NCBI GenBank assembly: GCA_037833965.1
Contig: AP031355.1
Span: 583,501 to 647,500, forward strand
Length of the DNA: 64,000 nt
Source of the DNA: Marchantia polymorpha subsp. ruderalis
Taxonomy: Eukaryota; Streptophyta; Marchantiopsida; Marchantiales; Marchantiaceae
Reading direction: 5' to 3'
Shown here piece by piece: positions 1 to 64,000 of this stretch (position 1 is its first letter; each line of letters starts with the position of its first letter). Under the pieces are notes generated by a model. The model did no database searches, was not told where the DNA came from, and saw nothing but the letters and a program-made list of their open reading frames with translations. The translations under genes and the position numbers were made by a program.

Positions 1-1303
1 GTGATCAACTAGATAAGTTAAGTCAATGATGAAGACAATTTTAATTTTTTGACATTTTTGTGCTTAAATGGATGAAAATTTAGAATGATGGGAGCATTGG
101 CATTATTTTTTTAAACGATCTTATGTTTCATCTAGGTATATTATGACATGATACACAGTAGACTAATAATCAGTTGTACCCGGCCAAGAGTGACACATAA
201 CACAATGTTTTCCAAATTGTGTTTGACGTCAAAATATATCAGATCATAAAGTCTGAGCTGGAACTCATTCGACCGTAACAATTTTGGCAATTAGTTGGCA
301 AGAGAGAACAGAGGAGATCTGGAAGGTTGTCAAGGTCCTTCAATCTGCTTACAGAGCTCAAAAGGAACGTGGCACATCAAGGATTCCTAGCTTTCTCTGT
401 TCTGTACGGAGTAGTTTCAATACAGATGTACCCGGACTAGGATTGACGACGAATTCCATGGTTTCTTGCCTCGAATACCAAGATGGAATTTTCGTGTTTT
501 CCATTCATTCTTTATTCTTCTGTTGCGTACTTTCCTAGCTTCATTACTTTGACAGCGCGTCGATGGCTCAGGGAAATTTTACATCGAAATTGATTAATGA
601 TAGTACTAGTGGGAGCTTCTACGTATATACCGAACACGGAGGAAATCTCAGAAACCTTCGTTCTTTGAATACAGCGGACTGGAATAGCATAATTTGAAGG
701 ACTCAGAGTTTGAAGAGGGTTCAATTTTCCCCAATCCATTATCAGCATTCCGAATATGATCGAAATTCAACCGGGTAAATGCACACTTAACTCTAAATGC
801 GATGTTTCTGGCGCAGTTAAACTCCAGACTCTTGTCATTCGCCGACTCAAATCTGGGCCAGCGTTGTTGTCTGTAAGAATAGAATGAGGTGAAAGGAGGC
901 GAGCAAGAGTGAGAGTGAATCACGCTTGACCGCGTGACAAGCAATTTACGTACAGGAAATTGGACCGCAGACTCTAGTGCGGCTGGAAACTGTGATCTCA
1001 GATCTTACTGGCAATGGCTCAATACGAAAGTATATTACAAGGGAGCAAAAGACCTCGAGACCACGATTCGCTTCCGAGCGAGATCACAGTACTACGATGT
1101 CGAACCCTCAAACACTTTCTCGAAGTAATTCGTTTTATTTAATCGTGTTCTCTGTTCAAAGATTCTCTTCGTTGGATACCTGAAGAGTTACTTCAACGCG
1201 GACGCAATTTATCGCGTACAGTGTTCACAGAGGTACTTGCATCAAAGGATGCAAGTTGATCAGGCCGTGGTTTCAGGCCTCTCCAAGGCAAAAACTACGG
1301 CCG
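1..1303. other. Intergenic, downstream of the GST gene
   Basis: I see no supportable gene here. All open frames are short, lack domain motifs and are broken on both strands. The right end must contain the 3' untranslated region of the minus-strand GST gene. Confidence 0.5.
1134..1139 (-). promoter_or_regulatory. Candidate polyadenylation signal of the GST gene
   Basis: An AATAAA hexamer on the minus strand lies about 165 nt downstream of the GST stop codon, a plausible distance for a plant 3' end. The motif is short and can occur by chance. Confidence 0.3.
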
Positions 1304-2283
1304 TTATTCGTTTGGATCGTAGTATATGTGGGGGAATGCCTTGGCGAGATGTTTCAACCATGTAGGGCGAGAAAAAATATCCTCCCACCAGGCCTTCAAA
1401 AAAGGCCTCTTACTGTAAAGGTCTCCTTTTCCAGCGTGGTTGATAAGAAGATGTGTAAAAGGGAGATGAGACAAGTCTGCCAAGCTGAAAAAATCACCTG
1501 CTAAGTACCTGGTTTTCATGAGCTGCGCTTCATAAATATCCAACACCTTCTCCAATCTCTCGAGACTTGGGTTGATAACTCTAATATCGCCAATTTTACC
1601 AAACCAAGCCGCAAAGACAAGATGGAATACAGCAGGTGCTATGGCCGGATTGTAGTTTTGGGCTTCAACCTCCAGCCACTGATCCACCATTGTTCTCTCT
1701 TTCTCGTTCGTTCCATACAGATGAGGTCCATGATCGTCGTGCTTGCGGGCAATGTACCTGATGATAGCTCGAGACTCTGGCCACACCAAAGGACATCCCT
1801 AATTTTATGACATAACGATGACAATGAAGGGATTTATTCACCAGCTTAATGCATTAACTCGATACCATGTGCAATGTACACTGATCAAAGATTTTTCACA
1901 TCTCACAGCCGCATGGTTAAGCTATCGCAAGCACTCACCAAACATCTTCACTTCGCTGTCTTGAAAGAGGGGAGTCTTTCCGAAGGGCTGAAACAAGGCA
2001 GAAAATTGACGAGGGTGAGTGAATGTTTATGCACTAGGTGACGCCATCGGAACTGCCAAAACCTTGAAATTGAAGGTGAAAAATTTACCTGCAGAGCCAA
2101 ATATCTGGGCTCCTTGTATTCTTTGGTGAGGATTCTAAAATCTCTGCCCGCGGTATCGAGTAAACGCAGTTCGTAGTCGACTTCCTTCTCCATAAGGGTC
2201 ATGATCACTCTGCTCGTGCATATCGAGTAAGGAGCTCCATACACTCTGCACTTTGGAGGAATATACTTGCCGCATAACGGCAT
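1304..2283 (-). CDS. Phi-class glutathione S-transferase (GSTF), three exons
   Basis: Exons read 2283-2089, 1987-1939 and 1776-1304 on the minus strand. Both introns are GT-AG with donors at 2088 and 1938, and the joined frame gives 238 residues ending in TAA. Exon 1 holds the thioredoxin-like N-terminal half, including VYGAPYSICTSRV with the serine region that activates glutathione in phi GSTs, and KEPRYLALQ. Exon 2 adds PFGKTPLFQDSEVKMF. The second junction rebuilds the glutathione-binding ESRAIIRYIA motif. Exon 3 is the all-helical C-terminal domain with YLAGDFFSLADLSHLP, the usual N-capping box region. Length and the three-exon layout fit plant GSTFs. These soluble enzymes conjugate glutathione to electrophiles or reduce peroxides; the substrate cannot be read from sequence. 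The ATG at 2283 is the first after an in-frame stop at 2304-2302. Confidence 0.85.
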
Positions 2284-3181
2284 CGGAACCGCAGTCTCGA
2301 ATTATCTGTGTAGAGAATAGCTGGAGCTCCGCAGCAGCATCAAACTACAAAGAATAATCCCGTAAACAAGGTGTGCACTGTATTACCTTTCGAACCGACG
2401 CAGTAAATTGGCCATTCTACACACATCTGGCTTTCTATATGTCCTCCAAACGATGGATTGACGCTTCGCTGAAAACTTTACATAAAAGCCCTTCTTCCTC
2501 CACTAGCTCCTACTCGATGTTGGAAAGGACCCAACTTTTCCATCGCAACCCCGAACCCAATCCAGCACAACTTGTCCGACATCAGTAACAAGACTTACGC
2601 TGCTTACGATTCCCTCAGACCCCACCGCGCGTATAGCATGTCATATTTCCAGTAAAGTCAATACCTCTCGTTTTTGCCTGTAGAGCTCGGAAAGACGTAA
2701 GCACGATATGAATCAGGACGCCATGCTACTGGACGTGCGTTATGCTTAGGGTGTACATCACAGATTCCAGTAAACTCATCTAAGGGACCGAGTCAGCTCC
2801 ATACGATGTTCGCAGGCTGTATACAATCCCAGTGCGTTCCACACTGAACTCGCTGGCCATCTCTATACTTACAGTGCTCATCAGTTAGAAACGCCATGTC
2901 CTAAGGGCCACGTTAGAAACTTCAGTCGAATCTAATGCATGGACAAGAAGGACAGGAATATGACAGGAATATTAAAAATAAATGAATTGAAAATCCTTGG
3001 GAAGAACTTTCGTGGATGAATAGGTCCAACTATTTCTTCGTCTTACACAATGATGAGTGTTTCTATGTCACCCCGAGTATCACAGCTAAAGCCAGGGAAC
3101 GGGACGATACCTGTTTACCCTTTTGCATGAGCATTCGGATCATGTCACTGTAAATAATATGTGTTGTACTATTCCAACGCA

Positions 3182-3250
3182 GTCGATGATAACAAACTTA
3201 GCTATAATAACTTGTGTAATATATTATAGCTAAGTGATAACACCATCGAC
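3182..3250. repeat. Fold-back (inverted) repeat, about 70 bp
   Basis: The arms GTCGATG...AACTTAGCTATAATA and TATTATAGCTAAG...CATCGAC are near-complementary around a short spacer, so either strand can form a hairpin of roughly 27 bp. The inner arms match perfectly for at least 12 bp and the outer arms carry a few mismatches. It could be a fold-back transposon remnant or a hairpin precursor; nothing decides between them. Confidence 0.7.
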
Positions 3251-4910
3251 TAACTTAACTCTCTAGAACCCTTTCGTCAGTTGACTGGAGTAATACAAAT
3301 TAAAACCCATGAACTTGTGCATGCATTTAGAGCACTATAGATATGAATTTACTACTGTTGGCTGCGCGATAACAAAAGTCATCCCTTTCTCCTGCATTAG
3401 TAAATTTGTAAAACGCCAGTGAACTGCCTAAAGGGTTAAGTTATATTCTAGTATTTATGACCCTGTGATTCGTATAGCTTCACGTCCAGCTGAGACAATT
3501 GTTATTTCCACAAGGCTAAAATTTTAGTTTCATATCCTATACGAAATTATTGGCAACGTGGGGACTTTTGTTCCACCTCCGTTAATTTATAGACTGGTTG
3601 AAGTAGTGAATCGAGAGTTATATATCGCTCTTTCTTAACTATTCTCAAAATGTCTAAAAAATCCAATGATTGAAATACATTTCGTTGTTTCAGAAACCCA
3701 CTAACCAGGTTTGTTTCTGGGATCTGGCCTAAAATTTTTAAACTCTGGGTACTAGGAAGTTAAAATATGTGATCTAGGTTATACGGAATCACATTTCTAA
3801 GATGAACTCAATGTGGGATTGGCTACACAAGGCAATGCAGGAGTAAACTCCGCACCCCATCACGAAGACAACGTAGTTGCTGAAGTGCTCAACAAGAATA
3901 TATAACTCAGGAAGAGAACAAAAACAAGCAAAAGCGTGGAAATAACATCTCATATTAAGGTCCAAGGTTTCTATCATAGTTGTCATGAACAAGATCTATG
4001 ACCTTTTAGTTCTTTCAATGAGCTAGAACTCAAAGATAACGATACAGTTTCTAAGCATATTTGCTTTTGCCTAAGGTAGACATCAGAACTCGTTAAAAAA
4101 TCTACAACTACAACTGAATACTTCAAAGGTAAAATCATGAACATCATATTACTCCACTCCACAAAGTGTACTTACAACTACTTAGAAAGTATGATGTAAA
4201 AGTATGAAGCTGTCTCTCAAAGCCCGATAATAAAGATCCTCCCTGTTTGGATATATAAAAATTTGAATCTAGTGTCAAGATTCAAAGTGCATAGCATGGA
4301 AAATACAAGATGAGGACGAACACATGATAATAGGAATCTCTCTAGACCAAGAATAGTTATAGATTTCATATATGAATTTCTGTAGCCATCTCCTATGACT
4401 GAAAATTATATTGAGAATAAAATGTTGAAAAAAGATTCCAATTTGTCAAAGATTCTTTACAAGACAAGAAATGAGAGATAAAAAATGACATTTTATCCTT
4501 CACTTCTAGAATTTAGTAATAATATATAACTATTCTGATTGTTTCATAACTTGTGAATTCATTATTTTCTACAACATATTATCGTAACTCAAAAAACACG
4601 TTTAATACATGCTAAATTCTTCACTCTCTCACTTTTTGATCCACTTGTGAAAATAGTTGACATTAATTTTCTTCTTTAATGTGATGATTCTACTAAAACA
4701 AACAAACATCCTAAATGAAATAACTAAAAAATTGCAGTAAAATTTCCATCCTGTAAATTCAAAGAGGTATATATGGAAAAATATGATGGAAATCTTATAA
4801 TGAAACGAATTCAAAGACTATGAAATGTGTATTAGTTCACATTCCCTAGTAATTTTAGCCTTGCAATTTTAGCCATTTCCATCCGCAACTCGTGGGTATA
4901 TTTGTCTACA

Positions 4911-5108
4911 AACACGCTCTCGAATTTAATTTTGTATGATCAGGTGTGTAGACAGGAACATCTGAGCTGATAGTCTACAACATTTTTGACCTTGTAAAAG
5001 TCATCACAGAACACGCTCTTGAGTTTAATTTTGTGTGATCAGGTGTGTAGGCAATAACATCTGAGCTGATAGTTTACAACCTCTTTGACCTTGTAAAAGT
5101 CATCACAA
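4911..5108. repeat. Tandem duplication, two units of 99 bp
   Basis: The unit beginning AACACGCTCT recurs 99 bp later (4911 and 5010) and both units end CTTGTAAAAGTCATCAC. They differ at roughly ten positions, so the duplication is not very recent. No open frame runs through it. Confidence 0.9.
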
Positions 5109-5996
5109 AATCGGTATCAATGTCTAGCAAAGTTTAATCAGCTATTCTTTTAATTCACAAACTACAAACCTGTATGCAATCCAAGAATGAAGAACTTCTA
5201 TCACTTATTTGTTGGCATATATTCATAATTGTATTTTAGTGATGTGTTTTTCCATCAATCAATCAAAGCAAAAAGAAAATAAGTTAAGCCAACATCATTA
5301 TTCTAAAAGCCATTCTCTGATGACGCTTGTGTTAGAGTTTAATTTATAAAAAATATCCAATCGATTCCAGTGGGATTCTTGCATTCTTACCTCCTACTAT
5401 ATATTAGGTGATACTATCTCTGGTATCACTTAATATATCATATTTAGACAAGACTAAGTCTACATGTAAAACATGGTGTATCTTCAAAATTGAATAAAGA
5501 TAATTAGTCAAGTTTTATATACAACATCACTAAGGAGAAAATCATCAAGCTATTGGAAATCCAATAATAAGCATTTTATAGAAAGATATTAAAATCTTAC
5601 ACTTGGTGTGATATCAAATTTTCAAATTTTTGCTAAACAGTTTGGAAGGAAAAACTAAACACTCATTTTTGGAATTAAATATGGAAGTAAGTCAATTTGT
5701 CATACATAGATGACAATTTTGTCAAGCTAGCATATAATCATTTATGACTTGTTATAACAATCATGACACAAGAAGAATGACACACAAAAGCAAAAGTAAT
5801 CAAAGAGGTTAGATGAAGCCAGAAAGTGGAAAATTATTCAACTCATCCTACGCCCAAGAGAATTACAACATGTCACGGTTTTTCCAGGAATTGTTGTATA
5901 TACTCAACAAGAGCAGAAAAAAAATAATTTGATGCTACCCCTATGGCTTTTTTGAAGAAATGTTGTATATACTTAACTATATTTCTTGATGATATA

Positions 5997-6053
5997 CATA
6001 TGTAACAAAAATAACTTACTAGAACATATATGTAACAAAAATAGCTTACTAAG
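5997..6053. repeat. Short direct repeat, period about 27 bp
   Basis: Two adjacent copies of a unit containing TGTAACAAAAATA followed by CTTACTA. It is a minor local duplication in AT-rich DNA. Confidence 0.6.
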
Positions 6054-6870
6054 ATCCATCACATATTGTTTTATTCAATGAAATTCTACCAACATCACAT
6101 GTCATCCACATTCTAATATTGATGCACGGTTGCAACAGGAGAGACCACAGATTGTTGCAATGCGAACAAAAGTTGTGAGAGTTTTTGAATGTTCAAATGT
6201 TCTATGCAGAAGTGAGTGTAACAACATTGCTATTAGTGTCATGCGCTCTTAAAAGCTAGTTACAAGTTTTTAAGAATTTGCAATATTTTTGTTTTATAAT
6301 TGTTGATGTTGAAAACATATTTCATAGATTCCTATTGAACATAGCTTTCCATTCATATTATATGACTTCAAAACCTTGTATTATATTCAGTTATTGCTCA
6401 GTCCTTTGATTATTCGTTGGGTATCTTTGATTGCCATTACTATGTACATATTTAATGATCTTAGAAAGATTGATCAATATAAGATCCACATCCGTTTTTT
6501 AGCAACAACTTTTATTACAAAAGATTAATGTCTTAATCATGGGTTCTCATTGTGATGGAAATTTTTTCCCGAAACGAACGAAATGGTAATCTACAATCTT
6601 CCAAACACTATGTTGATTGGTGAAAATTTGCTGATTTTTGTTTATGAATCATATATCAAACTTAAACTTTTTTATTGAGATCAACATAGTGATCATCATC
6701 TTCTTGCAAAGTTTGATTTGTTACAATATGAGCTTAACGTTTAGTGACTCAGAAGCTTCTTATCGAGATGAAAAGTGATGACATAAAATGCGATTTGATA
6801 CGTCTTGCTCAGAAGTAATATCCAAATAATAATGTCAAATGCAAAGACCAATGATCACACTCTTGATGTG

Positions 6871-7160
6871 CAGATGTTGAGTTACATCGGCACAAGTGTT
6901 TACGGCTCCTCTATTGCTTGTTGATGGCAGTTGTTGGGTTACATTGACACAAGTGTTTATGACACCTTTACTGCTTGTTGATGGACAGTTGTTGAGTTAC
7001 ATTGACACAAGTATTTATGACACCTTCACTGCTTGTTGATGGACAGTTGTTGAGTTACATTGACACAAGTGTTTATGACACCTTTACTGCTTGTTGATGG
7101 ACAGTTGTGGAGTTACATTGACACAAGTGTTTATGACTTTCTTTACTGCTTTACTTGTTT
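6871..7160. repeat. Tandem array, 58-bp period, five copies
   Basis: The motif GTTGAGTTACATTGACACAA recurs with exact 58-bp spacing starting near 6875, 6933, 6991, 7049 and 7107. The two outer units are more diverged than the inner three, as expected for an array that expands from its middle. Each unit also contains ACTGCTTGTTGATGG. There is no long frame through it, so it looks like a non-coding minisatellite. Confidence 0.9.
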
Positions 7161-7197
7161 TTTCATGGACACATCAAATTTTGATCAAACGTTCGTT

Positions 7198-7226
7198 AGT
7201 CAACGTGACGTTATGTCACGTTGACT
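7198..7226. promoter_or_regulatory. Palindrome with paired TGACG motifs
   Basis: A perfect 12-bp inverted repeat, AGTCAACGTGAC and its complement, flanks a 5-nt spacer. The core places TGACG on both strands beside ACGTG, the kind of sequence bound by plant bZIP (TGA or G-box type) factors. It directly follows the 58-bp array. No gene start is evident beside it, so a regulatory role is inference only. Confidence 0.4.
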
Positions 7227-9517
7227 TTGACTACATGCTTTGTCTTATAACTACACTACTTCATCGGTAGCTACATTAAATTTGCAAAACCAAAATGTGA
7301 TATGTATTTACGTTTTATCACACTTTTTTCACATTCACAAAATCACTTATGCAAGTAATGACAAGGATGTGCAAAATTATCACATTTGCAACTATGTTGG
7401 CAAAACTTGCATCCAAGTTGGAATTTCCAAGCCATTACTTTCCACACAATAGCCTGCAACATATAGTTAGAAGAACTTTGCTAGAATTTGATGATGATGT
7501 GCCGTCTGTGGATTTTCAACGTATAATTTAATGATATGCGGTCCATGAAGTGCAATCGATAAAATGATACTTGATGAATCTTTGTAAACTAACAATGATT
7601 TCATCAAGTGATTATCTCATAGTAACAGACAAAGAAGAAATGAATTTAATGAAGCAAGTTGACGTGTTCTTTCAAGAAAGCTGTTATGTTCAATAGTTGG
7701 ATGTAGAATCATATCTTGAATGATGATCATGTAATTGGTTTCAAGAATTCCATTTGAAACATCAAAAAGATATAGCGGATAAATAGTATAAATGGTAAAA
7801 AAATTTAATTTTTGAGAATGTGCCATGGCTCGAGACGTTGGATTTGAGTTTGAGTCGGGTGACGTTGGAAGTCGGCTAACGTTTGAGAAGAGTAGGTTGG
7901 ATGGCTCTCGATCGAGAGTATATGCAAGACAAACTCGAAGAACTGTCAATTCTTGGAGTTGAGCCTTAGGCGTCGGGATTCTACCCATTAGCTTTGATTC
8001 TTATTCTACCTGAGTGTAGTGAGTTTGGCTCGACTCTTGTACCTTGTGTTTCGACGATTATTTTATTATGTTTTTACTCGAAGAACTCACTATCTCTCGT
8101 ATTGAGTTTTGGAGAGTTTTCATGAACGTGTTTGAAGTTTTTGTTGTCAAAGTTGATCGGATGATATCGATGGATTTTCCCTGTCCTCATGTTGCTGAGA
8201 AGGTGATCGTGGGAGAGCAGAGTTCGGGAGTGTAGAATTGGCGTGTTCCATAGCCTCTGTTTGTGTCGGTCCGTGTGTTGGATTTGAATCACACGAGTGG
8301 CAACCCTTTCGACCGTAGAAGTGCTCAAGAGCATTTTTTGTTTTTGCTTGAGAGAAGAGCATTTTAGAAATTTTTGAATTTTTTGATCAGCATTTGGACA
8401 GAGTCCGAGGTTCGGAATGGCATGAATGAGCTGAGAAGGAGATGCCTTGTTTTGCTTTGCTAAAGCAGCAGCAGAAGAAGAATCAGAAGGAGCACTCATA
8501 GCGTCGTCTTCAGAGAATCTCTCGACAGTCTAGGCACTACGTGTTGTTGCATTGATACTATTGCTGCTACGTGTAAATGTCAATGAATAGCGGGCAGAAA
8601 ATACTTGGAAAGGTGTGACTAAAGTGAGGAATGAGTGAAGATCCTGCAGAGCGAAGTTAATAAATGGTGGTGAAGTCGATGCTTCGAACTTGGCCATATA
8701 GTGGTTTTTCTTTGCTGATGCATGGCTGCGGATTTTAGACATATCATTTCACCGCTTTTTTTAACAAAATAAATCTCATGTGACTTCATTCGAACCAGAT
8801 TCCGACTCATTCATCCAACTGTAACTTGAGTGTGGAGGAAGCGACTGTCTAAAGAAGTATTGTTCAGATCAATCCAAAACCAATCAAGCTAACTTATCAG
8901 AGTAGGAAGATCTTTCAAAGGTCTAAGTGTACATGAGCAAAGGGAAACTAACGACTTCGTCTATATGACTCTGAGTACGCTCTATCTGCTGCAATCACCA
9001 ACTCACATATAAATTGTAGCCGTGATCGGGTAGATTGAAAGGGTAGAGGCAAGGAGACTGGATCGGATTGCAGAGGGTGCAGGTGTCTATAGCTCGGCAA
9101 TTGTACTTCCTTGATCGATCAAGCACGTGTTCATCAATTCTTGGGCTGCTGCAATCTGATTGAATACACCAGCGCGAGTAAACTGGTTGCGGGATGTGAT
9201 TGGGTGAAAATCCGTAGGTCGCGGGTCGGTACAGTAGCAGAATGGAATGGAGATGCTTGCAATTTGCAGATTAAAGTATTAAGTACTACTTGATGTGGAA
9301 ACAGAAAGGATGTTTTGAGGGAAACCCAGATTTATCACAAAACTATCTCTGTAGACTTCAGTTTGTCTTTCTTCTACTTATTGTCTTGCATCTGGAACTG
9401 CCACTACTTGCCAAATCACGGTGATGTATACACGGTGCAGTTGGTCGACATCAATCTTAAGTCGCGAATATGATTTTGCCTTATTTATGAACTTCCTCCA
9501 TTCTACGGCGGTGCCGA

Positions 9518-9771
9518 TCAACTCTCGGTGACCTGAATAGTCTTTGGCTTGTGAGGCTCAGGAGTATGTATCTTTGGCACTATGATGGCATGGCCGCGAT
9601 GAAGACATACGCATTTGGAAGCTTCTTCACATCCACCAAGATGTTAAACATCTCCTTCGTGTCACGAACATGAGTACTTGCAGTCGGATTCAATGACTTC
9701 TCGTACTTATCAGAAGTATTCAACAACTGAGCCAGAGAGCTGGTAAGAGAATGTCCGAAGTAAATGTCCAT
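9518..9771 (-). pseudogene. Class II cytosolic small heat-shock protein pseudogene, core deleted
   Basis: The ATG at 9771 opens a frame resembling the N-terminal arm of plant class II small heat-shock proteins: SSLAQLLNTSDKYEKS, then DVKKLPNAYVFIAAMP, matching the family pattern of a DVKE-P-N-YVF-DMPG lead into the alpha-crystallin domain. The frame then stops (TAG at 9582-9580). In a shifted frame the sequence goes straight on with VPKIHTPEPHKPKTIQV and ends in TGA at 9520-9518, matching the C-terminal tail of the same family. About 75-80 codons of the alpha-crystallin domain, which makes the dimer interface and chaperone fold, are missing. I infer a functional ancestor of about 150-160 residues, broken by internal deletion plus a frame change. 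No other copy is visible in the window. Confidence 0.7.
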
Positions 9772-10149
9772 CGGAGCTGAAGGCTTCCTTCCCTGTACAA
9801 GACATTGGAGCGCTGGCTGTTAGTAAACGAGAGCTGCTGAAGACGGAGAACGGTCGCCGTAAGTGAACACTCGCTCGCTGAAATTAATCACTGCTGAAAG
9901 AATTTGTTTTTTTGTTTTTTTTTATTTTTAGGCCTTAATTGTAGTTTTAATGTGAGAGGCAAAGCTAAGAGGAAGTATATTAGTGGTAGAAGAACTCAAT
10001 TCGCTAATGTGAGAGAGAAGTACAATTATTAGCTATGGTTTTATCATACTCTGTATGTGAATACCTTAAGAATACAGAAGTTTGTGAGTGTGCACTTGTT
10101 TGGCTTGATTACTGAGAAAAAAAGAAAAAGAAAATTAAGATGAGAGAAA

Positions 10150-11911
10150 AAAAATAAAATATTTTCTCAAGAGATTGAGATTTTGCACTCGTCTCACTTA
10201 TTATGGTTTCTTGGTTGTGAAAATATGGATTTATCATTATTACTTTTCCTATGGGAAACAATTAGGTATATAGACTTTTTCTATATTCTTTGCCCCTAGT
10301 TTCAGTATGAAGTGGAGATATGAGATGAAGTACGGGACAACTCGGCGTGGATATCATCTTTGCGACGGGATGAGCGAGATAGCATTGCAGACGCGGGAGG
10401 CGAAGGATGATAGGAGGCTTTGGAGTTCGGCTCGTGATCGCTATGCGAGGTGATTTCCCATGTGTTGTGTTGTTCTGTGCTGTGTTTCATTTCGGCTGGA
10501 AAGTCGTTGCTAGCTGTTTGCTTGTGTTTGGATACTCTCCAATCTTGCTTCTTGATGCACGCTCATGTCTAGGTTGATGCTGGTTGTTGGAGTAGTTTTA
10601 CTCCTATGTGTTGTCGATAGTGAGGCTGGATTTAATCACCGGCGCCTATCTTTGTTTCTCTTATGGTGAGACTGGAATGATGACCAATGGACCGTGAGAG
10701 TCTTCTTGCGATGATGATAGGTTAGGTTGCCCATACCCATAGTCAGTAGGGCTAGAGCAGGTTAGTGCGGGAACAAGGGCAGGTGGAGTTGTGGCAGTGA
10801 TGCCGGTTAGTGAGTTAGTCGTCATAGAGGAGTTTGGTGGTCCTGGAGGACCGTGGAGGATTTACGCGGAGTGGGTTGAGGTATCAGCTACCTCATCCTA
10901 GCGCAGCAGTGGTTGCAAAGACGCAAGATGTGGCAGATAGTGGATCTTTGGTGGTGATATTGTCTAGGATCTCACACTTGTTGATTGAGGACATGAACGG
11001 GATGTACCGGGCCATGAAGGGCTCACGGCGGTACTCTGATGCAGTGGGCATCATTGAGCTGGCTGACTTTATCCAGGAGTTTGACACTTGGTGCGATATG
11101 TAGTTCTTTCATAAACCCACGTTGTTTACACCCTTCTTTGCATGGAAGAGATTGTTTCAGCATCTGCAGAGGTCTCCCATGGATGATTACCATGAGTTTG
11201 GAAGGGAGTATGCTGTGGAGATTGACGCATGGAGGCATCATTGATCTCCAAACTATATGTCGATTACCCAGGGTGGTGTTGATAGCAGTGGAGGTGCTAG
11301 TAGTATCATCACCGAGGGTACTAGTGGAGCAGCTACCAACGGCGGAGCGGTTAGCGTTGCCAGTAGCAGCACGAGTGGGAAGGCTACTGACGTACCTTTG
11401 TTCAGCCCCATTTCGGAGTTCTTCAAGAGGTTGAGGAATAACTATCAGGGGTGAAGACGGAGAAGCCGAGGAGTCTTTAGGAGTTTGAGCGGAAGACTGG
11501 GGAGAGTCTACGGGAGGCATACACTCGTATGCGGCGGTTGATCTTAGTTACTCACGGTGTAACTGAGGCACATGCGGTCAAGTATTGATACAGGATACTG
11601 GACAGAGAGCTACGGCGGAGAGTTCGGGATGCTACCCTCTCGAGCGATGCGTTATCTACATTGGCCTATGTGTTTGCTCAGTCTCAAGAGATTGAGCTTA
11701 ACATAGTGGAGGAGAGAGTGATGACATCTTCATTCGCTAGAGACACGACCACTACCCCTCGTATCCTGTAGAGCACGGCACAATCTAGACCTTTTGGTGG
11801 TGGTAGTGGTGAAGGTCGTGGGAATCTTGTTCCTTGTGTATGTATATGTGAGTTGTGAGGAGAGCATGTCAGCGATGTATGATGTATGGCGATATCGAGT
11901 CGCACGACAAA
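10150..11911 (+). mobile_element. Partial, internally deleted copy of the methyltransferase-bearing gypsy element
   Basis: From about 10,150 this segment matches the 5' leader of the element at 54.9-63.0 kb, read in opposite orientation. It then matches Gag for about 340 codons to about 11,820. It next jumps to the last 90 bp of the same element: the stretch around CATGTCAGCGATGTATGATG, ending GCACGACAAAG at 11,911. Everything from the Gag zinc knuckles through PHD finger is absent. Leader, truncated Gag and 3' terminus survive in order, so this is one insertion with an internal deletion, not two fragments. No long terminal repeat could be recognised on either side. Confidence 0.85.
10801..11820 (+). 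pseudogene. Gag pseudogene of the partial element
   Basis: It aligns with the N-terminal two-thirds of Gag in the full copy, through LEDRGGFTRSGLRY, ADFIQEFDTWCDM and RELRRRVRDATL. Breaks are visible. TAG at 11101, 11478 and 11769 stands where the full copy has CAG glutamine codons. TGA at 11242 and 11586 stands where the full copy has TGG tryptophan. There are also frame changes near 10,840 and 11,450. An ATG at 10,799 stands where the full copy has GTG, suggesting the ancestral Gag start. The CCHC knuckles are lost in the deletion. Confidence 0.85.
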
Positions 11912-14900
11912 GGAGAATACATGATTGTATGAGAATTGAGAATGAAAATTGATAAGATTTGCATATCAATCAACTAGATTAATCCAAACTGTGACAAAGA
12001 ACTATAGCTCAATAAGAATACAATTTAATTTATTGCATATGCAACTTAATTATCCAAAACTTATAAGTTAGAATATTAACATTAGCCTATGAAAAAACAT
12101 CAATTTTTCTCATTAATCTTCAATCAAAATGCACTATTTGTTGTCTTTAGATTAAGCTTCTTAAAAAATCTAATATGTAGAAAATCAACTCATTGAATAT
12201 CTCTCAGATCATGCATATGGTAGATCAAAATCCACTATTGTGTGCCCATATCATGTTCAAATTCACCCATGTTCATGGCTTTTGCATGGTCATGAATTTA
12301 ATATTATTGTTCATAGATGAGTAAAAATACTTATTCAGGTGGATTTATATGAGCATAGCTTTTTTATTTGTTTAAAATCATATTGCCAATATGGTTTTTA
12401 AAAAAATCAAAAAAGCTCTGCACATCTTTGCTCTGTTAGATAAAATTATTGTTGTGGCAAATTATGAATGAAACATTGTTGCCAAATATGACATTTTGAA
12501 ATATTTGTTGGATGCATTGATCAAAAGATTGCAAATCGTTGATCTACGTACACAATATGACCACAAAACATGTTTCAGTAATTAAAGGTAAAAAATCGTT
12601 CTATCAATACTTTGATGAGATCAATATGACGATTCTATACTCTCATTGACGTTTGTAAGAGTTTGATATCATCTTTTAAAAATTAAATCTTCAATCAAAA
12701 TTGTTGAAGATGCTGAAAGAAGAAGATGCAACGAGATGAAACTCGCTATATTATTGATTGTTTTGTGTTTTTGAAACACTAAATGATGTGATGAATGCGG
12801 ATGCATAAAGATCATTCAATAAAGATGCAATACAAAAAATTGCCTAAATCTTACATTATTTTTTTGAAATAATTTATTAACTTGTTGGCATCATTTCAAA
12901 AATCAACTTTTGATCTTGAACAATTCAAAGAGAATACATTGCACAAGGTTGTATTTTGACAATTTTAATTGTTGAAGCATCTAAAATCAGTTATCAACAA
13001 TGTGATTATTGACAATGGTGTTGTTATTGCTAGCAAAAACTACCTTTTGATCATAGTTTATAAATGTCTCTAGACAATTTTAGTGCAAGAGAAGATGAAG
13101 CTCGACATGTTTTATGTTGTAGTAACATTTTTAGATTCCTTCATGCAAAATGATATGCACAAGATGGAGATTCTTGAAGATATAGATAGTAAGGCAAATG
13201 CAAAACTAAAGACAGTTATGAGTTCGATTGACATAGGGAGGGTTTGGTAAATTTGGATCACAAGATAGACAATTTAGAATGTAAGACAAAAATAAAACTA
13301 AGAACAATTATGAGATTAATTAACACAAGGGAGATTTTGGTAGATTTGGATCACAGTAAAGATATACCCAGGTCCCATAAAAAAAAAGCGCCGTATTGAT
13401 GACACATCGTCTATGTAGGTTGAGTTTGAGTAAGAGTTAGAAGAGATTTATGGCAATGGGAAAAATTCTTAGTTGTCAGCGGCCTGGACGTTTGTATTTT
13501 GCTTGAATGAGCAATACTAGATCACCAATCTAAAAAAAAAGTGATCATTGTAGCAATGAGCTCACTATTTTTATTGAATCGTCATACCACTACTAAATTC
13601 AACGATATCATAAATGTGATGGAAGCATAAAGGAGAATCCACAATTCTATCATGTTGCGTTCAAATCTATAGATCCTTGCATCCACTCCAAATCGGAGTC
13701 AAATTTCTTGGTTGGAATTCACTAAACAAGAGAACTTTGGGGCTCAAGTTCTGAAATAACTTGAGCTCCACATCAAGTTTTGTTTGTGAGATCCAACCAA
13801 GATTTGTGTAGAAGGGTAATACATAGGTGCAATTTGAATAGCATGGGGTGCTCACATGTAATGCTATGGGTGGGCATGATTAGCTCATGATGATGATGGT
13901 CTCGGTAGAATACAAATTTGAAATTAAATGTAAAATTTGAAGTAAAATGTCTGCTATAGACACTTAAAGTATATATACTGTGGACTTGTCCACCTTTCTC
14001 CAAGCTTTCATAATTTGGTACAAGACCATCACGTGATTCCACTCGAACTTTTTTTTTTTTTTTAATTTTTAATTCATCGTTTCATACTCTCTAACCTTCT
14101 CTTTGCTCATTCCTTAGTGCATCATTACATTCCAGTTTCCGAGCCTCTGCTTTAATGCTCCCATTCGCCAAACGAACTACAAATGAAATGCGTGATATAG
14201 CGGAATGAAATGACAAAGGAGAGGTGTTTCATAATCTGAATGCATTGAAGTGTTGGCTTTACTGCATGTGCTGCATTTCTTACCTTCATTCAGCAACGTG
14301 GATATCTACCACAGGAAAATGTTTTTTTTGACATCAAATTCTGCCCGGAAGCAACGTGGAAATCTACCACTAGATATTGCATTGCTTGACTTGGCGGCGA
14401 TAGGGACACATTTAGACTGTAACTGGTGTATCAAGTTACCACCCAGAAAGACATTTTTTAAAGAAATCATACCCATATACTGTACCCGGTGAGTACAGAC
14501 CTGCAGGCCTAAATTCCGCCGGGTAATCATGAATTTGCGCACGCTCCCGACACAGGGGATTGAGTAGATCAGCATGCATGGCAGTAATATCCGGTTCAGA
14601 TGAAATACTCAGCTTTCACATGAATGTCGGGTTTCGTGATCGCTCGTCTGCAGAATAGCAGGCATGAACTGGAGTTCTTCTAATCTTGTCCCACAATGAG
14701 AATTGCATCGCAGAGTGGTGGGACCGCAACCCTGGTTACAGGGACAAGGTCTAGAAGAACAGAACGACAAGAGAAAAATGGTTAGGCGTTGTTCTAAGTG
14801 AGCAAAACAATGGGAACAGTTCCCGTGCATGAAATTAGATGGAAAAAGTGGCAAGCAGGAGACTAAGGAAGGGTGGTAGGCAACAATCAGCATCGTGTTG

Positions 14901-15118
14901 GCGCAATTCATATTGATTGCCGTCGAGCAGATTATAATAAAGCTGGAAAAAGCACTTACACATCACTATTGTCTCTACTGTGTCCAGCAGGATGCACATT
15001 TTCCGACTGCTTCTGATAACACTCACCTTTTCAGGATAGACCAATTTCTTTGAGAAATTGCATTGTCAGAGATAAAGAAACGGAAGACAGAGAGAGTGAC
15101 TTCATTAGCAGTTTTCTC
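11912..15118. other. AT-rich intergenic DNA up to the PLAC8 gene
   Basis: No supportable gene. The first part (to about 13.6 kb) is very AT-rich and carries a diverged tandem pair listed separately. Composition becomes more balanced from about 14.1 kb toward the PLAC8 promoter, which must lie in the last kilobase; no convincing TATA box was found. Confidence 0.45.
13190..13370. repeat. Diverged tandem duplication, period 93 bp
   Basis: CTAAAGACAGTTATGAG at about 13,206 and CTAAGAACAATTATGAG at about 13,299 mark equivalent points of two units, and both end ATTTGGATCAC (13,251 and 13,344). Many substitutions separate them. The units look like a decayed coding repeat, but no frame remains open. 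Confidence 0.65.
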
Positions 15119-15130
15119 AGAGAGAGAGAG
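15119..15130. repeat. Short (AG)n run upstream of the PLAC8 start
   Basis: A run of about six AG dinucleotides lies 130 bp upstream of the PLAC8 ATG. GA/CT runs are common in plant core promoters and 5' leaders, so this may mark the transcribed leader. That is inference. Confidence 0.5.
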
Positions 15131-15262
15131 AGCATTCCTCGACATTGCAAGATTTTGGCGTTGTTTCGATAGACGATTGCCCGGAGAAGCACAAGAGCGA
15201 GATACTGCATAAGCTGACGGAAGAGAGTTTCTTCAGTGTGTAAAGGAGGACTGTTTTCAACC

Positions 15263-18200
15263 ATGGCGTCCTCTAAAAACAAGGCCTTACTTGAAGCTCG
15301 TAAAGATTTGCCCAATGTTTGGCATTCCCCACTTATGTACACATTGTGCGATTCTCCTCTTTGTAAGTTTCCTCGCCTTTCATATCTCGTCCATGTATGT
15401 TGTTACCATAGATTGTAGCCATGGAATATAGGATCAGGAGGAGGCTTCTCCCTGCAACAAATTCAAAGTTATCTGTGAGTATCGAAGTTTGGGCATTGGA
15501 TTCGAAGGAAAACTGCCCCGTTCTTCCGCTTGTAAGAAAATTGCAATTCGACGGATATCATTTGTAGAATACTTTAGTATATCGACCGACTGTCCATATG
15601 TTATCGAACTACATCCGGTCAGGCGAGACAGTCTTTTCTGTCGAACATTTTTGGGCAGCTGTTATCAAATTCATTGAAGAAGCTGAGCAGCAGGTGAACC
15701 GCGCATCAAAGGTTGGGAATTATGCAAATTGAGCAGCTAGAACGAGTGCTGTTATCAATGATATGGCAGAGATAAACTTTATCCGAGTGACGCAACTGTT
15801 GTCTATTAGGACCATAGTTTTAATAGTACAATATTTGAAAAGATCAATCAAGTAGATCTGTGTTATTTTCGAATAGCGGTGAAGTTTTCAAATTGGAGCA
15901 GCATATTCTTTCATGTACCGCTTGGTATCTTGAGTAAAGCCCCAGACGTGTTTGATGGTCTTGGATTCGAACCAAGTCCGGCTGAATGTGAGGGATGAAC
16001 AGATAGACGAACTATCACATCCCCGAAATTTAATGAAGGTCCAAGGATAACAGAGTGACCGGGAGAAATTAGTCCGAAAAATCTATTTGTAGGTTAAAGA
16101 TCAAAGCGTGAATTTTTTTTTCTCCGAAATTTTCTAGAGTGAAAGCAGTTTGCGTATTTGAAGAAGATGCATGGTTGAAGACCCTGAAGCCTTGGTAAGA
16201 CTGCCAGTCAAAGAGGAATGATGCGCTTAATCGTGATGAGAGCAGTTATTACATTCTGCTCACTTTTTTGAAGAATGTGAGTGTATTGTAGCATCTTTCT
16301 TCATCAAAATTAAGCGAATTTGATAGATTGAAGCTGGGTTAGGTGATCTTGAGAAAAATTCCGAGAGCAATTTCTCGTGTCCCTCTATATTCCCGTCCTG
16401 ACCAACACTGTTACGAACAAGCGTTAAAGTGTCTTTTTATGAAAACCGGAATCTTATAGCTTTCGAAACAGGGAGTTCAGCTTTTCCCCACAAGCTGTGT
16501 CAAGTGGGATAGGCCAGCTTGATCTATCAAGCCGACATTTGATGTGAATTGACTACGATGGTGCAATTCTTTTTCCTATCCTGCACGAGCACGGAAAGGG
16601 GTTGGAAGGGAGTGGGTGCCGTTGCGAAAAAGTAGCCTTTATGATGAGGGAGGCATTACTCTAGCCATGTGCGATCACAATATCTCAGAGATGAAGTCGG
16701 TTCTGAACGCGTTTGGATGTGTGGGCTTGGCATGTCTTCGACAGATTGCTGCTACAGTGTTTTATGGTAAGTTACCAATATTCTTCTTCATTCACTGCTA
16801 TCAGCATTACTGTGCCCCGTGCTTACTTTGAGTTCAATCAGCTGAAGGAGAACTACTTCTAGATATCCCAAACATGCAACCCTTCCAAGCCAGGCCCGCA
16901 AGTGAATGACCTGGATCCTATAGCAAACCTCTTATCATGGAAAAGTTTCTCTTACCTGTTAAAACATAGTTCTACCTCCATTTGCCACTCCGCTTTTCTT
17001 CTAATCAAGTGTAGGTACTAAACTCCATGAATATGCAGCCCTTATTGTGCAGCGTATCAGCTGCGTGGTCGAGCTTTACACGGAGACTGGTCTAGGTAAT
17101 GTCCTCGAACAATGCACGCTCCATCTTTAATTTCGTGGCTGATTACATTTTTTGTGTGGATACATCTAATGCTCTCTGATGTTTTAGGTTCACATGCTGT
17201 CAGGGTTCCATGCCCTGTAGTGGTTCGTGCGGCGAATCTAAATGTCCAAAGTTTTGCGCAGTGACTGAGGTGAACCAGTAACTTCCAACCTCTCTCTGTG
17301 TCGGAACATGCTGAAGCACTAGTATTGAATGAATACTAATGAATACACATGTTAATTGCTGTTGCTTTCATATCGAAGAACGAAGGACGAATCTCTCATC
17401 TTTCTGGTCTCCTGGAAGTCTATGCATTGAAACCAAGTGGTGTTACATTGATTAAACTACTGACAGTTCTAAGAAATGCTGCATGATCAAGGATTGGCCC
17501 TAGTGTTTCAAACACATGGCAGTGTAGTTAGTAGTGGGTTGTGGTTTTTTCTCCTTACATTTTTAAGTTGCAATAAATGTTGCGCGATCTGGTCCATCAC
17601 TAAAACTATCGGAACTTACAATGAATATGATTTCTTGCCTGAGACAGATTCACGTTATCAATAGCTGATCAATAATCGACTAACTCACTGATGGTTTAGT
17701 TAAGGATTGCTAACTTAACTTCTGGTTATGGTTTGCAGGTTTGCTGTTGCTTCACTTTATCTGTAGCTACTACACGATTCATGTTACAGGATGAACTTCG
17801 GATTCAAAACACAAAATGCGATAACTGCATAATTGTATTCTCCTTCACCCTCTTAAGCCCTCGTAGTTTTATTTTTGTGATTAAGGCTCATGATGACAAC
17901 CATTGAAGTTATATCTTGGGATATTAGTCAGTTCAGTATGGTTGTAGTTGTTCGACTCATTTTCATGAGAAACTTTGTTTGGAATGCAGGGAACGATGTT
18001 CGTCTTGCAGTATCTTAATTGCATATGCTCGATAGTTGCGTGCTTGACAGATATACCTCTCATTGATGAAGCAGCCCTTATCACAGACAGAGTAGCAGAT
18101 ATTGCATACTGCAGGTACAATGACACATCACTCTGCAGTTTTTTGTACCGCAAGTGAATGTCTTTTTGTCTTCAGGAATGGGCATAAGTATTGGCCTTAG

Positions 18201-19202
18201 TAGGGGAAATCCTTGAAATCACTGTAGCATCATATTGATTTAGTAATGTGTCAGTGATATGGATCTCTGGAGAAGGAACTTTAGCTTACCTGAGCTGGGA
18301 TCTGGTCACAGTTGCAAGAATATAAAGCAGTGGCACTCTTTATTTATACGTGGTCGAGGTGCTGCTCATATCTGAATAGGGGGTGCTCTACTGAATTCAA
18401 AATGAGAGGATTTGAGAATGTTTATCCGTCTACAGACGAGAAACTATGACTGCATGTTATGGTAAACTTTTGTGGTTGTTATGATAGTTTCAAGTAATCT
18501 ATTGATGGGCTGTTCGAAGAATGACATGATTCTGACATCTTCATGCTTTCTGCTTGAACCCTGTGCAGCGTATGTGCATGTATGCAGGTAAGACAATTTC
18601 CTCAATGCTCTGCCAATAGCCTTCAGTCTACGAGAGGCAAATACCACAGAATAAACTTCGTGTTCTTATAAATTGCTGTAGTTAGGCTCGTAGATTGTAA
18701 TCTCGCATTATCTTGTGTACTCGAGCCGTTGTGTAAGCAGTGTTTCTTGGATCCCTATACATCTGGATTGAAAATACACCCTGAAGTTTGGTCAATTCCG
18801 ATGGGATTCTACGAAACAAAACTTAGGAGATTTTTACTTCATATGTCCAACACCTCAAGTACAAGTTAGTGTCCCCATTAGATGACATCACCAACTTGTA
18901 CGGGATTATTACACCAGAATCAAGGTGAATGTCTATTGCATTCTTCAAAATGGAGGGCAACACTTGGCCACCAGTGTTTCTTTCACTTGAACGTAATCAT
19001 TTTAACGGAGGCATGTGCTCTTGTATCTATCTCCTGTTGTCTTTCAGAGAAACTTTTTCACTTGTAGTTTATGACCTTCAGTGCTCCGTATCGTTATCTG
19101 CAGACTCAGCACAAAATGGAGATGGATAAAAGGGATGGACTTATCGAGCCCCGGGATGGGACAGTTGTACGAGCTCCTCCAACTCAACATATGATGAAGT
19201 AA
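15263..19202 (+). CDS. PLAC8-domain Cys-rich membrane protein, eight exons
   Basis: The gene is invisible as one frame but assembles cleanly: 15263-15362, 16745-16766, 17039-17095, 17188-17269, 17739-17834, 17990-18114, 18569-18587, 19104-19202. All introns are GT-AG, phases match at every junction, and the sum is 600 nt (199 residues plus stop). The order of motifs fits the plant PLAC8 (Cys-rich) family: KDLPNVWHSPLM, a CCYSVLCPYC segment, AYQLRGRALHGDWSR, MPCSGSCGESKCPKFC, SVATTRFMLQDELRIQNTKC, a hydrophobic segment with FVLQYLNCICSIVACLTD, then VCACMQTQHKMEMDKRDG near the end. Cysteine-rich hydrophobic stretches suggest a small membrane protein. Relatives include cell-size regulators and cadmium-resistance proteins, but this subgroup is of unknown function. 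The 22-nt second exon supplies the CCYSVLC residues; its boundaries are inferred from phase and family fit. Confidence 0.85.
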
Positions 19203-19609
19203 CTAAGCTCTGATGGCTTCGGCTGTGCTGGCACCCTTTGTAAATTTCAGGTCAAGGACTTTTGCTCAGGTTGGTGCGATTTCTGCGCATCTTTTGCTTT
19301 CATGGGATCACTGAAATTAGTTCTTCGAATCAGCAAACGTAAACCTCCAACTACTCCAACTGTTGGAGCTCTGAAAGGCAAGCTGAGTTAACACTTCGGG
19401 GAAAATCTCTGCCAGTTCAGAGGAGCGAAGTGACATTCGCTTGCATTGGTTTAGGTTCTGTCAGCTAATCTGACTTAAGCATACTTTCAGAGGGTGCTGA
19501 CCATTTTTCATTGCATTTTTCATTGTATGTGTGTATTATGAAACCTACCTTGGATATTGTATATCAAATCCTATGCAGTCATTGTATCTGGATCTCAGGC
19601 AAGTGAAGT

Positions 19610-19927
19610 TTGAATTCAGTGTACAAGTGCATTGAACTCTTCAAAATACAACTACAAACTGATCTATTATGGACAATGTGCCCGATAAAAGGGTTTTCAG
19701 AACGACTCTTTTGTGATCTTGAATCAGAACGTATAGCATTATATGAGGCAAAGTTGTATCCAAAGGCATTGATGACAGATCTTAGGACTAAGTTAACACC
19801 GGCTCTTGGGGTATCCGAAGAACTGTCAATATTACTGACACAGAACACTACAGTTGCTTTTATCAAGAACATTCTACTCAATCTTGGTAAAGGTTCTTGG
19901 GGGGCACTGTCACAATCTGTATGGTAG
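19610..19927 (+). pseudogene. Possible fragment of a class V aminotransferase-like protein
   Basis: A 105-codon open frame contains LMTDLRTKLTPALGVSEEL followed by ILLTQNTTVAFIKNIL. The pattern of a helix ending in LGV, a short strand, then a T-x-NTT-A helix resembles the N-terminal part of PLP-dependent class V aminotransferases (isopenicillin-N-epimerase or cysteine-desulfhydrase type). I found no following exon with the lysine site, so if the match is right this is a fragment or one exon of a broken gene. It lies about 400 bp downstream of the PLAC8 stop on the same strand and could also be chance sequence. Confidence 0.25.
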
Positions 19928-22900
19928 TTGGAGAAGCATATTGCGAGGTGGAATCCTGGGATTTAATAAGACGGCTCTGTCTCTTACGTTCTTTGCATCC
20001 TGCAAAGCTTAAATCTCTTCATAGCTCTGTATCCGCAGTAGGTATTTTTCGTCAGTTTCCTTTTCTTTAAGCATCTGGGATTCACTGCAAAGTGGTCATA
20101 TCTACGAAGATTTGAGGATCTTAAAAGATCCCGCACGGGTCAGTCACTGTGGGCTAGGATGTAATTCTTCAGTACGTACGTAAATATACTATATATATAC
20201 ATCAATAAGGTTTTTTCTAGTTAAGAAAACATATGTAATAGCAATCACGCTTGGAGTTGTGGCTGGAAGGGTCAACATTAAAACCGCTAAGATTATCGCG
20301 AATTCTAAAGAGGAATTTCAAAAGTATGCGAGGTTCCTCCGTGATCATTGCTGAGGATTCCCCTTGAGCACTGATAGGATGTACACTTGCACTTACCTTC
20401 TTAGTAACCCTGCTGTACCAACTTAATCCACTCTTTCGGTTTGTGAGTAGGGGATTCGCTGAATGTTGCTCGTTTTGCACGAAAAATACTTGCTTCTGTC
20501 GGTGAGCATCTATTTTTTACTTCTATTGCTTCAGGCAGTAAACACATACATTGAAATAACTGCTTTTACCATCTGATCGATAGAACTTCAATTTACTGCC
20601 ACATTTTATTCTTTCGGTCATAACCCGCTTATCCTAAGGACTGTCAGTCTTGGAATGTCTGTATGTGTGTGTTTATATACTTCTTTTACCAAATCAATTC
20701 ATTTTAGTCAACGTGGGATCCGCAGGTAACGAAAGACCTTCAATTTATTGACTTGTCTTATAATTCGGGCACAGACCCCGTACCCCAAGGACTGTCGGTC
20801 TGTGCGTGTGGATCTATATGTTCATTTAAGGCTTTCAGTCAAACATCCCTGGAATGGATTGACTTGCGCACCATGTTGAATGGTTCTTAGAGAATGATGT
20901 TTAACATAGACCGCAGGCACTGCCCGCAGTCTTCCCATGTCTGCAGTACGTTCCGTAAGCAGTGTGACGTCACTCATGTACGAAGTGTACTACGTTCAGG
21001 TCTTGGAAAGATTTCCGACCAAATCTATGCGTGAAGATAGTCATGTATCTATGTACGGATTTGCATATTGTTCAGAAGTGCCACAACGTGGAGAATGTAT
21101 GACGACATACATTAAAATATTAACACATCAAGCCCCTGGTTGTAATGATCACATGTAAATGGAATGCGTTCCTTTCACTTCAACCAATCAAGAGGTCATT
21201 GCCAGTTCAAACAAGCTCCTCGCAGAGATGCTTCGTCTCCACTATCGTAATGATCCCTATTAGACTGAGTCCATCGGCACAACGTAATACACCGAAATCT
21301 CGAACTCTTTCCGCAATGCAAGAGTCGGGCCTTCTTTTCGGCTCGATTCTGAGAGTTGAAGTCGGTTCTCAAGACGAATTATGATCGTCACTTGAGGACA
21401 GACGATGTTGAGGATGTCGGGACTACTAGACAGAAGTTTTGTTTTAAGATCTTGGATCTACAAAGATGTGAATCTTGTTTACTCTACGAAAGACTACCAA
21501 TCAAAGAAGGAGCAAGTAGGTTGTATGCCACAGCCACTGACTGCGGTAGTCGCCACCTGTGAGCTACTTTTCTTTGAGCAAAGCCTACAGATTGTTCTCT
21601 ATGTTCGACAGTGCTTGAACCTTAAAAGCCATTGAACAAAGTATCGGACGATTGATCAATTACTTAGGCATAATGGGAAGTCAAAAGTTTCGACATTATA
21701 TAAGTGAATGCTTGCTCGGACAAGGTCTTTCGTTTTCCATACCCTATATCGGAAACATCAGCGGGTGAACTCGTGCAGTGTCCAAGATGAAGAGAGTTGA
21801 CTTTGTTCAGCGTCGACAAGGTACACTTCACTACGCGGTACAGTAGACCGTATGTAAATTGTAAAATTATAATACTATTCTCCCGGCTACTTAGGAGGCC
21901 CAAAAAGATCGCATTTTTGCACAACTGCTGTGTGTGAGTTATCACTATTATTCAGAACCTTCGATATCTGATTCAAACTGTAGAGAGCGCTCACGAGGGA
22001 CGTACTTGAACAGGAAGTTGCATGGAAGCACCATGGTCTCAAGTACAGTACTGCGCATGTCTTTTAGATCGACTTCACTGATAAGAATTGCCAGGTCAGC
22101 TCTCCAGGTCATAGATCAGGAAATCTTGGGTGATCTCCTCCAGAAAAATTCCATTGAAAATGTAAAATGCCTGCCAAAGAGAGACAATATACAAGCAGCT
22201 AGTAAGAGGGTGAAGTTCTTAAGACATGAGTAACATCAACGAAGAATGTATCCAGAAAGCCGTGTCGGCCGCACACAGAAAGAGGCTGAGCAAGTGGCAG
22301 AATAGTATGATCAAGCGCACCGAGACGAGGCTCACTCTTTGAGATACACTCACATCTGTATCGTTCACTGAACGTTTTGATGGGGTTCGAAGTTGGCATA
22401 ATTTCACCTTAAAGCGGACAGATTACACTCTTTTTCCCCGAACTACTAAATCCCTTCATAACTTCACACATTCATGACGACGGAAGTTGTGGAAGATCAA
22501 GAAACTGACTTCTTCATTGGAACAATTTTAAATATGAACATGTCGCAGTTCTGGTAAACGTCATATTCGAAGAAACGCAGTAACGTCAAATCAAGACGTT
22601 ATACTAATGTCATATTATGCGACGTTTGTCTCCCAGTGTTTCGTAACACGTGTATACCAGATACTTTTTTCAGCTACAAATCTGAGAGTAGAGGTCCAAC
22701 CTTAGAAATGAAATTATCCACCATGAGAGAGGACTATAGTTTTCTCTTGTGAACCCTCGTAAAGTCCTCCAGAAGACATAGTGTTCCGCTTGCAGATACT
22801 GGATAAGAATCATTCAGCCGCTTTAACACATATGGCTTCATGTTTGCAACTTGTACATCTTTGGTCTTCTTCAGACAACAGTTTCCTTTTGTCCAAAAAA

Positions 22901-25900
22901 AGCTTCGAATGTCAACAGTAAATAGAGAGCTTTGCGCTTAAATGTATTGTCAACTCTCGAACAACGTTCATATGCTTTTCCATCACATAATTCGCTCACA
23001 AGTATCACAAAAACCTTACTCTATAATGAAGAACATTACACAGAATTCACTTTGATACTAACTGCAAAGGGCGATTCGTCTTACAGCATAGATGCTGGGA
23101 TGATGTTCTTGTTGAGAATTCGATGCCTCTGAACTATGTCTCTCGTGTACGACTAGCTTCATCTTGCTTGATTCAGTTCGGGCTCACATATGAGATTGTG
23201 CGTTGTGAGACTTTCTTTCCAAAACAAAATAACAAATTCCTAAACCGTCTTCCTGTACTAATTTTTGATGTTACAGTGGTGGCCCGGAGGGCGGGGAGAA
23301 GGAACGAACCATTTCTGTACTAGGCCTTCTTCATACATCAACACAGTTGCGGAATCTCGTTCCGAATCTGCTGTTCTTGCACGCGGGCAAGTGAATACGA
23401 AGGTCAAATCGTTGGGGAGCTTGACACAAAAGGATCTCTTCCTAATGTGCTTGAAGGTCTCGACTGAATATGATCGAGCAGTTTTCAAACTGCAACGTTT
23501 GGAACTGGCGCGCACACGCGCTAGTTCAAAGTGTATCAGTTGTGGGCTACCAACATGGGCGGCGCGCGGTATGCTGGCGAGGGAGCCAGCACTCTGTAGG
23601 TACACCGCATCATGTACGTATACAACTCAGCATCTGTTTGTCTCCTCCACCTTTACAGCTCAATAACCCTGAGTTCCAACTCGACACCTGTTTGTCCAGT
23701 CACCATGAAACCTTTCGGTGTTACAGTGTGTTATACGGGGACTCAAATCAAATCAAATTGTTAACACTCGGGCTGAAATAATTACAAATCTTCTCGTATC
23801 TTAAATTATTTTCCCGCATCTAGTACTACGATATTACCGGACACAATTACGCAATTTAGCCCGTCCCACACACTGCAGTCCACCAGTACCAAAAGAAGGT
23901 ATTGTCAAGAATTTTCCTAGAAACTCCTCGGGCAGGCCTTGAGTCTTCAATTTTCCATAACAGTCAAGTAGATTGCATTTCAAGCGAAATGCATAAAATG
24001 ATTACTACTAGTTGTTAGTCATTTATTCAGAGTTCTTTCAAGTTCTCGATACGTGCAGATTGCATTGTTTGTAAATATGAGTGTTTTTCTGCGTATGATG
24101 TACAAAGATAATGATTCAACGTACGGTGTTCCAACTCCAAGCGTAGCGTTAACAATCAAGGACTACATATAACACTATATATAGGGATTCAACTCGTTTT
24201 TACGTGGGAGTTATACAAAGGCATAGCCGTGAAATTCTAGACACTTGAGCAAAAATCAAAAAAAGTGTGAATCTCTTTCTACAATCCATGCTAGTCAAAA
24301 TGTATTCATCGTGTACATAGAGCACTGAAATACATATATGCATCAGAACATATTTTCATCATGATGCTACTAGGGGCTAGCTCTATCTTGGCATCTTTGG
24401 ATTCATCCATGTACAACTGCATAGGGGTTTCCCCCTTTTTGCTCTATTACTTGGTGTCTTTCTTCCTGTGTCATTGTACAAACAAGAGAGATTTATGGAG
24501 ACTACAGGCCTCCGACAGTGGGTTGTTCTGTAAAAGCAACGGACTCCCTATAGTTATTTCTGCGAATCAAGGTCGATGATATCGCTCATCGAACGCTTTC
24601 TCTATGAGCATGCGGGTGATTCAATCCTGATTTTTACGAAAGGATACAGAGTCAACTACGATATCACCTGGCAATTCACAACATGATTTATTATTTACCC
24701 GGTCCGTTTTTGTTTTGGAATCAAGTGCAAGGACATATCAATGCCCAGAAACTGTGATGGTGGAGGCTTATGTGGGGTCGGCTGCTGGAATGTCCGAATC
24801 ATGTTTATATGAAGGGTATCCGTTGCTGTCTAAGGCTCCTGGCTCTGCTGGATATCATAGCCAACCTCGTGCAGTGACACAAAGTTGTAATTCTCCGTGT
24901 GCTTCCAAAAGTGTCCAAAGTGATTATATTGACCTGAAACACTTCTTATTTTGGAAAAAGTTCCTCCGGATGAAGGAGGCAAGCCTTCACAAACCTGTTG
25001 GTCGCTTTTAAATTTAGTCCAGTTTTCAAGCGGCGGTAAGCATGATACTGCCACCTTGATGTTGCGTCTATCTATTTTGTACGGATTGTGCATGTTTTCC
25101 TTCCGACAGTCCTTATCAGAAAAAGTATGAGAAAGTCTCCTGTGCATATAAACTGGAGGACCAAAAGGTCAACAAAACACAATGTTTACCTGAAGAATCT
25201 CTTCTTCGTTTACATGCCAGCTCCTCGTGGATAGCTGAACAAATAAATGTTGATTCTCGTCTATATCTCGTGAAGAACGAGTCCAATATTCAGGAGTCGT
25301 TTTTGTGCTGCAAATCTGTACCTGTACCTTGTGTATGCCAAGTCAACAGTTTTAGTTGACACAGTCTACCGAGTTTAAGGATATACACGATAAGTGGAGG
25401 ACGGGATCATCAGAATGACAGCCACAACTAGAACATCTAACACATGTCAGAATTTTCAGGTACATATTAGCGAAACTGTTAACCTCGAGAATCCATGTCA
25501 ATGCAAGTTCCCTCCGATCGCATACAATCATTAGGTTCAATCCAGTTGACTGCTCTGCGTTCGATCAAGCAAAATTTTAAATGAAGAATTTGAACATATA
25601 GGCAGTTGATGTGTAGAAGTATTAAACAAATTAACTGGTGCAGATACCTTAGAAGCACATTTAGACGTGCTCAATAAGAGGCAGAAAAGGCCACATTAGC
25701 AGACTGAAGTAAAGGTTTTGGCCATCCAATAATATGGTGAGAGTATCTGTAAGATAGGCCGGTCGTGTCTGAGCTTATAATGGTGCTCTACTCGGCGATC
25801 TGAAAGACTGGAGACTTGTCTCCAACAGATAAACTGGAGGACGGTATACATAGACTTACATCTATTGATTGGTATTTAGATTTCCGTGGAATTGTTGAAA

Positions 25901-28900
25901 TCACACATTTAATTTTGAGGTAGTGAACAATGGCAGGCTAGCAATTGCATTGCCAGACCTTGGAGTTCTCGGAGACCCGAAGAAACACAAACTCATCAGT
26001 TGCCTCCTCTCCCCTAAGCATCGGAGTATGATAACGTTGACAACTTCTTTCTCTTCAAATTTGTTGACAATCGCACGGTGATTGGACTGAAGTTCCAGTG
26101 ATATCTAAATGGGCATTGCAACAGTACATTTTCTATGAACAACTGATGTCCGTTTTTCGTTTGACTTGTTGAGATTTAGTCAAGCTAGAATAACTTCAAT
26201 GTTTACGAAGGACCTCGTACTTTATATGCTCGGAGAATCTAGACACAAGGGCCAGGAATCCATTATGCGTTCCATTCGCGAGTTGTTCTTTCCTTCCCGA
26301 GTATCATACTGCATGTCGTAGTGGACTAAGTGTTCCTTCCACGGCTGACAATGGAAGCTATCAGTCGTGGACGAGATCGGATTCCGAAGTGGAGATAGGA
26401 TACCTTGCTTAGTTGACTGTGAAGTAGGTTCAGTTCCTCCAGTTTAGAAATGGATGCCTGCAATGGATTGGATGAATGCCTAGACATTGACATTCACTGA
26501 CTTCGATCGACACGATTACCACCTAAGGTCAGGACCCGCACAGCGTGCACTAGCAAGCTAGTTGTTGGTTACAACTTTAATGCAAATAAAACTAGACTCC
26601 AACTGTCACCGTACCTCCTCGTGGGAAATGTTTCAGTTGTAGAAAGGACCAATACCATTCTCGAGGAATCTGGAAGTCAACTCTCAAGGATAATAATTAC
26701 AACGAAATCGATTCGATTGTGTCTCATTTTTCGCTCATGCACTTACACAACTGTGAACTTCGACCCAATTACGAACCCGGGATGTATATTCGATTCATCA
26801 CGAGTTTCACGTTGAATGTTGATTGCTGTCACAAGTTCTACGCAGGTCAGAGGTCAAGCAAGATATGAATTGACTATCACCTGCTAAAAGGACATAAGCT
26901 GAGAGGGCCTTATGAAAGTCAATCCAGCTCTATCCAAACCTCTTTGTGTTTAGAAATGACGGTACCTCGACGGTATAAATCATGGGCTGCAATTTATCGA
27001 GTTTGAATAAGAAAGAAAACGTATCTCTCAAGGACCTCACCGAAAAAGTCAAACATGGTCCATAGCATTGAACTGTCTTGTTCTCTCTGCATCCCAAATT
27101 ACTCAGTGACAATTTCCAGTTGGAAGCGTATTAAACTCTCTTACCAAAGGCTTTGTGTGTCCATTGACAAAGAAGATGGACAAGAACGGGTTCTACTAGT
27201 CACTTTACGAGCAATTGTCTTATCTCTTGGCGATTTGAAGACTCCAGATTTCGCTCGCAGCTGGGCGCCGGGTCCTACGCTATCAGGTTTGTCGCAACGC
27301 AGGCACATGTGAAAGAGTCAACTGGATGGAGGCAATACAGTCAGACAATGAAATAGATGATGAGAAAATGGACAATGACGATGTACATATGACGAAAAAG
27401 CTTAACATCGACTTTACTCAATATAATGTGGCTGTGACTCACGGCGTGGAGGGCAAACTCGGTCACTGACATCAAACAAGGTTCTGCATGAGGAATGAAA
27501 GCAGTGCGGTGGCTTAGTTGTTAAAGCCATGTTGATTTCAGATTTTCCATAGTTCTTACAGCGCCATGTGTTGACGTTGCTGAGTCCACAGATACTTTTA
27601 AGAGCATGACAAAGCAGCGACCAAGTGTATCTCGGGGAAGATTATGATTCACGAATGGTACTGCAAGTTGGGAGCAGCTATCGAGGATGAAATATGTGAT
27701 TACTGTTATATATTTCAAGAGAAAAAAACCTTGGTGTGAAAGACCAAGAATATTTTGGTAAATGCATGTTCATTCCGCCGAAGTCCCGCAAAAACTTGGT
27801 CCTCCTCAGGTTCAGTGGGGTTTATGGGACCTCGTCGCTCAGGTCTTTCACACGGGGACCAATGTAGGCGTTACTCATATAAAATATCGGCGTAGATCGA
27901 GTAGCTTGAAGGGCAACTCACTGAAACTTCACGGACTCGCATGCAAAATCCGTAATAACTTACTCAGCCTTATACTATGTGTGAAACAGCCACCTTCGTA
28001 GAGGCCACAACGTCATATATTCTAAAGTATCAGCCAGATATGGCTTCTCTTATTGAAAAATCTCTCGATCCCGTATCACCACGTACGCATTTCTACGTGG
28101 ATACATTGTAGATAGACTAGTAATCGGTCCAACGTTGAACATACATCTCAGCTGGTCCTGCGGTGTGCGTGGCCTGAGTTGCAGGAGATAATCCACTGAA
28201 AATGGAATTGGCCACTTTGAAAGAAGCCTGATTGATTAAAACGTCTTACCGTCGCCAGGATGACCCCTCCTCCCTACACAAAGTACCGATTAAATGTGAA
28301 GATCATGATTGGTTTTTGCCCCTTTCTGAACAATTTATCAGATAGCCAAATGTCTCAGAATCAGTGCTGTACGTTTCGTTTTGAGTCAACTTTTACGGAT
28401 TCCGAGATAGAACTACTCAACATCCAATTCAAGCACAAAATCAAAGCTCGTGAAATGTTGGCGTGAGTGGTGGTAGCATACTATGTAAACTATCTCTATA
28501 TGCTGCAACTCAGTGACTCTGAAGACGATTGGCACGTCCTTCGCCTTGATTGCAAAGTGCAACTGTCGAAATCGCTTCTTACTCCATGACACGATCTGCT
28601 GCCAGCTCCGCCCATGCTAACTGTATGTTCCCACCTCCTAGGTCGGGCCATAAGCGCCATTGGCCTATGGTTTGTAATCCGGAACTCTGACACACTGCGT
28701 CCAAATTTAGTCGCATCTGAGGAGCAATCTCCCAGTTGGAATATTTTAAACAAATTTCTAAAATATCATAGGGCAAACAGTAGAACGATGAGAACGATGA
28801 ATGGACTGAGGCGGCTGCTGCACAGGACGTGTGCTGATGATGGTGAGGTCTCGCAGCATAATTGCAAAGTCGGTAGAGTGACCGTAACTCGGGAGCACCC

Positions 28901-30000
28901 TGCGACACACAGGCAGCGGCGAAGGATGCGAGGCACTGCTCATGTGGGCAAGGAGGTTCTGTTCAGTCAACGACAGGTGAATTGGTTGAAAGCTTTCGTC
29001 GAAGTGTGGGGGTAGAGTCCAGGGAATCAACTTGTGTGCTGTCTTTATTGTATCTCCTTTTCCTGTGGCGAATTCCAGTTGGTCCAGTCCACACATTTGG
29101 ACAGTTATGCAACAGCAGCAGGAGAGGCAGCTCAATGCAAGCAAGGGCAGTGTGGCAGCGGTGAAAAGTGTAAATTCATGGAGCTCGTACGTGGGCAGGA
29201 GACAAGCAGTGGGGAAAGGAGGGGCTTACAGACCTGAAAGGACAAAAATCCAGCGCCCATTGAAGTCCGCGCAGTAGTGGGTTTCGTAAGTGTGACTACC
29301 AACCGTATATCGGGATCACTCGTGTCTTCCCTCTTTTGGATCGAATGCTGTTGGTGTTTCCCGCATTCCATTTCGCTGACTGCCGACTGGATCGACCTGT
29401 TGATCTCATGACGAAAGCTTTGCTGATGTGGTAGAAGGCGTGCTTGCGTGTTTGGCCATGACATCTAGTGACGGAGCCATCTCGCGTGCGGGGCGTGACG
29501 TGTTATGTACAACTGTCGAACTTGATGAGGCCAGCTTCTCGACAAAGAAACGCCGCCTCGAAAAGCCGATGCTTAGGCCTTCTCCTACAGACTAGCTTCA
29601 CGTTCCACCCCACACTGCCGTGGGTTGGGAGCAGGTACACCCCCGATAACGGAAGAGGGTCCCAGCCGCTAGATCAGGTCGACAAAACGCTGCGATGTCC
29701 TTTACTTTTAAGCTCCCCCAGGATCTTCTCCGCATCACTCCAAACAACCGGACATGGGGACTAGTCTCCCTCCGACTTGATTGGGGCATGCATGCCAATC
29801 CTTACCTCATGAGTTCCCCCTAGCACCCGACTTTTCACCCTTACTTGCAGATCGGTACCTCTGTACATCCGTCTACGTACAATTGGCAGTCGTCCAGGGC
29901 CCCGTTGAGCACGCGGTCGGATCCTCGTCAATTTCGAACGGTATTTTAATACACCTGTCCATGTAGACTATTTCAAGTACTCTACCGACTCTACTCCCAT
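19928..30000. other. Intergenic region without recognisable genes
   Basis: Composition is close to balanced and many short frames occur on both strands, but none carries a domain motif, and I could not chain exons as in the PLAC8 gene. A TATA-like CTATATATAG lies at 24,175-24,184 with no gene I can attach to it. Confidence 0.4.
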
Positions 30001-33000
30001 TCTCGCCGTATGAAGAATCACTCGGAAGAAAGTCCAACCGAATTGAGCAATTGTAGCTTTGTTGCTCCTCTCTTAAAGTGCTCCTTGAAGCAGATAAAAA
30101 GAGGACTTTAAGAGATCTGAGAAGAACTCCGCATCTTTGAGATGCACTGTTTCCAGTCGTCAACAATGGATCTCGCACAAGCCACGGACTTGTAAAAAAC
30201 GATATAATACTACTGTTTCTACAGCTCTAACCTTCAGCTGTTCGGGTAAGGTGCTCCAAGGATCTGCTCAAAGAATCCACTAACGCATGCCATTTGTCCC
30301 CATCCTGTTCTTTAAGGTCGATACTGTCCATACACACGGCAGGTTCTTATGAAAAAACAGCGGCGGCAGGTCGATCGGAGCCATCAGAGAATTACAAAAG
30401 TATGCTGTCGAAAGGAGAAAATCGGCAATTCGAGAGCCATCTGAGTGAGGCTCTAAGTTGGGATGCCAGCGCTTGTAAAGATGCCAATCCGACAGGTCTA
30501 TTTCTCCGTTGATCAGGTCTTTCCTTACGGCGGCCGTAGCAGTGCGCTGAAACGAGTCCACTATTTGACCACTCGATGATCATAATGTAGTGCCACTTTG
30601 CATATGCCAAAGCCCACAACCATCGAATTTTAGTTACGTGCAATGACCAGGTTTCTCTGATGATTTTCTGTAGTCGACAACATTTTCGAGACATGATGAA
30701 TATGAGAGCAGGTGAAACTAATGTGTTTTTATTCAATAGAGGACCTTCTAGAACCTGAGATAAACAATGGATGAAATCCACCATCATAACTTTCACTTCT
30801 TTATATCTATCACCTCGTTACGAGCCCTCAAGTGATGGTATTGTCTTTGTGGTGAAAGTGTTTTGTTCCTTCAGGCTGTAAATAACTCACAGATGCTGAA
30901 AGCTTACAGCTTGTGGAGATTTAAGCTTCATAGTTACTCAAATAGTCTTAATCAGTCTTCATTGACTTCAACGTTTAAAATAGATCTATTCAAACCTAAC
31001 TGACGAATCCACTCACTGCTAAGAAAGACGTAGTGCGTCCGTGAAATACAATGCGATGGGCTCCCGTCACAGTTGATAAACCATAACCTTCGATCGGCAT
31101 ATATACAACTTTTGATAAACAAATTCATCCACAAATTCCGAAATCAAGAGATCAGTGTTAGTTGGATCTAAGTGTATCCCTCGTTGCAGAGATAAATAAA
31201 CATGATTTGTGGCACGGCAAGCGAGCTAAGGAAAAGAAAAGGTTTCAGGGTTTAAAATTTTAATTGTGTCCTACCGCCACAAATCCAATCTGTTCAACGT
31301 TCTGACAAAGAGAAGAATATCGACTGCAGGTGGGAATTCAGTTGCCTCTGGAAAGTAACCGACCAATCGCCAAGTAAACTTTACCCAGTAAACTTACCGC
31401 CAAGAAACTTGGAAAATTTAGATCAGTTCATTGGAAGCCACGATGAGGTATTCACGACTTGCTGCAGACCGTGCCAATCATATCTGCTATCCCTTCCTGC
31501 ACAGTTTGAAAGACCATTCTTCACATGTCTATTTACTCAATGTGCACAATTTACGTACAATCAAGTTCACTTCTTGAAAGCCCTTGAAATTCCCTTAAAA
31601 ACCGTCGCCACCTTTCATATGACACTATGTGAAACGCTGAAGATGAATTCTGGAACAACGCCTTGTGCCATCTCAAGTTCATGAGCTAGTGCAGTTCATC
31701 ACACTGGAAAGGACGATCTGACTTTACTCTCTTGTTTCCTAACAGAACAACATCTATCTACTGTATTAAAGAATACCTCTGAAGCTGGCGTTCCGACTTG
31801 GCCTTTATTCCGATTCTTAAGCTATAGCGTAGATACATTCGTAAAAGTCGAGGACAACCAGTAAGCAGAAAGCGAGGCTCGTCGTCTACGTCATAGACTC
31901 ACTTAAACTTGGGCAGTGCCTTGTCCAGATTGAGCCCTCTTAGAATTTGTCCAAATCCCTATGAGACCGTGCAAGCGAGACTGCATGGACTGGTTTATTC
32001 AACCCTAAATCTGAAGAACAAGCTCAGGATTCAGAAAAGCTGATTCTACTTTCCTCGAAAAGTAAGACGGCTAGGCTGCCAGATTGTAGTCAATGAGCCA
32101 CCCCGAATGTCCCAACTTCTGCACATAAACCTAAAAAAGATTCGATCAGTGTGATGTGTTTGTTCAAAAGTAGAAATCAACAACCATCCCACTTCGTGAG
32201 CATCAGAGGTCAAGATGTCATCTTTGTGGCGTTCAGGAGACGGGGATTCAGAACTATAATTCAATGGCAATACTTCTGGATGCCGTATAGTTCGTCTTTC
32301 TCAATGGACCTTTAGATTTTGTACGCTAGTACAATCAACCGAGACGACTGCAGCTTGGACAGGAGCGTCTGGGCGGAGGCATGTGACACTTTTTTCTCAT
32401 GTCTTTTCGGGTACTGCAACTCGTGAATATTGCAGAAAGGGTCCTCCATTGGATCCTGTGGGAGGGACGAAGTTGCGGGTTCGTGTTCTATAAAACTGGG
32501 GAAACAACTCTGCAGTCAAATGCTCGGTGATTCAGAAAGGAACGCCGAATCCACGAGACTACATTGAGGCTGAAATTATATCTAGATTCCATCTACATTT
32601 CCTCTCTACCAACAAGGCGCGAACGTTATATAATTACTATCGTAGACCTATGAACAAGCATGGGACGTCACCTGCATCTTCAAATTATTTAGTGCTTCTT
32701 TCTCTACACCCACTATTCTTCATCCATTAGGGATCATCTTGATTGAGTTAAAACAATCTTCAACCGTCGCACTATCAGCGGCCCGAGAAATTCTGATCGA
32801 TCATATTTAGATGGATAGCTACTGAGAATGCAAACACCTTGTTGTAGAAACTCGCCTCTCACCCGAGCTACGGCTATGTCTACTACACAACTTCGCTCGA
32901 AAAAAATGCAATTGAAGCAAAACTATAATGCAACCGGCAACGATAAGACGTCCCGTAGCTACGCTTGGACACCTACTACATCTTATGACCTCCACGCTTC

Positions 33001-36000
33001 AGAACTCGCATCAGGAGCATGAGCAATCCCACAATCTTAGAAACTTTGTTTTCCAACAATGTCTGCCGTAAGCTGACCCGCTGGTCCGCACACGTATGCC
33101 TCGAAAGTTGGAGTGATCTGGATCAAGACAGCGGATTCTAAGTGCTCAAACCGCCGGTATCGAGGTTCCCACCAAACCCGTTTCCGGTGTCGGGAAAGCA
33201 AAAGAATACAATTGTAGATCGCCCAGGATAGAAATTCGAACACTACAGCTGCTTTTCGGAATCGGATAGCACAGGGTGTTCCGCTCCCGGTTGCTTGGTC
33301 GCACATGGATCCGAAGCTAATTAAAGCTCGATGAAAGCAGCTGCTTTCGATTGGTAAGCCGCCCAGCAGCAAACGTGGCATTCCTGGCGAACTAGGAGGA
33401 CAGATATACAGCTGGGGCTGCGGTGAGCACTTCGCCACGCAGATTGATTGAACCAACAAAACATCAAGCATCGAACATCACATCTGTAAGCAGACAGACT
33501 TGATCCCCCAGGAGGGCCCGCCCGCCTCGGTTCATTCAAAGTCCGGACACAACCGGTGAGCCCTCATTAGATTGAGACAAGGACTAAGTCCTCCGATATC
33601 TCTAACTTCGAGGCATCACAACGAGACAACTTGTAGGCCACTGGTCCATCCCCGAACTCGCTTGACCTTCTCGCAGTATCATTCTTTTCGTCGTTTCTGC
33701 TCCTCGGTCTCCCTTTTGCCGCCGCTTCACTTATTTTCTTCCATTACAAACAGCTTTTCCTCCTCTGACAAGACGGCATCAAAACTGCTCCCGTCCACAA
33801 GAAGTGTCCCGAAAAAAACTGCAGCGGAGCTGTAGGTAATTTTCAAGTGGGAAAAACCAACGAGCGCACAAGGCACTTCGCGATGGTCTGCCAGTCGAAT
33901 CTGTTCCAAGAGCCGTCCACCCGAGTCGGCTCGGCAACTTCATCCTCACCTCGCCACTTGTTCTCGCCACGAGCGCGCTCCCGGTCCGCGGTCCGTAGGA
34001 CGAGCTGGGAGCAAGCTAGCGTTGATGACAAGTTTTGCATCTAATTGTGCGAGTCAGCATCCGCCATTCCCGCCACGCTCATCCGTTCTAGCGCACGGCA
34101 AGCACAGCTGATCACCGCCCACCCGCCGAAGGTATCTCATATCCAGATCTATCTCCGGGCTTCGCTGTCCCTGTACCCAAATATTTGGGTTCCCCTTCGT
34201 GATGGGCATTATCTGAAGTTCGTTTTCGGCCGGATGAGGCAGATCATGCGGCAGGGGATGTCAAAACCGCCCTGATCAGGAACAGTGAGTGGATAGAACG
34301 TCAAAACCACCACCGGCAGGATAGACTGCGATGACATCTCTTCTGTTGAGATTCGCTGAAAGCAAGGATCGATCTCGGATCTATTCAATGCGCTCAATTT
34401 TGGCAGTAGATTTGGCCTCTTCAAGAGAGAATCTATCTTGAGCTGGAGTATGTTTTTATTCCCCTAATCATTCGGCCCTCGTATCTCGTACGGGTGACAA
34501 GATGATCTGTCAACAGACTGTTGGAATCGGAAGATGCAGAGCGCGGACTGTGGGAATCAGGAGTTACAGAGTGGACCGTGAGTCACACGAATGCATCTGA
34601 TATTTCCCGCCATTCCGAACATCTTGCCCAGATCTAGTTCTTTCACCACTCCTAGGGCAGGTTAATTCGGACTTCACCTGCTCTCCGACCTTGTGGTGTG
34701 GACGCTCCCCTCGTTTACTTTGCTTCCCAGAAAAAATACACGCTGCACAGTCCTCTTAACCGCTGCCGGTCATAAGCTCCTGGCTAGAAGAAAACCTGGT
34801 TTTCCTAGGCGTCAGTCGGCCAGCTGGAGACAATCCCGTAACCTCTACCACACTGCTGGTAGTGATTTCGGAGTGAAAAGAGAGAATTGTCTCTATCAAT
34901 TGCAATGCAATGGGATTAACTCCTTGGAAGAGTAACCCAAGAAGGCGCAGAAATAAGAGAGGAGTCGATAATTTCCGAAAACACCGGATTTCCAGGCGTA
35001 AGTGCCTGGTAGTTCGGAGCAGTCGATTTTGTTGCCACCTAGGATATGTAAAATTGCCACTCTCTCCCGTCTGGTAAAGGGGGGACCTGGCTTGCCAATG
35101 ACATGCGAGGGTTCACTGCCGGTGCCGGTCGTGTGGTTTGGCCGTCATACTGTACGTTGGATGCAAACGCGAATATTATTTTGAAACCCACACTCGGATA
35201 TGCTCCGCCACAACTTTGCATACGATAATATATGCTAATCCCTTAAAGGGAATAGATTATCTAGCAGTTTGAAGTTTGTTTTAATGGACTTAGAGCCAAA
35301 ACCTCAATGATTTCTAAGCGTTTAACGATGAGATTACAATATGCAAGTGATGCTTCATTTTCCATTAAATTGTTCTGCCCACTGGTTGAAATAGGAAACC
35401 GATGTTTCTACGATAATAAAAAACAAAAAAAAACACCGAAGATAGAAATAGAAGTATGGAAAGACAACTAAGACCCAAAGAAGCACACAGGATTTTAAAT
35501 GTCGCCCTACGTACTTGCAACCTAAGACCACTTTCCAAGTTAGTTGCTGAATCTCAACTGAAATCTGTATTGTTTACCTCTATTATAATCTCGAATTCAG
35601 TACCAGTCAACTACATTCTGCGCAAGAAGACGCGAAGATACAGTGCCATGTATTGACATCTTCATATCGTTTGCTTTCGTGATCCTCTTGCTACAGAATA
35701 AAAACCTTTGACTTCTAATATTCCGTTTTGGCTCATGTCCTCCGACCTTTCATTCCGTTCTTCATACACATCTCCAGTTTATAATTGCAAATGAGAACTG
35801 GATATAGTTTTTTCCTGATCTTCAGTATGGGCATAGATTCGTAACCATTTCTCCATCAATATTTACAAATAATTACAATGTCTTGCAAGGTGGGAGTAAA
35901 GTATTTCGAGAAAGATGATTTAGATAACCCTTTATGTCGAATCCCAGGAATACATAGCAGACTGCAAACATGATGTATTTTTGTCGTATGAGACAATACA

Positions 36001-39000
36001 TGTGAATTTTTGGTAATCTTTTTAGACCTCATTGGATTATGTGAAAAGGAACCTGTGTGATTAACTTCCACAAGTTCGCAAGATCTCTAGTAAAAAGTTT
36101 ATACTATGTGAATGTAGACCTCTCACAAGTCTTTAATTTGTTATTGTTTTGACTTCAGAAAAGTTTGTCCAATGCTCGATCAAGACAACAATTTCACTTT
36201 ACGTCGCAAAAGACATTAAAAGCTGGGATTTCATTTGGATGGGAGCAGGAATATCTAGGCCAAGATAGTCAAGACATACAAGTCAAGAATTAACAAGATA
36301 AGTCAAACAAAAGTATATGCTTGCTTGCTTGGCTTGCTGGCTTGTTTTACAACAAATCTACATAGATTGAGAGCTTGGATTCTGTCAAGTTTTTCAAATC
36401 TTGGAACAAAGAAAAATAATTGAAAACTACCGGAAAACTGAAGAGTTCACAATTCTACGCTGTTTTTCTAATAGTCCAGAGATGTAGTCAATTTTGAGTG
36501 AAAAAAACTCTTAACTAAAGATGAAATTGAAATTATAGATTTAGATAATCTTGTTAAATGTAACCACCAGTTTAAGAGATTTCCCGAATATCTGACTCTT
36601 TACACTGGGTCTTGTGTAGAGCACTAATCAAGGTTCGTCTTAAGTAACTGGGGGAAAAAACACTTAAAAATCGGGTAAAACTCTGAAGCTATAATTATCT
36701 TCCTGAAATTGTTGTACTAAAGTAACGGCTATAGTTTAGTTGTGCTTTTGCATGAAGCGTGATCCTTACCACAAACAACTTTCACACTCTTGAAAGTATG
36801 TACAAACCTAAAGTTTATACAAAAGCTTGATTAATATTCCGCGGTATTTTTGGTTGGCTTTTATCTGTTTCAAACTCTGTTTGACAAATCAGTTTCTGAA
36901 CAGAAATGGGACAGAGTTGAACTTTTCTTCACTCTTACCACTTCAACTCTCATTACACCTCAAAAATATCTAATCTACAAAGAGTGCTTTTTTCCACTCT
37001 TAAGAATAAGTTCTTTGGTTATGATGGACTGCTTACAACTATCGCAGTATGACAGACTATGACCCAATGAGATGGAAGTTATAACGACAAATTCCGTAAT
37101 CAGTTTATGACATGGACCAAACGTAGAAGCATCAATGTGTCCTTCAATCATGCGAGAACCGACCATTTAGTCAAACTGTGCATTTCATGCTCACGCATCA
37201 GCATCGCTAACATCCACTATGTATGAAGTCACACGTTTGATCCGTCCAGCTTCCTAAAGGTAACATAAATAAGTAAGCCAATAACCAGTGAGAGGTGGAA
37301 CAATTGTTACGAGTGGGCAACTTGAAATTGTCTATCATCAGCTAGAACCTCCAAAACCTTTCGACCTTACTTTATAGAACATGTGCGTCTCATAGGTCTC
37401 CATGCCTTTCCTTTCTTTTTTTCTCTCGAGACATGGAGGAGAAATGAGTACATGATGAACGACATGAAACTTTCTGATATTCGAAGATCATGATCTGACG
37501 TTTGCCCATGATCTTCTGATGTTTGTGCCGTGATGCAGTACTTATTTTCGAACAAGACCGACCTCCCGACATAAAGTCTGCCTCTACAAGCAGTTCATAC
37601 CATCACATGACCGTAGGCCACAGAATGCCTACTGAAACAACAGCTTGAATCGCAAAAACAATCATTTCCATCGTTTTCGATGCATAAAGACTATCCCAGA
37701 TCTTTGGTGGTTTCGACTTAATCACGGGCACGAATATAGCGAAATAAATTTTCTATTGGAGATTCCGCATCCAGTTTTGTCAAAGAGATCTTTTGACCAA
37801 GTTTGGATATCTCAGGTGATGCATAACATATCTCTATTGGGGCATGGCTAAATATTACCCTTTTGGTTATATCCATGAATGACTTGACGAGGTCCTCCCA
37901 TACTTTTTGTTACATTACTTTGTTACTAAAAGCTCAAAATGAAAGCTAACCTGTTCACATTGAGAACATAATACACAGTCTTTGAGAAAAAAAAATTATT
38001 TATTTAGTTAGATTTTGATTTTTTCATTTTCTTGATTGAGTTTGATCAAGGAAAAGCAAACAATGTCATGATGTCCAGTCTTCAACTGAGATGAGAAGAG
38101 TGTATCTATCTTGCTTCATATCTATATTCCCTCAGTCATTAACGTAGCATGTCATCATACTAGACTTTCATGTCGGCTCTATGATGACAAGATCCAAGAC
38201 AATAAGTCTAATTTAGTGAACAAATATTATTGAATCCAACAGAGCTTGATGGTCAAAACCAAGAGCAGACTCATTCTTCTTACTATTGAATATACTCGTC
38301 TGTATGTACATACTCATACCACCACCTCGCAGTTCATACCTACACTTCGACATTCTTAAAGTTCCCTCTTTCCATTCAATGCTGTATAGCGAGAGTACAT
38401 ATGGTTTGGTCTGTGAGTGAAATGTTCCGCATGAATTCCACAAAGTATCAAGAGTAAGAGCACGAATAGGAACATGATCATGAGCAGCTGTTGTTCGCTT
38501 ATTTGCTCTATATCAAATGAATATAACAAGATGAAAGTAATTGATTTTGTTGCTCAGTTACTCTTTTTGATGATCTGAGATGAGGTGAAGTTCACGGGAA
38601 AATATATTTTTTATATTAAGAGCCAAGGCTGAATCATGTGCAATGTGGATGACAGAACCAGACCTTTTTTTATCAAGTAGAGCTTCAGCAATAAAAAGCT
38701 CAATTCATGAACCCACTGTTTGTCAAACGGAACTTTTAGGATGCTTTGCTTTGACTTAGCTTTCAGAATGTATGTAACAAAATATCCCTCCGTCCATCGT
38801 TTTGATGGCGATCATCTTAACTTGTTCCCGAGTATATGATTTGTGTAGCAAAGGCATGGAGGTCCAAAGTTCAGGAGTCTCAAAACATTCCCTAATTACG
38901 TTGGATGTAGTCGCTGTATTACTGTAAAAGATGGTTCTAGTGTCTACAGCACACATTTGTGAGGATTTTTCTATGATTGAAGTTTTCTTTTGTTTTCCGA

Positions 39001-40849
39001 TACAGTAGAACTGATAAGAGCCTATCTCCATTGATGTACCCGATAACGCGTTATTGGAACTTGTTTTAAGAACTCTTTGCACTTTTTCATTATCATGGGC
39101 ATAGTCATGTACAGAATACGTCACCGATCTACTGCCTTTCGAATGAATCTTTTCATTGTCCGCCAGGACCGAGATTCAAAAGTGGGCAGTGTTATGCATA
39201 CGTCCAATACTTGGCCATGATTCCAAACGACAGACCTGGATCACCTTGGGGCTTGCATGCAGATGGGAAAGCTTCCCGCATGCATGTGAAGAAGATGCAT
39301 TCCGATAGAAGTTAGATAAGACAAACATAAGACGAGGAGGGAGGTCATGAGGCAAGGTTAGAAAGTAGATCACTCAACAGTCTGGGTTTTACTGAAGTTG
39401 AAGATAGTGTTTTTTAATCATTGTATGCTCATTAGTCTTGGCCTGTGAAATCTTTAGAGTTTACTGCGAGGACAAGCACTTTACGCCTTTTGATCTACAG
39501 CTACCACTCAGACACTAGCTCTAGGCTGTAAACTCATCACATGCATCAATAAAAATAGTTTCTAATTCTCTCTCTGCAATTCCCGAGACTTTTACTGACT
39601 CTTTTGACTTCAACAGACCAGCGAGCTCGTAAAACACAAGCATGAAGCGAAAGGGGAAATATCTAGTCACCTTCTCACATAGTCTAGTCCGGAGAGTCTA
39701 GCATGCAGAAAAAGGAATCTCTAGCGGACAGAACCATTACCGGTCGATGCAAAGTAAATTGGTGAAATGCATCAGGCAAGTAAAAGCTGATGTTGATGAA
39801 TGCGGCCTTCCATGTATCGTGATGCTTAGTTGCAGATGTGCCCTTACTGTCCTCCTGCAGAGTTACATACCACCCTACTGTTCGTACATCCCCTGTCCAT
39901 CATTGGAGCGAACTCTGGTGGCATTCGTGTCTTGAGATTTGTGTGAACTACTCATCTTCCGTATCTACAGTTGTGATACTAAAGACACAACGAAACGAGA
40001 ACCATTCACAGCAGAAGAGAGAAAAATTATTTGAGAGTCCCCAACTTTAGGAGGAAGTCGGGGAGGAGACAGTAAAATAACAAAAAAGTTGGAAAACCCA
40101 TCAACTCAAACCTTATGAAAATGAAACCAAGAAGGTTGAATGTATTTTCCCTATTCACTAAGTTCTTTGTTTGTCCTGGTGACATTGGTCCACAATACTA
40201 GCCCACTTTCATCTTTACCAAGGCCACCGAATTGAAGAACAAGTTTCGAGAATCTAATGCAATTTTAAAAGCTTCAAATGTGCAAAGAAATCTTTTGATT
40301 TCTTTTATTTTAGTTCATGTGCAAGAATTATAAAACATATATATCATTAAGTATGAGAAGAGCCCATCATGCTCTACATCGATGAATTCAGATGAGTCTA
40401 GATGGTGGTAGATCTTCATAGCAACACAAATTCAATGATGCCCTTCGAAAAACTCAGAGACCAGTCCTCATACTCTATTTAGGATCTCATTTACGGGAAC
40501 ACTACGTGAACCAAGGTTATGTAGTAGTGCGAACTTGAATATGATCAATAGAGTTCAAAAATTTTTACATACAAAATTTGCATGTAGAAACATTATCATC
40601 TTTCTTATGGGATGCATGGCTAGATTCAGTTTGTAGAGAGATTGATATATGTTGCAAACATGTATCAAAAATTTTTCAACCTTCAATTATTATCAATGTC
40701 ATGTCTACAATCCAAATTATAAACCAACTTCAAAGAAAACTACTTATGGAAAAAGCATTTTACCTCTCAATTGAGATATATCATAAATACATGTCAAACA
40801 TTTCATATGTAATGTACTTTAAAGTATAAGCACGTATCAATTTTCATCA
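30001..40849. other. Intergenic region without recognisable genes
   Basis: No supportable gene. The part near 33.5-34.1 kb is richer in GC than its surroundings, with frames open on several strands at once, which usually reflects composition and not coding. The minus-strand frames at 38.2-39.1 kb are described among the findings. Confidence 0.4.
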
Positions 40850-42180
40850 AGTTGTCTACATAGTACTTGTTTTGTACATGTTCTTCAACCTATTAAATAT
40901 CTGATAGCATCAGTTTTTGAATAATGTATTTGACATACGTTTATGTAAATATTATTTTCAAATTATTTCATCATTAATTTATATAGTGAAACCTTAACCA
41001 ACTTCAAGTTTTAAGAGATGTATTTTTTAATAATTAAGTAATCAACACCATAGAATAATGCTTAATTTCAATGTAAAATATTATATCGTATTTTTGGACA
41101 TAGAGTTAGAAAAATTAATCATAATGATAGAAATTTAAGTATAATTCGAATCTTTGAATATCAAAATCAACTTAATAATTTAATTGATAAAAAAAACTCT
41201 ATGGTGATAAGAAAAATTCGGAGAACATGCATACTAAAAACATTAAAAAAAAAAACTAATGAAGAAGTTCAAAATTATTTTGAATTTCAAATTTTTATAT
41301 GGAAATTATCCAATTGAATTTTCTCAATATTTTCGATCATAAAGTCATATATTCACATGCGAAAATCATTTTAAAAATTTAGTAAGTCAAAAATAAAATT
41401 TTTAAGTCATACATCTATGATAAATGGTTTATTTTCTTTTTAAATTCAAATGAAAATTCACCAACGAATCTAATAAAACTATGCGATATCTTAAATATTA
41501 TGCATATGAATTTAAATAATATATTAGAATCTAATGTATTATCATTAAAAATATCCAAAGCATATGATTAGCTAATTTATAACTCATGCTTTCGGAGAAT
41601 ATTCGCTGGCTTTATACAAATCGTTGATGTCTCACATCAAAGAAGGAAGAATGCTTATCAATATATCATTGAGTTCAAATAAATCCTTATCATTTACCAA
41701 TGATATTTTTTTTTAAACCTTATCGACCCAATATATAATGTTTATTCAACTATATATGAATGCATTGCTAATGCTTTCGTTTTCTTTTCAGATAAATTTT
41801 TTCATACTTAATCAACATTTATGGTAAATAATTTTTAGTATGATATATTAAACTTCTACTATGATACTAAAGTTTTGAACACTGAAAATTTTCACATCAC
41901 ATAATTCAATTATTGCAAGTCAATATTTACTCAAAACCAAAAAGAGAATAAGTTTTCAAATCAATCTCATTATAAATATCTCAAACAACTACAAACAGAT
42001 CATACAATTTAATAAATATATTACCAGTCATAATTGACATATAATGTGTCATAAAAATAATAATAACAATAAATTCATTCTCAAACAATTCATCAATTAA
42101 ATCTAATTAAAATTACAAAAATTTAGTGTTAAATAATCAATCATAACTCACATGAATGTAAAGATATTACTCATTTATAC
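40850..42180. other. Very AT-rich island
   Basis: About 1.3 kb with very few G or C bases and long A and T runs. No open frame of note, no clear tandem period and almost no CG dinucleotides. It ends sharply near 42,185, where composition returns to normal toward the KCC promoter. It could be an old decayed transposon or a matrix-attachment-like region; neither can be shown from the sequence alone. Confidence 0.6.
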
Positions 42181-43489
42181 TTGTAGGTCATGTGGGTTAT
42201 ATATATATTCTGTGGCTAGAAGAAGGTACACTTGGGTTCAAAGGGTACGTTCTGTAGATGTTTAGATAGTGGCTAAGTGAAAATGCCAGTTAATTCAGTG
42301 GGTAACTAGCGGGTAAGCTTCCTTGATTATTCTCTCAGAACTTCCTCAGTACCCGTTGAGAAATCTGTGTTGCACCAAATAGATCCGTGGGAGTACCGAT
42401 GTCTGGTTGTTGGAAGAGTGCGATAGTCGTGATATTCTCTAATAATCATCATGAGTTTGAGTGGTTTGTGATCTACTTCTGAATTTATAATGATGGTCGT
42501 GTATGGTATGGAGAACGGTAGAAAGGTTTTAGCGTAAGGAATTGCTGAAACCTTAGATTCGCATCCACAGGAGTCTCTTTACCGATTCCAAACAATTGAA
42601 CGAACATTTCTCAGAGTTTTCTTGAATGCATAAGAACAGTAAAATAATCTCCGGCTTGCTTACATCTTCGAATGATTTCACTTTTCTCTTTTTCTTCTGA
42701 AGCGCACCATGTAGTTCTGTATGGCCGACAAGGTATATCTGTACATGTACAACTACGCATCTCACAAGCCATCTGAGGGGGAGCTCCAAGATGCGTAATC
42801 ACCTCCTTCCCTTTCCAAGCTTCCTATATTTCCAACCTTTCTTAACTAACTCTATTGGAAGTCATTCCCCTCACGTGGTGGCTTAAATAAAGAAAGTTAC
42901 ACACATCTCTAGCGCGGGACGCGATTTCCGGCGCATAGTTTAAGTGCGCCTTGAGGGGAAGGCCGTCGAAATTCGCGTCAGAGCTCAGATCGAGTCGTGG
43001 AGCAGGCAATGCATGTCGTGGACGGGAGGACGAACCAAAAACTCGTACCAGAGAAAAGAAGAGTTTTGAAAGAGATCTTCCGCACAAAGGTGGAGAAATT
43101 CGCATCAATCGAGAGGAACAACTTCGATTTCTGAAGGAGGAACTCAGAATCCGTCAATAAGGAACACGATTAGGGGAAGGATTCGCGTTAGACCGGGCCG
43201 GCATTTCTCTCGTGTGTAGGAGACGAATGAATCTTCCAAGGTAGGAGTGACGCCGACGCCCTCGCTCGCTGCCTTCCTCCTCTCCTCTCCTCTCCACCCG
43301 TCCCGTCCACTCCGTCTCGCACTGTTTATGACCTACAATCACTTGCTTCCACTGGTCGGGCAGGGGTGGACCCTACTTCTGAGTCGCAAATTTGACGATC
43401 GGACAGTGTGGCATAGGCGGGGGAGCACTTGTACAGAGTGGCTAGAGGAAGCATAGATTCATGGGCGGGTTTGGACCGGGCGCCAGTGG
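42181..43489. other. Upstream region of the KCC gene
   Basis: No gene is supported. Base composition rises in GC toward 43.3 kb, including a pyrimidine-rich CCTCTCCTCTCC run at about 43,270, as expected of a plant promoter or leader. Confidence 0.35.
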
Positions 43490-43497
43490 TATAAGAA
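43490..43497 (+). promoter_or_regulatory. Candidate TATA box for the KCC gene
   Basis: TATAAGAA is followed by a GC-rich stretch. It would place the transcription start about 900 bp before the ATG, implying a long or intron-containing 5' leader. An AG just before 44,409 could be the acceptor of such a leader intron. Confidence 0.3.
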
Positions 43498-44420
43498 GCC
43501 GCGCAGACGCAGAGAAGATAGCGATGAGGGCCAAACAGGAGCTAGTCAGTCCAATTGGCAGATCGATCTGATCTGGGCGGAGAGGGCTCCAACAGATAGC
43601 TTGCATGTAGCGGTTGCGCTTTGGAGGGATCCATACAACGATGTGTAGTATGAACTATTGAATTTACAGTAGTACATCGAGTGTATGTATCTTTCTGCAT
43701 GTAAACTGCAAGGTGGTGGATGCGACCGACTGCGGACGTTGCCCGCTATGCTGAACGCCTGAGTACTCTCTTGAATTGATTTCGTCTCAACAACAATCTC
43801 GGGTAATTCTCGTTACCCTGCAGCTGAATCACGACATGGCCGTGAAGGTGCTGGGCGTTTGTGCAGACTTCCACAAAGGGAATCCCGACATGTTTGAGAT
43901 TATACTTCTTCGTTCTCTCTCATTGTCTACCGAACGAAGATAGGCGTACAGTTTCCCACCGTGAGCTTGTTGAGATTGCCAGGCTTGTTTTAATTTTCTA
44001 GATTTGACGTGGAACATTTGAGCGCCACAGGAGGCAGACAGTCATGTGCTGTGAACTACATGCTTCTCCGTGGACATGTACTTGACTGGCTGTGGCATGC
44101 TTATAATGTTACACAATTGTTTCCTAGACGTGACCGGGAAGAGAGAAGCCATGGCAGTCAGTTACGTGTATGCAACGGATGTCTGTCCCGGACAATCTAT
44201 AAAGCCATAATTTTAGTTAGGACTAATCTTTACTCAATCAGAGATGGTGATGGTGAGGTAGGCGGTTGTGCTATTCCTGTCAGGAATTGTTGATTACATC
44301 ACAAATGTATGTACATGTCGAATTCAAAATTCGCACATAAGACAAATTCGCAGGGAATATATCTCTGAGACATCGTTCCCTTTGAATTTGAACGCAGGAT
44401 TGCTGTAGGTGTTGGACGAA

Positions 44421-47400
44421 ATGAAAGGAGACGGGAAGGGCATTTTCGATGGTCACAAAGTCTTCTCACGGAAGTCCTCGGAAGCATCCTTGGAGGACAA
44501 TTCTGCCATGAAGTCCCCAAGTTTGGAAGAAGGAATCGGTATGAAGGAGATGCCGCCTACAACTTCTGGAAACACCTTGAAGAAACGTCTGAATAGGTTC
44601 TCTCCTGTCGCACTTGTCAAGAGGCTCGGAGGGAATGGTGGCAACGATGACAATCCGAAGAAAGGACTCGGCACGCTTTCCGGTGTTCTCATTCCAACGT
44701 GTGAGAATATGTGGGGTAAGTATCAATTCTTCTTTCTATCTGTATCGGTTACATGATGGCTAGTACCTTGTTCGTACGATCATGCTTCAGAAATCAAAAT
44801 TCAAAATCTGGATTCACCTGCAATCCGCGGCGGCTGTTACTTTACATACAAATCCTTCTGTAGGTTTCGACAAGCAAATCCTAGTGCTAAGATTATGTGT
44901 AGCTCCGCACAATAGAGAGCAGATACCTGCATACTCAAACTTGTATGATATTGATTTTGACACTAGTCGTGTCATATCGGCGATGCAGGAGTGCTGATCT
45001 TCCTTCGGTTTTACTACGTTGTGGGAAACGCGGGTGTATGGCAGTCATTTCTCGTTGTTTTTATTTCGTTTCTGTGCGCTGTATTGACGACTATGTCGTT
45101 AAGTGCCATCGCTACGAATGGACCGATTGAGGAAGGAGGCACCTAGTAAGTCCTTACAACTAAAAGCTGTGGTTATAGCGTGAGATCATATGCATGCAGA
45201 TTAGATTAGCCTCTGACGAAGCCAAAGCTTCACACGTCTCATGTAGTCGCAGGGCCTGAAAGTAGATTCTTGAATTATTCTCGTGTTCTACCACTCTACA
45301 ACATATTCTCGTAGGGTTTAAGCTTACGTTTTACTAACTTGACTACTACCTGTCTTTCCGCCAGCTACCTCATCTCAAGAGCTCTTGGGCCCAAATTGGG
45401 CGGCTCAGTTGGTTTCATGTACTACCTCGGAGTTTCGTTATTGGCTGTACTTGAGGTAATATACTTCTCTCTATGACTCTTTCAAGTGACCTTAGTGAAG
45501 TGCCCATGCAATAAAGAAAAGCTAACGAAACTGACATTTACCGCTTTCATGGTACTTGGAGAAATTGGACTCTGTATCGTATTTTGGACATCATCTGCAA
45601 GATTTGAAATCGAATTGTTGTTATCCATCTCTAATAGTTTTGTATCTTCGTTACTTCAATCAGTCACTTGGAGCGGTGGAGATGCTTCTGTTTACTTTTC
45701 CAAGTCTCAAATTTGTATCTGCCAATCGTGTGCTCGGCGCCATAATTCTCTGCTTCTTATGTTTTCTGGTAAATTCATTCACTTTGCCGTGTGGTCATAT
45801 TCACGTTCACGTGGATAACAATGGCAAGAAAGATGAATTTTTACGATCAGATTTCTTAGACCAGAGATATGGGTTTGAGTGTGAGGTTCTAACACCCACG
45901 GCAGGAAATTCAATCTTTTAAGTTATGACTAATACATTTGAAAGCGGCAGATTCGCTTCGTCTCCACGCGAGAAACATTGATAAGTTGAATTGTACTGCG
46001 CTCGAGAGAATTCGATTCCAATCTACTTATTGTTACCGATAAAATGCTCAATAGTGTTCGACATAAGTACATTTGATCTGCTCCTGTCTTTTGATTGCTT
46101 TGCATGCATGTGCAGGTGTATTTCGGAATATCTTTCGTTTCCAAATTGAGCCTGGTTTTCTTTGCGGTGGTTTTGTACACAATGCTTTCATACTACTTGG
46201 GATTGTTTACTGCACCTGGGAAAAAGGCTCCCGATAATATGACGGGTCTTTCATGGAACACATTCAAGGGCAATTGGAATTCGGGCTATAGTTCGGACGC
46301 TTCCTTCTCCGTAGTCCTTGCCGTTTTCTTTCCTTGTTTCACAGGAATCCTCAGGTTGGTCTTGAACGTAATTGATCTCTTCATTTGTTTCTCAATGCAA
46401 CTATCACCTGAACCAACGTCTTATTAGTTCGAATGCCAGATTATGAACAACATTTGTATGAGTAAATTGCATCAGATTCCGCAATACCTCTACAGAAATC
46501 ATCTGTCTTTCTGAGTTTTAACTCTATGAAATCCATGAATAGTGGTGCAGACAGGGCTAAAGCTTTGGCTCGTCCAGAGAAGTCGATACCTGCTGGAACA
46601 ATTGGAGCCGTTTGTATCAGTTTGGTGATGTATCTATCTTACATGGGACTTTGGGCCGCTGTTGGAACAAGGGGATACCTCTTAGGAGAGCTTCCTGATG
46701 GTTCACAAAGAGGTCACGGTGGTGGTCACGGTAATCTGGATGTCGTGGTTGACGTTGCCTTTCCCCTAGCCATTCTTACTCAACTTGGGATCATCATAGC
46801 CTCTATGGCTCAAGCATTTCAATGTCTAATCACATCTCCAAGACTTCTCCAGGTATTTGAAGTGAAATTTCTCTCAAATGAGCGAAATGTCCATTCTTTA
46901 TCTTTCTTCAAATGCTTTCAGGTTTCGCAACTTCACGAACAAATTTGAAACTCGACCATTCATGGTTGTCTTCAAAATCTAGGCTCATTTGTTACATGCG
47001 TAGAAGCTTGATTGTCAGATTTCTTCTAATCTTTTGAACTGTGTACAGGCTATTGCTGGTGATGGGGTTATTCCTTTCTTGGGTAGAGTGGCCAAGACCT
47101 CGACTAATGGAGAACCTAGGGCGGCGTTGTTGGCCACCACAGTTCTCTGCGTTTTAGCAGCTATGATTGGAAGTCTTGACGCTGTTGCTCCCCTCGTTTC
47201 GATATGTTTCTTAAGTTGTTATTCCGCTCTCAACTTCTCCTGCGTGGTCCTCTCTATGCTAAAAGCTCCAAGGTATCTTTGTCGATTTTGCCTATTTGAT
47301 AGGAAAAACAAAATCTAGAATGTGGTGTTTGCCTTTCCTAATAGTTTGGTATAATTCTATCTTGCTACGTTGCAATAACCCTTCTCGTATTTAAACACTT

Positions 47401-50400
47401 GCACGTTTTTGTGATATGTGGTGATGATCAAAGGTGATAATTATTAGGGAAGTTCGCCACATATCACCCCCCTTGTATTGTCTTATTCCTCCCATCCACT
47501 TGTGCTCTCTATATATCGATAATCACGTGATCTGCTTGTTTTGGTTTTGACAGTTGGAGGCCGATGTGGAAATACTATCATTGGTCTTTTGCTCTACTGG
47601 GTTTCATTCTCTGTTTCGGCATGAACTTTGCTATCAAGTGGTACTGGGCAATTGCCGCTGTCGCGTTGCTGGTTGCCTTGTATATCTACATTGACTACCG
47701 TCAGGTACCTTTCCAAATTCATGACCAGCTTCAGACATATCATAGAACAGATTCAAGCGTTTGAAGCCCAACATTCTGTTCTTAGTAATAAATGGGATCA
47801 CAAATGCAGGAACTCAGTAAGTTGAAGAGCGTATTGATTCTCATTACATTTAAAACATGACTCAGGTGGAAGTCGACTGGGGAACAGGTTTAGGAGGATT
47901 ACGTTTGCAGCTTGCAGTACAGAGCATTCTAGCCGTGGGACATGAAGCACGCTACAGTGTTAACTGGAGGCCGCAACTGCTTTGCCTTTGTAAACCTCGG
48001 TCGGCAAGGTCTTCAGATGATCATGATAATCAAGAGTTCCTTTCATTCGTATCTCAACTAAAGAAGGTAATGTTGTGAAACAATTGTCTTTACTCATAGT
48101 AACTTTACTGAAGTGGAAAGTGTTTTCCAAATCGAAAGGTTCGTTCGTAGATCAGCTTCATGCGCTTTCTGACGAAGTGACGATATCACTATTATCAGGG
48201 TAGAGGACTCTGCGTCATGGCGACAATTCTTGAAGGGAAGTTGGAGAAAATGGGGGCACAAGTAGATGCGGAAAGGGTAAGTCGTAGCTAACAGAAGTCA
48301 GTTTCGAATTTTCCTGCATGAAACAACTTATCAATGTTGGCACTTCTCTATTGTCGCGTTTTCTTAGATACGTGTGGTCAAGAAAGTCCAAAACACAACA
48401 CATAAAGTTAACATTCGTTTGTTGAAACTACAACTGACTTCTGCAATATTGGACGCCGCATAGTATCTTATATGCTTCACATTTGTTTGCTATACCAGTT
48501 GGAACTTGAAAACTGCATGCAAGCAGCAAATGTAACTGGATTTACCAGAGTGCTGGTGGCTCCATCGTACAAAGAGGGTAAAACATATGCCATCCAGTCG
48601 TCAGGACTCGGAGGTCTTGAGCCTAATACGTTGGTGCTAGGTTGGCCTAACAATTGGCGTGAAGATGAGCACTATCATAATTCTGAGGTTAGTATGTTTC
48701 CCTGCTTTCAATGCTTTCCCACTATGGTGTTTAAAGAGTTTTTTAAGAACGTATACTGCAGTATTCTTGGTTACATAAACGAGGGGCAAATACATCTGTA
48801 TGATTGTTTATGATTTCCGCATAATAGGCTGTGTGCTATTCCTTGACTTCTTAGACCCTCAGGAGATTCAACCTATTCATCCCTTCTTTATCCAACCAAT
48901 GGCCTGATGGATCTGTGATTGTGATATCAATTCCAGGTAATGCTGGAGATATTGACCGAGTGCAAAGCTGTTGACAAGGCAGTTCTGCTTTGCATGAACC
49001 TAGATGAGTTTCCAACGAGTGGGGCTCAACAAGAAGGGTCCATCGATGTCTGGTGGATCGTGCATGATGGTGGATTACTGTTGATGTTGGCTCATCTTCT
49101 CCAACAGCATAGAGTTTGGCGAAAGTGCAAACTTCGAGTCTACACAGTCGCTGAGAACGTTCATGATCCGGCGGTGGTGAAGAGGAACTTGAGAAAGCTT
49201 CTGGATCAGGTACACTTTCAGATCTTTACATGTAACAAACCTTTACAGAGTTTACTGAAAGTATACCTATCTTTTTTAAGTGCCTGAACCATTCTATGAT
49301 TGTTTCATATTATAAGCAAATTGTTTCTTCCTTTCTGTCGTTGTTGTTATCATGCAAGAGGCGTTAGAATGTACTAAATATTTATTCATATATGCGGAGC
49401 AGGTGCGCATACAAGCTGATGTACAAGTTCTTGAGTTGGATGAAACTGGTCTAGCACCGTACACTTTTGATTACACAATTCGTTTGGAAGAAAGACGCGC
49501 TTTTGTAGAAGAGATCGCCCATTACAGGTATATCCTGTTTAGCCTTCCTTATGCTAGCCCTATATTGATTTTGTTCATAATTCCTTGATTACTGTGATTC
49601 ATGATATTCATCCACGGTGTTCGAAAATCCACATGGAGGTGGTCCAGTGAAAGCAGTAGCTACATACAGTACTTTTGTTTAGTTCAAACCTGTTGCTTTC
49701 ACTTTTACAGCACAAAAACTTATTAATCTTGAATTATGATCTAAGCTGAATTTTCTTTACAGCAGATGTTTTTGACATTTCCATAAATGCAGAATGGCCC
49801 AAGAGGATCGAAAGAAGGCTTTGGAACAGAATGCGAAAACAATCAGGAGGCCCGCCAATCAGCCAGCCGGACGAACGGTAGAGCAAATTTTAAGTCCCAT
49901 GTTAGCAAGGACCAAGTCTGGAGAACGAGAGACCCTTGACAATATATTTAAAGACATTCCTCCCACGATGCATAATAACTCACAAAATGTTTCGTTTAGT
50001 GGACCCCTTCCAACCGATTCAAACAACTTGGCAGATAAATCAGCAGTGGTAAGCACCAGGAACGCTGTCACATTCTAAATATCTTTGTTCACTTTCTTAC
50101 CAGCGAGATAAACTTTCTTGTAGCATGGGCCTTCCAGTTTTGTCTTCGCCATAAATGTTAAGTATCTGAAGTTTGTGCTTGTTTTCTAGGTGAGTTATGT
50201 CTGATGTATCTGACAAAATATTTGACAGGTGGACTACAGGATGTGCGACACTGACACTTACAGTCCATCATTTTGCAGACTTATCATAGCACTAGATATC
50301 CCTCAGCTCTGGGCAGCGGAAGGCTTGAACCAGGCTCTAAACAAGGTTCCACCAGGTAGGTTTCCTCTACTTACCGGTATCTCTTTTACATTCAAAGCTA

Positions 50401-52266
50401 CCATTCACGTCTTTTATGCTCAAGAAACGGCCGTGTCCTACCGTCTACCTAGTGTATGAATTACTATATAATCTGTGTAATGTCCAACATGAATCTCAAA
50501 TCTTTTTATTTTCCAATTGCGTATGTTATTACAGATATGTTCCTGATAACTTAGAGCTTGGAAAGCACGAGTTGTTGGCGAAACAGCAAAGCGAGGTCCT
50601 ACCTAAGCTCGATAAAAGTAAATCAGGCCGAAGCATAGAACAGATTTTGAAGAAAAGCGTACCGACAGAGCTAAGTATGCTCGATGGAGTCCCTCACCAG
50701 CCTCGCCCTCGTAGCGGACCACTCCATGCCCTGAAAATGGCGGGGAACGGCGATGCACAGAGCTTGGTAAACTCAGTACTTATTCTTTCAAAGTTTCAAT
50801 TAGGTCTTGCTTCATGTACAATCCGGACTTGGTAATCTTGGTAGAGGCACCCAAAGCTTATACAGTTGAGTCGTTCTTTGAAATTTATTTATTCCAAGTT
50901 ATCAGTCACTCGCCACCTATGCCACTAAGTCCATGTTATAAATACCAGCGAGAACAATTACCTAGACGACACTAGCCTGTAATTTGTCAATTTTTATTGA
51001 CATTGATCATCCCTTCGGAGCTAGAACCTGCGGATCGTTTTTCTCCTGCTTGCTTGGCGTCCTTTCATTTGTTTTCTCCAAAAACGCTACGTCCGTGGAC
51101 TAGATTATCATGTCACAGCCATGTTCAATGCAACTAATTGTATGATTGTTTCGTGCAGGATGGAGAAAGCACTCCAACGGAAGGCGGCAGACTTGAAGAA
51201 AGCGAGTTCAAGGAAACGCTGAAACCGATTCAAGCCAAGCATGAAACTTTCTACGACGAAAAACAGACCTCAAGGAAAGAGACTGCAAATTCCGCGATTC
51301 AAAAGAGCACAATGCCATCCACGTCTCTTCTGTCGCCAAGCACACCAAAAGTACAGCAGCTAACTGGAGAAAAGTCTTCCACACAGCAGAGGGTCGGCAA
51401 GGAAACTAGGTGGGCTGATGACTGTGGACAGGGACTTCGGAGGTCAGATTCAGTGGAGATAAATGTAGATGCAAGGAGCGAAGATGATTCGGAAACCCCA
51501 GGGGTAAGGGTTCTCTAACGAGTTGATGATTCTGCTGTAGCACACAGTGATGTGCGGTCACCCCTTTGTTGTAAAGAGTGTAACACCACTTAATCAGAAT
51601 TAGTCCCGGAGGCTTGTTATAATTTTTGGCCATTTTTAGCTCATGAGTAGTCAGCTCTAAGTTGTAGAGAGTGTTACCCTTCTTGGTTAGAGGTAACCCC
51701 AGAGGCTTTCTCCAGTCTTTTGACCATTTTTATCTCCAGACTAGGTGTTGGTGATCATTTTTACTTCGTTCTATGTAGACATGAGATGTCGATTCGATTA
51801 AAGCACTCCTAGTTGTTCATTCTATCATGTAGAGCGAGTCCTTTGAGAAGTGTTCGGAAAAGTTTTACCTGTGCAAATTGAAAGTCACGGATATCCATAA
51901 AATGATCCCAACGCTTTGCAGGAAGGAGGGAGTGTGAAGCCATTGACGCGGATGGGGAGCGCAGGTCAACTCTATCCTGGATCCCCCCACCATTCTATGT
52001 CTGATTTTGGAGATGTTGATGCTGTGATTCCGGAAACAAACCGGACTTGGGAGACCTTCAGTCAAAGTTACTCTCCAAAGAAGTTAAATGATATGATTCT
52101 CGAACATTCCAAAAACGCTCAATTGGTTCTGCTGAACCTCCCAGATCATTACCACGGAATGGAACCTGAAACCTACATGCAGTATTGTGAAAATCTAACC
52201 GAAGGACTAAGGCGTGTACTTTTAGTTCATGGATCTGGAAAAGAGCTTTGGAACAGCGGAGCTTAG
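44421..52266 (+). CDS. KCC-type cation-chloride cotransporter (SLC12 family), 18 exons
   Basis: Exons: 44421-44715, 44989-45145, 45365-45455, 45664-45768, 46116-46354, 46543-46852, 47049-47272, 47554-47704, 47866-48066, 48199-48276, 48499-48687, 48937-49209, 49403-49527, 49793-50048, 50279-50355, 50535-50766, 51159-51503, 51922-52266. All introns are GT-AG, every phase matches, and the total is 3,693 nt (1,230 residues). Residues 1-98 are a cytosolic N-terminus. Residues 99-524 form the transport domain: GTLSGVLIPTCENMWG, SAIATNGPIEEGGTYYLISR and KSIPAGTIG are SLC12 signatures. The remaining 700 residues are the cytosolic regulatory domain, with SIDVWWIVHDGG, VWRKCKLRVYTVAEN and LVLLNLPDHYHG, all typical of K-Cl cotransporters. 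Such proteins move K+ and Cl- together for ion and volume homeostasis. Length exceeds usual KCCs because of a Ser/Thr/Lys-rich insert at residues about 800-1,110. The stop TAG is followed at once by TGA. Transport specificity is inferred. Confidence 0.92.
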
Positions 52267-54363
52267 TGATCCGCTGTATTTTTTTGTAGTGCCAAGAGGC
52301 CTCTTATGATATGTTTCTTCAGAGCTGAACATTTTTTTCGAAGTTCATGCTTGCAACGTCTCTGTCCGTAGATAAAGTAAATCTTAAGGTGTTTTTGTGA
52401 CACGTCATGCTGCCGAGGTCCGGCAGTATACAACAGATTTGACAACAGAGTACACCCAGTGACTTTTAGCCTGTTCTTCGACGTGATGACTCCAACACGC
52501 AATGGAGGTTCACCGGGATAAAAAGATATTCTTGCCATCGGACTGACCGAGGGAGATGAAGGAGATTGAGAAATTGTGTAAAGTACTGCTTATAGTTGTT
52601 CGGTTCTTTAGTATACCATTAGCAAAGTTTGTCCGGCACTACATACGAACGTACGCATCAGACTTTGCAATGTTTCCGGGCTAGTTTTCGAGAAGATCCG
52701 GTGACAACTCGTATAGTTCCTATGAATAAGAGCTTGGCCAAGTGCCAGTGGCCAAGCGAGGTTACACATAAGGCTGGTAGTCAGTCTAAGAATGTACAGA
52801 CGAAGGAGTATGTAAATTATCTACACCGTGATGTTCTAGGCATCAGCAGTGAAATAAAACCTTGGGCTTGTCGTTCACGTCTCGTGATTGTCGTATCCAG
52901 AACAGAATTTTTAAAATCCAGCTTTACATTGCATGGGTTGCTCGCTGTTGTTTTCCTCGCCCTTACTGTTTCTTTGATATCCAATGATATTTGTAATTGC
53001 TATAACAGTTCATACTCTCGTAATGGCTTCTGCTTATTTAGAAGGTGCTGTTAGCAGTCAGTAGGTTACTTGGTGTTCTCAAGAAAAATTATATAGTTCT
53101 GTCAAATGTGGCCGAAATTATGTAGTCTCTAGCCCAACGGTTACATCCGGAGGGATCCACGATTATTTACACCAACAGTCTCCGCACTCTACAGTCTAAA
53201 ACCTTGAAATTTGTAGGTTGAGTGTGACTGCACAACGACTCTCCGGATGTTGGCCCCGTCACCTGCACGGCAAGTTTCTACTCGTGAGATGTGATGCAGT
53301 ATCACATCCACTAGGCTACGATGCTGTAATAGACAGAGCTTTTAGTCTCCTGCTGTCTTAAACGACAAGAGATCTACTCAATGATTTGTGCTATGCTGCT
53401 AACGTTTACAAATCTCACTATATTCTCGGTGTAGCTCTATGACGCTGGTGGAAAACCGACCGCCCTTCCTCGATGGCACAGGGCACCAGATCAGCCTCGA
53501 TCCGGCATGACATTAAGGTACGGGTATGTTATGTCAGACAGTGAACTTGAGTTATAGATGTATTCCCGCTCTGAGAGAGCTTTTCAAGCAAGTCCGTGGA
53601 CCGGTCCGGTACTCTCAGAACAGGAAATCAGTGTGAGGACAACGGAACACCATATTTGCACACGGTCGGTGCATAAGGTTGCCTGAGAGGCTGTCCTGAT
53701 TTGATGGCGGCAGCTTCTACTACGATTCTACTGCAGAGGACAAATCTAAACTCCTGAACGGATCAGTATTCTGGCTTGGCTCCGAAGAGCTTGTCGCACA
53801 GTCCGAATCAGCGTCGTTCATTTGGGGAAAGGATCCTCATTTCCATTCAGGAAAGGGCTGCTCGTGTATCTAATTTCCTGCTTGGAACAAATCTCACGAC
53901 TGAAAACCGTGCCTCACTTCATGGTGATGATATCCTGGCGTCCAACCTGTACTCATCCCACTGCTGGTGTAAGATTTCGGACTACCCTGGACGTACCCGC
54001 CGCTACGTCTTGTACGAACGCATTCCCTCACTCACGGAAGGAAACATTCATCGACGACTGCAAAAGAAGACTTGAAGATTAGTTCAGTCTACGACAGCAT
54101 GCCGAAAACAACATTCGGACTGGTAGGACAGCTCTTGATCGAAGATGTACTGGGAACGAACCAAGCTCATCTGGGTTTATATATGTTCTCAAAACACGGA
54201 GCTTGTAGGGTATTCTACAGATCAGATGCCATCCGTTCCAGAACGGCAATGTGCAAGCCCTAACCCTAGATGAGCATGACACGGATGACACGCCTTGCGG
54301 GGTTGGGCACTCTTGCTCCTTGTAAGTCATGATAATATGAAACAAAAACGCATATTTAAATAA
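52267..54363. other. Intergenic, downstream of the KCC gene
   Basis: Contains the KCC 3' untranslated region (an AATAAA near 52,853 is a candidate poly(A) signal) and then short frames on both strands with no recognisable domain. Confidence 0.4.
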
Positions 54364-54663
54364 GGTGATATTCATTTTAGTATATATACACCCAAGAAAT
54401 GCCACGCTATACACCAACGCAGTTTAAATCTCACACACCCAAGTAACTACGCAATAGGGATGCACAGCGATTGTTCCAGAATGAGACCCACGCAGTTTAA
54501 ACCGCACACACCCAAGAAATGTCACGCTATACACCCAAGTAATTGCGCAATTTGGATGCACAGCGATTGTTCCAGCATGAGACGTGTATAGCGTGATATT
54601 TTTTGGGTATGTATCACTAAAACTGCTTGGGTATGTGTTAGGTGTATATACACTAAAATCACT
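54364..54663. mobile_element. MITE-like inverted-repeat element, about 300 bp
   Basis: The left end GTGATATTCATTTTAGTATA and the right end, ACTAAAATCAC when read inward, are inverted copies, with ATATACACC next to both. Inner arms containing ACACCCAAGAAAT and CACGCTATACAC are inverted again at about 54,583-54,612. Within it a 96-bp block (GGATGCACAGCGATTGTTCC, at about 54,459 and 54,554) is tandemly repeated. There is no coding capacity. The target-site duplication is not clear. It sits 260 bp beyond the 3' terminus of the large retrotransposon. Confidence 0.7.
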
Positions 54664-54927
54664 ACACTCTTAAAATAAAATTAGACTTAACTAATTCCAC
54701 AAAAGTGACAAAGCAAAAGTCTTGTAAAACAAAACAACCTCGTGTTAGTCCAAATACACTTCATTATTTGAGTAAATTGATTATTCACCCATCTGAAGCA
54801 ATTCACTGATATTGATGAATCCACTGCAACTGATATCACCTCATACTTCTTCCGACGGTATTTTCACATAGACGAGGCTAGCAAACTCTTCTTGGAGTAC
54901 TTTAAACAATATTTCAGTACTTAAAAA
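54664..54927. other. AT-rich spacer between the MITE and the retrotransposon end
   Basis: This is where a 3' long terminal repeat would be expected. It shows no obvious match to the 5' leader side of the element, and the partial copy diverges at exactly this boundary (54,928 versus 11,911). Confidence 0.4.
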
Positions 54928-55200
54928 CTTTGTCGTGCGACTTAGTATCGCCATACATCATACATCGCTGACATGCTCTACTCACAACTCACACATACAT
55001 ACACAAGGAACGAGAGTGTCCACACACAAAGGTATCACAACTCGCCCCCCTAGCTGGTGGTCAGGTCCCTCTAACTCCCAGGTAACCCTATCTACAACTA
55101 CATGCTATGCACCTTCGTGGGTGCGCGAACTAGTAGGCCGGGTGCTATGTCGACCCATCGTTAGTCGCCTATCTGCAATTCATAACATGTGAAGATCAAG

Positions 55201-55521
55201 TCATCTACCCTCTGAAGTACATCGAGGACAAACCCACCGTCCAGTAGGAACAACATCGATAGTTAGAGTCAAGCACGACATGTGCCATCACCTAGAACAC
55301 CTATCACACACCAACATATGGGCCGCCTGATCAGTTGACCCACATAACATGCACCTCAAGCCGGCACGTACAATCGCCAAGCTTGGGTCCATAGTACCAT
55401 CCACGTTTGGGAGGTGGCATGGCGCACAGTTGCGCACATGATTCTTCCAAACGACACCGTCACGACCCTCCAACATGAGAACTCCAGAAGGTAACACCTC
55501 TCGCACTCGCAAGATAGTGCG
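55201..55521 (-). pseudogene. Integrase C-terminal tail with PHD finger
   Basis: In frame with integrase after a TGA (55524-55522), the sequence runs through VREVLPSGVLMLEGRDGVVW, a beta-rich stretch like the integrase C-terminal domain, then HVRNCAPCHLPN. A zinc finger follows from 55,353 to 55,219: CMLC, eleven residues, CDRC, four codons, HMSC, fourteen residues, CPRC. This is the full C4HC3 ligand set of a PHD finger, with the conserved tryptophan two residues before the seventh ligand (RWVCPRC). One TGA (55290-55288) falls between the fourth ligand and the histidine; all eight ligands are otherwise intact. PHD fingers bind histone H3 tails. In this position it may direct integration to particular chromatin, as chromodomains do in chromoviruses (inference). 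Confidence 0.82.
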
Positions 55522-56370
55522 TCATGCCGTCACATCCAACGTAGTCGGTGCAGTCTGTTGTAGATAGACGTAGTCTCTCACGCGGAACCTACGAATCGAT
55601 GGTCGATAACCTCCTCCTTGAATAGTTGCATACCGCAACGTATCCCGGTGCTGAGCAATCGCAAGGTTCTCAAACGCTGCAGGCATAACTCTTCGAAAGA
55701 GCACTGCACGTTGAGAACACACTCTCACCCACATATCTGGATCATCAAGGTTCACCACCTCGCTAGACTCACGACGAATCGCTGCAGGCAAGTCTGGATC
55801 TCGGCCGTACAATAGAAAATATGGTGAAAACGAAGCCAAGGATGCTTGACGACTGAATCGATATCCCATGGCCAACCATGGTAACTGAATATCCCAGTCC
55901 CCAAGATGCCCCTTCTGTAGGCCATACTTGCGCAACGCTCTCTTCACCGTCTGTACCATCCGCTCAGCCAAACCATCCGCCTCTGGATGATCTCGGGAAG
56001 TAGTCCGGTGATCAATCAGCGTCTTGTCACACAAGACCTGAAACTCACCCTGAAACTCTGTCCCCTGATCGGTCAACACCTCAGCTGGTGCACCAAAGTG
56101 ACTAAGCACCTTGTCAAGGAAAGCATATGCTTCTCCCTCACTCGCCTTGTCAGGTAATGCCACCAACTCAATCCACTTGGAGAAATGCTCCACCATCACC
56201 AACACATACCGATGATGTCGTGTAGTCAAAGGTAGCAGTCCAACAAAGTCCAAACTCCAACGGTAACCCAATCCCATGATAGGTAAGGGATGTAACTCTG
56301 GTGTCGGGGTATTGAACGATGCCCTCACTCGATCACAAACCATGCAACGTGATACCAAATGCTGCACCTA
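55522..56370 (-). pseudogene. Retrotransposon integrase core
   Basis: Continues the pol frame after TAG at 56370-56368, which splits the N-terminal HHCC zinc domain: the two histidines (RHAHEELGHFGV) lie before it and CMVC just after. The catalytic DDE triad is readable as LDFVGLLP, LTDQGTEFQ and DHPEADGLAERM, with spacing typical of gypsy integrases. It would insert the element cDNA into the genome. The frame ends at a TGA (55524-55522), beyond which the C-terminal tail and PHD finger continue in frame. Apart from the stop, no catalytic residue appears lost. Confidence 0.9.
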
Positions 56371-58338
56371 CGTATGCATACCACGCCACCAATACTGACC
56401 TAGGAGTAAGCTGTACGTACGCTTCACTCCAAAATGTCCCAACTCCTCATGAGCATGCCTCACAATGCGTGCTCTCTGAGTTGGATGCGGTACTACCCGT
56501 ACCCTACCGTCCTCCCACACTCGGAGAACATGTGCGTTCTCCAATCGGTATCTCTTCGCCCTCTGGAGAACACGATCTCGCTCATTGGCACCCACTGTGC
56601 CTGGCACCATACTGGTCCGTAGGAACTCCAACACCAACGCATCATCGTGAACATCCCGCTGGTCCACACCACCATCCTCAACCTCAGGATCCGAAGACTG
56701 ACTATCTACTCTCTGACTAGAGTAAGATGTCAAGTGGTCCTCACTGCTAGAGGCTCCACAAAACCAACACATGAAGGCCGATGCATGCCAACCGGGCACC
56801 ATCTTCTCATCCACCTCACCATGCCACCTAGCTCCAGTGTCATCCTCCTGGCTAGTGCATGGGTTCCGACTCAAACCGTCGGCATCCAGGTTCGCAACTC
56901 CAGGCCTATGCACCACCTGAAAGTCGTACTCTTGTAAGATGAGAGCCCACCGTGCAAGCTTCCCTGTGAGCTTGTCAGACTCCATCAACCACTTGAGCGG
57001 TTGATGATCGGTAACAAGGGTAAACTGCGTACCAAACAAGTAACACCTGAAGTGTGCCACAGCCCACACCGCTGCCAAACACTCTCCCTCGTACGAACTA
57101 TACCGCGACTCTGCTGCATTGTTCGAACGACTAGTGTACGCAATCACAAACTCCTTGCCCTCATCATCACACTGCGTCAACACCGCTACAAGTCCCAACA
57201 TACTCCAATCAGTGTGCAACTGGTATGGTCGACCTCTGATAGGTCTCCTCAAGATGGGAGCGGCCACCAACCTGGCCTTGAGCTCAACAAAAGCTCTCTC
57301 CTGCTCATCTCCCCATTGCCACTCCTGATCCGACTTCAGCAATTGGTTCAAAGGCTTCGCTATAGCACTGAATCCCTTCACATATCTCCGGTAATAGTTC
57401 GCCAAACCCATGAATGCACGAACTCTACTCACATCCGCTGGACGAGGAATGCGTGCAATAGCCTCCACCTTTGCCTGCTGAACTCCCAAACCACCTGGGT
57501 AGATCACATGACCCAAGTACTCCACCTTCTCCTGGAAGAACCTACACTTCCCAGGATGTAACCGCAGACCATGAGCCCTTAACCGCTCAAGCACAATCTG
57601 CAAATGTATCTGGTGTTGCTCCACCGTGTCGCTAAACACCAAGATATCATCAATGTAACATCTGACAAAATCTAGCCCCGCTAGAATCCTGTCCATCACT
57701 CTCTGGAACTCGGCAGGTGCATTCTTCAACCCAAAGGGTAAGAATCGCCACTTATACAAACAATCCATGTCGTGAGAGTTGACACCCCAAAACGCTGTCT
57801 TGGCCTTGTCCTCCTCTCGAATTGGCAACTGGTGGTATCCCGCCCGAAGATCCAAAGTACTAAAAATCTTCGCATGTCCCACCACATCGAAGATCTCCTC
57901 AAGTGTAGGCATGGCATACTTATCGGCCTTCGTCTGCCGATTGATAGGACGGTAATCTCCACACATCCGCCTATCCGTGTAGTTGCCATGTACATCCTTC
58001 TTCGCTGGCATAACAGTGGCTGAAGCATACTCACCATGCAACAACTCCACTAACCCAGCCTCCAATAACTCCAACGTCCGACTCTTAATCAAGTCCCTTT
58101 CCATATCACTATATCGATAGGGACGACGGAAGATTGGCGTATCACTAGCCAATTCTATCCGTATGCCGGGTCCAATCAAAGTACCCAACTCCTTCATACT
58201 GAAGGCAAAACAACTCCTATAGTCACGTAGGAATTGTATCAACCGTCGCCTCTCTACTCCGGTGATCTGAAAACCAATCGATGGCTCCCACTCCTCCTCC
58301 ATGGAGCCACAAGAGGGAGGCGATACTGTCACTGGTTG
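56371..58338 (-). CDS. Reverse transcriptase and RNase H
   Basis: About 650 open codons. Reverse transcriptase motifs are STLDLRAGYHQLPI (first catalytic Asp, codon about 161), FLPFGLKNAPAEFQ, and YIDD (57,657-57,646), a variant of the YxDD box, with LVFSD after it. RNase H follows with LHTDWSMLGLVAVLTQ, YEGECLAAVWAV, LVTDHQPLKWLM and LDADGLSRNP, which place its acidic residues. The linker contains a CWFC pair and leads into the HHCC domain of integrase. It copies element RNA into DNA in the particle. The frame lies between two TAG codons (58339 and 56368), both in the same frame as flanking coding sequence, so this is an internal piece of the polyprotein and not a separate gene. Its first in-frame ATG is only a convenience. 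Confidence 0.93.
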
Positions 58339-58593
58339 CTATGACACCTCCTCCAAAGAAGGGTTCACCGAACCCTCCTTCGTAGCAACCTCCCCGTGAC
58401 CAACATCTCCAACTGCATGGGCGTCTACTCTCGCAAGTCCTCTCGCCACGTCCCATGAACTCCAAGGATGACGAATATCTCGCAGATCGCCCCCAGCCAT
58501 TGCCACTACCGTCCCGGTAGGCAATGAGCTAATAAGTGGTGTAACAACCACCAAATTTGCGCGCAAACGGCGTTGCTCGGCCAAACCCAAGCT

Positions 58594-59515
58594 CACAATC
58601 CATGTCAAGCAGTTCAGGTCCATAGCCTGACCCAAAACCTGACGACGCGATGCCTCTGAAACTGAAGAAGCTGCGGTCACACCAGTAAGAAACCCCATAG
58701 CACGCTCTCTCTCATCAGCGTTGGGCTCCACCAACTAATGTAGGGTACTGTCCCACAGTAGTCCAGGTCCCCCATCACGATATGCATGTGATGCCGGATA
58801 ACTGACCAACGTAGGCAAAGCCATCCGAGGCTGACCTACGTGGTTCACCAATGCCATGGGTGACCTATCCGCCATTCTCACCACTTGAGAGTATCAAGAG
58901 ACATCCAAGATCCTATCAACGGTGAGGGTAGGATCACGATGCACAGAATCATACGCATGACGCAATATCTCTCGTGGTACAAGGTTGGTCCACCACAAAC
59001 GTGCACGATGAGCACGTGAACCAACCCTCGCAGCATCCAACAACACTGCTGATCCAATCCATGCCCTGACCTCATGGACACTCGCCATCAACTGGGCCCG
59101 AGTGTCACCCAACAATGGTACGTTCTCTAGAATGTATGCTGGAGAACGTGTCTGCTGCTCCTGGAGATGACGTAACACTCGTAGCATCTCCCAAAACATC
59201 CGAGATCTCGGGTCATGTAACCCTGCTCCATGCCCAGCGAGTGTGTGCCCCTGACATGGCCATCCCGCAATCATCAAATCAATATGTCCAACTCGATCGA
59301 GGTCTGGCGCCCCCAGCAATGAAATGTCTGCAGGCAACGCCTTCTGGTATCCTCGAACAGCTGATCGCGGCAACAACAAAGGAAAACGCTGCATCAACTG
59401 TGTAACATGTCGTGAAGAAACCTGACGTGCAGTCTCGTCCTTCTCCACGTACAAGAATACCTGACTGCAACACTGCAGCCAAACCCGTGCTGATCCCTCC
59501 AAAAAGATCCAGCAA
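58594..59515 (-). pseudogene. DNMT3-like C5-cytosine DNA methyltransferase domain within pol
   Basis: Motif I LLDLFGGISTGLAAVLQSG (59,515-59,459) is the S-adenosylmethionine site. After a frameshift near 59,460 follow YVEKDETARQVSSRH (motif II region), IDLMIAGWPCQGHTLAG (motif IV, catalytic Cys codon 59,256-59,254), ILENVP (motif VI, Glu-Asn-Val at 59,127-59,119), and VGSRAHRARLWW (motif VIII, 59,025-58,990), close to the AAHRAR pattern of DNMT3. TGA at 58894 and TAG at 58735 interrupt the target-recognition part. Motif X, RRQVLGQAMDLNCLTWIV (58,647-58,594), completes a domain of about 310 codons. Motif order is canonical, unlike plant DRM enzymes, whose order is permuted. It would methylate cytosine at carbon 5, perhaps on the element's own cDNA. 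This copy cannot make an intact enzyme. Confidence 0.88.
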
Positions 59516-60073
59516 ACAAACATCCTATGGGGAATACTCCCATACGATAGGTGTAGTAACTAATGGTGATAGGGTGCTAAGACCACATACTAGCCGACCA
59601 TCTGAGACTCGCTCTGCCTCTGCTGGTAAAGAGGCCTCACTCCAAGCCTACTTCACCAACCTATCAGCCTCCTGCTGTAATGCGTGGCAAGAATCCCAAA
59701 GTGGAACATCCAAAGATGATGACACTGCCGCTGCGAGACTCACCATCTCCTCCACCTCCTCATAGACTGGAGTATCCTCGGCTGACCTGTTCCCCTCCAA
59801 CAAGTCATCAGGCCATGTGAGCACTCCACTGAAACCCGCAATAGAGGCTAAAACTGCAGGAGAAGATCCAAGAGGCCGATCTCGAGAAATGAACCTCACA
59901 GGCAGCTCACTCATACGTCCATCAGCGGACTCCCAACCAGGGCGATAAGCTGCCGTCTCCGTCCAATAATCCATCCGAAATTCCATCGGATATAACACCG
60001 CTCCACCAACAAGCACATCATATGACTCTGCTGATGTAACCACCGCTCGAACTCCAAACTGCGAGCTATCCTA
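59516..60073 (-). pseudogene. Linker between protease and methyltransferase
   Basis: It stays in frame with protease through TAG codons at 60071, 59648 and 59525, and runs directly into methyltransferase motif I. About 185 codons, including FGVRAVVTSAESYDVLVGG and VLTWPDDLLEGN. The first phrase resembles the end of a retroviral-type protease fold (a strand followed by ILxG), so part of this stretch probably belongs to protease. The acidic remainder (PVYEEVEEMVSLAAAV) has no motif I recognise. Confidence 0.6.
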
Positions 60074-60736
60074 AGCATGACCATGCCTCAACTGCACTGA
60101 TATGCGCTCTCTGGTCATCCTGTAAGACCTGTCGCTGGTTCCACCGAGTGATGTCTGAATCTGGAACGGACAAGGCTCCAACTCGGACTTCCGAACTCCC
60201 AAACTAATGCAGGCAATCTTGCCCAACATCAAAGGCTGTGCACCAGAATCCAACAACACTTTGAGTGGAACATACACCTGCCCTATAGCACTCACCAAGC
60301 AAAATACACCGCTCCGGTTGTCCACCATACACACACCAGGTACAACCCTCTCTCGATCAATGGCTGGTCGGGCTGGCAAGGACTCCATCCGTGCCGCTGC
60401 CGCCTGCCATGTCGACTCATCGCTCGATGGAGTCGTAGAGGATAGCTCCTCACCAATAGTCTCGCCTATCTCGGCACTCGTAGCAGTGATACTCCCACGT
60501 TCACACAACGTGGCTGCTGCACGAAAAACCCGAGCCAAGTCAATCCAAGAGTCCATCAGCTCCATAGCTGAAAATAATGGAGATCTCATCACTAAGCTAG
60601 CCATCTGCGTCACTGCATTAGATGATGTGTCCGTGTCCACCACACGTGACGTAGATGTCTCAGTCCTCCCACTAAGGCCACTAGGTGGTACAGGTCTCAT
60701 GGATGAAGTACTGCCCACCTCTGACAGCAAAAACGA
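60074..60736 (-). CDS. Retrotransposon aspartic protease region
   Basis: Continues the Gag frame after TAG at 60739-60737. A Ser/Thr-rich linker of about 130 codons leads to VYVPLKVLLDSGAQPLMLG, with the DSG catalytic triplet at 60,250-60,242, the usual single active-site loop of a dimeric retropepsin. The following SLGGTSDRSYRMTRERISVQ is compatible with the rest of the fold. It would cut the Gag-Pol polyprotein. The segment ends at TAG 60071 with the frame continuing. Confidence 0.85.
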
Positions 60737-62374
60737 CTAGGGAAGTCTGGCCTCACGCCCACCCTCACCCCTCTGAGGATCCAACTCCCCTGTCGCACCG
60801 CGTGGCTCTAGAGCTTGAGCTGCACCTCTAGTCACTGCAACCGATGCCTCCACCTGTGCTGCACTCGCTAGATAAGGGAAATCCTCTTCCTTGTAAGAGG
60901 TGGAAGTGCTCGCCCCAGAACTCACCATAGCAGCAAGCCTCTGCTCCAACTGCTCTATACGAGCAGCCATCGCGCTCTCTGTGGCCGAAGTAGCACTCGC
61001 TACAAGACGTCCAACTACACCGGCACCTCGACCACCTCTACTAGCACGGCCACCTCGACCTCGAGAAGCATCACCACCACGACCTCTACCATCAGATGTC
61101 AACTCTGGATGAAGGTCAAAACACCGATCTCGAGTATGACCTGCTCGACCACAGTGGTCACACACCACCTGTGCTGACTGGGGTCTAGCCTGTGAACTCT
61201 GACCTCCGGCCTCATGGGGACAATCTCTCCGCCGATGATCCCCTCCACATGTCCAACATGCTGGTCCCTGCTGCTGGCCAGCAAACGACGGCACTAGTGC
61301 ACGTGCCCCTGTATCTCTAGCGGCTATCTGGTGTCGTGTCTGCACTCCGCGATCCCCACCACTACCACCACCAAAGGGTCTAGACTGTGCCGTGCTCTGC
61401 GGAACACGAGAGGTAGTGGCTGCGTCTCTAGCGAATGAAGAAGTCACCACTCTCTCCTCCACTATGTTAAGCTCAATCTTCTCAGAAAGAGCAAACACAT
61501 AGGCCAATGTCGGTGACGCATCGCTCAAGAGGGTAGCATCCCGAACCCTCCGCCGTAGCTCTCTGTCCAGTATCCTGTACCAATACTGGACCGCCTGTGC
61601 CTCAGTTACACCGTGAGTAACTGAGATCAACCGCCGCATACGCGTGTATGCCTCCCGAAGACTCTCACCAGTCTTCCGCTCAAACACCTGGAGACTCCTC
61701 AACTTCTCCGTCCTCATCCCCTGATAGTTCTTCCTCAACCTCTTGAAGAACTCAGGAATGGGGCTGAACGAAGGTACGCAAGTAGTCTCTCCACTCGTGC
61801 TGGCAACGCCAACAGCACCGCTGGTGGTACCTGCTCCACTAGTACCATCGGTGATGCTACCACTCGCACCTCCACTGGTACCAACGCCACCCTCGGTGAT
61901 CGACGTATAGTTTGGAGACCAATGACGTCTCCATGCGTCAATCTCCACAGCATACTCTCTCCCAAACTCATGGTATTCATCCATGGGAGGCCCCTTCAGA
62001 TGCTGAAACAACCCCTTCCATGCAAAGAAGGGTGTAAACAACGTGGGGTTACGCAAGAACTGCATATCGCACCACGTGTCAAACTCCTGGATGAAATCAT
62101 CCAACTCAATGGTGCCCACTGCACCAGAGTACCGCCGTGGGCCCTTCATGGCCCCGTACATACCGTCCATGTCCCCAGTCCACGAGTGTGGGACCCTAGA
62201 CGATATCACCATCAAAGATCCGCTATCTGCCACACTCCGCGCCTCTACAACCACTGATGCGCTAGGATGAGGTAGCCGATACCTCAATCCACTCCGCGTA
62301 AATCCTCCACGGTCCTCAACGGAACCCCCAAACTCCTCTGTGATGACTGACTCACCAATCGGCACCACTGCCAC
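60737..62374 (-). CDS. Retrotransposon Gag with two zinc knuckles
   Basis: An open frame of about 545 codons. Residues 80-300 hold the capsid-like retrotransposon Gag domain (IQEFDTWCDM; EFFKRLRKNYQGMRTEKL; YWYRILDRELRRRVRDATL). Two CX2CX4HX4C nucleocapsid knuckles follow, CWTCGGDHRRRDC (about residues 373-385) and CDHCGRAGHTRDRC (405-418), then an RG-rich stretch and a short coiled coil (MAARIEQLEQRLAAM). It forms the particle and packs element RNA. No ATG opens the frame at its left limit: a GTG near 62,365 stands where the partial copy has ATG, so the start codon may have been lost. The ending TAG (60737) may be an original Gag/Pol boundary or one more decay stop; context does not decide. 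Confidence 0.92.
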   Translation of the reverse strand: MAVVPIGESVITEEFGGSVEDRGGFTRSGLRYRLPHPSASVVVEARSVADSGSLMVISSRVPHSWTGDMDGMYGAMKGPRRYSGAVGTIELDDFIQEFDTWCDMQFLRNPTLFTPFFAWKGLFQHLKGPPMDEYHEFGREYAVEIDAWRRHWSPNYTSITEGGVGTSGGASGSITDGTSGAGTTSGAVGVASTSGETTCVPSFSPIPEFFKRLRKNYQGMRTEKLRSLQVFERKTGESLREAYTRMRRLISVTHGVTEAQAVQYWYRILDRELRRRVRDATLLSDASPTLAYVFALSEKIELNIVEERVVTSSFARDAATTSRVPQSTAQSRPFGGGSGGDRGVQTRHQIAARDTGARALVPSFAGQQQGPACWTCGGDHRRRDCPHEAGGQSSQARPQSAQVVCDHCGRAGHTRDRCFDLHPELTSDGRGRGGDASRGRGGRASRGGRGAGVVGRLVASATSATESAMAARIEQLEQRLAAMVSSGASTSTSYKEEDFPYLASAAQVEASVAVTRGAAQALEPRGATGELDPQRGEGGREARLP

Positions 62375-63026
62375 AACTCCACCTGCCCTCGTCCCTGCAC
62401 TAACCTGCTCTAGCCCTACTGACTATGGGTATGGGCAACCTAACCCGTCATCAACGCAAGAAGACTCTCCTGGTCCACTGGTCATCACTCCAATCTCACC
62501 ATGAGAGAAACAAAGATAGGCGCCGGTGATCAAATCCAGCCGCACTATCGACAGCACACTGGAGTAAAACTACTCCGGAAATCAACGTCAACCCAGACAT
62601 GGGCGCTCATCAAGAAGCCAGACTGGAGAGGATCCAAACACAAGCAAACAGCTAGCAACGACTCTCCAGCCGAAATGAAACACAACACAGAGCAACATAA
62701 CACACGGGAAGTCGCCTCGCATAACGATCCCGAGTCGAGCTCCATTGCCTCTATCATCCTCCACCTCCCGCGCCTGCAACGTTATCTCGCTCATCCCGTC
62801 GCAAAAAAATAATGACCTCCACGCCGAGCTATCCCGTACTTCACCTCATACCTCCACTTCACACTACAAATAGAGGCGTCGAATATAACAAATATGAAAA
62901 GCCTATCTACCCTAACTGTTTGCCATAGAAAAAAAAACAAAATAGAGATAAAGCAATATTTTTACAACCAACAAACCATAGTAAGTGAGACGAGTACAAA
63001 TTCTCAATCTCTTCAGAATATTTTCC
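62375..63026 (-). other. 5' leader of the retrotransposon
   Basis: Alignable through most of its length to 10,150-10,830 of the partial copy. Shared blocks include GAAGTACGGGA, TTTCATTTCGGCTGGA and CACCGGCGCCTATCTTTG. It should hold the packaging signal, the primer-binding site and perhaps part of a long terminal repeat. I could not find a convincing tRNA-complementary site beginning TGG, and no copy of this sequence lies at the other end of the element. Similarity stops at an A/G-rich tract near 63,026. Confidence 0.75.
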
Positions 63027-63029
63027 TCT

Positions 63030-63095
63030 TTTTTTTTTTTCTTTTTTTTTCTGCTTTTCCTCTTCCTCTCCTTCCTTCCTTCCTTCCTTCCTTTT
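63030..63095. repeat. Poly-T tract and (TTCC)n microsatellite
   Basis: Long T runs broken by single C bases are followed by five or more TTCC units. It directly abuts the 5' limit of the retrotransposon. The partial copy at 10.15 kb is likewise preceded by an A/G-rich tract, so the tract may belong to the element end or to a preferred target. Confidence 0.8.
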
Positions 63096-64000
63096 TGGCT
63101 TACTGCCCACCTTACTACCTGCTGTAACCTTTAAACAAAGCCTTGTACAGCACGTCTCCACTGCCGCATCTTCGAAGAGTATTCTCGTTCCGATGCTTTC
63201 CGAATTTGACTTTTACAAAGCAGCCTAACGATCCTTTCCCCAAGCTACATTCCCATGTGCTTCACTGTCCGCGAGGTGGATCTCTTTAAGTGCTATTCCA
63301 GATATCGGATTTGGCCTGTGCAGTGTAATGAGCCCTAAAGTGGCTACCTTTTAAAAATAATTACAGTAAGGTCCGAGCTCGGTACGTTGATCCTCAGAAT
63401 GCGTGATTTCTTGATGTCTAACAGCTACAGGTCTATTTCTTCCCGCGGAGACATCAGATCTGACAGTTGCAAACAACATTCAGGTTTCCAGCTCTTCATG
63501 AAAGATAGGATCAATGCCAACGAAATAATCCCGTGTATCGATGTTCGCCTCAACAGTCGAATCGGTGACTATCTCTTTGCCCCTCTTAAAACATGGAAAC
63601 TGCTGTCAGTTGTATGTCTGAGATCCAGACTTGCGTTTGTCCCCTATGCTATGCCTTAAAACCAGAAGTTGGGCAGTCATGTACGTCCAGAACTGTCAAG
63701 CGAGCAGTGCTATACTGCATGCAAACGTCGAAGTGTAGAAATGCTTCGTTTCGGCAAACAACTCTCAGTGTTAAGATGTCCACCATTCACCTCCCGAGAG
63801 TCCCAAGCACGGGAAAGTCGGTGACATGATAACGCAAGCTGCTTCCTGCCAAAGATCGCAAATCCGAAGCTGCCGCTCCAACCGCCGAGCGAGATTCTCT
63901 ATTCGATCCTACGTTCTTAGCCTACATCTGCACCCCGACTGAGCTCGGGTCGACGTCAATGCGGCCAACGCCCACGAACCGAGCCAGTCCCATAATCTAT
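63096..64000. other. Intergenic to the end of the window
   Basis: No gene recognised. Short frames on both strands lack motifs. A multi-exon gene extending past the window cannot be excluded. Confidence 0.4.

Follow-up and report, generated by a model that had tools for sequence, protein, structure and literature searches.

Why a genomic parasite should carry its host's silencing enzyme was left open in 2018 (PMC5890265), and a locus in Marchantia polymorpha subsp. ruderalis raises the question in a land plant: does the DNMT3-like cytosine methyltransferase found there within a Ty3/Gypsy retrotransposon belong to the element, where did it come from, and what might it do? The locus lies in a window of 64,000 nucleotides (positions 583,501-647,500 of contig C6), and the genome searched comprised 241 Mb in nine contigs. 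Comparison of copies makes it likely, in our judgement, that the locus belongs to an autonomous Ty3/Gypsy family in which the enzyme is a standing domain throughout and is catalytic in the element's own cycle.

The window copy and its family

Pfam and domain profiles gave the Ty3/Gypsy order of gag, protease, reverse transcriptase (RT), RNase H and DDE integrase (Table 1), and Ty3 was the best solved relative of ORF2 (E 7e-100), in agreement with the original prediction. Gag and protease were assigned from weak Pfam scores together with position and motif: the Retrotrans_gag match in the window copy (E 0.014) fell below the cut-off, and the protease motif was found in all 18 ORF1s checked. The placement of an unpermuted, DNMT3-like enzyme between protease and RT was likewise borne out, by a Pfam DNA_methylase match (PF00145, window 58894-59559, minus strand, E 2.8e-10), by DNMT3A as best solved relative (E 6e-7), and by the motif order I, IV (PCQ or PCN), VI (ENV), VIII, IX and X. 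The further claim that the enzyme is in frame with its neighbors apart from one frameshift stood in part: the frame break exists (59457/59447), but the minus-strand open frames also stop at 60737, 60071 (within the protease), 59648, 58894 and 56368 (the single premature stop of the integrase), with at least one premature stop in the methyltransferase, and a conserved UAG severs enzyme from RT. These interruptions leave the window copy broken. It carries neither repeat A nor a second repeat B (both described below), as two A queries gave no match from 53,501 to about 67,000, and no direct repeat pair of at least 40 nt was found at the two ends of the element within 53,000-64,000. Elsewhere in the window lie a gag fragment belonging to this family (10993-11822, plus strand, 77-78% identical, in two frames) and, just past the element (54435-54583), a 53-nt unit occurring twice at a spacing of 96 nt.

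Table 1. Features of the retrotransposon copy in the window.
Feature	Position in window	Strand	Basis
Whole feature	62.4-54.9 kb	minus	Open frames, Pfam, tblastn of relative P0102
gag with zinc knuckles	60752-62170 (open frame to 62422)	minus	tblastn of M. polymorpha relative, 94%
Aspartic protease region	59795-60361	minus	tblastn 95%; open frames; motif LLDSGAQ
Protease-methyltransferase linker	59564-59791	minus	tblastn 92%
DNMT3-like C5 cytosine methyltransferase, motifs I to X in order	58540-59563	minus	tblastn of P0102, 95-97% identical
ORF1 C-terminal tail, weakly constrained	58342-58539	minus	tblastn 91%; dN/dS 0.63 between subfamilies
Conserved in-frame UAG, then CAA CCA, readthrough-type context	58339-58341	minus	Alignment of copies
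Reverse transcriptase, ORF2 start	57349-58338	minus	RVT_1 E 4.9e-33; tblastn
RNase H	56839-57348	minus	RT_RNaseH E 1.8e-34; tblastn
DDE integrase with zinc-binding domain	55414-56535	minus	Integrase_H2C2 E 1e-9, rve E 8.7e-15; tblastn
PHD finger, ORF2 C-terminus	55213-55413	minus	tblastn 85% to relative; PF00628 E 1.3e-10 in copy L018
Candidate polypurine tract AGCTAGGGGGGCG, adjoining repeat B	55043-55055	minus	Sequence
Repeat B, single in window copy	54931-55042	minus	98% to B of copy L009

The methyltransferase is a trait of the family and not peculiar to the window copy. At least 150 enzyme matches were scored in the genome (the best 150 of 765 candidate places, a lower bound, such that absence from the list proves nothing), 26 of them in a stop-free open frame of 1348-1365 aa. 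Among 20 copies sampled as 9.6-kb stretches and picked for long open frames, 18 had an ORF1 of this length (L016 and L017 did not), and 13 of these 18 had a full ORF2 (1042-1045 aa) as well. The canonical motifs expected from the damaged copy are intact in many others, 18 of 18 ORF1s carrying exact strings of motifs I, IV, VI, VIII and IX, and 17 of these also the exact string of motif X. A land-plant host was also correctly predicted: the ORF1 of L013 is identical (100% over 1278 aa) to P0102, the M. polymorpha subsp. ruderalis protein Mp_4g09160. Gene sets of M. polymorpha enter these element ORFs as genes, one of them (P0105) under a name starting "DNA (cytosine-5", and should be used with caution.

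A one-off insertion, or a stray host-gene fragment, is refuted by this family-wide presence. When ORF2-end matches (at least 150, the best 150 of 615 candidates) were paired with a list of 176 enzyme places, 107 of the 150 had a same-strand enzyme match 2.5-16 kb upstream, at 3.5-4.0 kb in 93 of these 107. Twelve of the 43 ORF2 ends lacking a listed enzyme were inspected; three had the enzyme, at unlisted places (L043, L044, L051), one had its first part, with a deletion extending into RT (L052 with L060), eight had no ORF1 there, and at none of the twelve was gag-protease joined directly to RT. Two of the eight are fusions of foreign frames to ORF2 (L082 and L083, described below). Sequence at the other six began just ahead of the UAG (L045 with L059) or with RT from about residue 58 (L047 with L056), had an internally cut ORF2 (L053 with L061), belonged to a different Gypsy pol (L054, 30%), or bore no likeness to the element at the spot read (L048 with L057, and L050). 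At the edge of L021, solely the end of ORF1 precedes ORF2.

Ratios of nonsynonymous to synonymous change indicate that the enzyme is under purifying selection. Between subfamilies (77 pairs for ORF1 and 36 for ORF2, from copies picked for long open frames), dN/dS was 0.13 for the enzyme, comparable figures being 0.11 for protease, 0.06 for RT, 0.07 for integrase, 0.14 for the PHD finger, 0.23 for the linker and 0.63 for the tail. Values within the two subfamilies were higher (enzyme 0.19 and 0.23, linker 1.10 and 0.49, PHD finger 0.20 and 0.52), because young copies retain changes that have yet to be purged.

The UAG codon and the split repeats

ORF2 continues in the frame of ORF1 with one stop codon between them. 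Of 29 rows entered into the junction alignment, one (L003) was unmatched, and the remaining 28 all carry UAG, corresponding to 25 of 25 distinct copies (L001, L006 and L007 duplicate the window copy, L009 and L010); damage was therefore rejected as its source. The sequence UAG CAR YYA is a leaky stop context of plant viruses. It was found in 22 of the 25 distinct copies (CAACCA after the UAG in 21, CAACTA in one), with CAACAA in two and CAACGA in one departing from it, and the codons ahead of the UAG differ between the two subfamilies. This arrangement suggests that Gag-protease-enzyme would be made by default and the full chain through UAG readthrough.

Ordinary LTRs, as an identical terminal pair, were rejected, and split direct repeats of the DIRS-like kind were found instead. 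Three copies read to both ends start with a repeat A (about 255-293 nt, TGTCATG...), visible at the 5' end only after upstream stretches were read, and finish with B-A-B, the final B being 112-119 nt long and terminating in ACGACA. One further copy (L026, 8742-9516) has an extra unit of B and part of A at its 3' end, giving B-A'-B-A-B. No tyrosine recombinase was detected, a Pfam scan of both ORFs returning rve and no phage-type integrase. DDE integrases leave short target duplications, and duplications of 4 bp flank 12 of 13 insertions: all three fully read copies (ATCT, TCTT, CAAT) and nine of ten more, drawn from repeat pairs among 40 scored of 529 candidates, the exception being a copy on C1 (L074/L075). 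Genome-wide, 226 instances of the joint ACGACA-NN-TGTCATG were counted, versus five of the reversed pattern.

A purine-rich motif precedes the first B in 15 of the 15 copies listed (with one change in two of them), and CTCGAAGAAC follows the first A in all three fully read copies. If these serve for priming of the plus and minus strands, as we infer, ordinary reverse transcription would give LTRs of the order B-A, and the integrated form would be a B-A-LTR molecule opened where B meets A in its interior, as a two-LTR circle would allow. The combination of split repeats and a DDE integrase poses a second puzzle, one of retrotransposon mechanism. The repeats also bear on age. Across the B arms of 15 copies, one of 1743 bases differs, and the two A repeats are 99.7% (L022), 99.3% (L028) and 93.75% (L009, gaps counted) alike. 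Near-identical arms imply that many insertions are very recent, for copies that were picked for open frames and with a possible contribution from conversion between arms 0.4 kb apart.

Ancestry of the enzyme and a second architecture

The element enzyme shares its catalytic fold and DNMT3 motif order with human DNMT3A/3B and the host DNMT3s (the host DRMs being permuted), and in sequence and fold it is nearer DNMT3 than DNMT1, DNMT2 or bacterial enzymes. It differs from these DNMT3 and DRM proteins in lying within a Gag polyprotein and in identity (19-33% in the rows compared), and no PWWP or ADD domain was found by Pfam in ORF1. The original prediction had favored capture of a DNMT3 of the kind kept by early-diverging plants; capture from a present-day bryophyte DNMT3 is not supported, and recent capture from the host's own DNMT3 was rejected, as the enzyme is 23-24% identical to both host DNMT3s and falls in a clade separate from theirs. 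The host genes apart from elements are two DNMT3-like genes with introns and two of DRM type (L039 at C6:12457500, L040 at C2:6439000, L041 and L042).

Proteins with 53-92% likeness to ORF1 or to the enzyme, some of them matching over a short stretch, occur in M. polymorpha, M. paleacea, Riccia sorocarpa, Calypogeia fissa, Sphagnum fallax, S. troendelagicum and metagenomes. More distant proteins (P0120-P0124, 40-44%) are also gag-protease-enzyme and likewise end after the enzyme. A second architecture, RT-RNase H-enzyme-integrase-PHD, was found in at least 32 proteins that combine RT with enzyme, integrase and PHD finger (among the best 120 of 165 listed), including Haematococcus lacustris (P0200) and metagenomic sequences such as P0126, while a shorter protein of Chromochloris (P0214) has RNase H-enzyme-integrase. 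These green-algal elements share the enzyme clade and the RT-integrase-PHD lineage with the Marchantia element, but hold the enzyme in a single frame with RT, after RNase H and ahead of integrase, in contrast to protease-enzyme-UAG-RT. Between the two architectures, RT-RNase H is 39-47% identical (vs 38% to Ty3) and integrase 33-51% (vs 27%), and the PHD finger is common to both; in short local alignments RT alone gave a weak tie (34-43% for those aligned in full, vs 40% to Ty3). One protein fits neither architecture (P0152, protease 154-245, enzyme 912-1245, no RT seen). A whole-genome PHD search at 1e-12 gave no match, its controls likewise giving none. The last 200 residues of P0125 and P0128, where Pfam is blank, contain a DPWAG motif that recalls adenine methyltransferases.

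In a 43-row tree, bryophyte-type and algal-type enzymes each form one clade (96/92 and 88/92), and together they stand apart from host DNMT3, DRM and human DNMT3A (100/100), cellular enzymes being represented by five rows (two host DNMT3s, two host DRMs and human DNMT3A). The join has long branches, letter composition is odd in four rows, three of which are host enzymes, and four of the 12 bryophyte-type rows (P0001, P0002, P0014, P0019) as well as P0152 were labeled by likeness and not by complete architecture. A 124-row tree, including 28 rows of unknown type, gave SH-aLRT values of 85 and 94 for the two groups. We favor a single old capture, with the domain appearing to have moved later, a reading that calls for wider cellular sampling. 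That the bryophyte-type and algal-type elements captured related methyltransferases separately we consider rather unlikely: the two positions of the enzyme would fit it, as would the independent acquisition that the authors state for the Klebsormidium lineage (PMC5890265) and the readiness with which this family acquires host genes, but the joint clade of the enzymes, and the RT-RNase H, integrase and PHD finger that the elements also share, argue against it. A more far-reaching version of the single-capture reading is tentative and somewhat less probable than its negation. One lineage may have had its own de novo methyltransferase throughout the green plants since before the chlorophyte-streptophyte split, the enzyme having moved from Pol, where it would be made in smaller amounts, to the end of Gag, where it would be made most, behind a leaky UAG; the DDE integrase may further join DNA opened at the inner palindrome ACGACA-GC-TGTCAT between B and A, its substrate being a circle or a two-repeat molecule instead of ordinary LTR ends.

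The kind of element is already known from a charophyte (PMC5890265). KnitGypsy-Dnmt3 of Klebsormidium nitens, likened here from its published description since its sequence was absent among the proteins listed, is similarly a Gypsy element with an unpermuted Dnmt3 in its coding region, purifying selection and DIRS-like repeats, a figure legend giving split repeats with Gypsy domains (PMC5890265). It differs in its charophyte host, where copies are fewer than in Symbiodinium, and its description mentions neither leaky stop nor target duplication; the main text contains no mention of Marchantia, liverworts or PHD (PMC5890265). SymbioDIRS-Dnmt3 of dinoflagellates likewise has a Dnmt3 in a retrotransposon polyprotein and split repeats (A-coding-B-A-B), but uses a tyrosine recombinase (PMC5890265) where the Marchantia element has a DDE integrase and 4-bp target duplications. 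Methylase-encoding transposons have been described from green algae and charophytes, and as absent in land plants, such as tracheophytes (PMC6338049), and "streptophytes and dinoflagellates" have been restated as hosts (PMC12344493). A term search of the text of PMC5784723 and PMC6453930 gave nothing on methyltransferase retrotransposons, and among the open-licence full texts listed, no title or abstract dealt with them in bryophytes. Within the reach of these searches, novelty lies in the land-plant host, in the siting of the enzyme behind protease and ahead of a conserved, putatively leaky stop, in the PHD finger, in target duplications that accompany split repeats, and in the link with a second architecture from green algae.

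Possible roles of the enzyme and captured gene pieces

Each translation that stops at the UAG would yield ORF1 (gag-protease-methyltransferase), and occasional readthrough would append RT-RNase H-integrase-PHD. As the enzyme lies within ORF1, the default product, it would be made at Gag dose and should enter the virus-like particle, where it would probably carry out de novo methylation of double-stranded cDNA of the element itself, either ahead of integration or at that step, and new copies might then reach the genome pre-methylated; the PHD finger would probably steer the integrase to a histone mark. Self-methylation of element cDNA as the specific step we rate at slightly below an even chance. 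Its benefit is unclear because the host methylates LTR retrotransposons anyway, up to 30% in M. polymorpha (PMC5784723), and KnitGypsy-Dnmt3, the nearest system known, gave no methylation in yeast, a result its authors call inconclusive (PMC5890265).

DNMT2-type enzymes methylate RNA, a precedent for the alternative that the target of the element enzyme is host DNA or RNA, or that its function is DNA binding or structural, with no methylation of element cDNA. A place at the end of Gag would suit nucleic-acid binding; however, the catalytic motifs are intact in the 18 ORF1s checked, and the fold fits DNA-methylating DNMT3 best, such that we regard this alternative as unlikely. Still less probable in our view is that the enzyme limits the element, new copies being methylated and silenced at once with less harm to the host and the family being tolerated. 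This is among the possibilities proposed for such elements (PMC5890265) and nothing here separates it from camouflage, but the many very young copies indicate a family that is not strongly restrained. Self-methylation aside, the family is large and recently active in M. polymorpha, with an enzyme that looks able to methylate DNA. M. polymorpha can be transformed, edited and profiled. With at least 150 places in so tractable a plant and very young copies among them, the function of the enzyme is directly testable.

The family also carries pieces of other genes. Leaders between repeat A and ORF1 (2.7-4.1 kb) vary widely among copies, and gene capture therefore seems frequent: the leader of L022 (L029) contains an antisense Sec63 domain (E 5.7e-35) and that of L009 (L030) an antisense nucleoside transporter piece (E 2.2e-4, under the curated cut-off). 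A 4.9-kb derivative at C9:19402957-19407818 (L046, L055, L080-L082) retains the two A repeats, comes with a 4-bp duplication (CCGT) and lacks ORF1 and the start of RT; its repeat A is followed by an epimerase-like piece (PF01370, E 2.3e-10), which continues in frame into RT at residue 121 within one open frame of 1140 aa and looks like a captured host transcript. Such a habit may have been the past entry route for a DNMT3. The Sec63, transporter and epimerase-like pieces are what LTR-element transduction would leave, but that the enzyme is itself an accidental host-gene passenger of the window copy is vanishingly improbable, as it is family-wide, under apparent purifying selection, and constant in position across Marchantia, Sphagnum and metagenomic relatives. 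In the second fusion (L049, L058, L083), a foreign frame is joined to ORF2 from residue 518 on. The long frame ahead of ORF2 in L083 (C5:12419900-12423600) has no Pfam match and one in-frame TAG, and a frame of equal length occurs at C5:12477203.
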